A stretch of 49,191 bases of DNA from Roseimaritima sediminicola. Its GTDB lineage: Bacteria; Planctomycetota; Planctomycetia; Pirellulales; Pirellulaceae. Within the stretch, counting starts at the first letter, position 1. Each line of letters starts with the position of its first letter. The DNA is taken from assembly GCF_009618275.1 (NCBI RefSeq), contig NZ_WIAD01000043.1, forward strand, positions 1 through 49,191. Direction: 5' to 3'. This document shows positions 1 to 49,191 of this stretch, piece by piece. The notes beneath the pieces were generated by a model. It was given only the letters and a program-made list of their open reading frames with translations. It did not search any database and was not told the DNA's origin. A program made the translations under genes and the position numbers.

Positions 1-4
1 TGGT

Positions 5-31
5 TTCACAGGCTGGAAGCCTATGCCACTT
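5..31. repeat. Single copy of the AGGCTTCCAGCCT palindromic repeat
   Basis: The sequence reads CACAGGCTGGAAGCCTATGCC on the plus strand. On the other strand it is GGCATAGGCTTCCAGCCTG, the same unit that forms the tandem array at 26381-26562. The core AGGCT-TCC-AGCCT is a short hairpin. It runs into the stop codon (30-32) of the AraC gene on the minus strand, so it lies immediately downstream of that gene. It may act as a 3'-end structure or be a REP-type element; which one cannot be told from sequence. Confidence 0.75.
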
Positions 32-893
32 AGCTGAAGGTTTTTGTTAGGGTGCTCGGTGGCACGCCGTAGACCCGCTTGAAGGCTCGAGAGAACTGAA
101 AGGCGTCGGCATAGCCCAGCCGCTGGGCGACCGCGTTGACCTTCAAACCCCGCTCCAGCATCAGTTCCGCGGCGTGGTTCATCCGCCGCCGCAACAGGTA
201 CCGGTAGGCGCCGCCGCCAGCGTACCGTTTGAATAACCTGGACAGATACACCGGCGAGAAACCCAGTTCCGCGGCGACTTCTTCCACGGTGCGAAACGCT
301 AGGAACCGCTGGTCGATCAAACGACACGCCAGTTCGAACGTTTGGAATGCGTCGGAGGATTCGCCGGACCGACCCGCTACCATCCGCTGGGGAAGCTTTT
401 GCAGGAACACGCGGAGCAGCGCCGCGCAGACCGCCGGCGCATGGTCGCTGACGTCGCGGGCTTCGCGATCGATCAAATTCCAGAGCTCGACAAATTCATG
501 GGGGCGGCGAATCGTGACCGGCCGACCATCCAACAGCCCCAGTTCTCGCAGCCGCCGGCCGGCTTCGGATCCGGTCACGTCCAGGTAGTACTTCCGCATA
601 TTGTCCGGCGGCAAGTTCACGATCCTGTGGGCGATGCCGGGTCCGTAGGCGAACAGGGATCCGATCGCCAGCTCGTGCGTCCGGCCTCCCATCGTCAACC
701 GCCCCCGCCCTTCGCTGACCCATTCGATGCCGTAGTAGGGAAAGTCGCTGCGTTGAACCAGGTAATCGGCGTTCATCCGTTCCACACCCCCGCAGACCAG
801 CGCCAACGGCTCCCCGCTGGAAGGCTGGAGGTTGAAGTAGAAACGCCGGGCGTCGTGCGTTTGCCGGGAGACAAAGTCGGGATCGGGCGTCAT
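30..893 (-). CDS. AraC-family transcriptional regulator
   Basis: A 287-residue protein with an N-terminal cupin-like sensor region (about residues 25-150, rich in short beta-strand and glycine motifs such as GIEWVSEGRGRLTMGG) and a C-terminal double helix-turn-helix of the AraC type (about residues 185-285). The DNA-binding part shows the family pattern: VEEVAAELGFSPVYLSRLFKR, then VNAVAQRLGYADAFQFSRAFKR and a closing GVPPS. AraC proteins with this layout usually sense a sugar or sugar acid and activate a neighbouring catabolic operon. The gene is divergent from the three-gene operon at 1005-4243, with 111 bp between the starts, so it is the natural candidate regulator of those genes. The ligand is unknown; L-galactose or an acid derived from it is an inference from the neighbours. 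Confidence 0.9.
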   Translation of the reverse strand: MTPDPDFVSRQTHDARRFYFNLQPSSGEPLALVCGGVERMNADYLVQRSDFPYYGIEWVSEGRGRLTMGGRTHELAIGSLFAYGPGIAHRIVNLPPDNMRKYYLDVTGSEAGRRLRELGLLDGRPVTIRRPHEFVELWNLIDREARDVSDHAPAVCAALLRVFLQKLPQRMVAGRSGESSDAFQTFELACRLIDQRFLAFRTVEEVAAELGFSPVYLSRLFKRYAGGGAYRYLLRRRMNHAAELMLERGLKVNAVAQRLGYADAFQFSRAFKRVYGVPPSTLTKTFS

Positions 894-1004
894 GATTTGA
901 GGTTAAGAATAGACATCTCAGGTTCGGATTTGGCTATGGCTGGATCGTGTCGATCGCCCACAATCATACCCGACTGACAGAATTAGTATCACAAGGCGCA
1001 TGAA
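894..1004. promoter_or_regulatory. Divergent intergenic control region
   Basis: These 111 bp separate the start codons of the AraC regulator (minus) and the epimerase gene (plus), so both promoters and the regulator's operator should lie here. AAGG at 993-996 is a plausible ribosome binding site for the ATG at 1005. No convincing -35/-10 pair or operator repeat could be picked out by eye. Confidence 0.45.
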
Positions 1005-2252
1005 ATGAAATTGGAAAAGCTTTCCTTCGGGGTCGGAGACCGATTCGCTCATCAAGCGGCTGCGCAATTACGCGCATTCGAAAAGGCAGCGAGTCTGGGC
1101 GTCGAGGTGACGCCGGTGTGGAACAAATCCAACCGCGAGCACCAATTCGTCGGGTCCGAACCGGCCAGCGTACGAGCCGCCGCCGAGGCCGCCGTCGCGG
1201 AGTTGAACTGGAACAAGCCCTGGCACATCGACGCCGACCACATCCAGCTGGCCACCGTCGATCCGTTTCTCGGCTGCAGCGACTTCTTCACCATCGACGT
1301 GGCCGACGCGATCGGCACCCCGGTCGCCGACGACCAGATCGCTAGCTTCGTCGATGCCCACAGCGAATTGATCGGGGTGTTGGACCTGCCCGCGACCGGT
1401 ACGTCCTACGAGGTGAATCGCGACTTCGTCAGCCGGGTGGCTCGCCAGTACCTGGGAGCTTGTCGCGCGGCCGGCGAGATCTATCGCTACATCGCCGACG
1501 CCAAGGGCGAAGACAACTTCATCGCCGAAGTTTCGATGGACGAAACCGACGCGCCGCAGACCCCGCCCGAACTGATGGTGATCCTGGCGGCGCTGGCCGA
1601 CGAAAGAATCCGCCTGCAAACCATCGCTCCCAAGTTCACCGGTCGCTTCAACAAAGGCGTCGACTACGTGGGCGACGTCGAACAGTTCAGTCGCGAGTTC
1701 AACGAAGACTTGGCGGTGATCGACGAAGCCATCAAACGGTATGGTCTGCCGGACAACCTGAAACTGAGCGTCCACAGCGGCAGCGACAAATTCAGTATCT
1801 ATCCGGTCATCCGCGAGGCGATCGCCGACAAGGACGCCGGCATCCACCTGAAGACCGCCGGCACGACTTGGCTGGAAGAATTAATCGGTCTGTCCGAAGC
1901 CGGCGGCGATGGCCTGGAGCTGGCTAAGGAGATCTACGCTTACTCGCTGGAGCACATCGACGAGCTGTGTGCGCCCTATGCCAGCGTGATCGACATCGAC
2001 CGCACGGCCCTGCCCTCGAAAGCCGAGGTGGGCGGTTGGGACGGAACCCAATTGGCCGCGACCCTGCGTCACATCCCCGCCGACCCGCGGTTCAACGCCA
2101 ACGTCCGGCAATTGCTGCACGTGGCTTTCAAGGTCGCGGCCAACGCCGGTTCGCGGTACTTGGATCTGCTGAAAGCCAACGAAGAGATTGTGGGCCAGCA
2201 GGTCACGCAAAACCTGTTGGATCGTCACATGAAACCACTGTTTCTCGGATAG
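1005..2252 (+). CDS. uxaE: Tagaturonate/fructuronate epimerase family protein (UxaE-like)
   Basis: A 415-residue soluble protein resembling the UxaE family. Recognisable parts are the N-terminal KLEKLSFGVGDRFAHQ, the central DADHIQLATVDPFLGCSDFFTIDVAD with acidic and histidine residues suited to metal binding, KFTGRFNKGVDYVGD, and SVHSGSDKFSIYPVIRE. The family enzyme studied in Thermotoga interconverts D-tagaturonate and D-fructuronate, joining galacturonate-type and glucuronate-type catabolism. The gene is first in a tight operon, with 9 bp to the aldo/keto reductase. An upstream AraC gene faces it. The family assignment is from remembered motif similarity, and the exact substrate in this organism is inferred. 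The two dehydrogenases that follow fit a pathway producing tagaturonate from L-galactose. Confidence 0.75.
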   Translation: MKLEKLSFGVGDRFAHQAAAQLRAFEKAASLGVEVTPVWNKSNREHQFVGSEPASVRAAAEAAVAELNWNKPWHIDADHIQLATVDPFLGCSDFFTIDVADAIGTPVADDQIASFVDAHSELIGVLDLPATGTSYEVNRDFVSRVARQYLGACRAAGEIYRYIADAKGEDNFIAEVSMDETDAPQTPPELMVILAALADERIRLQTIAPKFTGRFNKGVDYVGDVEQFSREFNEDLAVIDEAIKRYGLPDNLKLSVHSGSDKFSIYPVIREAIADKDAGIHLKTAGTTWLEELIGLSEAGGDGLELAKEIYAYSLEHIDELCAPYASVIDIDRTALPSKAEVGGWDGTQLAATLRHIPADPRFNANVRQLLHVAFKVAANAGSRYLDLLKANEEIVGQQVTQNLLDRHMKPLFLG

Positions 2253-2261
2253 GAGATCATC

Positions 2262-3209
2262 ATGAGTGCTGCAACCCTTCCCACTCGGCCGCTGGGAAAC
2301 ACCGGCTTGAACCTGCCCATCCTGAGCTTCGGTGCGTCCAGCTTGGGAGCCGAATTTCGTAACGTCGAAATGTCCGAGGTGTTCGGCAGCGTCGAAGCCG
2401 CCCTCGAACTGGGCATGAACCTGATCGACACCTCGCCCTACTACGGCCGCGGCATGTCCGAGGTGCTGCTGGGCGTTGCATTGAAAGACGTTCCGCGCGA
2501 AGACTACCTGCTGTGCACCAAACTGGGGCGTTATGACGTCGAGCATTTCGATTTCTCGGCCAAGCGAGTGGCCGAGAGCATCGATGTCAGCCTGCACCGA
2601 CTGCGGACCGACCACCTGGACATCGTGCTGTGCCACGACATCGAGTTCGTGCCGCTGGAGCAGATCATCCAAGAGACGATGCCCGCCGTGCGTAAAGCTC
2701 AGAAAGCCGGCAAGGTTCGCTGCGTGGGGATCAGCGGATATCCGATGAAGGCGTTTCAGGAAGTTGCATCGCGAGTCGATCTGGACTGCGTCATGTCTTA
2801 CAACCAGTACCAGCTGCAGAACACGCGGTTGGTCGACGATCTGCTGCCGCAGTTGAAGCCCCAGGGTGTCGGCATCATGAACGCGGGTCCCTTTGCCGCA
2901 AGACTGCTGACCAATGCACCCTTGCCCGATTGGCACAAGGATTCGGCCGAGGTGCATGCCGCCGCCCGGCAAGCGGCCGAGTTGTGTCAGAGCCGTGGGG
3001 TGGACATCGCCAAGCTGGCCTTGCAGTTCTCCTGTAACCACCCCGATTTGGCGACCACCGTCGCCGGCAGTGCGAACCCCAACAATATCCGTAAATGGGC
3101 GGAATGGATCAGCGAGCCGATCGACCAGGAACTGCTGGCCGAGGTCCTGAAAATCTTCGAACCGGTCCACAACATTAGCCACGCCGAAGGGCTGCCGGAG
3201 AACAACTAA
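2262..3209 (+). CDS. Aldo/keto reductase, L-galactose dehydrogenase-like
   Basis: A 315-residue (beta/alpha)8 NAD(P)-dependent aldo/keto reductase. The family tetrad is visible: Asp56 and Tyr60/61 in IDTSPYYG, Lys87 in CTKLGRY and His125 in CHDIEF. Beyond the general fold it strongly recalls plant L-galactose 1-dehydrogenase. Shared stretches include LGNTGL with GFGAS-type residues after it, DTSPYYG...SE, GRY...FDFSA.RV..SID.SL.RL, CHDIEF, the Pro-x-Trp-His of PDWH, KLALQ.S and EPV.N near the end. That enzyme oxidises L-galactose to L-galactono-1,4-lactone. An AGGAG ribosome binding site lies just before the ATG. The gene sits 9 bp after the epimerase and 2 bp before the next dehydrogenase, so co-translation is likely. 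L-fucose or another aldose is an alternative substrate. Confidence 0.85.
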   Translation: MSAATLPTRPLGNTGLNLPILSFGASSLGAEFRNVEMSEVFGSVEAALELGMNLIDTSPYYGRGMSEVLLGVALKDVPREDYLLCTKLGRYDVEHFDFSAKRVAESIDVSLHRLRTDHLDIVLCHDIEFVPLEQIIQETMPAVRKAQKAGKVRCVGISGYPMKAFQEVASRVDLDCVMSYNQYQLQNTRLVDDLLPQLKPQGVGIMNAGPFAARLLTNAPLPDWHKDSAEVHAAARQAAELCQSRGVDIAKLALQFSCNHPDLATTVAGSANPNNIRKWAEWISEPIDQELLAEVLKIFEPVHNISHAEGLPENN

Positions 3210-3211
3210 CG

Positions 3212-4243
3212 ATGAAAGCTCTGCAGATCAGCGACGTCAAATCGTGGAAACGCATCGACATCCCCGAACCTGGCCAGCCCGGCGAGGGTGAGGCCCTGGT
3301 GCGCGTCCACCGGATGGGCGTTTGCGGCACGGATGTGGGCTGCTACCTGGGACGCTTTCCCTACTTCGCTTTTCCTCGCATTCCCGGGCACGAGCTGGGC
3401 GTGGAAGTGGTGGCGGTCGGCCCCGGCGTGACCGGTGTCCAGCCCGGCGACCGCTGCTGTGTCGAACCCTATCTGAACTGCGGCCAGTGCGATGCCTGCC
3501 AGCGTGGTCATACGAATTGCTGCGAACACAATCAAACGTTCGGTGTGATGTGTGACGGCGGCCTGACCGATCAGGTGATCCTACCAGCCCGCAAGCTGCA
3601 TCTGGCGAGTGGGCTGACATACGAACAAGCCGCGCTCGTGGAAACGCTGGCGATCGGTTGCCACGCGGTCGACCGCGGTGCGCCCGGCGCCGGTGAGAAC
3701 GTGCTGATCCTGGGCGCCGGACCGATCGGGCTGTCGGCGCTGGAGTTCGCTCGGATCGCCGACGCGAACGTGATCGTGGCGGATATCAACCAACAGCGGT
3801 TGGACTTCGTTGCTGCGGCGATGGGCGTGGAGAACACCGTGTTGCTGAAGGGCGATGACACGGATTTCGAAGCGGTCCGCCGCCTTGGCAACGGACGGCT
3901 GGCCGATGTCGTCGTGGACGCGACCGGAAACAACTGCAGCATGGTCCGAGCCTTCGAATTCGCCGCCTTTGCCGGTCGAGTCGTGTATGTGGGCATTACC
4001 CAAGGCGATCTGCAGTTCCCCCACGCCACGGTGTTTCATCGTCGCGAGTTGACATTGCTGGCCAGCCGCAACGCTTTGCCCGGCGACTTTCGCCGCATCG
4101 TGCGGCTGATCGAAGACGGCAAGATCAACACCGACCCCTGGATCACTCATCACGCCTCCTTCGACGAGGTGCCGGAAGTCTTCGATCGGTGGATCTCGCC
4201 GGATTCGGGGGTGATCAAAGCGATGATCGAAGTAACCGGCTGA
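3212..4243 (+). CDS. Zinc-dependent alcohol dehydrogenase, candidate L-galactonate 5-dehydrogenase
   Basis: A 343-residue medium-chain dehydrogenase. The catalytic zinc ligands are Cys38 (GVCGTD) and His60-Glu61 (GHE). The structural zinc site is complete, with Cys90, Cys93, Cys96 and Cys104. A Rossmann motif (LILGAGPIGLSALEFAR) follows at about 165-180, with an acidic residue in VVADIN that suggests NAD preference. The family includes sorbitol, threonine and L-galactonate 5-dehydrogenases. The start lies 2 bp after the aldo/keto reductase stop. In this operon the best fit is oxidation of L-galactonate to D-tagaturonate, which the UxaE-like enzyme would then epimerise. That assignment is inferred from context. 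The zinc dehydrogenase family itself is certain. Confidence 0.85.
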   Translation: MKALQISDVKSWKRIDIPEPGQPGEGEALVRVHRMGVCGTDVGCYLGRFPYFAFPRIPGHELGVEVVAVGPGVTGVQPGDRCCVEPYLNCGQCDACQRGHTNCCEHNQTFGVMCDGGLTDQVILPARKLHLASGLTYEQAALVETLAIGCHAVDRGAPGAGENVLILGAGPIGLSALEFARIADANVIVADINQQRLDFVAAAMGVENTVLLKGDDTDFEAVRRLGNGRLADVVVDATGNNCSMVRAFEFAAFAGRVVYVGITQGDLQFPHATVFHRRELTLLASRNALPGDFRRIVRLIEDGKINTDPWITHHASFDEVPEVFDRWISPDSGVIKAMIEVTG

Positions 4244-4363
4244 GCGCCGCGTTGATTGTGAGGACCTTGGCTGTTCAAAGCGGCATTTTGCGACCAAACT
4301 TGGGCGTTCGGTTTTCTCTCCCGTCGCCTTATTCTTCCCGTCGCCTTTCCCGTAGGACCGTAA

Positions 4364-4957
4364 ATGCTACCTCGACAACCTTTGCTCCTTGCTTTTGCCG
4401 CCCTGGCTGGTTTTCCGGCCGTTGTCTTCGCTCATCCGGGACATGAGAGCGGGCACGGGCTTTATGACAGCGTGCTGCATCCCCTGAGTGGGCTGGATCA
4501 CCTGTTGGCCATCGTTGTCATCTCGTTGTTGGCGGTTCAAATCGGTGGCCGAGCCGTTTGGGCGGGACCGATGGCGTACCTTGTGGCGCTGGCGACCGGA
4601 ACGTTTGCCGCCGCCGGTGGCCTCGCATTTGGCGGCGTCGAGGCCGTCGCGGCCGCGAGTTTATTGGTCGCGGGCGCCGTGCTGCTGAGCGGGCGAGGTG
4701 GTTCGGCCGCGCTGTTCGCTCTGTTGCCCTGCATCGGCTTTGTTCACGGCGTGGCTCACACTGCGGCGCTGGGCACGCAAGCCGTCTTCAGCGACGGCCT
4801 GTGGGGGATGTTGATCGGTTCGACGCTGCTGTGTGTCGCGACCGCCGGCGCTGGTATGATGTTTTCGCGGTTCGGGCAAACCAACCTCTTGTCTTATGTT
4901 TGCCGCGCTGCGGGAACCGTTGCGACGATCGCGGCCGTACTGCTGCTGGTCGCGTAA
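4364..4957 (+). CDS. HupE/UreJ-family membrane protein, probable nickel/cobalt transporter
   Basis: A 197-residue integral membrane protein with an N-terminal signal-like segment ending near AHPGHESGH and about six further hydrophobic helices. Family signatures are [12 protein letters not shown] (about 39-50), which carries the His and Asp residues thought to bind metal, and [13 protein letters not shown] (about 125-137). HupE/UreJ proteins mediate nickel or cobalt uptake and are often found beside hydrogenase or urease genes, neither of which is present here. The gene is separated by 120 bp from the sugar-acid operon and by 47 bp from the symporter fusion downstream. The metal carried is unknown. 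Confidence 0.85.
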
Positions 4958-5004
4958 CAGCGGGACTGCATCCACGCATCCATCGGCGTCGAGGACGATC
5001 CACG

Positions 5005-7602
5005 ATGAAGTCAACCATACTGCTATGGCTGTTGCTCGGTACGTCTGTTTCGTTGCTCTCCTCGCCCTCGTTCGGTCAAGCGAGCGACCAGGGGCAGCTG
5101 GTCTGGCGGGAGTTGCCGTCGCTGCCCGATGAGCTGGGCGTCGCCGGCCCGTTTGTCGGTGTCCACAACGATGCGCTGATCGTGGCCGGCGGAGCCAATT
5201 TTCCACAGCCGGTCTGGGAAACCGACAAGGTCTGGCACGACGCCATCGAGGTGTTGGTCAAGACCGACGAAGGACTGGTTTGGAAAAGCGGTGGCACGTT
5301 GCCGCAGGCCATGGCCTATGGGGCAAGCGTGTCGACGCCCGCGGGCGTGGTTTGCATGGGCGGCAACGACAGCACGCAGACTTTCGACCAGGTCTTTTTG
5401 TTGACGTGGGACGGCGAAGCCGAAACGGTCAGGACCACTTCCTACCCGCCCCTTCCCGAACCCTGTGCGTATGCAGCGGCCACCCTGGTCGGCAACAAAA
5501 TCTATTTGGCCGGGGGACAAACCGGATCGTCCCTGCAGACCGCCAGCAAGCACTTCTGGGTGCTGGACCTGGACAACATCGATCAGGGCGCCGCCTCTGG
5601 TTGGCAGGAGCTGGCCGCTTGGCCGGGGCCTTCCAGAGCGTTCAACCTGACCGTCTCGCAGCACAACGGTTTTGAGGACTGTGTGTACGTGATCAGCGGC
5701 CGCCGGCAGGAGGGTTCGGATCCGCAGGATGTCCAGTTCCTGAAAGACGTTTGGGAGTACGCTCCCAGTGACGGCCGCTGGCGACCGCGGGCCGAGGCAC
5801 CCCGCTGCGTCATGGCGGGCACGGCGATCGGTTATGGGCAGAGCCACATCTTTGTGCTGGGCGGCGCCGATGGCTCGCGGTACTTTCAGGGCGACGTTTT
5901 GCGGGACGAGCATCCGGGCTTTCCCAAACAGGCTTTGGCCTACCACACGATTACCAACACCTGGACATCCGCCGGGGCGATGCCGCGCAACCACGTGACG
6001 ACGACCGCCGTCGCCTGGGACGGCGGGATTGTTATCCCCAGCGGTGAAGTGCGGCCCCGAGTGCGCTCGCCCAAGGTGTGGCGCGTCACGCCGGCGGAGC
6101 CGCCGCAGAACTTCGGGCTGGTCAACTACACGGTGTTGTTTGGGTATCTGTTGGCGATGGTCGGGGTGGGCGTTTACTTCACCATGAAGAACAAGAACAC
6201 CGACGACTACTTTCGCGGCGGCCAGCAAGTGGTCTGGTGGGCGGCGGGCTGCAGCATCTTTGCCACGATGCTCAGTTCGTTGACCTTCACCGGGATCCCA
6301 TCGAAGGCGTATGCCCAGGACTGGGTTTATTCGATCGGCAATATGATGATCCCGGTGGTCGCCGTCGTGGCGGTGTATGTGGCGTTGCCGTTCTTTCGGC
6401 GGATCGATGCAACGAGTGCTTATGAGTATCTCGAGCGGCGTTTCAGCCGCGGGGTGCGCTGGTTTGGCAGTGCCAGTTTCTCGCTGTTTCACGTGTTTCG
6501 AATGGCGGTCGTGATGTCGTTGACGGGGCTGGCCCTGGCGGTGGCCACGCCCCTGACGCCGGCACAGTCGGTGTTGTTGATGGGCGTGTTGAGCATCCTG
6601 TACTGCACGCTCGGGGGCATCGAAGCGGTGATCTGGACCGACACCATCCAAACGTTCGTGCTGTTTGGCGGCGGGGTGCTGGCGATCGTGCTGTTGGTGA
6701 CCGGTGTGGATGGGGGCGTCAGCGGATTTTGGGAGGCGGCCACCGAAGCGGATAAACTGTCGTTGGCGAACTTTCACTGGGACGTTACCGATAGCCAGAT
6801 CGCGTTGTGGGTGATCGTGATCGGAGCGATCGGTCAGAACCTGTCGTCGTACACGGCCGACCAGGCGGTGGTCCAGCGATACATGACGACAGCCGACGAG
6901 CGGTTGGCGGCCCGTTCGATCTGGACCAACGCCGTGTTGACGATCCCCGCGACGCTGCTGTTCTTCGGGATCGGCACGGCCCTGTATGCGTTTTACCATT
7001 CGCACCCCGAGAAGTTGGACCCGACGATCACCACCGATCAGATCTTTCCCATGTTTATCGCGCGAGAGATGCCGGTCGGGATCGCCGGATTGATCGTGGC
7101 CGGCGTGTTCGCCGCCGCACAGTCGACCGTCTCGACCAGCATGAACTCCACGGCCACGGCGATCGTCACCGACTTCCTGCGGCCGCTGCGGCGGTGCCGC
7201 TCGGAAGCGGGCTATCTGGCCGCAGCTCGCTGGTGGACGCTGGCCGTCGGCGTGATGGGCACGTTGCTGGGATTGTTGTTCATTGATCCGGAAATCAAGT
7301 CACTGTTCGACGCCTTCATCAAAGTGATTGGCCTGTTCATGGGCGTGCTGGGAGGTCTGTTCGTCCTGGGCGCGCTGACCAAACGAGCCACCGCCAGCGG
7401 CGCGATGACCGGCGCCTTGGTGGGAACCGCCACGATGTTGTCCCTGTGGGCTTTCACGCCCGTCAACGGATACATCTATCCGGCCAGCGGAATCACGACC
7501 TGCGTCGTGGTCGGATACCTGGCCAGCCTGATCGGCCCACCGGACGCCAAGGACCTGTCGGGGTTGACCATTCACACGCTGACAAACGCGTCCAGCGAGT
7601 GA
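5005..7602 (+). CDS. Cyclically permuted mutarotase (kelch) fused to sodium:solute symporter
   Basis: An 865-residue two-part protein. The start used is the ATG at 5005 ([17 protein letters not shown]), which gives a clean signal peptide; the frame is open upstream but reads through the HupE gene. Residues about 30-365 form a kelch beta-propeller: [34 protein letters not shown] and [14 protein letters not shown] are typical blades, as in NanM-like N-acetylneuraminate mutarotases. From about residue 371 ([19 protein letters not shown]) the rest is a complete SSS-family symporter with about 13 helices, including [12 protein letters not shown] and the conserved [18 protein letters not shown]. 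The propeller would be periplasmic and could convert a sugar anomer at the mouth of the transporter. Sialic acid is one possible ligand, but no sialidase or sialate catabolic gene is nearby. Both domain calls are firm; the substrate is open. Confidence 0.9.
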
Positions 7603-7631
7603 AGCCACTGCACTCGTGAGCGGTAGGACGC

Positions 7632-9530
7632 TTACGGCTTTTCCGTTTCGATGGCCAGGTCTTGGAACTCGGTGGCGGTGGCTTTGCTGTATAGGCCGAT
7701 GTAGCGGACCGTTTGCAGGTCGGCCGGCAGTTTGATCGATAGCTTGACGCCGTTGATCGTGGCCGTGGCGGACTGCTTTTCCAGATCCAGGTCGACTTGC
7801 ACCGTGAAGCGGTCTTCGCCGCCGAACGACGCTCGCTTGGCCGCTGCGGCGCCGACGTTGTTCCAGCCGCCTGGGAAGGCAACGTGTTGGTTCATGCCGA
7901 TGGCCGTGCCGATTTTAAAACTGTCGGTGTTGGTCGGCTTGTCGCTGATCACCAGCATCCCGTTCTTGGTGCTCTGCCCGGCGGCGGCCGTGCGATAGGT
8001 CAGCCGAATCGTGGCTCGTTCGGTGATCGGTTGGTCCAGTTTCCGCAGGGCCAAGCCTTCGCCGCTGGGCTCGAGCAGATAGCCCGGGTCGGTCTTTTTG
8101 AGCGTCGCACCGAGGACCACGTCGAAATCGCCGGTTTCGTCTTTGCCCGCCGGCGGTTCGGCCGTGCGGCCGCGGCGCTTGCTCGATCGCTGCACGTCCT
8201 CTTTCCACCAATCCGGTCCTTCTTCGAGCACGGCCGCATCGTGCTGGATCAATCGCTGCTTGAGCTGGGCAAAACGCTCGGGTTCGGCGGCCGATAGATC
8301 GGTAGTCTCTTCGGGGTCGCGAGCGATGTTGTACAACTCGAACGACGACAGGTCGTCCGAACCGATAATTTTCCAGTCGCCCACGCGCAGGCCCACCCGG
8401 TACTCCTCGCGGGCCAGGTGATTGCGCCAGTACAGCGGCTGGTCGCGCTGCACCGGTTCCCCGGCGAACAACGGCAGCAGCGACGCTCCGTCGATCGTGC
8501 GATTTTCAGGCAGCGGAATGTCGACGATGTCGCAGATGGTGGTGAAAATGTCCGAACCGATGACCGGCGTGTCGCTGACCGTACCGGCGTTGATCTTGCC
8601 GGGCCAGCGGATGATGCCCGGCACGCGGATCCCGCCTTCGTGCGTGTGACGCTTGCGTCCGCGCAGGCCCCCGGTCGAACCCCGCGTGCGTCCGGAAGTG
8701 CCGTTGCCTTCGGGGCCGTTGTCCGAAGTGAAGAACACCACGGTGTTGTCGCGATAACCCTGTTGATCCAAGGCCTTCATCAAGTTGCCGAACGCCGCAT
8801 CCAATTGCGTGATGTTGCCGTGATGCTGACGCAGCCCTTCGTCGTCAAGGTGGGCATACGGCTCCATGAACCGCGGCGCCGACTCGATCGGCAGATGCGG
8901 TTCGTGCGTCCAGACCGTGATGAAGAACGGGGTCTTGGGATCCGGCCGATCCTGCAGCCACTGGCTGGCTTCTTCGGCGGCCAGGATGGCGCTGGCCCCT
9001 TCCATTCGTCCGACCGGTTCGCCGTTGCGGACGTAGTTCGACGGATTCATGTGATTGGGAGAGGCGTTGTTCTGCGTCGCCAACCAGTGGTCGTAGCCGT
9101 GGTCGTCGGGCTGGGGCTGGGCGTCCGAGTTGAACTTGCCATTCAGATGCCACTTGCCCGCGTGGCAGGTGTCGTAGCCGCGTTGTTTCAGCAGCGTCGC
9201 GATCGTGATCTCGCTTTCCCGCAAGTGGTACTGCGACCCGCCGGGAATCCAACGCCAAACGCCGTTGCGATACGGCGTCCGCCCAGTCAGGATCGCCGAC
9301 CGCGAGGGCGAGCAGACGCTGCAGGCGGCGTAGCACTGCGTCAGCCGCAGGCCCTCGGAGGCGAACCGGTCCAGGTTGGGCGACTGGATCTCGGGATGAC
9401 CGTAGCAGGCCAAGTCGCCCCAGCCCTGGTCATCGGTCAGGAACACGACGAAGTTCGGCCGCTCGGACTCTTCGGCAACGAGGGCCGGGGCGGAGACGAG
9501 GACGAGCAACAACAGCGTCAGCCAACGCAT
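7632..9530 (-). CDS. Secreted formylglycine-type sulfatase with C-terminal beta-sandwich
   Basis: About 632 residues from the ATG at 9530, which begins a good signal peptide (RWLTLLLLVLVSAPALVAEE). An ATG five codons upstream is also possible. The arylsulfatase core starts at PNFVVFLTDDQGWGD with metal-binding Asp33-Asp34. The Cys-type maturation site CSPSR is at 73-77, where Cys73 would become formylglycine. HAGKWHLNG and FFTSDNGPEG are further family motifs. The core ends near residue 460. It is followed by a basic linker and a beta-rich domain of about 155 residues resembling a LamG/concanavalin-like carbohydrate-binding sandwich. It probably removes sulfate from an algal or other sulfated glycan in the periplasm. 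The gene is convergent with the symporter fusion. The substrate is not predictable here. Confidence 0.93.
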   Translation of the reverse strand: MRWLTLLLLVLVSAPALVAEESERPNFVVFLTDDQGWGDLACYGHPEIQSPNLDRFASEGLRLTQCYAACSVCSPSRSAILTGRTPYRNGVWRWIPGGSQYHLRESEITIATLLKQRGYDTCHAGKWHLNGKFNSDAQPQPDDHGYDHWLATQNNASPNHMNPSNYVRNGEPVGRMEGASAILAAEEASQWLQDRPDPKTPFFITVWTHEPHLPIESAPRFMEPYAHLDDEGLRQHHGNITQLDAAFGNLMKALDQQGYRDNTVVFFTSDNGPEGNGTSGRTRGSTGGLRGRKRHTHEGGIRVPGIIRWPGKINAGTVSDTPVIGSDIFTTICDIVDIPLPENRTIDGASLLPLFAGEPVQRDQPLYWRNHLAREEYRVGLRVGDWKIIGSDDLSSFELYNIARDPEETTDLSAAEPERFAQLKQRLIQHDAAVLEEGPDWWKEDVQRSSKRRGRTAEPPAGKDETGDFDVVLGATLKKTDPGYLLEPSGEGLALRKLDQPITERATIRLTYRTAAAGQSTKNGMLVISDKPTNTDSFKIGTAIGMNQHVAFPGGWNNVGAAAAKRASFGGEDRFTVQVDLDLEKQSATATINGVKLSIKLPADLQTVRYIGLYSKATATEFQDLAIETEKP

Positions 9531-9615
9531 GGATACGGTTGCCATATTGAAGGTCGGAAAGAAGAGGGGATCGTTGGACTCCAGCATAACCATCCCCACA
9601 CGCAGGTAAAATCGC

Positions 9616-11139
9616 CTACGTTCCCGCGTTCCAGCGGCGGAGGACGCCCAGCACGGACTTGTTCAGCGGCGTCAGCCGCGTGCGATTGTACTGGTCGCCC
9701 AGTTTGCGGATCGCTTCGGCCTGCGTGGGATAGGGATGAATCGTGCCCGCGATCTTTCCCAGCCCGATGCCCTGCGTCATCGCCATGGTGACCTGCGAGA
9801 TCAAGTCGCCGGCGCTGCGGGCCACGATGGTGGCGCCCAGGATCTTGTCCGAACCACGCTTGGTGTGGATTTTGACAAAACCCTCTTGCTCACCCTCCAA
9901 GATCGCTCGATCCAATTCTTCGAACGACTGGACGTAGGTATCGATCGCGATGTTCTGCTCGTCGGCTTGGTGCGGATACAGGCCCACGTGAGCAACTTCG
10001 GGAGTCGTGTACGTGGCCCAGGGGATCACCAGGTCGCTCATCCGTTTCTTGCCCAGCGGGCCGACCGCGAACAGCGCGTTCTGGATGACCGCGCGAGCCA
10101 TAAAGTCGGCGGCGTGAGTGAATTTGAACTTCCCGCAAACATCGCCGGCGGCATAGATGCGCGGGTTGGTGGTCTGCAAATAATCGTCGACTTGAATGCC
10201 TCGATCGTCATAGTCGACTCCGACGGTTTCCAGTCCCAGGCTCTCGGTATTGGGTGCGCGTCCGGTGGCGATCAACAACTGATCGACCGGTTCGTCGTAG
10301 CGGGTGCCGTGGGAGTCCAGCCGCAGATGGATCCCCTTCTCCTGCGCGATGTGTAGATCACGGCCACAGCACAGCACGCGGACGCCGTCCTTCTCGATTG
10401 CCGCTTGGACGATCTCCGCCGCGTCGCGGTCTTCTTTGGAAAGGATGCCATGATCGGATTCGACCAGCAAAACCTTCGCACCCAGCCCGGCAAAGGCCTG
10501 CGCCATCTCGGTGCCGATCGGGCCGGCTCCGATAACGCCCAAACGCTGCGGCAACTGCGTCAACGAGAACAGCGACTCGTTGGTCAGGTATTCGGCACCG
10601 TCCAGGCCGGGGATCGAGGGGACGGCCGGGCGAGACCCCGTAGCGACGATCGCTCGCTTGAATCGCAGCGTGGTGCCGGCCACATCCACCGTGTCGGACG
10701 CGGTGAAGCGGGCCCCGCCAAAGTAGACATCGACGCCCAGTTTACGATACCGCTCGGCGGAGTCGGCTCGGCTGATTTTGGCGCGGGCTTTGCGCATTCG
10801 CTGCATGACGCCGGCAAAGTCCACCTCGATGGGCCCTGGGACGTTCACCGAATACGCTTCGGCGGCTTTCGCTGTCGCGGCCACACGAGCGGAACTGATG
10901 ATGCCTTTGCTGGGAACGCAGCCGACGTTTAAACAATCGCCGCCCATCAAATCGCGTTCGATCAACGCGACGCGAGCACCCAGACCGGCGGCGCCGGCGG
11001 CCGCGACCAGCCCCGCCGTGCCCGCTCCGATGACCACCAGGTGGTACGGTCCCGTGGGCGTCGGATTCACGTAGGACGGCGGATGCACGTTCTGCTCGAG
11101 CGCGCGGTTGTGGTCGTCGTAGGGTTGCAGGACGTTCAT
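9616..11139 (-). CDS. MerA-like FAD/NAD(P) disulfide oxidoreductase
   Basis: 507 residues from the ATG at 11139; a TTG codon precedes it. An extra N-terminal segment of about 30 residues leads into the FAD-binding motif VVIGAGTAGL. The redox-active pair is Cys69/Cys74 in GGDCLNVGCVPSK. A second Rossmann motif (RLGVIGAGPIGTEMAQ), the FAD motif IYAAGDVCG and the dimerisation domain with IHPYPTQAEAIRKL follow. Close relatives are often labelled mercuric reductase. However, the C-terminal Cys pair that presents mercury in true MerA is absent, since the protein ends LGVLRRWNAGT. No mer genes are nearby. A general NAD(P)H-disulfide reductase role is all that can be supported. Confidence 0.85.
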   Translation of the reverse strand: MNVLQPYDDHNRALEQNVHPPSYVNPTPTGPYHLVVIGAGTAGLVAAAGAAGLGARVALIERDLMGGDCLNVGCVPSKGIISSARVAATAKAAEAYSVNVPGPIEVDFAGVMQRMRKARAKISRADSAERYRKLGVDVYFGGARFTASDTVDVAGTTLRFKRAIVATGSRPAVPSIPGLDGAEYLTNESLFSLTQLPQRLGVIGAGPIGTEMAQAFAGLGAKVLLVESDHGILSKEDRDAAEIVQAAIEKDGVRVLCCGRDLHIAQEKGIHLRLDSHGTRYDEPVDQLLIATGRAPNTESLGLETVGVDYDDRGIQVDDYLQTTNPRIYAAGDVCGKFKFTHAADFMARAVIQNALFAVGPLGKKRMSDLVIPWATYTTPEVAHVGLYPHQADEQNIAIDTYVQSFEELDRAILEGEQEGFVKIHTKRGSDKILGATIVARSAGDLISQVTMAMTQGIGLGKIAGTIHPYPTQAEAIRKLGDQYNRTRLTPLNKSVLGVLRRWNAGT

Positions 11140-11319
11140 CAATAGAGGCTCAGCGAACTTGGATGTTTAGATTAGCTCGAGCGCGTCGTCCTGGTCCGCA
11201 TCCGATGCGTCACGGTCGTGCGTGTTGGTGGCAGCGGATAAGTTCAAGAATAGGACGGGAAAACGAGTCCTTCAGCGCGGGGCCAACCTCGGTTGGGTTC
11301 CGTACGACGGCAACGCGGA

Positions 11320-12600
11320 TCAGTCGATTGCAAAAACATTCTTGCCGTCGAGCGCGGCTTCGGCAATCACGGCGGCGGCCGCACTCCAGCCCATCGGGTG
11401 CGTGCCGCCGGCGACGTGCTGCTTGCCATGCAGGAATTCCGGGAAACTCCAATGGCCGCCATCGGTTTCGGATCGATTCGCGGCGTGGATCCCATCGGCG
11501 TAGCGGCGAGCCAGCTGCGGCTTGCCTCGCTGGGCCAAGGACGCGGCATAGAACGCGGTGACCAACGGCCACAGTCCCCCGTTGTGGTACTCGTATGGCG
11601 AATTCTTGAAGGTGTGCGAGAAGGTGATCTGCAGGTCGTCCCACTTCTCGTCCTTGGGCGTGATCACCGGATCGAAGGCCGGCAACAACATGACGTCTTC
11701 CTGCACGATCCGGTCGCCGATGTACTCGTCGACGCAGTCGGCCTGCTCCTGGTCGGCGACGTCGAGCAGCGAGACCAGTGCGTTGGCCATACCATCGAAG
11801 CGGAAGCCGTAACCAAAGGGCGAGAAGAAGGGCATCCAGTACTTGCCGCCGCGCTCGGGGGCGGCCTGCTGGCCCTTGGTGTACAGCACTTCGTGATAGA
11901 CGTCGTCGGGAGTGCCTTCGTCGGTGAACCAGTAATTGGCTCGGATCAGGTGCATCAATCGGGTCACCCGGTCGCACAAGTCATGATCGGCCGAAGCATG
12001 GACGTGCTGGTGCAAACGACAGCACTCCCGCTGGGCTTGCAGGTACAGCAGTTGATCGTACAGCACGTAGCCGCTTTGCAGGTACTCGTCGGCCCAGTCG
12101 CCGGTCGGTGGGACGTACAACAAACCGCGAGTGTTAAACTCCCAGGCGCCCAGCAGATGCCGGGTGCGTTCCAGCGGCTGCAGGATGCGATCCAAGAACG
12201 CATCGTCTTCGGTCTTGCGCCAGTAGGATCCGCAAGCGATGATGAACCACAGGTTCGCGTCCACCCGGCCGGCCGTACCGCCGTAGCTGATCCGTTCGGT
12301 TACCGGATCGACGTTGCTGGGGATTTCGCCGTGCGGCCCTTGGTAACGGGCCAGCGTTTCCAGGCTGCGGCGGCAGCCATCGATCAGTTCCTGGTCGTCG
12401 GTCAACAGCGAGGCCACGCCGATGATGCTGCTGTCGCGTCCCCAGATGCGGCGATAATTATCCTGCTCGGTGGGTGTCGCCAAGAAACCATCTTTCCGCA
12501 GGCAGTCATGCATTACCTGCAAGGCCCGGCGGTAGCCTTCATGGCGAAGCGGGCGCGAGGCGGCGTTGGAACCGTTCGTCGAGTTGTTCATTTCGCTCAT
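11320..12600 (-). CDS. (alpha/alpha)6-barrel glycosidase, GH100/glycogen-debranching-like
   Basis: A 426-residue cytoplasmic protein with no signal peptide. The motif YRRIWGRDSSIIGVASLL (about 49-66) resembles the catalytic-acid region of GH100 neutral invertases and of amylo-alpha-1,6-glucosidase/GH63-type enzymes (GRDS). Also suggestive are GEIPSNVDP, GRVDANLWFIIACGSYW and the acidic GDWADEYLQSGYVLYDQLL. The gene is 20 bp downstream of a sucrose-6-phosphate phosphatase gene, so the two are probably co-transcribed. A role in cleaving sucrose, or another small glucoside linked to osmolyte or carbon storage, fits that context. An invertase, a debranching-type glucosidase or a glucosylglycerate-type hydrolase would all be compatible. 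The family level is moderate confidence, the reaction low. Confidence 0.7.
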   Translation of the reverse strand: MSEMNNSTNGSNAASRPLRHEGYRRALQVMHDCLRKDGFLATPTEQDNYRRIWGRDSSIIGVASLLTDDQELIDGCRRSLETLARYQGPHGEIPSNVDPVTERISYGGTAGRVDANLWFIIACGSYWRKTEDDAFLDRILQPLERTRHLLGAWEFNTRGLLYVPPTGDWADEYLQSGYVLYDQLLYLQAQRECCRLHQHVHASADHDLCDRVTRLMHLIRANYWFTDEGTPDDVYHEVLYTKGQQAAPERGGKYWMPFFSPFGYGFRFDGMANALVSLLDVADQEQADCVDEYIGDRIVQEDVMLLPAFDPVITPKDEKWDDLQITFSHTFKNSPYEYHNGGLWPLVTAFYAASLAQRGKPQLARRYADGIHAANRSETDGGHWSFPEFLHGKQHVAGGTHPMGWSAAAAVIAEAALDGKNVFAID

Positions 12601-12620
12601 TGGTTTTGGAGGACGTGAGC

Positions 12621-13370
12621 TTAGGAGCGACGGCCTGCGACGTCGGCCAGCTTCATCCAGTGCGCGACCCCATCACGCACGCCATCGGCCCGTTCCTGAG
12701 ACGATAGATACACTCGCGCATCGCCGGCGTAGGCTTTCAGTTCGTCGTGGGCATTGGCAACGATGACGCCTCGGAAATCGTGGTCGAACAGTTTCGAATC
12801 GTTGCCCGAATTGCCGGCAACCATGGTGTGGTCGCCATCGAAGCCAAACTGTCGAGCGAGGAATGCCGCGGCGGTTCCCTTGTTGACGCCTTCGGGCAAA
12901 AAATCCAAGTCGCGTGAGGAACTATAGACGACGCTCACGTCGAGGCCGTGGTCGAACAGTTTGGCCTTCAAGCGATCCAGCTGCGTCGGCTTTGCGTCTC
13001 GAAAGAAGTAGCTGACCTTGTAGTCCGATTGGGAATCCGCCGGTTGAAGCTCGAGCTGCGATTCATTGGCGAGCACGCTTTGGACTTTTTTCGCGGACCA
13101 GTTCGTCGCGATGCGGTCGATCCAGGCTTGGTCGAGCCGGCCGCTGGGGTACTGCCGGATCTCGCTGCCCACGCCGCCGATCACCGCCACCGGTTCGGGC
13201 AGCGGCGTGGTGTCGATGTCTCGACGAATCGACTCGTAGAAGCGTCCGGAAGCGTAGACGATGTCCAAACGCTCGCGGATCGGTTCGTAGAAATCCGCGA
13301 ATCGCTCGAGGGCTCTCCGGTCGCCAAGGAACGTGTCATCCAAGTCGCTCACGAGCAGGTACTTCGTCAT
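12621..13370 (-). CDS. spp: Sucrose-6-phosphate phosphatase (HAD-IIB)
   Basis: 249 residues from the ATG at 13370. This start was chosen because GGAG lies six bases upstream, whereas the ATG at 13376 directly abuts it. The HAD nucleophile motif is SDLDDTFLGD near the N-terminus. Many positions match cyanobacterial sucrose-phosphatase: YASGRFYES, GGVGSEI, LDQAW, YKVSY, VVYSSSRDLDFLPEGVNKG (substrate specificity and motif III lysine) and VAGNSGNDSKLF with RGVIVANA (motif IV). The enzyme removes phosphate from sucrose-6-phosphate, the last step of sucrose synthesis. A sucrose-phosphate synthase gene is not in the window. It precedes a GH100-like glycosidase by 20 bp, suggesting a sucrose turnover unit. 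Mannosyl- or glucosylglycerate phosphatase is a less likely alternative. Confidence 0.85.
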   Translation of the reverse strand: MTKYLLVSDLDDTFLGDRRALERFADFYEPIRERLDIVYASGRFYESIRRDIDTTPLPEPVAVIGGVGSEIRQYPSGRLDQAWIDRIATNWSAKKVQSVLANESQLELQPADSQSDYKVSYFFRDAKPTQLDRLKAKLFDHGLDVSVVYSSSRDLDFLPEGVNKGTAAAFLARQFGFDGDHTMVAGNSGNDSKLFDHDFRGVIVANAHDELKAYAGDARVYLSSQERADGVRDGVAHWMKLADVAGRRS

Positions 13371-13540
13371 CGGCATCTCCGTCGCTGAGGATCGCGGGCT
13401 GGTTGGCTTTTACGAGCAAATCTCGCGCCTTTCAGCCGCCGGGAACGATGCCTGAAGAAGGACGTTTTGTGCGGATTCGGAATGTGGATTGCACCTTTTA
13501 TCGCTTTTGAAAGCCGTAGCTTGACTGCCTTACAATAAAC

Positions 13541-13545
13541 GGAGG
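13541..13545 (+). promoter_or_regulatory. Strong Shine-Dalgarno site of the rhodanese gene
   Basis: GGAGG lies five bases before the ATG at 13551 and fixes the start. TTGAAA (13507-13512) and TACAAT (13531-13536) are spaced by 18 bp and look like a promoter. Such a promoter would start transcription almost inside this site, so it is only tentative. Confidence 0.7.
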
Positions 13546-13550
13546 ATGCC

Positions 13551-13889
13551 ATGAAGACCGTGACGACCGAGCGACTGCAGACGTTGATCGAAGAGAACAA
13601 GGATTTCCTGCTCGTCAACACATTGGACCCCGAGGATTTCGCCAAGACACGGATCCAGGGGGCGATCAATATTCCCGTCTCGCAGGACGACTTTGTCGAC
13701 AACGTCGTGCGAGCTGCCGGATCCAAGCAAAAGCTGATCATCGTCTATTGCGCCAGCCGGCAGTGCGATTCGTCGACAAAGGCCGCCAAACGGCTGGACG
13801 AAGCCGGTGTGAATGTTGCCGATTTCGAAGGCGGAGCGGCGGCTTGGCAGGAGGCTGGTCAACCCTTGGTAAACGTTGAAGTCCCCTAA
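13551..13889 (+). CDS. Single-domain rhodanese-like protein
   Basis: A 112-residue cytoplasmic protein covering one rhodanese domain. The N-terminal part has LLVNTLDPEDFAKTRIQGAINIP, the usual CH2A-like region. The active-site loop is YCASRQCDSS, with the catalytic Cys first in the loop, and the C-terminal FEGGAAAWQEAG is the standard closing helix motif. Such proteins carry sulfane sulfur on the catalytic Cys. The sulfur acceptor is unknown. A GGAGG site precedes the start. The gene is followed after 12 bp by a small unknown gene on the same strand, probably in one transcript. Confidence 0.9.
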   Translation: MKTVTTERLQTLIEENKDFLLVNTLDPEDFAKTRIQGAINIPVSQDDFVDNVVRAAGSKQKLIIVYCASRQCDSSTKAAKRLDEAGVNVADFEGGAAAWQEAGQPLVNVEVP

Positions 13890-13901
13890 CGGAGCGATGT
13901 T

Positions 13902-14111
13902 ATGTTCGTCAAAGAACGGCGGTCGGGAGACCTGTTACGCGTCAAAGAAATCGAGCAGTTGCTCAGTCCGCTGCAGTCCGAAATCGTCGGACGCCACCAG
14001 GCCGGCGAGGAAGAGCAAGACGAGGAACGCTTTGCGAAATCCGAACTGGTTTTTCCTTCCGGTGAACCGCTGCCGAGATGCTGGACCGATCCGTCCTACC
14101 AATCCCGCTAA
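13902..14111 (+). CDS. Small conserved-looking protein of unknown function
   Basis: A 69-residue, charged, soluble protein with no signal peptide or membrane segment. It begins FVKERRSGDLLRVKEIEQLL, has an acidic middle (AGEEEQDEERF) and ends with SGEPLPRCWTDPSYQSR. GGAG seven bases before the ATG and the 12-bp spacing from the rhodanese gene support it as real. Its stop codon lies inside the left end of the palindromic element at 14107-14282. I do not recognise the family. The single Cys near the C-terminus could be a sulfur target for the rhodanese, but that is speculation. Confidence 0.65.
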   Translation: MFVKERRSGDLLRVKEIEQLLSPLQSEIVGRHQAGEEEQDEERFAKSELVFPSGEPLPRCWTDPSYQSR

Positions 14112-14282
14112 GCACGTCGCAACATTTAATTCGGCTTTACTCTCCCTCTGGGAGAGTCGGGCTCTTAGGCCCGGAGAGGGTTTTCGTAGGGCCCTCCCTG
14201 GGCCTAAGAGCCCGGCCCTCCCGCTGCGCGGGAGGGTGTTGTCGCGGGGTCTCACCGAAAGATTCATGCCGACGTGCTTAGT
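14107..14282. repeat. About 175-bp palindromic (MITE-like) intergenic element
   Basis: Terminal inverted repeats CTAAGCACGTCG (left, about 14107-14118) and CGACGTGCTTAG (right, about 14271-14282) enclose nested hairpins: CTCTCCCTCTGGGAGAG, an inverted pair GGGCTCTTAGGCCC / GGGCCTAAGAGCCC, and CCCTCCCGCTGCGCGGGAGGG-like GC-rich pairing near 14215-14237. It contains no gene. The left end supplies the stop codon of the upstream small protein. The structure is typical of a non-autonomous palindromic element. No transposase is in the window. Confidence 0.7.
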
Positions 14283-14306
14283 GGTTCGTATAGGCCTCAT
14301 TTTAGG

Positions 14307-14373
14307 GTAGCTGATCTCGCCAGAGATTGGACGGAAGCGGCGAGAAGGTCCAAAGTCTGGCGACTTCAGCTAC
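14307..14373. repeat. REP-like inverted repeat (CTCGCCAGA family), copy 1
   Basis: GTAGCTGATCTCGCCAGAG on the left pairs imperfectly with CTGGCGACTTCAGCTAC on the right, with CCAAAGT and TTGGACGG between them. A second copy lies at 40862-40957. Both copies are intergenic. This one lies about 60 bp before the kinase gene. Confidence 0.75.
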
Positions 14374-14434
14374 GGCCAGACCCGAAGATTAAATATCGAC
14401 GCAGCACTAGGCAAACCCTCAGGAGAATCACGGA

Positions 14435-16102
14435 ATGATGAAATCGAGCCAGGCGACTCCGCTGAGCGAGAAGATCGAGGCGCTTGGCTGTGCGAGCATC
14501 TACCCGAGCTTCGATGGCACGCCCGAGGTGATTCAGACCCACATCTCGGTCGTGTTTCTGACCGACCGCGAAGTGTACAAGCTGAAGAAACCCGTCGACC
14601 TCGGCTTCCTCGATTTCTCGAGCCTCCGGCGCCGCAAAGAGGCTTGCCAGGCCGAGGTGGCGGTGAACCGGCGACTGGCACCGGACGTGTACGATGGTGT
14701 CGTCGCCCTGGTTCGCGACGACGAAGAACAGTGGTCGCTGCATGGCCCCGTGGATGACGAGGCCGATCCGCCAAGGCACGTCGTAGATTGGCTGGTCAAG
14801 ATGCGACGGCTGCCCGAAGAGCGATGCCTGAAGCACCGCTTGCACCGCGTGCCAGTAACCGATCACCAGGTGCGCGAAATCTGTCAAACTTTGACGGATT
14901 TCTATCATTCGCTGCCGGCAATCTCGCATTCGACCTACGCCGAAGACTTTCGCGAACACATCGACGCGAACGCCAGCACGCTTTTGGAGGCTCGCCTCGC
15001 CGAGTCACCCGACGGTGATGTGGCGACGATGATACGGCGACTCACCACACTGCAGCGCTGTTTTCTGTTCGCCGCCGCCGATCTGCTGGCCGCTCGCGTG
15101 GCCGCCGGGCACGTGGTCGAAGGGCACGGCGACTTGCGAGCCGACCATATCTACCTGACCGATCCGCCGGTGGCCATCGACGGGATCGAATTCGATCGTC
15201 AGTTGCGATTGGTCGATATCGCCGACGAACTTTGCTTTCTGAGCGTCACCTGCGAGTTCGAGGGGGCGGCGGAAGTAGGTCAGCGGATACTGGCCGGCGT
15301 CTGTGCCCAGCGTCGGGACACTCCGCCCGATTCGCTGCTGGATTTCTATCGAGCTTACCGAGCCACGGTGCGAGCCAAAGTGGCTGCGCTGCGCTGCGAC
15401 CAAACGCAGGGCGAGGTTCGAGCGGATGCGGGCGAGAAATCGCTGCGGTATCTGCGGATCGCGGATGCATACGCGCGTCGGCTCGGAGCGCCGCCGGCGG
15501 TGATCGTGCGTGGGCTGAGCGGCAGCGGAAAAACGACGCTGGCAGGGCCGCTGGGCGAAGCCTTGGCGGCGGAGCACTTGGCCACGGACCAGCTGCGTCG
15601 CCGCGAAACAACGCCTGAGAGCGACAACCGGTACAGCGATGCCGCTCGCGATCGCATCTATGGCCTGCTGGTCGAGCGGGCGACGCGGTGTCTTGATCGC
15701 GGCAGCGCCGTGGTCCTGGACGGAACGTTCTTGAAGCAGCGTTGGCTGGACGAAGCGGTGGTGCGACTGCGGGAGCATGGTGCCGAAGTCCTGATCGTCA
15801 CCTGCCAGTGTCCGCAACCGGTGGCGATCGACCGGATCGAGAAACGCAACGCCGACGGCGAGAGCGCCTCGGAAGCCGACGCCACCGTTCGGCAGAACCA
15901 AACCGACCAGGTCAAGCAGTGGCCTGCAGACGCGAAGACCGTCGAAGTCGACACAACGCGATCAGTGGAAGAGCAGATGGAGCGGGTGCGGGACGCGATG
16001 GGAAGAAGTAAGCCCCAACGGGGCAACCCTATGTCAGCCCAGGGCAACGCCCTGGGTTGTCCACCGCCCGGTCCACGCCAAGCCCCAACGGGGCGGCCCT
16101 AA
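14435..16102 (+). CDS. Aminoglycoside phosphotransferase-like / P-loop kinase fusion
   Basis: A 555-residue two-domain protein. Residues about 20-340 resemble the APH/COG2187 kinase-like fold: VYKLKKPVDLGFLDFSSLRRR is a typical opening, and VEGHGDLRADHIYL holds the catalytic-loop His-Gly-Asp. Residues about 355-520 form a P-loop kinase like gluconokinase or zeta-type enzymes, with Walker A GLSGSGKTTLAG and VVLDGTFLKQRW. The natural substrate of this bacterial fusion family is unknown. AGGAG precedes the start. From about residue 525 the sequence is proline- and glycine-rich and is read from palindromic repeat DNA (16008-16102). The ancestral protein therefore probably ended near MERVRDAMG. 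The fusion family call is good; antibiotic resistance is not implied. Confidence 0.85.
   Translation: MMKSSQATPLSEKIEALGCASIYPSFDGTPEVIQTHISVVFLTDREVYKLKKPVDLGFLDFSSLRRRKEACQAEVAVNRRLAPDVYDGVVALVRDDEEQWSLHGPVDDEADPPRHVVDWLVKMRRLPEERCLKHRLHRVPVTDHQVREICQTLTDFYHSLPAISHSTYAEDFREHIDANASTLLEARLAESPDGDVATMIRRLTTLQRCFLFAAADLLAARVAAGHVVEGHGDLRADHIYLTDPPVAIDGIEFDRQLRLVDIADELCFLSVTCEFEGAAEVGQRILAGVCAQRRDTPPDSLLDFYRAYRATVRAKVAALRCDQTQGEVRADAGEKSLRYLRIADAYARRLGAPPAVIVRGLSGSGKTTLAGPLGEALAAEHLATDQLRRRETTPESDNRYSDAARDRIYGLLVERATRCLDRGSAVVLDGTFLKQRWLDEAVVRLREHGAEVLIVTCQCPQPVAIDRIEKRNADGESASEADATVRQNQTDQVKQWPADAKTVEVDTTRSVEEQMERVRDAMGRSKPQRGNPMSAQGNALGCPPPGPRQAPTGRP
16008..16101. repeat. GCCCCAACGGGGC palindromic repeat overlapping a coding 3' end
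   Basis: Two copies of AGCCCCAACGGGGC (about 16012-16025 and 16080-16093) flank CCCAGGGCAACGCCCTGGG, each a perfect hairpin with an AAC-type loop. This is a compact intergenic palindromic element of the kind common in planctomycetes. Here it is translated as the last 30 or so residues of the kinase fusion. Confidence 0.75.
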
Positions 16103-16195
16103 CTCGATCCTCAGCCGGTTCAGCCTTGCTGGTTCTTGCAAAAAGGTAGCGTCGCCCGGTTGGGCTACGCCGTGAACGATTCCTACGAACGTTTA

Positions 16196-16255
16196 CTCCC
16201 CTCTCCCCCAAATCCTGACTCGCTTAGGCTCGCCAGGATTTGGGGGAGAGGGGAG
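16196..16255. terminator. Long perfect inverted repeat between convergent genes
   Basis: CTCCCCTCTCCCCCAAATCC at 16196-16215 is followed by TG, and the right arm (16234-16255) is its exact reverse complement. This gives a 22-bp stem with a 16-base loop. It lies between the stops of the plus-strand kinase fusion and the minus-strand DUF1501 gene, so it could end transcription from both sides. There is no T-run, so a factor-independent terminator is not certain. It may instead be a repeat element. Confidence 0.55.
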
Positions 16256-16341
16256 CAAACCGCTTCAATTGATGGCGGGCTTTCGTTGCGGCAAAGAGTT
16301 TTTCAAGAGTCTCCGCGGGGAGGGTGAAGATGATCACCCCC

Positions 16342-17751
16342 CTACAAAATCTCGGTGACCACACGGGCTTGTTCGACGCCGGTTAGTTTGAAGTCCAGGC
16401 CTTGGTAGCGGTGTGTGAATCGCTCGTGGTCGATCCCCAACAGGTGCAGCGCCGTGGCATGCAGGTCGCGAACATGGACCGGATTTTCGACGACGTTGTA
16501 GCTGAAATCGTCGGTCGCGCCGTAGCTGAATCCGCGTTTGATTCCGGCCCCGGCCATCCAAACCGTAAAGCACCGTGGATGATGGTCGCGGCCGGCTTCG
16601 GGCGAATCCCATTTTCCCTGACCGGCGACGCCGCGACCGAACTCGCCGCCCCAGATCACCAGCGTGTCGTCCAGCAAGCCGCGACGCTTCAGGTCCAGGA
16701 TCAACGCGGCACTGGGTTGATCGGTATCGACGCAGCGCGAAACGCACCAGGAGCGAAGCCGCGAGTGGTGGTCCCAGTCGGGGTGGAACAACTGGATAAA
16801 CCGCACGCCCCGCTCGGCCAATCGCCGGGCCAGGATGCAGTTGGCCGCATAGCTGCCCGGGCGGCGGGCATCCGGTCCGTACAGCGCGAACGTCGATTCG
16901 GGTTCGTCGCTCAGATCCGTCAGTTCCGGAATGCTGGCCTGCATCCGAAACGCCATCTCGTACTGCTGGATCCGCGTTTCGATCTCCGGGTCAAGCGTTC
17001 GTTTGTAGTGTTGGCGGTTCATGCCGGCCAGCCCATCGAGCATCTCACGACGCAGCTCGCGGGGAAACCCGTCGGGATCGTTCAAGTACAAGACCGGATC
17101 TTTGGCGCTGCGCAGTTTGACGCCTTGATGCTTCGAGGGCAGGAAACCGCTGCCCCAGTAGTGATCGTACAGCGGTTGGTCGCTGCCGCGTTTCATCCGC
17201 GAGATCAGGACGACGTAATCGGGCAGGTTCTTGTTCTCGCTGCCCAAGCCGTAGCTGGCCCAGCATCCGAAGCTGGGCCGACCGGGCAATTGATGGCCGG
17301 TCAGGAACTTGGTCATCGCCGGGGCGTGGTTGATCTGGTCGGTCACCATCGATTTGACAAAGCACAATTCGTCGGCGATGGCCCCGATATGCGGCAACCA
17401 CTCGCCGACCAAGGTCCCGCTCTGGCCATGCCGATGAAACTTGGTGATCGGCGGCAGGATCCGTTGCGGTTTGCCTTTGGTCATACCGGTCAGACGCTGG
17501 CCTTGCCGCACACTGTCCGGCAATTCCGTTCCGGCCAGCGCTTGCAGCTGGGGTTTGTAGTCGAACAGTTCGATCTGGGAGGGACCGCCCGACTGGGTCA
17601 GAAAGATCACGCGTTTGGCTCGCGGAGCAAAATGCGGCAGCGACCGTTTCAACCTCGCCGCGGCCGCTTCATCGCCCAGCATCGCACCGGCCGCCAACGC
17701 TCCGAAGTTCAGTCCGATCTGCCCCAGGAAACTTCGGCGGCCCAGGTTCAT
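16342..17751 (-). CDS. DUF1501 family protein, second pair
   Basis: 469 residues from the ATG at 17751, which starts NLGRRSFLGQIGLNFGALAAGAML, a twin-arginine-like export signal; the open frame continues 18 codons upstream without a convincing start. The DUF1501 family is sulfatase/alkaline-phosphatase-like and typical of planctomycetes. Visible motifs are AKRVIFLTQSGGPSQIELFDYKP, SYGLGSENKNLPDYVVL, GVRFIQLFHPDWDHHS, LVIWGGEFGRGV and GRDHHPRCFTVWMAG with clustered metal-type His/Asp residues. The gene starts 7 bp after the PSD1 stop and is the last of the four-gene operon. The biochemical function of the family is not established. Export as a partner of the preceding cytochrome protein is inferred. 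Confidence 0.92.
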   Translation of the reverse strand: MNLGRRSFLGQIGLNFGALAAGAMLGDEAAAARLKRSLPHFAPRAKRVIFLTQSGGPSQIELFDYKPQLQALAGTELPDSVRQGQRLTGMTKGKPQRILPPITKFHRHGQSGTLVGEWLPHIGAIADELCFVKSMVTDQINHAPAMTKFLTGHQLPGRPSFGCWASYGLGSENKNLPDYVVLISRMKRGSDQPLYDHYWGSGFLPSKHQGVKLRSAKDPVLYLNDPDGFPRELRREMLDGLAGMNRQHYKRTLDPEIETRIQQYEMAFRMQASIPELTDLSDEPESTFALYGPDARRPGSYAANCILARRLAERGVRFIQLFHPDWDHHSRLRSWCVSRCVDTDQPSAALILDLKRRGLLDDTLVIWGGEFGRGVAGQGKWDSPEAGRDHHPRCFTVWMAGAGIKRGFSYGATDDFSYNVVENPVHVRDLHATALHLLGIDHERFTHRYQGLDFKLTGVEQARVVTEIL

Positions 17752-17758
17752 CGTCTCG

Positions 17759-20700
17759 TTATTCACGCGTGATGGCCTCGTCGAGATTGAGTAGCAAACT
17801 GGCAACGGTCATCCAGGCGGCGGTGTCGACCGCAACCGGCTGGGCCGGGGGCGGCTGTTGCCCCACGGTGCCAAAGTCGATCGCTTGCCGAGGGTGCTGT
17901 TGGTAGTGCGAACGGGCGGCCTGCCAGACGGACTGCAGTTGTTCCCGTTCGTCGTCGTGCAGACGCCGTGAGAGGATTTTCAAAGCCAACTGCTGGAAAC
18001 CCTCCTGACGCGATTCGGCGGGTTGGGACGCCGCTTCGGACGTCGAGACCTTGGCAACCATCTGGTCGGCCAGCACGCGTGACGCTTCTAGGAACGTCAC
18101 ATCGTTCATCAGCGTCAGGGCGTGCAGTGGGGTATTGGTTCGCCGGACACCTACTTCGCAGACGCGGCGCTGTGCACTGTCGAACAGGAACGTCGGTGCG
18201 CTGCTGCGTCGCCAGAAGGCATACAGCGTCCGCCGATACTGGTCGGGGCCGAGGCTGGGTTGGTAGTCGAAACGACCCATCGTGATCTCTGCCCAAACAC
18301 CTTCGGGCTGGTAAGGATAAACCGGCGGGCCTCCGACCGCGTCGTTCAGCAATCCGGAAACGCGCAAGGCGTTGTCGCGGATCATCCAGGCCGGCAAGCG
18401 GAAACGCGGTGCTCGAGCCAGCAAACGGTTTTCCGGATCTTGCTGCAGCATCTCCGGCGTGGCAACGCTGCTTTGCCGGTAAGTCTTGCTGGTGGCGATC
18501 AGCCGCAGGATGTGCTGCAGATCCCAGTCGTGTTGGATCAGCTCCGCCGCCAAGTAGTCCAGCAGTTTGGGATGCGTCGGCATTTCGCCCTGCAGCCCAA
18601 AGTCTTCCGGCGTGCGGACCAGCCCTTGGCCAAACATGATCTGCCACAGGAGATTCACAACGACCCGCGCGGTCAGCGGGTTGTCGGGATCGACAATCCA
18701 GCGCGCCAGATCCAAGCGAGTACGGGTTTGTTCGGCGGGGGCGTCCAGCACGCTGGCGAGGACGCCGGGCTGGACCACATCGCCCTTGGCATCCCACACG
18801 CCTCGTTCGAGCACGTGGGTGGCACGCGCGTCTTTTCGTTCGGCCAGGACCATTACCTTGCGCGGTTTTGCCTGTTGCCGCAGGACGCCGAGTTGTTTCT
18901 CGGCGGCGCGCAGCCGCTGGAGGTGCTGTTGGTATTGGCGGTCGCCCAATAAGAATTGATCTCGCAAGCGGTTCCGCAGATCCTGTTCGATCGACGCTTC
19001 GCTGGCGAGTTGTTGGTAGAGATCGGCCAGCGGCGAGGCGCCGTCGGTGCGGCGCACCGTTTCGCCCAGTTCGGACGTGAGCGAGAGTCGAAAGCGAGCG
19101 ATGTTGGCGTGGCCGTGCGTCGAGCGGTGCCGGAGGATCACAACCAGGCGATCGCCGGCTTCGACCTGCCAGGGCGTGGCCAATTCGAAGACGCCGACAT
19201 GAGGCGTAATCGCCTGCACGCCTTCGGTCGTCCAGCCATCGCGAGCGTCGTCGTTCAGGGTGTCTCGGATGTTGGCATAGCGGGTGTCCCACTGCGTCTT
19301 GCGTTTCTTGTCGGCTTCCACGTCGGCGACCGCCGCAGCCAGTTCCAGTTGCAACTCGGCAGGGCTGGACTGTCGCCGGCCGGCGACCAGGACGCTGGTC
19401 AGCGTGAACTCGCCGTTGCCGTCGCGGGTAAAGCGGCCGGCTTGGTGCGACGCGTCGGGAAAGACTTCCAAGCGGACGCCCGAAACCTGCTGCATCGCTG
19501 GAGGGACTTCCAGCACGATGCGATAGTCGTCGTGACGGGGCGACGGGCCCTGCGTCCGGACGACGTGGGCGTCTGCCACGCGAAACCGCGTGCCCTCGAC
19601 GGAGCTGACCTGCGGCCGCGGGGTGTGCCACGTTTGGTAGTCGTCCGACTCCGCCGAGACGGTTTGCTGCAGCCAGGTTTCGAAGCGGGCTTCGGCGCGC
19701 TGCCGCTGGCGGACTTCTTCCTCGCGGCACCGCTCGACGAACTCGCTCATTTCCTCGACGCGTTCCTCGACGGCCGGGGACGTGTACTCCAGGTAGGGCT
19801 TGGCGGCCATGCCCGCTCGGCCGTTCTCGTCGATGCTGTTGAAGAAGGCGGCCAGCGAGTAGTACTCGTGCTGGGAGATGGGGTCGAACTTGTGCGAGTG
19901 ACACTGGACGCAGCCCAGCGTCAGGCCCAGCCACACCGTGCCCGTCGTATTGACGCGATCGATCACATAATCGATTCGCGACTCCTCCGGATCACGCCCA
20001 CCCTCGCCGTTGGTCATGTGGTTGCGATGAAAACAAGTTGCCAGGATTTGGTCCTGAGTCGCGTCGGGCAACAGGTCGCCGGCAAACTGTTCGATGGTGA
20101 ACTGGCGGAAGGATTGATTGTTCCGAAACTGGCCGATGACCCAGTCTCGCCAGGGCCAGTTCTGGCGGGTGGCATCGATCTGAAAACCGTCGGAGTCGCT
20201 GTAGCGGGCCGCGTCCAGCCACCACATGGCCATCCGCTCGGCGTAGCGGGACGAAGCGAAGACGTTATCGATCGCTGCCTGCCAGGCTGCTTCGGAACCG
20301 TCGCCGAAGGCCTCCAGCTGGGCGGGCGTAGGCGCCACGCCGGTCAGGTCGAAATACAATCGCCGCAGCTGGGTATGGGGTTCAGCCGGTGAACTCAGTT
20401 GCAACCCTTGGTCGGCCAATCGAGCTTGGACGAAGGCGTCGATCGGGTTCGCTTCGTCGCTGGAGGACGCGTCACTGGGGGGCGCGTCGCTGGGCAGGTC
20501 GGGACGCCGAATCGCTTCAAAGGACCAGTGCTTGCCCCAGGGTGCCCCGGCCAGGATCCAGCGGCGGATCGCATCGCGTTCAGCGGCGGACAAGGGTTTG
20601 CGGTGCGAGTCCGCCGGCGGCATGATCTCGCCCTCGTCTTCGGCGGTGATCCGTCGCCAAACCTCGCTGTCTTCCAGGTCACCCGGTGTGATCGCCGCAT

Positions 20701-20932
20701 AACCGCCCAGGTCCGCTTTGGCGGCCTGTTCGACATCCAGCCGCAGCCCGGCTTCGCGGTTGTTCTCGTCGGGACCGTGGCAGTGGAAGCAGCGATCGGA
20801 CAGCACCGGCAGGACGTCGCCTGAAAACGACACCTCCTCGCCGTAGGCCAAAGGGACCAGGGTCAGGGTCAGCGTGGCAAACGCTACGGTCGCGCCCCGT
20901 CCTCGCAGAACATGCTCAGGTAACCCACTCAC
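17759..20932 (-). CDS. PSD1 and planctomycete cytochrome c domain protein, second pair
   Basis: A 1057-residue exported protein starting at GTG 20932, which overlaps the stop of the upstream DUF1501 gene by four bases. Signal-like residues 14-31 lead to the first heme-binding motif CFHCH at 48-52 (planctomycete cytochrome C domain, PSC1). The DUF1549 (PSCyt2) region follows, with WWLDAARYSDSDGFQID and a second CXXCH, CVQCH, near residue 341. The middle of the protein (about 390-700) is a long insert with beta-rich and coiled-coil parts. The C-terminal DUF1553 (PSD1) domain includes NPLTARVVVNLLWQIMFGQGLV, EDFGLQGEMPTHPKLLDYLA and NTPLHALTLMND. The protein should bind heme c in the periplasm. 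Its substrate and electron partners are unknown. Confidence 0.93.
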   Translation of the reverse strand: MSGLPEHVLRGRGATVAFATLTLTLVPLAYGEEVSFSGDVLPVLSDRCFHCHGPDENNREAGLRLDVEQAAKADLGGYAAITPGDLEDSEVWRRITAEDEGEIMPPADSHRKPLSAAERDAIRRWILAGAPWGKHWSFEAIRRPDLPSDAPPSDASSSDEANPIDAFVQARLADQGLQLSSPAEPHTQLRRLYFDLTGVAPTPAQLEAFGDGSEAAWQAAIDNVFASSRYAERMAMWWLDAARYSDSDGFQIDATRQNWPWRDWVIGQFRNNQSFRQFTIEQFAGDLLPDATQDQILATCFHRNHMTNGEGGRDPEESRIDYVIDRVNTTGTVWLGLTLGCVQCHSHKFDPISQHEYYSLAAFFNSIDENGRAGMAAKPYLEYTSPAVEERVEEMSEFVERCREEEVRQRQRAEARFETWLQQTVSAESDDYQTWHTPRPQVSSVEGTRFRVADAHVVRTQGPSPRHDDYRIVLEVPPAMQQVSGVRLEVFPDASHQAGRFTRDGNGEFTLTSVLVAGRRQSSPAELQLELAAAVADVEADKKRKTQWDTRYANIRDTLNDDARDGWTTEGVQAITPHVGVFELATPWQVEAGDRLVVILRHRSTHGHANIARFRLSLTSELGETVRRTDGASPLADLYQQLASEASIEQDLRNRLRDQFLLGDRQYQQHLQRLRAAEKQLGVLRQQAKPRKVMVLAERKDARATHVLERGVWDAKGDVVQPGVLASVLDAPAEQTRTRLDLARWIVDPDNPLTARVVVNLLWQIMFGQGLVRTPEDFGLQGEMPTHPKLLDYLAAELIQHDWDLQHILRLIATSKTYRQSSVATPEMLQQDPENRLLARAPRFRLPAWMIRDNALRVSGLLNDAVGGPPVYPYQPEGVWAEITMGRFDYQPSLGPDQYRRTLYAFWRRSSAPTFLFDSAQRRVCEVGVRRTNTPLHALTLMNDVTFLEASRVLADQMVAKVSTSEAASQPAESRQEGFQQLALKILSRRLHDDEREQLQSVWQAARSHYQQHPRQAIDFGTVGQQPPPAQPVAVDTAAWMTVASLLLNLDEAITRE

Positions 20933-22425
20933 GCGATCACTTCCTCGATAACTTTGGCGGGCAGCACGCCGGTCAGTTTTTGATTCAGTCCTTGGAACGG
21001 GACGCTCAACCGGTTGTGGTCAAAGCCCAGCAGCCGCAGCACCGTGGCGTGGAAGTCGCGGAGGTGGACGGGGTTCTCGGCGGCTTCGTAACCGATCGGA
21101 TCGGTTTCGCCGAACGACGTCCCGGCTTTCACGCCCCCGCCGGCCATCCACAGGGTGAACGCACCGGGGTTGTGGTCCCGACCGACGAAACGCATCTCCG
21201 TGCCGCCGCGATTTTCACGCATGGGGGTGCGGCCGAATTCGCCGCTCCAGACCACCAACGTGTCGTCCAGTAAACCGTTCTGTTTCAGGTCCTTCAGCAG
21301 GGCGGTCATGGGTTTGTCGATCTGCTCGCACTTGCTTTTAAAACCTTCGTTGAGGGCTTCGTTCTTGGCGGCACCATGCGAATCCCAGCCCCAGTCGAAC
21401 AACTGGATGTAGCGAACGCCTTGCTGGGCCAGACGGCGGGCCAGCAAACAATTGTTCGCGAACGATTCCTTGCCCGGCTGGGCACCGTACATCTCGTGGA
21501 TATGAGCCGGTTCCTTGCTGATGTCCATCGCTTCGGGAACGGCGGTCTGCATGCGGAAGGCCATTTCGTACTGCGCGATCCGCGTCATGGTTTCAGGGTC
21601 GCCGAAGTCCTCGTGCGACTGTTGATTCAAGCGGTTCAGCACGTCCAGCATCGAGCGTCGCTGGCCACGCGTTACGCCCTCGGGATTGCCGATGTTTAGA
21701 ATCGGATCGCCCGCCGTACGGCACTGCACGCCCTGGTACACCGACGGCAACATCCCGGCGCTCCACAGAGCCTTGCCGACCCGCGGTTGCCGGCCACCGG
21801 ACAACAAGACCATAAAGCCGGGAAGGTCGGAATTCTCCGTGCCCAGGCCCCAGGTCACCCAGGATCCGATCGAGGGATATCCCATCCGCGCCTGACCGGT
21901 GTGCACCATCAACTGGGCTGGCCCGTGGTTGAATTGATCGGTCTGGACGGTTTTGAGAAAACAAACGTCGTCGACGACTTCCGAGAAGTGCGGCAGCCGG
22001 TCGCTGACCCACGCTCCGCTGTCGCCGTACTGCTGAAACGGATACTGCGGCCCCAGCATTTTGGGGACGCCTTGGATAAAGGCAAAACGTTTGCCTTCCA
22101 GGAATTCTTGCGGACAATCCTTGCCGTCCAGACGCTGGAGGTCGGGCTTGTAATCGAACAGCTCCAGTTGGCTGGGCGCACCGATCATGTGCAGGTAGAT
22201 CACCCGCTTGGCCTTGGCCGGCAGCGGTGGTGCGAGCGGGCTGAGCGGATTATCGGCCGCGTGATGTGGCGTGACCGAGTGCGAAGCCTGGGCCTGGTGG
22301 GTGGCCATCCACAGGGCGCCCAGCCCCGTCGTACAGCCCTGCAGGAAGTGTCGCCGCGTGGTCCGCTGCAACTGCATCCGGCGAGCTTCGTCGAGAAGCG
22401 TTCTGCGTTTCATGACATGGCTCAT
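20929..22425 (-). CDS. DUF1501 family protein, first pair
   Basis: 498 residues with a twin-arginine signal near TRRHFLQGCTTGLGALWM (about 22-40). A second possible start is the ATG at 22413. The DUF1501 motifs are complete: AKRVIYLHMIGAPSQLELFDYKPDL, TWGLGTENSDLPGFMVLLSGG, GVRYIQLFDWGWDSHG, LVVWSGEFGRTP and GRDHNPGAFTLWMAGGGVK. It follows the large PSD1 gene by 12 bp and overlaps the next PSD1 start by four bases, so the operon is translationally coupled. Its sequence differs clearly from the second DUF1501 copy at 16342-17751, so the two pairs are not a recent duplication. Family function is not known. Confidence 0.92.
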   Translation of the reverse strand: MSHVMKRRTLLDEARRMQLQRTTRRHFLQGCTTGLGALWMATHQAQASHSVTPHHAADNPLSPLAPPLPAKAKRVIYLHMIGAPSQLELFDYKPDLQRLDGKDCPQEFLEGKRFAFIQGVPKMLGPQYPFQQYGDSGAWVSDRLPHFSEVVDDVCFLKTVQTDQFNHGPAQLMVHTGQARMGYPSIGSWVTWGLGTENSDLPGFMVLLSGGRQPRVGKALWSAGMLPSVYQGVQCRTAGDPILNIGNPEGVTRGQRRSMLDVLNRLNQQSHEDFGDPETMTRIAQYEMAFRMQTAVPEAMDISKEPAHIHEMYGAQPGKESFANNCLLARRLAQQGVRYIQLFDWGWDSHGAAKNEALNEGFKSKCEQIDKPMTALLKDLKQNGLLDDTLVVWSGEFGRTPMRENRGGTEMRFVGRDHNPGAFTLWMAGGGVKAGTSFGETDPIGYEAAENPVHLRDFHATVLRLLGFDHNRLSVPFQGLNQKLTGVLPAKVIEEVIA

Positions 22426-22437
22426 TGAAGTGACAGC

Positions 22438-25400
22438 TTATTTGGTGAGGAATTCGTCCAGGTTCAGCAGCACGCCGGCGGCGCGGACCAGCCCTTGTTC
22501 TTCGGCCGTCATCGCCGGGGGCTCGTCATCGGCCGCGGCGTCGGGCTCGGCGGCAGTGTCGCGTTCGGCGGCAGTGTCAGGTTCGGCGGCAGTGTCGGGT
22601 TCGGCGGCTGCGGCCGTGTCGGCACACAGCTCGAGCAACAGGGCCAGTTCTGTGTCGCGGGGCGAGCGAGAGGTTACCAGCTGGAATCCGTAGGTGAGCT
22701 GAGCTTCCAGGGTGTCGCCGGACTGATGCATCCGCCGAGCCAGATTCACCGCGCACTCGACGAACGTCGCATCGTTCAGGGTCATCAAGGCTTGCAGCGG
22801 CGTATTGGAACGCAGCCGCCGCGGCGCGAAGAATTCGCGCGACGGCGCATCAAAGGCGGCGAACATCGGATAGGGAATGCTGCGTTTGGTGTAGGTGTAG
22901 ATCGAACGTCGGTAGCGGTTTTCTTCGCCCCGCTCCGGCGTATTCCATTTGTCGCTGGCCACGAAGGGACGCCACACGCCCGAGGGAATCGGCGGATGAA
23001 CGGGCGGTCCGTAGGGCTTCCTGCTCAGCAGCCCCGCGACGGCCAACGCTTGATCGCGGATCACTTCCGCAGGCAGACGGTGCCGCGGTCCGCGGGCGAG
23101 CATTCGGTTCTGGGCGTCCCGCTCCTGCAGCTCGGGCCGAACCTTCGAACTCTGCCGGTAGGTGCTCGACAGCACCAGCTCCCGCAGCAGCCGCTTGACG
23201 CTCCAGCCGAAGTGGTTCTGGAATCGCAGCGCCAAGTAATCCAACAGTTCGGGGTGCGAGGGCGGTTCACCCGACGAACCAAAGTCCTCTTGGGTCGCGA
23301 CGATGCCGATACCGAACAATTGCGCCCAGAAACGGTTCACAGCCACGCGAGCGGTCAGCGGGTTTTGCGGCGAGACCATCCAGTGGGCCAGCGCCAACCG
23401 ATTGGCGGGCAGGTCGTCCGGCAGGGGCGGCAGGGAAGCCGGCACGCCGGGCGTGACTTCCGGCCCCTTGGTCAAGAACAACCCGCGTTCGAAGACGTGC
23501 ATCGGCCGAGCCAGGTGATCCGGGCGTTCTCGCAGCACGGGGACCGCGGTCGAGGGAATCGCCGAGCGTTCGGTTTGCCGCTGGGCCAACCGCTCGCGCT
23601 GTTGCCGCAGCGATTCGTCGCTCAATAGTTCGGTAAACCGCGGATCATCGCTGACCGCCAGATGTCCCCGCCGCGAGATCAACGAGAACGCGGCCAGCAG
23701 GTACACGCGGTGCTTCAGCACGACCCGCAGCCGTGTGCCTTCGGCCACCTCGACCGGTTGCTTCAAAATCAACGCCGCCTGGCGTGGATAATGGATGCGT
23801 GAGTAGGCGGCAAACCCGCGGTTCGACTTCGGATTCAAGCTCTCCTGAGGATCGAAGAACGGTTCCGGTTCGTCGATCACCAGACGCGCGATGTCCAGGG
23901 CTTGGGGTTCATCCTGGCCGGGCACCAGCAGGGACGCCGTAACGTGCGAAAGCGAGAACCCCCATTCCGAATCGGCCATCGCCTGTTCGCCGTCGTGCGG
24001 TTCAATTGTCACACGAATGGCGGTCAAACGCTGGAGGTCGTCACTCGTTGAGTCCGTCGCCGCGGCAACCGGCAGGGGAGCCCGCAACGTGATGTCCGTG
24101 TTGCGGCTGACCGTGCCCTCGGTGAAAAATTCCTCGTGAGCTCCATCACGCTCGACGCGCAACTGCGTGGCGTTGGAACTGGTCGCCTCCAGATCGGTCA
24201 GCGGCGTCCAGGCCTGAGCATCGCTCAGCAGTGCGTACTCCTGTTGCCAGATACCGTGTTTCAGCTCGCCGATTTCCCGGTCCAGCTGACTGGCCTGTTC
24301 GTCGTCTTTCCGGTCGAGCGGCACCTGCACCACCGGGTACTCTTCGTTCAGATCGCTGTCGGCCGTGTTGTTGAAGAACGCGGCGAAGCGGTAGAACTCG
24401 TCGTGTTCAAACGGGCCGTAGGGATGGCTGTGACACTGCACGCAACCAAAGGTCACGCCCTGCCAGGCCTGCCACGTGGTGCTCACCCGGTCCAGCACCG
24501 CGGCCACTCGGAATTCTTCGTCGTCGGTGCCGCCCTCTTCGTTGGATTGACTCAACCGATGAACGGCCGTGGCCACGTGGTCTTCGATCGAAGCGTTCGG
24601 CAGCAGATCGCCGGCAATCTGTTTGATGGTGAACTGGTCGTAGGGCATGTCGCGGTTCAGGGCCGAAATCACCCAGTCGCGATACTTCCAGATGTTGCGG
24701 CGTCCGTCCGCTCCCAGACCCTTGCTGTCGGCATAGCGGATCTGATCCAACCAGGGGCTGGCCCAGCGTTCGCCAAAATGCGGCGAATCCAGCAGGTCTT
24801 CGACCGCCGCGACGTAGGCCGCTTCGCCACGCTGCTGAACGTCCGCCAGGAAGGCTTCGACCTGGGCAGGCGCCGGAGGCAATCCGACCAGGTCCAGGTG
24901 CACCCGGCGCAGCCACCGCTGGGGCGGAGCATCCGGGGCGGGCCGAATGCCTTCTTCCTGAAGACGTTTGAGAACAAAACGGTCCAGCGGCTGGCGCGGC
25001 CACTGTGTCGCGCCCACGTCGGGAACCTGCGGCGCGACCGGTGCTTCGTACGCCCAGTGCTCGACCCACCGGGCCCCCTGCTCGATCCATTTGGTCATCA
25101 GGGCGATATCGTGATCGGACAGCGGAGCCCCATGGTCCGGCGGCGGCATGATCGTGTCGGGATCGTCGGAGGTGATGCGTTCGATCAGTACCGATTCGTC
25201 GGGCGCTCCCGGTTCGACCACCCAGCCGTCGGGCGGCAACACCTTGTCGCGATACACAAACGACAGATCGCCGGCCTGTTTCACTCCGCCATGGCATGCC
25301 GTGCAGTGCGCGGTAAAGATCGGCCGGATGTGTTCGTTGAAACGAATTTGGCCGGGAAGGTCAGCCCCAGCCTGCACGGCCGGTTCCGCCGCGGTCGCCG

Positions 25401-25539
25401 GGCGGGCGAGCATAGCAACGCTTGCCAAGGTTCCCAGCAGCAACAGCGCCCCAGGTAGGCCTGATGGATAACGCAACGTCAGCAAGGCAGGAGGCGGGGT
25501 GGGAGCAAGGGGCTTTGTAGCCTTTGTATTTGGTTTCAT
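22438..25539 (-). CDS. PSD1 and planctomycete cytochrome c domain protein, first pair
   Basis: About 1033 residues from the ATG at 25539; a GTG lies two codons upstream. A proline-rich N-terminus and hydrophobic segment precede CTACH near residue 80 (PSC1 heme site). The DUF1549 part has [20 protein letters not shown] and the second heme motif CVQCH near 366. DUF1553 follows, with [40 protein letters not shown] and [19 protein letters not shown]. Near the C-terminus is a run of Thr-Ala-Ala-Glu-Pro-Asp units encoded by an 18-bp tandem repeat (about 22540-22620). The gene leads the four-gene operon and diverges from the PAS-AraC regulator. It is a probable exported multiheme protein of unknown substrate. 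Confidence 0.93.
22540..22620 (-). repeat. 18-bp in-frame tandem repeat inside the PSD1 gene
   Basis: The unit reads GTTCGGCGGCAGTGTCGG on the plus strand and encodes Thr-Ala-Ala-Glu-Pro-Asp or close variants. There are about four to five units with small changes. It lies between the conserved end of DUF1553 and the last helix, in a position that tolerates length change. Slippage in steps of 18 bp would keep the frame. Confidence 0.8.
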
Positions 25540-25614
25540 AGTCACAACTTCACCATAGCACCGGCGGTCCGGTGTATCTTGAACGGCAGGGGCTCATTTT
25601 TGTATGATTTGACC

Positions 25615-26370
25615 ATGAGCGAATCGGATCCACGAGCGTTTCAAGCCGCCTTCTTCGCTCGCCATGTGCTGGCCGAATCGGTCATTGCTCTGTTTGATTG
25701 GCTGCCGCAGACGTATTTTTACGCCAAGGATCGCGACAGCCGGTTTATCAAAGTCAATCAGCAGTTTCTGGAAAACCATGGTTTGACCGACGAAACCGAA
25801 GCGATCGGCAAGTCCGATCGCGACTTCCATCCCCCTCTGTTGGCCAAGGCCTACATCGATGAAGACCGCCGGGTGATGGCGACGGGCCAGCCTCTGCCCG
25901 GTCAGGTTTGGTTGGTTCCGCATCGACGTACGGTGCCGCGTTGGTACGTCTCCACCAAGTCGCCGCTGAAAGACGTCGACGGCGAAGTGGTCGGGATCGC
26001 CGGCGCGATGTACCGAATCGAGCACCAGGAGGAGCTGACGCGGTACCTGCAAGAACTGCTACCGGTGGCTCGGTACATCGAGCTGCACTACCACGAATCG
26101 ATTTCCATGCAGGCGATGGCCCAGCTGGCCGGGCTTTCCACGACTCATTTTAACCGCCGCTTCCAACAACTGCTGCGCATGCGTCCCAGCGATTACCTGC
26201 GTTCGGTCCGCGTGCAGGCAGCCCAGCGTTTGCTGGCCAGCACCTCGCGCAGCCTGGCCGAGATCGCCGTGGAGGTCGGGTTTACCGATCAGAGTCACCT
26301 GACGCGGCGGTTTCGCGAAGTGACCGGGATGACGCCGGCGGCCTGGCGCAAGCGATTCGTCCGCCCCTAA
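25615..26370 (+). CDS. PAS-domain AraC-family transcriptional regulator
   Basis: 251 residues from the ATG at 25615; a TTG start 12 codons upstream is possible but weaker. Residues about 25-140 form a PAS sensor: LPQTYFYAKDRDSRFIKVNQQFLE, GKSDRDFHPPLLAKAY and VVGIAGAMYRI are typical. The C-terminal AraC double helix-turn-helix follows (SMQAMAQLAGLSTTHFNRRFQQ, then LAEIAVEVGFTDQSHLTRRFREVTGMTP). The family activates or represses transcription in response to a small ligand bound by the sensor. It faces away from the PSD1/DUF1501 operon with 75 bp between the starts, so that operon is the likely target. Its stop codon is followed at once by a tandem repeat array. Confidence 0.9.
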   Translation: MSESDPRAFQAAFFARHVLAESVIALFDWLPQTYFYAKDRDSRFIKVNQQFLENHGLTDETEAIGKSDRDFHPPLLAKAYIDEDRRVMATGQPLPGQVWLVPHRRTVPRWYVSTKSPLKDVDGEVVGIAGAMYRIEHQEELTRYLQELLPVARYIELHYHESISMQAMAQLAGLSTTHFNRRFQQLLRMRPSDYLRSVRVQAAQRLLASTSRSLAEIAVEVGFTDQSHLTRRFREVTGMTPAAWRKRFVRP

Positions 26371-26562
26371 CCAGTGCCACAGGCTTCCAGCCAGTGGCAT
26401 AGGCTTCCAGCCAGTGGCATAGGCTTCCAGCCTGTGGCATAGGCTTCCAGCAGTGGCATAGGCTTCCAGCAGTGGTATAGGCTTCCAGCAGTGGCATAGG
26501 CTTCCAGCCTGTGGGGGACTTTTGGGAGACGATTACTTTCACAGACTGGAAGCCGATGCCAC
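26371..26562. repeat. Tandem array of AGGCTTCCAG-type units with an inverted end copy
   Basis: Seven copies of AGGCTTCCAG begin at 26381, 26401, 26421, 26441, 26460, 26479 and 26498. The period is therefore 20 bp for the first copies and 19 bp for the last. Units read AGGCTTCCAGCCAGTGGCAT with small changes. An inverted copy (CACAGACTGGAAGCCGATGCC) closes the array near 26540-26560. The array follows directly after the AraC stop codon. A lone copy of the same unit ends the other AraC gene at 5-31. There are no unique spacers, so it is not a CRISPR. Confidence 0.9.
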
Positions 26563-26566
26563 TTCG

Positions 26567-26806
26567 TTAGCGTGGGAGGGATTTGGGGGCGAGCCATTCC
26601 AGTTCGGCGAGGTGCGCGGCCAGGCGGACATGGTCGCCGGCGGCCCGCGCTTGTTCGATCTCCGCTTGCAGCACGTCGACTCGCTGTAGGGCTGCGACCA
26701 GCAGGCCGAGATCGGCACGGCACCGACGGCACGTCTGCCGGTATGACTGCCGCGCACGGCAGGCCGGACAGCGTAGCTCGCGCGGTGCGGACGGTGCGGC
26801 ATTCAT
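26567..26806 (-). CDS. Small zinc-ribbon protein of the Hsp70 operon
   Basis: 79 residues from the ATG at 26806, 17 bp after the Hsp70 stop. A four-Cys zinc ribbon lies near the start: Cys13 and Cys16 (CPAC), then Cys26 and Cys29 (CRRC), followed by RADLGLLVAALQRV. The rest is a helical segment with leucines at regular spacing. From memory, a C-x2-C...C-x2-C-x2-DL pattern is also seen in small proteins beside non-canonical Hsp70 genes in other bacteria, which would fit a co-factor of this chaperone. Function is unproven. The start at 26806 is preferred over an in-frame upstream codon inside the Hsp70 gene because the sequence before it lacks any conserved look. Confidence 0.65.
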   Translation of the reverse strand: MNAAPSAPRELRCPACRARQSYRQTCRRCRADLGLLVAALQRVDVLQAEIEQARAAGDHVRLAAHLAELEWLAPKSLPR

Positions 26807-26823
26807 GACAAGCGTCGAGCCCG

Positions 26824-28632
26824 TTACTGGTTGATATAGAACAGGACATCGTCGAGTTCTTCGCAAAGCTTCTCGGCGGCGGCACGGTCCTCACTGCGAA
26901 TCGCTTGCTGCAACTGTTCGCACAGATCCGCCAAGTCTTCGGCGTCCTCTCCTTCGGCTTTGGTGGCAGCCTGCTGGGCGCGCTGCAACATTCGGTGGGC
27001 GGGAGCCAGCGGCGAGTCATCGTCGATGTCCGCGAGCGGTTCGGTCCCGCCGCCCTGTAGCTGGAAAGCGGAGCGGTCTTCGTCGTCCACAGTGAGGACT
27101 TCGACATTGGTGAACAGGTCTTCCAGTCTGTGGGCGGCCTCTTCGCCTCGGTCGCTGTCGAACCGGCTGAGCGCGTTGTCGATCGTCAGTTCCTGGACAT
27201 CGTCGTTGCCGGATTGTTGGGCGGTAACCTTCAGGGTGCCGCTGAGGGACAGTTCAAAGCGGACCAGGATTTTGGCCCGGTGTCCGCTGGGGCTTTTCAG
27301 TGGCAATGTAAAGTGTCCCAGCGAGGTGTTGCGTTCCACCTCCTTGTGTTCGCCCTGCAAGACGTGGATCTTGACGATCTCTTGATCTTCGTGGACCGCA
27401 TAGTAGGACTCTTCGAAACGGGCTGGCAGGGCGGTGCCGCGGTGAATGATCGGCGAAGCGATTAAGCGTGGTCGTTCCAGAAATTCGCCGTCGAGCGCTT
27501 CGATGCCCAGGGTGTGGGTGACCACATCGATCAGCACCCGGTCGACGCCTTCGCCGGCGATCATGGCACCTTGAACCGCCGCCCCCAGAGCCACCGCCAG
27601 GTCCGGGTCGACAGCGCGGCTGGGTTCCAGTTGGAACTCTTCGCGCAAACGCCGCTCGACCATCGGGGTTCGCGTCGAACCTCCGACCAGGATCAAGTCG
27701 TCGAGGTTGTGGGCATTCAAGCCCGCCTCCTGAATCGCCTCGTGAACGCATTGCACGGTGCGTTGGATCTTCTCCGCAATCAAGGTTTCGTATTCGTTGC
27801 GGTCAATGGTGACCTTCAGGTTCAGCGGTTTTCCGTTCTTCTCGGCGATGAACTCTTCGGCAATGGTCACCGATTCCTCGCTGCTCAACCGGCACTTGGC
27901 GGCTTCACAAGCATTGATCAGACGCCACCGAGTGCTGGGATCGGCACGCAGGTCCACTTCGTGTTGGTCGTAAAACGCTTCGGCGACATGCTGGACCAAC
28001 AGGGAGTCGAGGTCGTCCCCGCCTAGATGCGTATCGCCACGACTGCTGAGCACTTCGATGACGCCTTCTTCGATGCGCACGATGGAAACATCGAACGTGC
28101 CGCCGCCGAAATCGTAGACCGCCACGTGTTGACACTGCTGGTCATTGACATGGTAGACCAGGGTCGCGGCGGTGGGTTCGTTGATGATCCGTTCGACGGT
28201 CAAACCCGCCAGTTCGCCGGCATGCTTGGTGGCCTGACGCTGCGACTCGTCAAAGAAGGCGGGCACGGTGATCACGGCGCGGGTGATCTCGGTGCCCAGG
28301 ACCGCGGACGCTCGATCGCGAAGTCGCCGGAGGATGATCGCACTGATTTCCGGCGGCGTGAATTCTTGCTCCGCCAGCTTGACCGGGTCCATCGATCCCA
28401 TTTTGCGTTTGATCGACGCGATGGTCGCCTGGGGGAACGCAACCAATTGATTTCTGGCCGTGGTTCCGACCAGGGTTTTGCCACTGGGATCCAAGCCCAC
28501 GACCGAGGGCAGAATCGCTGCGCCCTGCTCGGTCAGGACTTGGGGTTTTCCTTGGACGACGGCTGCCACCACACTGTTGGTGGTTCCCAGGTCGATACCG
28601 ACGATGGGAGAGGAGGGTTGGTCAGTTGCCAT
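26824..28632 (-). CDS. Hsp70-family chaperone, non-canonical DnaK paralogue
   Basis: A 602-residue Hsp70. The nucleotide-binding domain has GIDLGTTNSVVAAV (phosphate 1), AVITVPAFFDESQRQATKHAGELAGL, the phosphate-2 loop VYDFGGGTFDVSIV and LVGGSTRTPMVERRL. The substrate-binding beta domain includes RNTSLGHFTLPL and GTLKVTAQ. The C-terminal lid is short and divergent and ends DDVLFYINQ, without the EEVD-like tail. Upstream in the same operon are a GrpE-like gene (53 bp away) and a J-like gene, and downstream is a zinc-ribbon gene. It is thus a self-contained chaperone set, separate from the housekeeping dnaK, which is presumably elsewhere. Client and trigger are unknown. Confidence 0.93.
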   Translation of the reverse strand: MATDQPSSPIVGIDLGTTNSVVAAVVQGKPQVLTEQGAAILPSVVGLDPSGKTLVGTTARNQLVAFPQATIASIKRKMGSMDPVKLAEQEFTPPEISAIILRRLRDRASAVLGTEITRAVITVPAFFDESQRQATKHAGELAGLTVERIINEPTAATLVYHVNDQQCQHVAVYDFGGGTFDVSIVRIEEGVIEVLSSRGDTHLGGDDLDSLLVQHVAEAFYDQHEVDLRADPSTRWRLINACEAAKCRLSSEESVTIAEEFIAEKNGKPLNLKVTIDRNEYETLIAEKIQRTVQCVHEAIQEAGLNAHNLDDLILVGGSTRTPMVERRLREEFQLEPSRAVDPDLAVALGAAVQGAMIAGEGVDRVLIDVVTHTLGIEALDGEFLERPRLIASPIIHRGTALPARFEESYYAVHEDQEIVKIHVLQGEHKEVERNTSLGHFTLPLKSPSGHRAKILVRFELSLSGTLKVTAQQSGNDDVQELTIDNALSRFDSDRGEEAAHRLEDLFTNVEVLTVDDEDRSAFQLQGGGTEPLADIDDDSPLAPAHRMLQRAQQAATKAEGEDAEDLADLCEQLQQAIRSEDRAAAEKLCEELDDVLFYINQ

Positions 28633-28685
28633 AATGGTGTTCGTTTACGAGTGGCGAGGTTGATCGGTGCGCGGGCCGGTAACGT

Positions 28686-29402
28686 TCAGTTTCGAGAGAC
28701 ATGGACTTCCGCATAGCGGATGACGTCGCCCTGCCAACGGTAGGCCGGGCAGAGCTGAGTGACGACGTGTCCGGCGGGAACCCGGTCGGATACCACCGAT
28801 TCGACCGCCGACATCAAATTGCCATCGAAGGGAGCCCCCTGGACGTCAATCCTTTCGACGTCCGCCTCGCGGACCAGACGCTGGACCCGCTGGAGCAGCA
28901 TCTCCAGCGCGGCGGTCGACGTTTCTACGGCCGCGTCCGCGACAGCGGGAGGCGGAGGACAGGAGGTCGCGAAACGGCGTAGCCACCCGCCCAGCAACCA
29001 GCGACGCACCGCACCGCACCGCTGCAGTTCCTGGTCCACCTGTTGGCGGAGATGATCTCGCCACGATGAATCGGCTTCGGCCGAAGGACGCAGCGAGTCG
29101 ACCGCGGTCTGAACGGTCCGCGACAGATGAAAATCAATCTCCGCCAACGTTTCGCACAAACGGCGCTGCTGCAGCCGCTGGGCTTCACGGTCGGCGCTGA
29201 TTCCCGAGGACATGTCGGCGGAGAGCTGGGCGGCGCTGCGATGCAGCCCCTGCTCCAGTTCGCTGATCTGCGCGGTCGCCGCGGCCAACTTGTCGGCCAG
29301 CTTGCGATCCTCCGACGACTGGGTTCGAAACTCGTGACGCATCGCCGTAAAGGCTTCGATGACGTCGACCAAGCCGAACGACGGCGGCTGTGGTTCATTC
29401 AT
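28686..29402 (-). CDS. GrpE-like nucleotide exchange factor
   Basis: A 238-residue protein whose C-terminal 60 residues match the GrpE beta-wing pattern: VERIDVQGAPFDGNLMSAVE, then VPAGHVVTQLCPAYRWQGDVIRYAEVHVSR. This corresponds to the G.PFDP..HEAV and V..GYR..G.VLR.A.V segments of GrpE. The first 110 residues are a long helical region with heptad-like leucines (LADKLAAATAQISELEQGL), as in the GrpE dimer stalk. A region of about 50 residues between them is not GrpE-like. The gene overlaps the J-like gene by eight bases and precedes the Hsp70, so it should exchange nucleotide on that Hsp70. Similarity is limited to the C-terminal domain and stalk, so this is a divergent family member. Confidence 0.8.
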   Translation of the reverse strand: MNEPQPPSFGLVDVIEAFTAMRHEFRTQSSEDRKLADKLAAATAQISELEQGLHRSAAQLSADMSSGISADREAQRLQQRRLCETLAEIDFHLSRTVQTAVDSLRPSAEADSSWRDHLRQQVDQELQRCGAVRRWLLGGWLRRFATSCPPPPAVADAAVETSTAALEMLLQRVQRLVREADVERIDVQGAPFDGNLMSAVESVVSDRVPAGHVVTQLCPAYRWQGDVIRYAEVHVSRN

Positions 29403-29721
29403 TACGCGATCCAGTGGTTTGATTACCCAGACTGAGCAGCACCTCGGTCGGGACCCGCGGCGGGTTCTGTTTCTCCTGATCCAGCAGCGTTTTCCAAGGT
29501 AGCGGGTCTCCGGGGGGCTGCGTCAATCGCCGGGCGATCGTCATCGGGTCCGACGCGGCATTGTAGGCCTGTTGGATCTGCTGGAAACGTTCGGGGTCCG
29601 ATTCCGGTGAGTGCCGTCGGACCAGTTCCAGATAACGCGAGCGAACATCCGCTAGGGAAGCGTTGGCAGGCAGGCCCAAGACAGCAAACGGGTCGGACGC
29701 AGAGGAGTGCGATTCAGACAC
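29395..29721 (-). CDS. J-domain-like protein lacking the HPD motif
   Basis: 108 residues from a GTG start. Residues about 9-60 read as a J domain: DPFAVLGLPANASLADVRSRYLELVRRH, then DPERFQQIQQAYNAASDP. The loop between helices II and III, normally His-Pro-Asp, is His-Ser-Pro here (RRHSPESDPE). The HPD tripeptide is needed by canonical J proteins to stimulate Hsp70 ATPase, so this protein must work differently or pair only with its own Hsp70. The remaining 45 residues are proline-rich with no zinc-finger or client-binding domain. It overlaps the GrpE-like gene by eight bases and is first in the chaperone block, 126 bp after the large KA-repeat protein. Confidence 0.85.
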   Translation of the reverse strand: MSESHSSASDPFAVLGLPANASLADVRSRYLELVRRHSPESDPERFQQIQQAYNAASDPMTIARRLTQPPGDPLPWKTLLDQEKQNPPRVPTEVLLSLGNQTTGSRNE

Positions 29722-29847
29722 GATGGCAACTCGCTTTCTGGGGTGGAGCAGCGTTCATGGTGAGACGGCGGAAAGGTCGCAGGACAGCGGAACGAAAACG
29801 CGAAACAGGCAAGCGGGGCGGGCAGCGACACATGAGAACGCGGCGTC

Positions 29848-32058
29848 TTAGAAAACGTCGTCGTCGTCATCGTCATCGTCGTCGGCAAAAGCGTTAAAGA
29901 ACATTTCGGCAAACTCGCCAAACAGCGGTTCCGGCCGCAGTTCGTGCAGGGCTCGCTCGGCAGTCTCCGCGTAGGCGTGCCGCAAGTAGGGATCGCTCTC
30001 CTCGCTCGCAGCCTGCTTCAGAATTTGAACTCTTTGCTCGAGGTCGACAAGCCGTGGGTTGGTGCTGGTGTTGAGCAGGGTCTGGAAATGCCAGAAGATC
30101 ACTTGCGCCTGCGATGCCTTGCTCATGATCACCGGCGGTAAGCGGAATTGGTAATTTGTATAGAAAGTCTTTTTGTGAACCAGCCATTCCACGGCCGCCC
30201 AACAGTCCTGCTTGCGATAACGGGAGAAAAGGTTCCTGGTATTGGTGATCCGTTTCTTCAGCTCGTTGGCAAACTTCGCGCCGTGCATTCGATAGGCCGG
30301 ATACAACGAGTTCGTGCGATGCAGGTCACGAAAAAACCGGCCACAGGCGAGCAGTTGTTCGGTAGGGAGCGTTGAGACCGACTTCGCCGCTTGATCGACG
30401 GGACCGCGGAAAGCTTTGAGCTCCGCTGCCGGCAAACGCATCATCTGCATCGCCCCGAGCGCCATCACGGCGTCGGCCAGGTCTTCACGGGACGTTCCGC
30501 CCAGCTGCTCGCGGGCCTCCTTGCGCTGCGCTTCAAAGGACGGGAGATCGCCGGCGCGGCGGGACAGCGCAGCCTGCAGGTAAGGGACCCATTCCTGACA
30601 AACCCACTCGGGCCAGAGGCTTTTCGCGTTGTCGAAATGTTCTTGCGCCTGAGCGACTCGGGTTTTGCGGCGGGCAAGCCGCATCGATTCCAGGAGGTTC
30701 CATTTCCATTCGATCGCCCGGACTTTGGGGTTGGGATGTCGCGAGGCAGCAAGCCACTTCACATGCGGCACCGCCAGTTCATTCATTTCCTTGTCGAAGT
30801 AATGATCGACCAGCCACAGACGGGGCGTGATCTCTTCGGGGACGCCTTTGCTCCACGCTTCCATCGCGGTGGCGAGCCGGGACTCATACCACTGCCGGTC
30901 CGCTTTGCGAAAGCGTTCGGGGTCGGCGTACTCCTGCAACCAACCGACGTACTCACGGTGCGGTTCGGACGACGCCGGGTAGGCTTTGCAGGCCGCTTGG
31001 TAGTAGCGGTTCACTTCGCTGCGATCTTCAGGGCCCTCGTTGTGCAGGATGCGGGCCAAGGGGTTCAGGGAAGCGCGTCGATGATTGGCAAGCGCGAGGT
31101 AGACCTGGCATTTCACAGCGTCGCGGACATTCGCGGACAGTTGGTCGTTCTGGTCCAGCGATTGCAGATACTTAAGGGCCGCCGGTTCCGCTTGGTTCTC
31201 ATGGTCAGGTGTCGGCGCGTAGAACAGGAACTTCAGCCACAGGTTTTGCGGGTCGTGTACCGGGCCGGGGAGTCGTTTGGTAATGTGTTCAAAGCCGTCG
31301 GAAAACGGCAGGTGATAAATGCGAATCAACGCATTCTCGCACAGCGATTGGACCAGGTGCGGCTCAAAACGTCGTTGCTCGGTGGCGAAGACCCGTAACC
31401 AATCGACTTGGGCAGGGCCGATCCAATCATCCTCGGAGATGCTTTCTGGAATGGGGCCGGCGTCGGCGGTTTCTCGATAGGCTTCGGCCAGTGCGGGCCG
31501 CTCGAACCGCAGACGCCAGATCATCCGCACGTCCGGCGCGGCCGCTTTGGCGTCGCCGCCCGAGCGGTGCAGCTGCTGCGATTGTCGCAGGTTCGCAGCG
31601 ATCCGGGCCGGACGTCGCTGGGCGTCCAGCCGCCGCCAACTCTGCTCGGCCTTTTCCGGGGCGTCATGGTACCAATCGATCAGGCCTGTGATGAACAACC
31701 GCCAGTCGCTGAGCAGGCTTCGCCGCGGAATCGACTGCAAACATTGACGAGCTCGTTCGTCGCGTCCCGCGGCAACCGCCTCCAGGGCATCGCGCACCGC
31801 GGTGACTTGTTGGGCGATTTCAGGCGAGAGACTCTTGAGCCGCGCGGCATCGAAAACGGCCACGTCCTCGGCCGGTTCTCCGTCGCCAGGGCGGGGCCGT
31901 ACCCGCGAGACGCGGCTGCGCACGATGCGTCCTTCCCCGGCGGCTTGCCGGGGGCTCGTCGCTTTTGCTTTTGCTTTTGCTTTTGCTTTCGCCTTCGCCT
32001 TCGCTTTTGCTTTGGCCTTATGCTTGGCGGCTTTTCTCTGCTGTTTCGAACGTGCCAT
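29848..32058 (-). CDS. Large helical-repeat protein with Lys-Ala N-terminus and poly-Asp C-terminus
   Basis: 736 residues from the ATG at 32058, preceded by AAGG; a GTG start at 32148 would add 30 residues. Residues about 10-35 are alternating Lys-Ala. Most of the protein is alpha-helical, with TPR/HAT-like spacing (LLSDWRLFITGLIDWYHDAPEKAEQSWRRL; YYQAACKAYPASSEPHREYVGWLQEY). It ends in a run of aspartates. No catalytic motif or export signal is seen. It is oriented with the chaperone operon and may be its first gene. A scaffold or client-holding role is possible but not shown, and I do not recognise a named family. The basic head and acidic tail could bind nucleic acid or ribosomes. Confidence 0.75.
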   Translation of the reverse strand: MARSKQQRKAAKHKAKAKAKAKAKAKAKAKAKATSPRQAAGEGRIVRSRVSRVRPRPGDGEPAEDVAVFDAARLKSLSPEIAQQVTAVRDALEAVAAGRDERARQCLQSIPRRSLLSDWRLFITGLIDWYHDAPEKAEQSWRRLDAQRRPARIAANLRQSQQLHRSGGDAKAAAPDVRMIWRLRFERPALAEAYRETADAGPIPESISEDDWIGPAQVDWLRVFATEQRRFEPHLVQSLCENALIRIYHLPFSDGFEHITKRLPGPVHDPQNLWLKFLFYAPTPDHENQAEPAALKYLQSLDQNDQLSANVRDAVKCQVYLALANHRRASLNPLARILHNEGPEDRSEVNRYYQAACKAYPASSEPHREYVGWLQEYADPERFRKADRQWYESRLATAMEAWSKGVPEEITPRLWLVDHYFDKEMNELAVPHVKWLAASRHPNPKVRAIEWKWNLLESMRLARRKTRVAQAQEHFDNAKSLWPEWVCQEWVPYLQAALSRRAGDLPSFEAQRKEAREQLGGTSREDLADAVMALGAMQMMRLPAAELKAFRGPVDQAAKSVSTLPTEQLLACGRFFRDLHRTNSLYPAYRMHGAKFANELKKRITNTRNLFSRYRKQDCWAAVEWLVHKKTFYTNYQFRLPPVIMSKASQAQVIFWHFQTLLNTSTNPRLVDLEQRVQILKQAASEESDPYLRHAYAETAERALHELRPEPLFGEFAEMFFNAFADDDDDDDDDVF
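31961..32020 (-). repeat. GCTTTT hexanucleotide microsatellite within a gene
   Basis: About ten units of GCTTTT or its variants GCCTTC and GCTTTC run in frame and encode alternating Lys-Ala on the minus strand. Perfect units come first (31961-31988) and degenerate ones after. Length change by whole units would preserve the frame. Confidence 0.85.
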
Positions 32059-32254
32059 GATCGCCTTAGAATCAAGCATTCGTTTTCTAGCGTCATCTTC
32101 GATGCTAGACAAATTAACAAATTCGGATTGCCGCTGCGATTCGCCCACGACGAACCGTCGTCGCTTCGGCTGTTTTCGCGGCGCTTTGTCGCCTCTTACT
32201 CCGTGAAGGTTGGATGTTTTGGCTGCTTTCGCGGAGGGAAAGACGGCACCGCGG

Positions 32255-33604
32255 TCAGCCCATCACCAGGCGGGCGACGTTGAAGTAGATCACGATCCCC
32301 AGGATGTCGACGATTCCCGCGACGAACGGATTGCTCATCAACGCCGGGTCGAGCCCCAGTCGTTTGAACATCAGCGGCAAGGTGGCGCCGCACAAACAAC
32401 CCGACATCACGACCGCCAGGATGGTTATCGGCAGGACCAAGGCGCTGGTCGGGTCGGGGGCGACAACCAGCGAAACCGCCCAGCCCATCGCGGCCAGAAA
32501 ACCGCCCAGCAGCAAGCCGACGATCACTTCCCGCCACATGATCGTTTGCCAGTCGCCCGGCCGCACCTGTTCGCTGGTCATCGCCGTAATCACCAGCGTC
32601 GCCGACTGGGTTCCGGAGTTGCCGCCGGAACTGATGATCAAGGGGATGAACAGAACCAACCACGTGTACTGTTCCAGTTCCTGATCGTACTGACGCAGCG
32701 CGATGGCGGTCAGCAAGGCGGCGAAAAACAGAATGGTCAGCCAAATGCCGCGTTTCCAACCCAGCCGCAGCAGGTTGATCCGCAGGTACTCGTCTTCCAG
32801 CGGCGCGACCGCCGCGATGCGATGGGCGTCCTCGGTCAATTCCTCACGCACCACGTCGATCACGTCGTCGTGCGTGATGATGCCCAGCAGACGCCGCCCT
32901 TCATCGACGACCGGGATCGCCAACATGTTGTAGCGTTCGACCAGCTCGGCCACCCATTCCTGGTCGTCACTGGTTTCCACGACCACGACGTCCGTTTCCA
33001 TCAAGTCCTGCAGACGAGTGTCGGTTCGTCCCAACGCCGAAACCAGCTGGCGGCCCGAAACGATGCCCCGCAATCGCTCGGCTTCGTCGACCACGTAGAT
33101 GTAATAGATCGTCTCCAGATGCTCGGCCTGTTTACTCAGCTCGTCCAGGGCCTCGCGCACCGTCAGCCGTTCGTCCAGCTTCGCCACTTCCGTCGTCATC
33201 AACGCCCCGGCGGTGCCTTCGGCGAAGGACTGCAGGCGGCGGATGTCGCGGCGGTCTTTGGCGGGCAGCAAAGCCAGCAGCTGGGCCACACGCGGTTCGT
33301 CCAGTTCCTGGACCAGGTCGACGCGGTCGTCGGCCGGCATCTCAATCAACAGCTCCGCGATCTGCTGCGAGTCCTCTTCGCGGAGAATGGTCAGTTTGTG
33401 ATCCAGATCGAAGAACTGGAAAATCTCCGCCCGCAGAGTCGGTGAGGCGTGCCGCAACACCTGCCAAGCTTCGGAGGGCGTTAACCCTTCCATGTACTCG
33501 GCCGTGCGGCCAGGGTTCAAAGCCACGCAAAACTCTTGCAGCTCGTCGGACTGCTGCAGCTCGAGCATCTCGCGCAGTTCGGGCAGGAAGAGGGTGTTGA
33601 TCAT
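32255..33604 (-). CDS. mgtE: MgtE-type magnesium transporter
   Basis: A 449-residue protein of standard MgtE length. Order: N-terminal superhelical domain (about 20-130, with LIEMPADDRVDLVQEL and LLALLPAKDRRDIRRL), two CBS domains (about 140-260; TIYYIYVVDEAERLRGIVSGRQL and IPVVDEGRRLLGIITHDDVIDVV), a linking helix, then five membrane helices. PLIISSGGNSGTQSATLVI and the closing DPALMSNPFVAGIVDILGIVIYF carry the pore and the conserved Asp that binds magnesium. The CBS and N domains sense cytosolic magnesium and close the pore. The gene stands alone between the KA-repeat gene and the Cys-rich gene. Confidence 0.96.
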   Translation of the reverse strand: MINTLFLPELREMLELQQSDELQEFCVALNPGRTAEYMEGLTPSEAWQVLRHASPTLRAEIFQFFDLDHKLTILREEDSQQIAELLIEMPADDRVDLVQELDEPRVAQLLALLPAKDRRDIRRLQSFAEGTAGALMTTEVAKLDERLTVREALDELSKQAEHLETIYYIYVVDEAERLRGIVSGRQLVSALGRTDTRLQDLMETDVVVVETSDDQEWVAELVERYNMLAIPVVDEGRRLLGIITHDDVIDVVREELTEDAHRIAAVAPLEDEYLRINLLRLGWKRGIWLTILFFAALLTAIALRQYDQELEQYTWLVLFIPLIISSGGNSGTQSATLVITAMTSEQVRPGDWQTIMWREVIVGLLLGGFLAAMGWAVSLVVAPDPTSALVLPITILAVVMSGCLCGATLPLMFKRLGLDPALMSNPFVAGIVDILGIVIYFNVARLVMG

Positions 33605-33717
33605 GCGAGCATCGGCTTGGAGTTTTCGGAAGGTCGGCGCATTCTAGCGCGTGGCCTCCAAATCGATAAGGTCGGGCACTGCACGCCGAAGACGCTCAAC
33701 CGGCTCGGTAGGGGCAC

Positions 33718-33748
33718 AAAAAAAGCGAACGTCCAGGACGTTCGCTTC
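33718..33748 (-). terminator. Rho-independent terminator of the Cys-rich gene
   Basis: GCGAACGTCC and GGACGTTCGC (33725-33745) form a near-perfect stem, followed on the minus strand by seven T residues (33718-33724 are A on the plus strand). It lies about 55 bp beyond the Cys-rich gene's stop, which fits that transcript. It also separates that gene from mgtE. Confidence 0.85.
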
Positions 33749-33799
33749 TTTGCATTCGGCTCGTATCGGAATCGATACGTGCATGGGCGTCCGAGACGC

Positions 33800-34156
33800 T
33801 TAGTAGCCGCAGCAACCGCCACCACGACGGCTGTGGTGACCGTGTCCGCCACGACGCTTGCCGCCGAACAGGCCGCAACGCTTACGAGGCTGGGGGCAGC
33901 AAACGGGCTCGGGGCAGCAGACGGGCTCGGGGCAGCAAACCGGAGCTACGTGGTGAACCGGAGCGGGAGCCGGTGCTTCGCAGCAAACCGGAGCCGGAGC
34001 AGGAGCTTCGCAGCAGACCGGTTGCGGTGCTTCGCAGCAAACCGGTTGCGGGCAGCAGTTGTTGCTCTTGTGTTTGCCAAAGCAACCAGCTTCGGCGGTG
34101 GAAGCGGTTACCATCGCGGCGATGGCGAAAACCCCAAGGATCATGATCGAACGCAT
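33800..34156 (-). CDS. Small secreted Cys-Cys-repeat protein
   Basis: 118 residues with a clear signal peptide (RSIMILGVFAIAAMVTASTAEA, cleavage after AEA near residue 23). The mature part has CCPQP, CCEAP and CCPEP units repeated about eight times with PAPAP spacers, then a basic, Gly- and His-rich tail ending GGGCCGY. The paired cysteines could bind metal, form disulfide cross-links or anchor the protein in the proteinaceous cell wall. GGAG lies eight bases before the ATG, with a promoter candidate upstream and a strong terminator downstream, so it is probably a highly expressed single-gene unit. I do not recognise a named family. Repeat copy number may vary. Confidence 0.85.
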   Translation of the reverse strand: MRSIMILGVFAIAAMVTASTAEAGCFGKHKSNNCCPQPVCCEAPQPVCCEAPAPAPVCCEAPAPAPVHHVAPVCCPEPVCCPEPVCCPQPRKRCGLFGGKRRGGHGHHSRRGGGCCGY

Positions 34157-34210
34157 TGCTTGTCTCCAACAGGAATCGGGAAGGGAAGTAACAGTTGCTA
34201 GTTTGGGGGG

Positions 34211-34238
34211 AGTTTATTAGTTGAAAAAGGTGCGTCAA
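34211..34238 (-). promoter_or_regulatory. Candidate promoter of the Cys-rich gene
   Basis: On the minus strand TTGACG (34238-34233) and TAAACT (34216-34211) are spaced by 16 bp, about 55 bp before the start codon at 34156. This is a reasonable sigma-70-like pair in an AT-rich stretch that stands out from the GC-rich surroundings. Confidence 0.45.
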
Positions 34239-34594
34239 CTAGCGAGAACGGGTATTTTGTGCTTTTTGTGCGGATTGTATGGATTATTTGGCCGTTTTTT
34301 ACCCCTGTCGGCGGGTTTCCTAGATCCGGAAGTCGTTTGCTAGCACAGGGTTGGGGCGCGGTGATCCCAGACGCCTTGCGGCCGAGGGGGGGCGACGGGG
34401 AAAACCGAAGAATTATTTGCCCAGGTTGCCGGTTTTGCTTGTTTTGACGTTTGGTTTTCTTCATTCGTCGCTCCGAGGCCCATCCGATTTCCCGCCCTTC
34501 TGGGCTACAATCCATCGCGACACTCGCGGCGAGGACCTGAAAACCTTCCGAGACGCGCAGCTTCGCCTTCTTCATGCCTTAGGAAACCGTTCTG
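34239..34594. other. Intergenic region without a recognisable gene
   Basis: About 355 bp between the Cys-rich gene's promoter region and the TerB-like gene. The first part is AT-rich (TTTTGTGCTTTTTGTG and similar). No ORF with coding character, RNA gene or clear repeat was seen. The promoter of the plus-strand TerB-coaB pair should lie near its right end. Confidence 0.5.
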
Positions 34595-34957
34595 ATGGAT
34601 GCACTGGCCCAACTGAAAAACATTCTCGTCATGGCAGTCGCCGATGGCACACTGGGCGAAGACGAAGTGGCGCTATTAACCGACCGGTGTGTGGAATTGG
34701 GGATGGGCGAGGCGGAACTTCAGGAAGCCGTCGCGTATGCCCTCAGCGAGTCCCCGACGCTGGAACTGCCGACCGATCCAGCCCAGCAGGAAGCGTTGCT
34801 CGGAGATTTAATTCGTATGATGGCTGCCGACGGTGTGCTGACCGAAAGTGAGAAGCGTCTGTTTGCCTTGGCCGCAGCGATGATGAAATTCGACAACGAG
34901 CGTCTGAATGCGTTGCTGGATGACGTGGTTGGCCGACAAAAGCCTGGAACCTCCTGA
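34595..34957 (+). CDS. TerB-like (tellurite resistance B fold) protein
   Basis: A 120-residue all-helical protein. Two acidic helix-pair motifs resemble the TerB pattern: AVADGTLGEDEVALL (about 14-28) and MMAADGVLTESEKRLFALAA (about 74-93), where the DG.L...E segments carry the conserved acidic residues that may bind metal. An AGGA site precedes the ATG. The CoaB-like gene begins 8 bp after its stop, so they are co-transcribed. Despite the name, TerB-fold proteins often have no link to tellurite; here the role is unknown. Confidence 0.75.
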   Translation: MDALAQLKNILVMAVADGTLGEDEVALLTDRCVELGMGEAELQEAVAYALSESPTLELPTDPAQQEALLGDLIRMMAADGVLTESEKRLFALAAAMMKFDNERLNALLDDVVGRQKPGTS

Positions 34958-34965
34958 GTACTAGC

Positions 34966-35598
34966 GTGGCAAGAATCCTGATTACCTCCGGGCCGACCCG
35001 TCAGTACTTGGATCCGGTTCGTTACTTGACCAACGGTTCCAGCGGCCGGATGGGAGCTGCTCTGGCGGCGGCGGCCGTCGAGGCCGGCCACGAGGTGGTC
35101 GTCGTCAGCGGGCCGGTCCAGACCGTGTATCCGCCGGAGGCCAAAGTCGTTTCGGTGTTGACCACCGACCAGATGCTCGAGGCGGCCTGCGAACACTTTG
35201 AAGACTGCGACGGCGCGATCGGCGCCGCCGCTCCGTGTGACTACCAGCCACGGCAGATCGCGCTACAGAAGATCTCCAAGAGCGGCCAACCCTATCTGTT
35301 GGAACTGATTGAAACGCCCGACGTGATCGCCACGCTGGGCCAGCGCAAACGCGCCGATCAGTGGGTCGTGGGGTTTGCCCTGGAAACCGAAGACCGCCAC
35401 TTTCGCGCGATCGTAAAACTGGAACGCAAGCACTGCGATTTGATGATCAGCAACGGCCCCGAAGCGATCGACGCAGACACCAATCAGGTGGAAGTGCTCG
35501 ACCGCCAGGGCACCGTGCTCGAGCGCCTAGCCGGTTCCAAGACCGAGGTTGCCAAGGCCATTTTCACCACGATCGAAACCCGTCTGATCCGCCCCTGA
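34966..35598 (+). CDS. coaB: Stand-alone phosphopantothenate-cysteine ligase (CoaB) domain
   Basis: 210 residues from a GTG start. The sequence matches the CoaB half of Dfp/CoaBC: ILITSGPTRQYLDPVRYLTNGSSGRMG (nucleotide and substrate loop), GAIGAAAPCDY, and VVGFALETED followed by CDLMISN and EVLDRQG. The CoaC flavoprotein decarboxylase half is missing, so decarboxylation must be done by a separate protein. CoaB joins 4'-phosphopantothenate to cysteine in coenzyme A synthesis using CTP or another nucleotide. The gene lies 8 bp after the TerB-like gene. The 281-bp tandem duplication starts about 30 bp after its stop. Confidence 0.88.
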   Translation: MARILITSGPTRQYLDPVRYLTNGSSGRMGAALAAAAVEAGHEVVVVSGPVQTVYPPEAKVVSVLTTDQMLEAACEHFEDCDGAIGAAAPCDYQPRQIALQKISKSGQPYLLELIETPDVIATLGQRKRADQWVVGFALETEDRHFRAIVKLERKHCDLMISNGPEAIDADTNQVEVLDRQGTVLERLAGSKTEVAKAIFTTIETRLIRP

Positions 35599-35630
35599 GC
35601 GGTCTCTTCATCAGCCGCCGGCGCATCGAA

Positions 35631-36199
35631 GGCTGATGGGTGGGCGGCTATATCAGCCGCTGACGCGCTCGCCCAATGCCACTTCCTTTGTAGCGGAACG
35701 GCGCGAGCCGTCCGGTTTTGCGGTGCGAACCTTCACACACCGGGCGGCTTGCGCCGCTCCGCTAACGCTTCAATCGCAAGCGATGGTGAAAGTAGATGGC
35801 ATTGGGCGCTAGCCCACGGTTCGTAGGCGCTGACGCACTAGCCCACGGTTCGTAGGCGCAACCCATCGTGATGAATCGGCAAGGAACGGAACCGTACGCT
35901 AGCGCGTCGACGGCTGATGAGTGGGCGGCTATATCAGCCGCTGACGCGCTCGCCCAATGCCACTTCCTTTGTAGCGGAACGGCGCGAGCCGTCCGGTTTT
36001 GCGGTGCGAACCTTCACACACCGGGCGGCTTGCGCCGCGCCGCTAACGCTTCAATCGCAAGCGATGGTGAAAGTAGATGGCATTGGGCACTAGCCCACGG
36101 TTCGTAGGCGCTGACGCACTAGCCCACGGTTCGTGGGCGCAACCCATCGTGATGAATCGGCAAGGAACGGAACCGTACGCTAACGCGTCGACGGCTGAT
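35631..36199. repeat. 281-bp direct tandem duplication of a palindromic element
   Basis: Two copies, about 35631-35911 and 35912-36199, differ by only a few bases and are offset by 281 bp (for example TGGGCGGCTATATCAGCCGC at 35641 and 35922). Each copy contains an inverted repeat with arms TAGCGGAACGGCGCGAGCCG and CGGCTTGCGCCGCTCCGCTA (35691-35763 in copy 1). Around it are outer arms GCCCAATGCCA/TGGCATTGGGC and a 29-bp direct repeat of AGCCCACGGTTCGTAGGCGC. No gene is present. It is an intergenic repeat cluster that recently duplicated. Confidence 0.9.
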
Positions 36200-36228
36200 C
36201 GGTGGGGCGGCTGATGGGGCGGCTGATG

Positions 36229-37131
36229 CTAGGCGGCTTTGGCGGTTCGGCTGCGCTCGGGCATGGCCAGTTCGTTGGCGGCTGCTGGCGCTTCGCCGCG
36301 GCGGACATCTTCCTTGTCCTCCCGGACGGCATTGCGGATCACCGCGATGTAGCCATGGATGCTGTGGTCGCTGAAGTGGTCGATTCGGAATCGCCGCAGC
36401 GAGCGCCAAAAGCCACGCCACCGATCGATGCGTTTGCCGACCGCGTCGAGCTGGCGAACGCGGCCGCGGCTGTCGGCGTAGACTTCGCGGCCAGCGTGGC
36501 GGTATCCCATCCAGGACGGCGGCACCCGGGTCACGATGTCGTTGTTGTGGACCCAGCGGTAATGCGGCAGGTCGACGTAATTGACGTAGGCATTATCCCC
36601 GACGCGGGGGCTGCCGTAGGTAAACAGGGCCTCGGGGTTGCTGGCGATGTGGGACAGAAAGCAGCGGCCGGCACAGATCGTCGCCATCGCACCGCCCAGG
36701 GAATGGCCGCAGAACCACAGTGGCAGGTCGTTGTCGGTCAGCGCGGTTTCCAGCTCGGGCCACAGGTCATCGACCTCTTTCTTGAACCCGCGATGGACCT
36801 TGCCCACGGTTTCGGCCAGGACCGACGCGGCATCGACATCGGCTTGGATGTCATTCCATTCGTGCGGTTCGGTCCCGCGGCAAGCGATCACACAGTCGTG
36901 CGCGTTGCGAAAGCGATAGGCCTGCGAACCATCGTTGTCGAACAAGGTCGCATCGGCAAAACCGATCGCGGCGGCGGCCTCAGCCGCTTCGCGCTGATCG
37001 TTGTAGGAGATCATGGCGAGTTCGGCGAACAGCAGTGCTCGCTGCAGGAACGTTAATTCCGCGATTGGAGTCGCCAACCGAGAATGCACCACAACGGGCA
37101 CTTCGCCCGAATCCCTGATCACCGTCGCCAT
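36229..37131 (-). CDS. Class 3 lipase family protein
   Basis: 300 residues from the ATG at 37131 (ATVIRDSGEVPVVVHSRL); the longer open frame upstream looks non-coding. The alpha/beta-hydrolase fold has the nucleophile elbow GHSLGG with Ser144, a likely catalytic Asp198 in HNNDIVTRVP, and His near residue 263 in DHSIHGYI. CVIACRGTEPHEWNDIQADVD is the family oxyanion region. No signal peptide is seen, so the enzyme is probably cytoplasmic or exported without a classical signal. It would hydrolyse acylglycerols or similar esters. It is last before the repeat cluster and is followed upstream by a DUF6807 gene in the same direction. Confidence 0.9.
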   Translation of the reverse strand: MATVIRDSGEVPVVVHSRLATPIAELTFLQRALLFAELAMISYNDQREAAEAAAAIGFADATLFDNDGSQAYRFRNAHDCVIACRGTEPHEWNDIQADVDAASVLAETVGKVHRGFKKEVDDLWPELETALTDNDLPLWFCGHSLGGAMATICAGRCFLSHIASNPEALFTYGSPRVGDNAYVNYVDLPHYRWVHNNDIVTRVPPSWMGYRHAGREVYADSRGRVRQLDAVGKRIDRWRGFWRSLRRFRIDHFSDHSIHGYIAVIRNAVREDKEDVRRGEAPAAANELAMPERSRTAKAA

Positions 37132-37292
37132 CTGCTTGTCGCCTCCTGCGCAAACCACACCACTAGTCCTGTGAGCGAGGCCGCGGCGATCGAGCCGCCC
37201 CCCCGCGGGCGGCAACCCAATCGTGCCTCGGCGACGCATCCTAGCAAGTGCGTGGGCGAATCCCCATAGCAAGATCGACGGTCACGCGGCGG

Positions 37293-38300
37293 TTACTTGC
37301 CGCTGTACTGCGACCACGCTTGCTCCAGCGTCTCCGCGGTGGCTTGCCCGTCATGCAGCAGGACGCGGAACCGCAGCGTCCAGGTATCGCCCGCGGACAG
37401 TTTCTTGCCCTCGGTCGGTTCGCCACCGGTGAAATGGTAAACGCCGAAGGGATTGGCGGCGAACAGGCCGTAGGTGCGGACGTGCCAGCGAACCGGATAT
37501 CCGTAGCTGGTCGGATGGTTCATGATGGTCAGTCCCGCGGGCTGGCCATCGACCGGTCCGCTGTAATCGACCCAGGGCGAGGGCTTGCCCCAGGCGGCTT
37601 TGTTCTTCAGGCCTTCGGCGTTCAGGATGCGTCCGCCCTTGCCAGCGTCCACCTTCATCGTGCCCGCGACGCGGATGCCGAAGCTGCCCTCTTTGGTGTC
37701 GCCAAACACGACGTCGCCTTCGCTGGCAGTCAGCGAGAACACGCAATCGATCCAGCGCTGTTGGCCGTTGCCGTCAAAGGTCAGCTGCCAGCGGTCGGTC
37801 AGAACCCGCTTGCCATCAGGACCCACCCACTGGTGCCGGGCGTCCAGGGTGGCGGTGCTTCCGCCCTCGGCTTTGGCTTCGCCCAGCGGCTTGATCGTGC
37901 CCCGGCCTTCGCCTTCGGCCCAGAAATCGATGCCGTTGACTTCGCCATGGGTCATCCAGAACGAACGGTGGTGAACGTGATCGTCTCGCTCGCTGGGGGC
38001 GGCGTCACGCATCGGGTAGCCACGAGTCAACTCTTTGCCGTTGACGCCGACAAGCGGCCAAAGGATCGGCTTGGCGGTGTGGCTGGCCCAGTAGCGAGCG
38101 ACCGGCTGGTCGTCCAAGCGAATTTCTACACCGCCCTCGACCGGCTCGACCGTGTACTCGCCCCCGGCCGGCTGGGAATCGGCCGCCGCGACGATTGCAA
38201 TATCTGCGGTGCCAGCGATCAGCAAGCCGGCCGTGACGATCGCCAGCCCGCGGAATCGGCCGCGGCAGCGGGCGGGAAGGGACAGCAATGCGGGAAACAT
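37293..38300 (-). CDS. Exported DUF6807 (PmoA-family) protein
   Basis: A 335-residue protein with a signal peptide (RGLAIVTAGLLIAGTADIAIVAAA, about 17-40). The mature part matches DUF6807/PmoA: KPILWPLVGVNGKELTRGYPM, the His-rich HVHHRSFWMTHGEVNGIDFW (about 105-125) and LTIMNHPTSYGYPVRWHVRTYGLFAANPFG near the C-terminus. The name PmoA is historical and no methane oxidation is implied. The fold is a beta-rich galactose-mutarotase-like sandwich in structural predictions, which is recalled rather than tested here. Such proteins are common in planctomycete carbohydrate-use regions. Function unknown. Confidence 0.85.
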   Translation of the reverse strand: MFPALLSLPARCRGRFRGLAIVTAGLLIAGTADIAIVAAADSQPAGGEYTVEPVEGGVEIRLDDQPVARYWASHTAKPILWPLVGVNGKELTRGYPMRDAAPSERDDHVHHRSFWMTHGEVNGIDFWAEGEGRGTIKPLGEAKAEGGSTATLDARHQWVGPDGKRVLTDRWQLTFDGNGQQRWIDCVFSLTASEGDVVFGDTKEGSFGIRVAGTMKVDAGKGGRILNAEGLKNKAAWGKPSPWVDYSGPVDGQPAGLTIMNHPTSYGYPVRWHVRTYGLFAANPFGVYHFTGGEPTEGKKLSAGDTWTLRFRVLLHDGQATAETLEQAWSQYSGK

Positions 38301-38406
38301 AAAGACTCCAGTTCAAAAGGCGGGAAGTACAGGTGGTGGTAGGAACAACAGTTGTCGAGCGTTAGTTTAATTGATTCTTCATGCAGGGATTTGCTCCGGG
38401 ATTGAG

Positions 38407-39375
38407 ATGATACTAATTGCAACCGACGAAGCCGGTTATGGTCCCAAGCTGGGGCCGTTTGTGGTCGCGGCGACCGTGTGGCGCCTGCCCGAACCCGCGG
38501 GGGTCGCCGCCCTGGCGGGTTTGAGCGAAACGGTTTGTCCGGCCGGCTTGCCCGCGGTCAGCGTCGCCGACTCCAAACAGGTGTACCGGCCCGGCAGCTC
38601 CGGCGGACTCAACGCCCTGGAAACAATCGTGTGGGCGGCCACGCGGTGGATCGATCCGCACGGGCGGCCCGCCACGTTGGCGGAGCTGCTGGCGCGAACC
38701 AGTTCCGGCGACCTCGCCGCGCTCCGCAATCAACCCTGGTTTGCCGGGGCGGCGCTCGATGGTCCGTTCCCAGGGGGCGAACCGATCCGCAAAGCGGCCG
38801 AAGATATCGCCGCGGCGGTGCTTCCGGTTTGGCGACGCGAGGGCGCGGAGCTGTTGGAGGTGCGCCAGCGGATCCTGGCGGCGCGGTGTTTCAATGGTCA
38901 ATTGCAACGCGGCATCAATAAAGCCCAGCTGCTGTCGGAAACGACGGCCGACTTGGTCGTGAGGATCCTGCGAGCCTACCCCGGCGAAGCGGTCCATATC
39001 TATTCCGACCGGCACGGCGGACGAGCCTATTACGGAGGGCTGCTGCAGCATTTTCTGCCCGATGCCCAGCTGCAAATCCTGGCCGAAACGGCTCGCGAAA
39101 GTCACTATCAACTGGACGAGGACGCTCGCTCGCTGCAGTGGCGGTTCACGGTTAAAGGTGACGCGTTTGCGCCCGTCTCGCTGGCTTCGATGTTCGCCAA
39201 GTACACCCGCGAGCGGCTGATGGAATGTTTCAATGCCTACTGGCGTCGCCAGCACGGCGAGGATCTGCGGCCCACGGCCGGCTACCCGGTCGATGCCCAG
39301 CGTTTTCTCGACAACATCGCTCCCGCCGCCGCCCGGCTGCAGATTCCCAGCGAGGTGCTGGTGCGGCAGCGTTAA
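38407..39375 (+). CDS. Divergent ribonuclease HII-like protein
   Basis: 322 residues from the ATG at 38407; the frame is open 12 codons upstream. The first motif, ATDEAGYGPKLGPFVVAATVW, has the Asp7-Glu8 pair of RNase HII (DEAG.G...GP). VADSKQVY corresponds to the D.SK motif and VSLASMFAKYTRERLM to the S.AS..AK..R segment. The third acidic residue would be the Asp of IYSDRHGGRAYYGG. Insertions of about 60 residues and a Cys-rich middle make it longer than the usual 200-residue enzyme. It may cleave RNA in RNA-DNA hybrids or act on another structured nucleic acid. A separate housekeeping RNase HII probably exists elsewhere. Divergent from the DUF6807 gene. Confidence 0.7.
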   Translation: MILIATDEAGYGPKLGPFVVAATVWRLPEPAGVAALAGLSETVCPAGLPAVSVADSKQVYRPGSSGGLNALETIVWAATRWIDPHGRPATLAELLARTSSGDLAALRNQPWFAGAALDGPFPGGEPIRKAAEDIAAAVLPVWRREGAELLEVRQRILAARCFNGQLQRGINKAQLLSETTADLVVRILRAYPGEAVHIYSDRHGGRAYYGGLLQHFLPDAQLQILAETARESHYQLDEDARSLQWRFTVKGDAFAPVSLASMFAKYTRERLMECFNAYWRRQHGEDLRPTAGYPVDAQRFLDNIAPAAARLQIPSEVLVRQR

Positions 39376-39546
39376 AGTCCCTCTAAACCGTTTTGTTACC
39401 CTACGCGAAAGCATCCTGCAGGCCCACCGGAAGATGCTTCGATAACTTTATCGACCGCTCACCCGGACGGTCAGCGAAACGGCTTCTGGATGCAGGGACG
39501 TTCCACTGCACGCCGCCCCCCAGGCTTTAGAGCAAGATGGATTCGG

Positions 39547-40848
39547 ATGCTCAGTCGCGGAAAAACCAACAACGTCGTTTGCGGGATGGTTCTGCTCGCT
39601 TGGATCGGAGGGGCTTCGTACGCTGCCGCCCAGCAACCTCGCTTCCTCGCGGTCGCGCCGGCGAACCAGCCGGGTCAGTCGAGTCAGCCGGGTCAGCCGA
39701 ACCGGCCGAGTCAGTCGGGGGCTTCCGGCGAGTCGACCAACTCGGCGGAAACCGGCGAGTCGGAGTCGCTTGAGGCGGTGGAGATGATCCAGCCCGGTGA
39801 GCAGCACGCCGCGTCGCCGGCCGAGTCGGTCGCCGGCTGGAGCGTGGAATCGGTGCGTCACTGGGCCGCCCAGAACGCGGCGCTCGCAAACGCCTTGGCC
39901 GCGGAGAGCCGGTCGGTGGGGGCGGCCTACGATCGCCAGAAAGACGACCAGCGGAAACAGGCGTGTCTGACGCAAATGGTTCTGGCCCACTTGGCCGCTC
40001 ACGATCGCAACCGCGCCGCCGCCGAAGCGATGACGGCCTACTACCGGATCGTGGCCCTGGAGAAGCAGGTCAACCTGTTGACCGACGCCATCGAAGTCGT
40101 CGAGACGCTAACTCGCTTGGCCGAGAAAGCCGAAGAACTGGAGCTGCCCGATGGCAACTCCAACGAACTGCGGCGTCAGCGTTTGGAACTGGGGGTGCGG
40201 CACGTGGACGCGGCGACGGCGATCCGCAAACTGCGCCTGCGACTGGCCCGGCTGACCGGCCAACCGCTGACGGCGACCGAGCAGGCCTGGTTGAGCGATC
40301 CGCTGCCCGGAGCCGGCAACCCGCTGCCGCTGGACGAAGCCCTCTCGGACGCCTGGGCCCATCGTCACGACCTGCAAGCGATCGAGGTGGTGTGCCCGCG
40401 GATCAGCGCCGACACGATGCCTGCGGTGCGCTCGCTGATGGGCGTCCTGCAGCCCGGTTTGGGGATCGCGGCGGCGGTGGCCACCAAGTGTTCGCTGTTC
40501 GCCGCCGGCGGCGAAGAAGGCCAGGACGTGTGTGCTCGCCGCAATCAATGTCGCCAACTGGCTCAGACACGACGCGATCAGATCGAAGACGAAGTGCGTC
40601 TGGCGATGCTGGAGCTGGAGGCGAGCTACCAGCGGACGCAGTTGGTCCGCGATCGCTTGGAACTGGCTCGGCAAGCCGCTCGCGAACAGGCCAAGGCCGT
40701 GGAACTGGAACAGAGTCCGGCCGGCGCGGATCTGTTGGCGGCCCTGGAATCGCTGGAGGTTCAGGGCGATTTGCAAACCCGGCTGATGGAGCAGGCCGTG
40801 GCCGAAGTGGAATTGCTCGAAGCCCGCGGCGCCGCCTACCGCCGGTAA
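39547..40848 (+). CDS. TolC-like coiled-coil envelope protein
   Basis: 433 residues from the ATG at 39547, which gives a signal-like segment (NNVVCGMVLLAWIGGASYAAAQ). Residues about 35-75 are low-complexity Pro-Gly-Gln and Ser (QPGQSSQPGQPNRPSQ). The rest is mostly helical with long amphipathic stretches: RKQACLTQMVLAHLAAHDRNRAAAEAMTAYY, VNLLTDAIEVVETLTRLAEKAEEL and a C-terminal segment rich in Leu, Glu and Ala (YQRTQLVRDRLELARQAAREQAKAVE). The pattern of two coiled-coil hairpins is like outer-membrane efflux proteins, but beta-barrel strands are not obvious. No pump genes are adjacent. The call rests on overall pattern only. It is convergent with metF. Confidence 0.55.
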   Translation: MLSRGKTNNVVCGMVLLAWIGGASYAAAQQPRFLAVAPANQPGQSSQPGQPNRPSQSGASGESTNSAETGESESLEAVEMIQPGEQHAASPAESVAGWSVESVRHWAAQNAALANALAAESRSVGAAYDRQKDDQRKQACLTQMVLAHLAAHDRNRAAAEAMTAYYRIVALEKQVNLLTDAIEVVETLTRLAEKAEELELPDGNSNELRRQRLELGVRHVDAATAIRKLRLRLARLTGQPLTATEQAWLSDPLPGAGNPLPLDEALSDAWAHRHDLQAIEVVCPRISADTMPAVRSLMGVLQPGLGIAAAVATKCSLFAAGGEEGQDVCARRNQCRQLAQTRRDQIEDEVRLAMLELEASYQRTQLVRDRLELARQAAREQAKAVELEQSPAGADLLAALESLEVQGDLQTRLMEQAVAEVELLEARGAAYRR

Positions 40849-40861
40849 GCCGAACGCCCCC

Positions 40862-40957
40862 GTAGCTGAACTCGCCGCCCGTAGCTGAACTCGCCAGAGT
40901 CTGGACGGCACAACCCTCCGCGGCGGCGCTGCCCAAAGTCTGGCGACTTCGCTACGG
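40862..40957. repeat. REP-like inverted repeat (CTCGCCAGA family), copy 2
   Basis: GTAGCTGAACTCGCC occurs twice at the left (40862 and 40881). The second runs into AGAGTCTGGACGG and pairs with CCAAAGTCTGGCGACTTC-GCTAC on the right. It is the same family as 14307-14373 and sits between two convergent stop codons, so it could also act as a 3'-end structure. Confidence 0.8.
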
Positions 40958-40984
40958 TTGCCAGGCCGCAAATCCGAAGTCGGA

Positions 40985-41860
40985 CTAGACCGCCGAGCCC
41001 AGTTCGCAGTCCTGCAGCATCCGCTCGGCGGCTTGACTTTTATTCAGCACGTACAGGTGCAGGCCGGCGGCGCCGTTTTCCAGCAGGTCCAGCATCTGTT
41101 GACGCGCGTGCTGGACGCCGATGTCGAACTGCCACGTGGCGTCGTCGCGTTCACTTAAGCGCTGGACCAGCTTCGGCGGCAGCTTGGCTTTGCACATCGC
41201 GGTGATCCGCTGGGCCTGCGCCAAGTTGGTGATCGGCAGCAAGCCCGGGATGAGTGGCACCTCGATGCCGGCCTGTTGGCATTGGTCGCGGAAGCGATAG
41301 AAGTCGTCGTTGTCGTAGAACAGCTGGGTGATGATGATGTCGGCCCCGGCATCCACCTTGCGTTTCAGGTTGTCCAGGTCCGTTGCCGCGTCGACGGCTT
41401 CCTGGTGGACTTCCGGGTATCCGGCCACGGCGATGCCGAAGGGGTGGGGCAGCGAGCGGATCAGTTCGACCAGTTCGTTGGCGTACCGCAGTCCCCCTTC
41501 GACGGCCCGAAAGCTGGTTTCGCCCTTGGGCGGGTCGCCGCGCAGGGCCACGATGAAATCGGTGCCGCGGTCGGCCGCTTCCTGCAGGAACTGGCGGATC
41601 TGTTCGGTCGTCGCGCCGACGCAGGTCAGGTGCGAGGCGACGGGCAATTGCGTTCGGCGGCGGACTTCGCTCAGCACGTCCAGGGTCAGCCCCTGGGTGG
41701 ACCCGCCGGCGCCGTAGGTGCACGTGAAGTAGTCGGGCTTGAAAGCCATCAAGCGATCGACGTGTTCGTACAAGGACTCCAGGCCGGCGGCCGTTTTGGG
41801 CGGAAACAACTCGAAGGACAAGCCGCGCCGTCCATCCCGGTAGTAGTCGCTGAGTTTCAT
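40985..41860 (-). CDS. metF: Methylenetetrahydrofolate reductase
   Basis: 291 residues from the ATG at 41860 (KLSDYYRDGRRGLSFELFPPKT); the frame upstream is open but lacks family sequence. The TIM-barrel flavoenzyme motifs are present: SFELFPPKT with the catalytic Glu, FTCTYGAGGST, SHLTCVGAT, IVALRGDPP, IAVAGYPEVHQEA and ITQLFYDNDDFYRF. It reduces 5,10-methylene-THF to 5-methyl-THF for methionine synthesis, using FAD. Length and motifs are normal. The dioxygenase-like gene upstream on the same strand is about 47 bp away, so they might share a transcript. Confidence 0.96.
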   Translation of the reverse strand: MKLSDYYRDGRRGLSFELFPPKTAAGLESLYEHVDRLMAFKPDYFTCTYGAGGSTQGLTLDVLSEVRRRTQLPVASHLTCVGATTEQIRQFLQEAADRGTDFIVALRGDPPKGETSFRAVEGGLRYANELVELIRSLPHPFGIAVAGYPEVHQEAVDAATDLDNLKRKVDAGADIIITQLFYDNDDFYRFRDQCQQAGIEVPLIPGLLPITNLAQAQRITAMCKAKLPPKLVQRLSERDDATWQFDIGVQHARQQMLDLLENGAAGLHLYVLNKSQAAERMLQDCELGSAV

Positions 41861-41907
41861 CAAGGTCGGGTGGTTGAAGGTCGGGTGGTGAAGGGGGAAA
41901 CGGGGCG

Positions 41908-42744
41908 TCAGTCGGTTTGCGGCGGTTTGGCTCCCGGCCAACGCTCGGGATCGGCCTGACCAGCAACCACCACGCCTTTCTGGTTCCAGCCCAGGTGAGC
42001 GGTGACGTCGGCAGGACAGTAGCGCAACGTCAGGCCGCAGCGTCGCCGCTGCGACCGGTTGGCCGCCGAGCCGTGTAGCAACAGATCGCTGTGGATAGAA
42101 AACTGTCCGGCTTTCAGCGGCGTGGCCTGAATCCGGCCGTATTTCTCCGGGTCCGCGACGCTCTGGTTCAGCACGTTGTCTGATTGCTTATCACTTTCGG
42201 CGAATTCGATCAAGCCACTCGTGTGGGAACCGGTTACCACTTCCATACAGCCGTTCTCCGAATCGGCATCGTCGATGGCCAGCCAGACGGTCACGGTTTT
42301 CGTGGGCGTCAGCGGCCAGTAGCTGCAGTCCTGGTGCCAGTCGACGCGTTTGCCATCGCCGGGCAGCTTGCAAAAGAAATGGGCCCCCCAGCCCACCACG
42401 TTCGGGCCCAGCAGGTCCGCGACCGGGGTCACGATCGCCGGGTGCTGCATCAGATCCCAGACGCGGCGGTGTTTCAGATGCGCACTGCTGATCGAATAAC
42501 TGTCGCGTCCCGCGCCGAGCGTCTGTTGCAACAGCCCATCGAAGTACGCGCGGACCTCGTCGGCCGTCGCCGCATCGTAGGCCTCCAGCGGTGCCAGGTA
42601 ACCGGTCTCGTTCCAATCGGTGATGTCGGCCGGGGAAAGCCGCTGGGGAGCCGTGGTTGCCGAGGGGAAAAAGCGGATGTCGCGATCCAGTTTTTCAATC
42701 TCGTCGCGGTCGGGAATGATCGCGAAATCGGTTTGCTGTTGCAT
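41908..42744 (-). CDS. Phytanoyl-CoA dioxygenase (PhyH) family oxygenase
   Basis: 278 residues from the ATG at 42744. An upstream ATG at 42789 would add 15 residues from an A-rich, non-coding-looking stretch. The Fe(II)/2-oxoglutarate double-stranded beta-helix shows the metal ligands His-x-Asp in DWHQDCSYWPL and the distal His in LLLHGSAANRSQRRR, where the following Arg would bind 2-oxoglutarate. VTVWLAIDDADSENGCMEVVTGSH is a typical PhyH segment. It hydroxylates an unknown substrate in the cytoplasm. Planctomycetes carry many such genes. Confidence 0.9.
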   Translation of the reverse strand: MQQQTDFAIIPDRDEIEKLDRDIRFFPSATTAPQRLSPADITDWNETGYLAPLEAYDAATADEVRAYFDGLLQQTLGAGRDSYSISSAHLKHRRVWDLMQHPAIVTPVADLLGPNVVGWGAHFFCKLPGDGKRVDWHQDCSYWPLTPTKTVTVWLAIDDADSENGCMEVVTGSHTSGLIEFAESDKQSDNVLNQSVADPEKYGRIQATPLKAGQFSIHSDLLLHGSAANRSQRRRCGLTLRYCPADVTAHLGWNQKGVVVAGQADPERWPGAKPPQTD

Positions 42745-42839
42745 CTCAGGCACCGTTTTTTGTAAGGACAGCAAGGATAGCGGGTGCATGGATTCTACGG
42801 TGCCCCTCGCAATGTGTCTAAGGATGGGGAGAGCGGATC

Positions 42840-43367
42840 ATGGATCGATCAGTCAGCCGCTGGGCCGAGGCCCTGGGCGGCAGCGACGAAACCCAGCGGC
42901 GGACCGCCGCGCGCGCCCTGGCCATCGGCGGGCAGGATTTGCGCCCGGCGATGCTCGCCCTGACGCTGGCCGCCGGTGATCGCGACGACGAAGTGCGTAA
43001 CTGGGCCGCGGAAGCTCTGGAAACGGCTGGCCCACCCGCGGCGGCCGACGCGGAGCGTTTCAGCCAACTCCTGCTCGATTCGCTGCGATCCGGCGAAGCC
43101 GTCGACGGTGAATCCGCGTACTGGGCTGCCAAACTGCTGCGGCGATTGGGGCCCGAGGCCGCTTCGGCCACCGCAGCCCTCACCCGAGTGCTGGACGAAT
43201 CGCCGTTTCTGGCCGTCCGCGAACAAGCGGCCGCAGCCCTGGGACGGATCGGTCCGGCCGCCGCCGACGCGACCGCAGCCCTGCGGCGAGCCGCTGGCGA
43301 GGGCGTGCCCCGCCTGGCACGACTGGCCCTCTCGGCGTTGGATGCGATCCGAGGAATGGCCGCTTGA
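42840..43367 (+). CDS. HEAT-repeat protein
   Basis: A 175-residue protein made of about four to five HEAT-like helical repeats. Each carries the alanine-rich pattern with Asp/Arg at fixed places: DRDDEVRNWAAEALETAG, VDGESAYWAAKLLRRLGPEA and AVREQAAAALGRIGPAAADA. A GGGGAGAGCGG stretch precedes the ATG. Its stop overlaps the start of the nuclease-like gene by one base (TGATG), so the two are translationally coupled. HEAT proteins bind other proteins, and the partner may be the coupled gene product. No signal peptide. Confidence 0.85.
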   Translation: MDRSVSRWAEALGGSDETQRRTAARALAIGGQDLRPAMLALTLAAGDRDDEVRNWAAEALETAGPPAAADAERFSQLLLDSLRSGEAVDGESAYWAAKLLRRLGPEAASATAALTRVLDESPFLAVREQAAAALGRIGPAAADATAALRRAAGEGVPRLARLALSALDAIRGMAA

Positions 43368-44431
43368 TGTTCTGGAAACGCAAACGCAGACGTTCGCGAA
43401 CCCGGCTGCCCTGGACTCGCTTTATCGGCCCCGGGGCGACCATCCTCGGGTTGCTCTCCCTGCTGGGATTCGGCGTCGGCAAAGGCGTCGACTTCTCACG
43501 CCTGGATGACGTTCCCCCTCCAGCCACCGGCGAGGATTATCCCAGCGACCAGCCGTCGTTGGTCGGGACCAGCAAACTAAACGACCGGATTCGCATCGCC
43601 AGCTTCAACATTCAAAAGTTCGGCAAAAGCAAATCCAGCGACGTCAATGTGATGGGGGTGTTGGCCACCGTGATGGCTCAGTTCGATGTGGTCGCCATTC
43701 AGGAAGTGCTGTCGGCCGACTCCAAACCGGTTCAGAAACTGGTCGACCGGATCAACGCCCAAGGCGGACGCTACGCCTGGACTGCCAGCAGGCCGATTGG
43801 CCGCACCAGCTATGTCGAACAGTATGCCTTTGTCTGGGATACCACGCGCATCCGGCTGGTCCCCGAGTCGGCTTATCTGGTCAGTGATCCCGAGGATCGC
43901 ATGCACCGCGAACCGATGGTGGCCACGTTTCAAACCATCGTCTCGCCGATCAGCGGTCGCGAGGGTTTCCGGTTCACGCTGATCAACGTCCACACCGACC
44001 CCGACGAAGTGACTTTCGACGGCCCGGAGAACGAACTGAATGTGCTGGATGATGTTTATCGTTCGGTTCGTCAGTACGAATACAGCCGGCACCGCGAGGA
44101 AGATTTTATTCTGCTGGGCGACCTGAATGTCGACCGCGACCACCTGTACGAACTCGGACAGATCCATGGCATCGAATCGGTTGCCGGCGACCAGCCGACC
44201 AATACAGCCGGGACCAAGGTCTACGACCACATTTTGGTCGACCGAGCGACGACCAGTGAGTTCACCGGAGAGGCCGGCGTGTTGGAATTCGTGCGGCACC
44301 TGAAGCTGACACCCGAACAGGCCAAATTGGTCAGCGACCATCAGCCGGTGTGGGCCGAGTTCAGCAGTTACGAGCAACCCGCCTTCGGCAGCATCGCCAC
44401 TCGGCCCGCCGCCACGGCCGAAGCACGCTGA
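43367..44431 (+). CDS. Membrane-anchored endonuclease/exonuclease/phosphatase (EEP) family protein
   Basis: 354 residues from the ATG at 43367. A basic N-terminus (KRKRRRSRTRL) is followed by one membrane helix (about 20-40, GATILGLLSLLGFGVG), so the catalytic domain is probably outside the cytoplasm. The DNase I-like fold starts at RIASFNIQKFG. Metal and catalytic residues are visible: Asn in FNIQ, Glu in IQEVLS, GDLNVDRDH, and SDHQPVWAEF at the end. YAFVWDTTRI is a typical core strand. It could be a DNase or a phosphodiesterase. It is coupled to the HEAT-repeat gene by a one-base overlap. Confidence 0.88.
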   Translation: MFWKRKRRRSRTRLPWTRFIGPGATILGLLSLLGFGVGKGVDFSRLDDVPPPATGEDYPSDQPSLVGTSKLNDRIRIASFNIQKFGKSKSSDVNVMGVLATVMAQFDVVAIQEVLSADSKPVQKLVDRINAQGGRYAWTASRPIGRTSYVEQYAFVWDTTRIRLVPESAYLVSDPEDRMHREPMVATFQTIVSPISGREGFRFTLINVHTDPDEVTFDGPENELNVLDDVYRSVRQYEYSRHREEDFILLGDLNVDRDHLYELGQIHGIESVAGDQPTNTAGTKVYDHILVDRATTSEFTGEAGVLEFVRHLKLTPEQAKLVSDHQPVWAEFSSYEQPAFGSIATRPAATAEAR

Positions 44432-45016
44432 TCGCGGCGGAGCGGGATTGGTCGCCGAGCGACCGCCACGAATTCTTTTCTTTTTTGCGTCCGCTGGGCG
44501 GAGCCGCTGCGTTGAACCAGGTGTGGTGGTCGCCCGGTGCTCGCCACACGCGGTCTCTTTTGACGATCTTGGCTCACAAGGCTGGGCGGGGGGCGAGGGA
44601 CCCGCTATGTTGAACGGGGGTAGGCAAGACGCGGTGAAAGCGGGGCGGTCGGTTTTCGGCGGCTGGGCCTCGAAGTGCGACACTTCGCTTGCAGTTCATC
44701 GGCCGTTTTCGCTTGACATGCATATCGCTGCAGGGAACGTCGCAGCGATCTGGTTCGGGAAGTGAGAAGGAACTCGCGGCGCTGACGCTCGTTACGAAAG
44801 CCTGCGACCATGCGGCTCTACTCTCGATTCTGGCCCTCGACGGCTCGTCCTCCTCCGGCATCTCTCGACGCTGCAAGCGCCTCGCCACGTTGGAAGGCGG
44901 CAGCCCATTGGCACACCGCCGGTCTGCTCGCCTTTTCAAGGCCCGCCCTTACAAGGCCGCTCGTGTTGGCCCGTTCGTTGAGACTTTACCGAAACCCTTT
45001 GACAGGATCCGAGAAT
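44432..45016. other. Non-coding stretch, possibly repeat-derived
   Basis: 585 bp without a supportable gene. Open frames on both strands here have biased, repetitive composition and no motif, and look like chance reading of GC-rich DNA. Features such as AAGTGCGACACTTCGCTTGC (a hairpin, about 44674-44693) suggest remnants of repeats. The promoter of the His-rich gene should lie near its right end; no convincing -10 box was seen. Confidence 0.5.
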
Positions 45017-46084
45017 ATGAAACGATTCTACCATTACAGCGTGCCGCTTCTGCTGGTCGCAGCTCTGGCCGCCATGCCGTTGTTGCGGGCTCAGGACGAT
45101 TCACCGCAGTCACAGAAAGGAGCGACGCAGACCGAGGACGCGGCCGAAGCGGATCCGGGCAAACCCGCCGAGGAGATCAAGGTCAGCGAGATGACGTTGG
45201 CCGATCTATTGATGGTCATGGCCGAACCGGAGGACGCTTTGCCGCCGGAGATGCAGGACCCGGCTTTCCGCAAGTATGTCGATATCTCGCTGTTGGCCGT
45301 CGCTTGGCGGGATCTGAATGCGGCGCTGATGACCGATGTTGCCCTGCAGTTGCAGGAGGGCGAACGCGTGCTGCATCGATCGCATTACGCGATCGATTCG
45401 TCCGCTCTGCTGCAGGCCGCCGCCAAGGTTGCGGGCGAGACCAAGGACGAGGCGACGCTGGAGCGAATCAAGGCGGCGGCCGATGCGGGTGGCGATAAAG
45501 AGCTGGCCAGCAAGGTCGCGATGGCTGCCAAACTAGGCGGTGCCGCCCGCGATATGACGCCGGACTTGGACGTCGATCCCGAGAAGGTCGGCGAAGACAA
45601 GTACCAAGACGTGCAGGGCTTTATGATGGCCGTGCGTGCCGCTCGGCTGGCCGGGGAAAGCGACGTCTTGGAGGATTTGGCTGGCGAGGTCGACAAGCTC
45701 GAGGGACTGAACGACGACCAACGCGAATCGCTGAAGAAGACGATCGATGAAAGCTTGGCGATGGTCAAGCATGCCGGCAAGGTGGATCCCACGGTCGACA
45801 CCATGGAAAAAATCCGCGGCGCCACTCGTGCGTTCATCGGGCACTTCGGGCACGGCTCGTTCCATGGACATTTCGGTGGCCACCACGGCGGTCATCACGG
45901 TCACTTTGGCCATGGCGGCGGACATTGGGGTGGGCACTGGGGCCATCACGGCCATCACGGCCATCACGGCCATCACGGCCATCACGGTCACCATGGCCAT
46001 CACGGTCACTGGGGCGGTCACTGGGGTGGTCATCACGGTGGACATCACGGCCACTGGGGCGGCCATCACCACGGCCACCATTAG
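45017..46084 (+). CDS. Secreted protein with Gly/His-rich metal-binding tail
   Basis: 355 residues from the ATG at 45017, which starts a signal peptide (KRFYHYSVPLLLVAALAAMPLLRAQ). Residues about 30-275 are a helical, acidic domain with no recognised motif (LADLLMVMAEPEDALPPEM, LLAVAWRDLNAALMTDVALQL, ALLQAAAKVAGE). From about residue 280 to the end the protein is almost only Gly, His, Trp and Phe, with GHHGHH units repeated many times. Such tails bind nickel, zinc or copper. The DNA of the tail is a 9-bp-based tandem repeat, which explains long opposite-strand frames. It precedes the HTTM pair on the same strand. Function unknown; metal storage or sensing in the periplasm is inference. Confidence 0.85.
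   Translation: MKRFYHYSVPLLLVAALAAMPLLRAQDDSPQSQKGATQTEDAAEADPGKPAEEIKVSEMTLADLLMVMAEPEDALPPEMQDPAFRKYVDISLLAVAWRDLNAALMTDVALQLQEGERVLHRSHYAIDSSALLQAAAKVAGETKDEATLERIKAAADAGGDKELASKVAMAAKLGGAARDMTPDLDVDPEKVGEDKYQDVQGFMMAVRAARLAGESDVLEDLAGEVDKLEGLNDDQRESLKKTIDESLAMVKHAGKVDPTVDTMEKIRGATRAFIGHFGHGSFHGHFGGHHGGHHGHFGHGGGHWGGHWGHHGHHGHHGHHGHHGHHGHHGHWGGHWGGHHGGHHGHWGGHHHGHH
45940..46010 (+). repeat. CATCACGGC tandem repeats encoding Gly-His-His
   Basis: The 9-bp unit CATCACGGC or close variants occurs about seven to eight times in a row inside the His-rich gene (GGCCATCACGGCCATCACGG). It is in frame and could expand or contract without breaking the gene. Confidence 0.85.
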
Positions 46085-46286
46085 AGGCCACGGCCGCGCC
46101 CCGGTGGGGCGCGGCCGGTTGTTTGCCGCCAGGGGTGACTCCTGGCTGGAACGGCTCGGCGGTCTCGCGGCTGAGAGGCCCGGGGTGTCGAGCGGTGCTG
46201 CGGGCGGCGCCGGCGAGTTCAATCCTTGCTCGCACGACGATCGACCCCGCGGTTACTCGACTGTGATCCTTTCGGAGCATCGACCG

Positions 46287-47312
46287 ATGACAACGACAGC
46301 AGACGCCTCGGCAAAAACGACTCCGTCACGCGTGGCGGAGACCGCTGAGGATCCGGTCAGGCGGGACGACGAAAGTGCTTCTTCGGTGCGCAAACCGGGA
46401 CGCCGAGTGCAGGCGATCGTCAGTCTGGTGGTGGCTCTGCATCTGTTCGCTCTGCTGACCGCGGTGACTTCCTCGGGCAGCGGTAAATACACCTCTCCCT
46501 ATACCGCGGTCAAACTGAACGAACCCTTCCGGCCTTATCTGGAGGTGCTCTTTCTGCGTAACGGATACCGGTTCTTCGCCCCGAACCCGGGGCCGAACTT
46601 CGTGGCGTGGTTCCGTGTTACGTACGATGACGGTCGCGTTCGCTGGGTCGAGTTTCCGCGTCGCCAGGACTTCGCCACGCCTTTGGCTTATACCCGTATG
46701 TTGTCAGTCGCCAACATGGGCGCGTATACCTATCCTCACCCCCAGGACCCGGACAAAGGCTCGATTCGCCCGGCCACACAGATCTGTCTGCAATCGTTCG
46801 CGCGGCGCATCGCTCGAGACGCCGGAAAGAACGCGGACGCGTGGGAGGTGAGGGACGCCAAAGGAGGCGAGCGGGATACCGGCGGCGAGGTGAAGACGAG
46901 CGACGGCGGCGGAAGGGTAGTGAGTGTCGAAGCCTATCGAGTGGCACACCTTTACATCATGCCGGATCAAATTCGCGAGGGCTGGGACTACACGGACTTG
47001 CGACTGTATCAGCCGATGTATTTGGGAGCGTTTTCCGCGGATGGTTCACCAATCGACCCGGATGCAACTCGCTACTGTGAAACGCCGATCATGGTTTGCG
47101 ACATGATTTGTCATGACATTGCACCGGAGTTGATGAAGGTTCCGCCGGCAGAGCAGACGCCGCAGCGGTTGGCTGCGGAGCTGGAGCGACTGGGGATTCC
47201 CGAACCGGTGCGGCGGCTGGTTCAGCAGAACCCACAACTGATCTCGACCGCTTCGGCTGAAGTCTCCGAGACGCTGTTGCACTTGCTCGAACTGGTCCAT
47301 GAGGAAAGCTGA
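46287..47312 (+). CDS. Single-pass membrane protein of unknown function, partner of HTTM
   Basis: 341 residues from the ATG at 46287; the open frame upstream reads through the His-rich gene and is a shadow. A charged N-terminus of about 45 residues precedes one membrane helix (about 48-65, AIVSLVVALHLFALLTAV). The remainder is soluble, with SPYTAVKLNEPFRPYLEVLFLRNGYRFFAPNPGPNFVAWFRVTYDDGRVRWVEFPRR, which is longer than any motif I can name; its key parts are FAPNPGP and WVEFPRR. It ends 9 bp before the HTTM gene. The pairing suggests a common complex, perhaps a substrate or accessory factor for it. I do not recognise a named family. Confidence 0.8.
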   Translation: MTTTADASAKTTPSRVAETAEDPVRRDDESASSVRKPGRRVQAIVSLVVALHLFALLTAVTSSGSGKYTSPYTAVKLNEPFRPYLEVLFLRNGYRFFAPNPGPNFVAWFRVTYDDGRVRWVEFPRRQDFATPLAYTRMLSVANMGAYTYPHPQDPDKGSIRPATQICLQSFARRIARDAGKNADAWEVRDAKGGERDTGGEVKTSDGGGRVVSVEAYRVAHLYIMPDQIREGWDYTDLRLYQPMYLGAFSADGSPIDPDATRYCETPIMVCDMICHDIAPELMKVPPAEQTPQRLAAELERLGIPEPVRRLVQQNPQLISTASAEVSETLLHLLELVHEES

Positions 47313-47321
47313 GGTGAGTCG

Positions 47322-48497
47322 ATGCGACGTTTGAAGATTCTGGCACGTCCGGTGTGGGACTACGTTGTGAAGCTGTTGCGAACCCTGGTCAGTGGTTGGA
47401 GCGATTTTTGGTTCACCGCGGTGGATCCTGCAACGCTGGGCCTGATGCGAATCTGCGTAGGGCTGGTCGTCCTGTACATCTATGGCAGCACGTTCCTCGA
47501 ACGCAGTGACTTGGTTGGTCCTCACGCGTGGGTCGATGCGCAGGCGATCGCCGAGCTGCAGCAGATCAGCGCGGAGGCGGCTGCGGACGAGGCCGGTGGC
47601 GAAGGACGTTGGTGGGGGCAATCGGTTTGGTACTACACGACCAGCGACACCGCAGCGTCGCTGCTGTACGTCGGGCTGCTGTTGGCCGGAGTCTGCTTGA
47701 CGGTGGGATGTTTCTCGCGAACGGCGAATCTGTTGGTGCTCATCGGGCATCTCAGTTTTGTCCATCGCAGTTACGTCGCTTGGTTTGGAATGGATTCCAT
47801 CCTTTCGATGCTGCTGCTGTACATGTTGATCGGGCCCAGCGGCAGCGCGTATTCACTGGACCGATGGTTCGCGCGGCGTGGTAAGCGGAGAGCGACATTG
47901 GCGGCAACTTCGACGACCGCAATCGCCGCCCAGTCGCGGGCCGCACCGGACGACTCGCCGCCTTCGTGGACGGCCAATGTATCGCTGCGGCTGATCCAGC
48001 TGCACATGTGTGTGATCTACTTGTGTTCGGGGCTAGCGAAGCTGCAAGGTGAAACCTGGTGGGACGGGACGGCGGTGCTACGGTCCTTGTTGGGTTACGA
48101 GTTAGCGCTATTGGATTTGCGGTGGTTGGGCGGCTTCAGCGACGTGCAGCTGGAATGGTTTTCGAATCTTTCGGTAGCCGCCACGCTGGTTTTTGAAATC
48201 GGCTTTGCATTCTTGATTTGGAATCGCTTATTGCGGCCTCTGTTATTGGTCGGGGCGGTGGCGCTGCATCTGGGCATCGCTTCGTTGATGGGGTTGATCG
48301 GGTTCGGCGTGATCATGATCACCGGTTGTTTATCCTTCGTCGCTCCCACATCGATTCGCTGGGTGTTACGGGTCCTCCGCGAGCCCCCGGAGCCGGTTGC
48401 CGAGGCGCAGCCGCCGAGCCAAGACGGGCAAGCCGCCGGTCCAGAACCCTCAGCCAAACCCCAACCCATGCTGCAAGCAACCCCCGCACCCCACTAA
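47322..48497 (+). CDS. HTTM domain protein (vitamin K-dependent gamma-carboxylase-like)
   Basis: A 391-residue integral membrane protein. FWFTAVDPATLGLMRICVGLVVLYIY (about 27-52) is the characteristic HTTM opening, followed by about six further helices. RLIQLHMCVIYLCSGLAKLQGETWWDGTAV is the most conserved block, with SGLAKL...WWDGTA as in relatives. The tail after about residue 350 is proline- and glutamine-rich. The HTTM family includes gamma-glutamyl carboxylase, but bacterial members generally have unknown reactions. The carboxylase-type catalytic Lys cannot be confirmed here. The gene follows the 341-residue membrane protein by 9 bp, so they form an operon. Confidence 0.88.
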   Translation: MRRLKILARPVWDYVVKLLRTLVSGWSDFWFTAVDPATLGLMRICVGLVVLYIYGSTFLERSDLVGPHAWVDAQAIAELQQISAEAAADEAGGEGRWWGQSVWYYTTSDTAASLLYVGLLLAGVCLTVGCFSRTANLLVLIGHLSFVHRSYVAWFGMDSILSMLLLYMLIGPSGSAYSLDRWFARRGKRRATLAATSTTAIAAQSRAAPDDSPPSWTANVSLRLIQLHMCVIYLCSGLAKLQGETWWDGTAVLRSLLGYELALLDLRWLGGFSDVQLEWFSNLSVAATLVFEIGFAFLIWNRLLRPLLLVGAVALHLGIASLMGLIGFGVIMITGCLSFVAPTSIRWVLRVLREPPEPVAEAQPPSQDGQAAGPEPSAKPQPMLQATPAPH

Positions 48498-48519
48498 CCT
48501 CCTCCCCACCCCAGACACC

Positions 48520-49010
48520 AACCGCACGGGGACAGCAACCAACCACACGGGGACAGTGCACGCGCAACCCACCAACCAACAACCACGCGGGGACAGTGCA
48601 CGCGCAACCCCGCACAAACCCCAACCAAAACAACCACGCGGGGACAGTGCACGGGCCAGCCACCAACCAACCACGCGGGGACAGTGCACGCGGACCCTGC
48701 ACCCCGCACGACAACCACACGGGGACAGTGCACGATTAATCAACCGCACGGGGACAGTGCACGCGCCACCCACCAACCAACCACGTGGGGACAGTGCACG
48801 CGGACCCGGCACCCCGAACGGAAACTGTGGTGGTGGCGGACGTTCTCTCGGCACCTCATGTTCGTAGCATGCGGCTCGTATCGGTACGACGAAGTCACCA
48901 CAATCGCACGGGGACAGTGCACGCGCCACCCACCAACCAACCACGCGGCGACAACCACGCGGGGACGACCCGCACAACCACGCGGGGACAGTGCACGCGG
49001 ACCCGGCACC
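48520..49010. repeat. Dispersed-tandem array of GGGGACAGTGCAC units
   Basis: Nine copies of GGGGACAGTGCAC begin near 48549, 48589, 48637, 48677, 48720, 48749, 48787, 48908 and 48984. Degenerate copies lie near 48528 and 48960. Units are usually preceded by AACCACGCG or AACCACACG and followed by CGCGCAACC or CGCGGACCC. Spacing is irregular (29 to 121 bp). The between-unit sequence is low-complexity CCAACCAACC and repeats itself. It is non-coding; opposite-strand frames read as repeated Cys-Thr-Val-Pro-Ala and are spurious. Confidence 0.9.
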
Positions 49011-49093
49011 CCGCACGGAAACGGTGGTGGTGGCGACGTTCTCTCGGCGCCTCATGTTCGTGGCATGCGGCTCGTATCGGTACGACGAAGTGA
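48787..49093. repeat. Duplicated 109-bp block within the terminal repeat region
   Basis: The block 48787-48895 (from GGGGACAGTGCACGCGGACC to GTACGACGAAGT) recurs at 48984-49091 with a few substitutions and one base deleted. Offsets are 197 bp at the left and 196 bp at the right. Both copies contain TTCTCTCGGC and GCATGCGGCTCGTATCGG. The sequence after 49094 has no gene that can be supported before the window ends. Confidence 0.85.
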
Positions 49094-49191
49094 CTCTTCC
49101 CCGGATGACTTCCATAGCCGTCTGTAAAGTGGCGTCGACCGTGCCCCCTATATGTAGAGCTAGCAAATTTCGGCGGTAAAGTTCGTATCTA

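Follow-up and report, generated by a model that had tools for sequence, protein, structure and literature searches.

A conserved five-gene Hsp70 locus of Roseimaritima sediminicola encoding a J-domain protein without the HPD histidine

A five-gene Hsp70 locus is encoded in the window, the 49,191-nucleotide stretch of Roseimaritima sediminicola DNA (contig NZ_WIAD01000043.1) analysed here. Its small J-domain protein lacks the histidine of the HPD motif, a residue regarded as essential to the activation of Hsp70, and the motif is taken to be a maintained variant rather than a product of decay, since it is His-less in all of the family J-proteins gathered, including those recovered by surveys that were blind to the J motif. 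We favour, with moderate confidence, the explanation that the five genes specify a dedicated Hsp70 machine, in which the J-protein would dock via its Pro-Asp/Glu residues and promote ATP hydrolysis without the histidine.

Gene content and distribution of the locus

The four minus-strand genes between positions 26567 and 29721 described in the initial annotation are all real, but the unit is not limited to these, as a fifth, TPR-type gene (29848 to ~32058; its ATG start at 32058 inferred from relatives) is located upstream of the J gene (Table 1). The J-like and GrpE-like genes overlap by 8 bases. All five genes, in the order TPR–J–GrpE–Hsp70–zinc ribbon, are present in 43/55 related loci as well as in the window. 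The recurrence of the gene order in other genomes, for which the initial annotation had proposed a search, is borne out in this five-gene form, with a motif position that is never His. The full order is absent from the remaining twelve loci, eight of which are situated at a contig edge (L054, L092, L099, L100, L108, L113, L121 and L222), the others being L112, L146, L158 and L159. In L112 the J and GrpE genes are present and a recognizable Hsp70 was not found in the next 6 kb, while the TPR and zinc-ribbon genes were not found in the sequence stretch covered for L158 and L159.

Table 1. Features of the five-gene Hsp70 locus, with positions in the window.
Feature	Position	Strand	Remarks
TPR/alpha-solenoid-type protein	29848..32058	-	~736 aa; homologues upstream of the J gene in relatives
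J-like protein	29395..29721	-	108 aa, GTG start; Pfam DnaJ
Ser38-Pro39-Glu40, position of HPD	29602..29610	-	Ungapped alignment to DnaJ
GrpE-like nucleotide exchange factor (predicted)	28686..29402	-	238 aa; Pfam GrpE; between the J and Hsp70 genes in relatives
Hsp70	26824..28632	-	602 aa; Pfam HSP70, tree
Four-Cys zinc-ribbon protein	26567..26806	-	79 aa; Cys conservation

The hosts of the related loci are mostly planctomycetes, with some Desulfobacterota and Alphaproteobacteria and a single member of the Dehalococcoidia; among them, Singulisphaera acidiphila DSM 18658 (L093) is available in culture. A metagenome-assembled locus labelled 'Acidobacteria' (L117) pairs in the tree with the Acetobacteraceae locus L119 (end branches 0.039 and 0.035), and as such the Acidobacteria were not counted as a host phylum. 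The five-gene unit is patchily distributed, and no family J match was found among the best-scoring candidates in each of three genomes of the same genus. A sixth conserved gene was not identified, as no outside neighbour (open frames of at least 120 aa) recurs in at least five of 31 loci, the largest group comprising four. An assignment to a defence system was rejected: PADLOC gave one weak match, of LmuB to residues 16-182 of the GrpE-like protein (e-value: 0.00042), and none to the other four proteins.

The profile used to collect the 56 family J-proteins was that of the His-less family, and the patterns used in one scan favoured that family. Some of the surveys were anchored on a non-J gene, with the J gene then sought using the family profile or the family and canonical profiles together. 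Scoring in the genome searches covered the top 8 to 25 candidates of each genome, and frequencies are therefore lower bounds. Loci L091, L095 and L101, which lie on the same contigs as L056, L058 and L054, are excluded from the 56, while L148 and L149, with identical J segments, are both included (55 distinct among 56). The J alignment (A8; 47 rows) comprises the window and the J references other than six of the 52 (L091, L095, L100, L101, L111 and L116), and the Hsp70 tree comprises the window and 31/46 Hsp70 references.

The J-domain motif and its conservation

The J-like protein matches the Pfam DnaJ model (Bitscore: 30.3; cut-off: 27.8; e-value: 4.6e-07). Its AlphaFold2 model is of moderate confidence (mean pLDDT 73.8) and, when searched with Foldseek, yielded J-domain structures in all of the top 12 rows, with a best e-value of 1.7e-03 and none at or below 0.001. 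It was initially described as a J-like protein in which HPD is replaced by His-Ser-Pro; the lack of HPD stands, but this register is one residue off, as the ungapped alignment to DnaJ places Ser-Pro-Glu (SPE) at the motif in what is by fold and sequence a J-domain. The histidine previously taken as the start of the motif aligns with Tyr32 of DnaJ, a position at which His is not conserved, being present in 8/56 family J-proteins.

Across the 56 family J-proteins the position of the HPD histidine is occupied by Pro, Ser, Thr or Gly, and never by His, while the Pro of the motif is invariant. The third residue is Asp or Glu in 55/56, such that the motif reads [PSTG]-P-[DE] in all but one protein, where it is PPS. 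The family J-proteins combine a J-domain with non-conservative replacement of HPD, the histidine being replaced in 56/56, and in this respect they resemble type IV J-domain proteins, which are presumed to be non-stimulating towards Hsp70 (PMC13254874). In contrast, HPD is present in all 22 J-proteins scoring above 80 bits against the canonical profile at the J loci surveyed. Two weak J rows (32.5 and 14.8 bits), located beside other Hsp70-like genes, have no HPD. An extra weak J match in L217 (15.4 bits) reads RPE and was left out of the counts, and in L185 the motif position is KPE, though an HPD string occurs later in the protein.

Surveys anchored on the zinc-ribbon gene, and blind to the J motif, recovered a family J gene in 12/17 non-window loci of the phylum and in 6/7 new loci of the phylum of a Desulfotignum MAG, all of them His-less. 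Among the zinc-ribbon-anchored loci without a family J gene, four were lost to contig ends (L147, L152, L154 and L223), while L155 and L156 were rejected as other units. The initial suggestion that a non-HPD J-protein serves an alternative, dedicated Hsp70 system agrees with both the gathered proteins and these J-blind loci. Plasmid-borne copies were also considered; the 13 records matched the query over its J-domain part only, eleven of them being annotated as DnaJ or J-domain proteins, and were rejected.

The lack of HPD and the low score against the Pfam model might also be expected of a decaying, functionless copy, and J-gene dN/dS values of 0.67 and 0.77 in two of nine pairs (dS 0.11 and 0.04) point in the same direction. 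In the other seven pairs, however, dN/dS is 0.04-0.31, and all 56 J-proteins share a single class of motif within a gene order that is fixed, which makes decay highly improbable. Decay of a single copy is rejected on the basis of this conservation, and orthologs with an intact HPD, sought as a refutation, number none among the 56.

The Hsp70, its partners and a possible His-free cycle

The Hsp70 matches Pfam HSP70 (Bitscore: 453; e-value: 1.5e-135), but falls below both NCBIfam DnaK equivalog cut-offs (493 versus 648 and 481 versus 822.55 bits) and that for HscA (406.6 versus 708.55 bits). In the tree, all 32 Hsp70s of the family group in a single clade (100/100) that excludes DnaK and HscA. 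A short lid had been attributed to this protein, a description that is not upheld: ~114 residues follow the beta-SBD, and the lid is therefore not simply short. In the AlphaFold2 model (pLDDT 88.5) it consists of a short helix (490-508), a disordered stretch (510-534; pLDDT < 50) and three further helices (543-556, 562-579 and 583-601), while in DnaK a long helix B is found at this lid position. The equivalents of DnaK N170, T173 and D393, positions which we presume to have roles in DnaK, are kept in 31/32, 32/32 and 32/32 family Hsp70s, respectively.

The residues R167, P419 and Q378 of DnaK have been described as contacts of the HPD Asp and Pro (PMC8215388). Equivalents of R167 and P419 are retained in all 32 family Hsp70s and Q378 in 28/32, with Leu in the other four. 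The linker is altered, with D388 kept in one and V389 in none of the 32, and furthermore the L397 position is His or Tyr in 31/32, T417 is Pro or Ala in 29/32 and L392 is Val or Ile throughout. In the J-protein, the K26 position is Leu in 52/56. A charge swap between J R27 and Hsp70 E206 was tabulated across the family and gave no clear pairing.

The GrpE-like protein matches Pfam GrpE (Bitscore: 52; cut-off: 25.8; e-value: 8.5e-14), which agrees with its initial naming. Its recognizable part, first described as the beta-wing and stalk, is restated as the C-terminal half of the model (positions 86-164 of 165). The protein diverges in its N-terminal half, which gave no match to the corresponding half of Pfam GrpE. 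Among the rows listed, a segment of the Hsp70 (NGKPLNL in the window; shorter in L122) aligns with the GrpE loop of DnaK. The zinc-ribbon assignment holds, its four Cys being invariant in 12/12 aligned relatives. In many relatives the protein continues into a C-terminal extension, which is absent from the window copy. The TPR-type protein has a Lys-Ala-rich N-terminus and an acidic C-terminal tail. Pfam TPR models matched the majority of ten homologues, two of which gave no match, as did the window protein. We infer that this TPR-type protein is a likelier client or scaffold part than the zinc ribbon, for which a client-binding role had been suggested in the initial annotation.

According to the favoured explanation, five components would work together: the TPR-type protein as scaffold or client adaptor, the small J-protein, the exchange factor of GrpE type, the zinc-ribbon protein and an Hsp70 that belongs to a separate clade. 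The J-protein would most likely dock at the customary linker/NBD/SBD site of its cognate Hsp70, its Pro meeting the P419 equivalent and its Asp/Glu the R167 equivalent, and would promote ATP hydrolysis with the altered linker replacing the contact of the histidine. The GrpE-like protein may then reset the cycle by nucleotide exchange, while the client would be chosen or held by the TPR-type and zinc-ribbon proteins. Concerted changes in the J-protein (K26) and Hsp70 (D388, V389, L397 and T417) count in favour of this explanation, as do the recurring gene order and motif, the retained contact residues of the Hsp70, its GrpE-loop-like segment, the presence of a GrpE gene in the unit and the low dN/dS of most J-gene pairs. 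The ATPase of HscC is reported to be stimulated by DjlC (PMC8215388), whose motif is HPE, and a designed J-domain analogue without HPD has been reported as a stimulator of the Hsc70 ATPase (PMC13254874). Against it, H-to-Q or D-to-N changes in HPD abolish stimulation in the systems tested, HPE being seemingly the sole change described as tolerated (PMC8215388; PMC13254874). The two high dN/dS pairs, Leu at Q378, the PPS motif, loci L112, L158 and L159 and the patchy distribution also weigh against it.

The loss of stimulation upon H-to-Q change is what would be expected if the J-like protein were a non-stimulating recruiter or brake, of the type IV or Pam16 kind, which tethers the Hsp70 to a TPR/zinc-ribbon assembly or blocks other J-proteins, with a canonical J-protein or the client triggering hydrolysis. 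A precedent is Pam16, which has a degenerate motif and inhibits Pam18 (PMC8215388; PMC13254874), and two HPD J-proteins are encoded elsewhere in the window genome. This main rival is nonetheless considered less likely. The motif of Pam16 reads DKE or DKS (PMC13254874), whereas the family retains the Pro in 56/56 and the acidic residue in 55/56, as well as their prospective partner residues in the Hsp70. Moreover, no HPD J gene was found beside the unit in the zinc-ribbon-anchored loci searched with the family and canonical profiles, that of L160 belonging to a canonical dnaJ-grpE locus.

More tentatively, the family may represent a separate, hitherto unnamed branch of the bacterial Hsp70 machines, with a His-free trigger that arose by co-evolution of J-protein and Hsp70 ([PST]-P-[DE] versus the changed linker and new His/Tyr at L397) and a five-gene organization that includes a TPR client adaptor. 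The initial observation is confirmed as to its genes and corrected in motif register, lid and gene number, while its interpretation is partly supported, 'differently gated' being a term that the chaperone might merit. According to a 2026 review, it is enigmatic whether J-proteins depart from HPD by accident or under selection (PMC13254874). In the present family, which spans several phyla, the J-protein is His-less in 56/56 cases and is maintained beside its own Hsp70, an exchange factor and two additional conserved proteins; given this conservation across phyla and the availability of a cultured species, the question becomes directly testable. The locus offers a natural test of the HPD switch, namely whether a natural J-domain that lacks the histidine is able to drive its own Hsp70, and via which contacts. 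Should the co-evolved trigger prove true, the HPD histidine would not be universally required, and the HscC-type and five-gene type would constitute a wider group with a relaxed HPD.

Relationship to known Hsp70 systems

HscC-type rows are the nearest others to the family clade (96/84), though separate, in a tree where they number three, on long branches, and the root is arbitrary. The J-domains of the E. coli HscC partners DjlB and DjlC furthermore resemble those of the family in the short loop that follows the motif, in having Leu at the K26 position and in the acidic Glu at D35. That the locus is an HscC system under another name with an added GrpE gene is nevertheless improbable, as the 32 family Hsp70s form a clade of their own and the window genome and G323 carry an HscC-type gene as well. 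The HscC rows show Thr at the L392 position and an alignment gap in place of the GrpE loop, in contrast to the Val/Ile and loop-like segment of the family, and HscC is reported as probably not using GrpE (PMC8215388); here, GrpE, zinc-ribbon and TPR genes are part of the unit. DjlB and DjlC retain the histidine (HPE) and are 475-483 aa in length, and the open frames of the planctomycete HscC partners are 495-637 aa, compared to 108 aa for the His-less J-protein of the window. Departure from HPD is not unique to the five-gene unit, being also observed in DjlB/DjlC (HPE) and in the planctomycete HscC-type partners (KPE in 5/5).

With DnaK/DnaJ/GrpE, the locus shares three component types, the Hsp70 fold, the GrpE-loop-like segment and the residues meeting the HPD Pro and Asp. 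It differs in the separate clade of the family Hsp70s and their changed linker, the scores of the window Hsp70 below the DnaK equivalog cut-offs, the lid broken by a disordered stretch in the window copy and the J motif without His. A second Hsp70 with its own GrpE-type protein is also described in Myxococcus xanthus (MxDnaK2 and MXAN_6672), where, in a comparison made by description only, the two form a bicistronic operon (PMC11019930). Type IV, or pseudo, J-proteins such as Pam16 and DNAJB13 likewise possess a recognizable J-domain without HPD (PMC13254874), but here the Pro and acidic residue are conserved, and genes for a cognate Hsp70 and exchange factor accompany that of the J-protein.

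Organization and distribution of the five-gene locus

The 49-kb contig that forms the window, part of a 6.2-Mb genome, carries a cluster of genes for a predicted alternative Hsp70 system, in which the J-like and GrpE-like genes overlap by 8 bases. A cytochrome domain of planctomycete type identifies the source as a planctomycete. The initial annotation treated four minus-strand genes as the unit; these four are present, while a fifth, TPR-type gene also belongs to it, as the five genes occur in order and on one strand in 43/55 loci.

Features of the five-gene locus and adjoining repeats, with genes in order of transcription
Feature	Position	Strand	Remark
TPR-type gene	29848 to about 32058	minus	large; first
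J-like gene	29395-29721	minus	second
GrpE-like gene	28686-29402	minus	third
Hsp70 gene	26824-28632	minus	fourth
Zinc-ribbon gene	26567-26806	minus	four-Cys; fifth
20-bp repeat array	26371-26514		about 7 copies, directly downstream of the zinc-ribbon gene
GCTTTT repeat	31961-32025		about 11 copies, coding for a Lys-Ala run near the TPR protein start

Among the named loci are those from Singulisphaera acidiphila DSM 18658, Isosphaeraceae, Gemmataceae, Acetobacteraceae, Rhodospirillales, a Dehalococcoidia and a Desulfotignum MAG. Among the twelve loci without the full order, eight stop at a contig edge, the TPR and zinc-ribbon genes are absent within the stretch examined in L158 and L159, no Hsp70 is recognised in L112, and L146, which harbors a family J gene, is rearranged. 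Outside the five genes, no neighbour is shared by as many as 5 of the 31 loci compared.

Several individual loci show further features. The copy in L117, from a MAG labelled Acidobacteria, is close to that of the Acetobacteraceae locus L119, suggesting mis-binning or recent transfer. The zinc-ribbon frame of L057 (4744-7131) continues into sequence resembling, by eye, the glutamate semialdehyde dehydrogenase ProA, and may represent a fusion or a chance open frame. In L053 (387-2858) and L145 (1848-4904), the TPR protein has a C-x-C-x-x-C motif within its acidic tail. A different arrangement is observed in L155 (2303-8323), with an Hsp70-like protein containing internal CxxC pairs, a GrpE-like stretch and two genes assigned by eye: one whose product starts with a J-like segment that has degenerated even further, and one resembling a protein kinase.

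Absence of the HPD histidine

In alignments with DnaJ and with solved J-domains, helix II and the motif of the window J-like protein are free of gaps, and the HPD positions read Ser-Pro-Glu. The initial annotation had read His-Ser-Pro, but its His falls at the position of DnaJ Tyr32 and is not the first letter of HPD. With three duplicate contigs removed, the window and 55 other loci give 56 J-proteins, whose motifs are PPD (22), PPE (18), SPE (7), SPD (5), TPE (2), PPS (1) and GPD (1). All 56 have Pro at the second position and show a gap opposite DnaJ N37, the residue that directly follows the motif. The J-gene dN/dS ratio is 0.04-0.31 in 7/9 pairs, and 0.67 and 0.77 in the remaining two.

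Four Pfam J-domains are found in the window genome: two with HPD, the window J-like protein and one reading KPE near an HscC-type Hsp70. Among the J loci of relatives and of this genome, J-proteins scoring >80 bits with the canonical profile carry HPD in 22/22 cases. Weak J-domain matches without HPD occur near further Hsp70-like genes in L184 (G147; 32.5 bits) and L192 (G323; 14.8 bits).

A J and GrpE gene pair is present in six of 59 relatives, all six with a [SP]P[DE] motif, while the unit is absent from the three same-genus genomes among them. Three surveys were anchored on a gene other than J, once with a GrpE profile and twice with a zinc-ribbon profile. Among the best 30 GrpE-profile loci in 294 genomes of the phylum, 12, including the window, contain a family J gene (two being read in larger stretches), none with the His; 16 contain a full-length DnaJ with HPD and two gave no J match within the stretch examined. 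The zinc-ribbon profile gave 18 matches in the same genomes, with a family J gene within the unit in the window and 12 others (His absent in 13/13), while three end at a contig edge and two are not the five-gene unit. In the phylum to which the Desulfotignum MAG belongs, this profile gave eight matches across 297 genomes, one being the seed; a J gene is present in 6/7 new loci (His absent in 6/6) and one ends at a contig edge. The seed genome alone matched among 190 genomes of the class of locus L118, and likewise among 301 genomes of the phylum of locus L120. The unit is patchy, given the few or seed-only matches in these surveys, and its counts are lower bounds, since scoring covered the best candidates per genome only. 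The earlier proposal of a non-HPD motif therefore holds across orthologues, with His in 0/56, and extends to loci anchored on another gene.

Among the matches listed, no title or abstract start describes a bacterial J family with [PS]P[DE] or a unit of these five genes; the bacterial J-protein survey of Barriot et al. 2020, cited in PMC8215388, may include these proteins.

The cognate Hsp70 and possible modes of action

In a tree of 56 rows, the family Hsp70s (n=32) group as a single clade (support 100/100). DnaK and HscA fall outside it and three HscC-type rows are nearest (96/84), the HscC and HscA rows being on long branches and the root arbitrary. In the lid of the window Hsp70 model (pLDDT 88.5), a short first helix is followed by a disordered stretch and then by three more helices; Foldseek matches of the model include DnaK and other Hsp70s. 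Most family Hsp70s end in a [DE][LIV]xFYL-type motif (window 26824-26860).

In DnaK, P419, R167 and Q378 contact the Pro and Asp of HPD, according to PMC8215388. Equivalents of P419 and R167 are kept in 32/32 family Hsp70s and of Q378 in 28/32. In the linker, D388 is kept in 1/32 (mostly Gly) and V389 in 0/32 (Pro, Ala, Ser, Arg or His instead), while L392 is replaced by Val or Ile, the L397 position is His or Tyr in 31/32 and the T417 position is Pro or Ala in 29/32.

We consider it somewhat probable that the family J-protein still promotes ATP hydrolysis by its Hsp70 without the His. This is favoured by the retention of the Pro, the acidic residue and their Hsp70 receptors, and by the co-encoded exchange factor, which would serve little purpose in the absence of an ATPase cycle. 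It is also favoured by a working HPE cousin and by a designed J-domain analogue without HPD, reported to stimulate Hsc70 (PMC13254874). Against it, H-to-Q mutants reportedly lose activity in the systems tested (PMC8215388 and PMC13254874); the alternative, that the J-like protein is a non-stimulating recruiter or brake, is less probable. For client choice, the leading candidate would be the large, acidic-tailed TPR protein.

Comparison with HscC-type systems

The three HscC-type rows have Tyr or Phe at 397, comparable to the family His or Tyr. HscC shows a gap at the place where the family Hsp70s contain a GrpE-loop-like segment. E. coli DjlB and DjlC carry HPE and share with the family J-proteins a short loop, the gap at N37 and Leu at K26, and DjlC stimulates the HscC ATPase (PMC8215388). 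In the window genome, an HscC-type gene (L059, contig C110; 7483-11740) lies near a 572-aa J-protein reading KPE, and long J-proteins with KPE are found near planctomycete HscC-type genes in 5/5 loci examined (L059, L204, L205, L206 and L207). With HPE in DjlB and DjlC and KPE in the planctomycete HscC partners, the relaxed HPD motif therefore spans both neighbouring clades.
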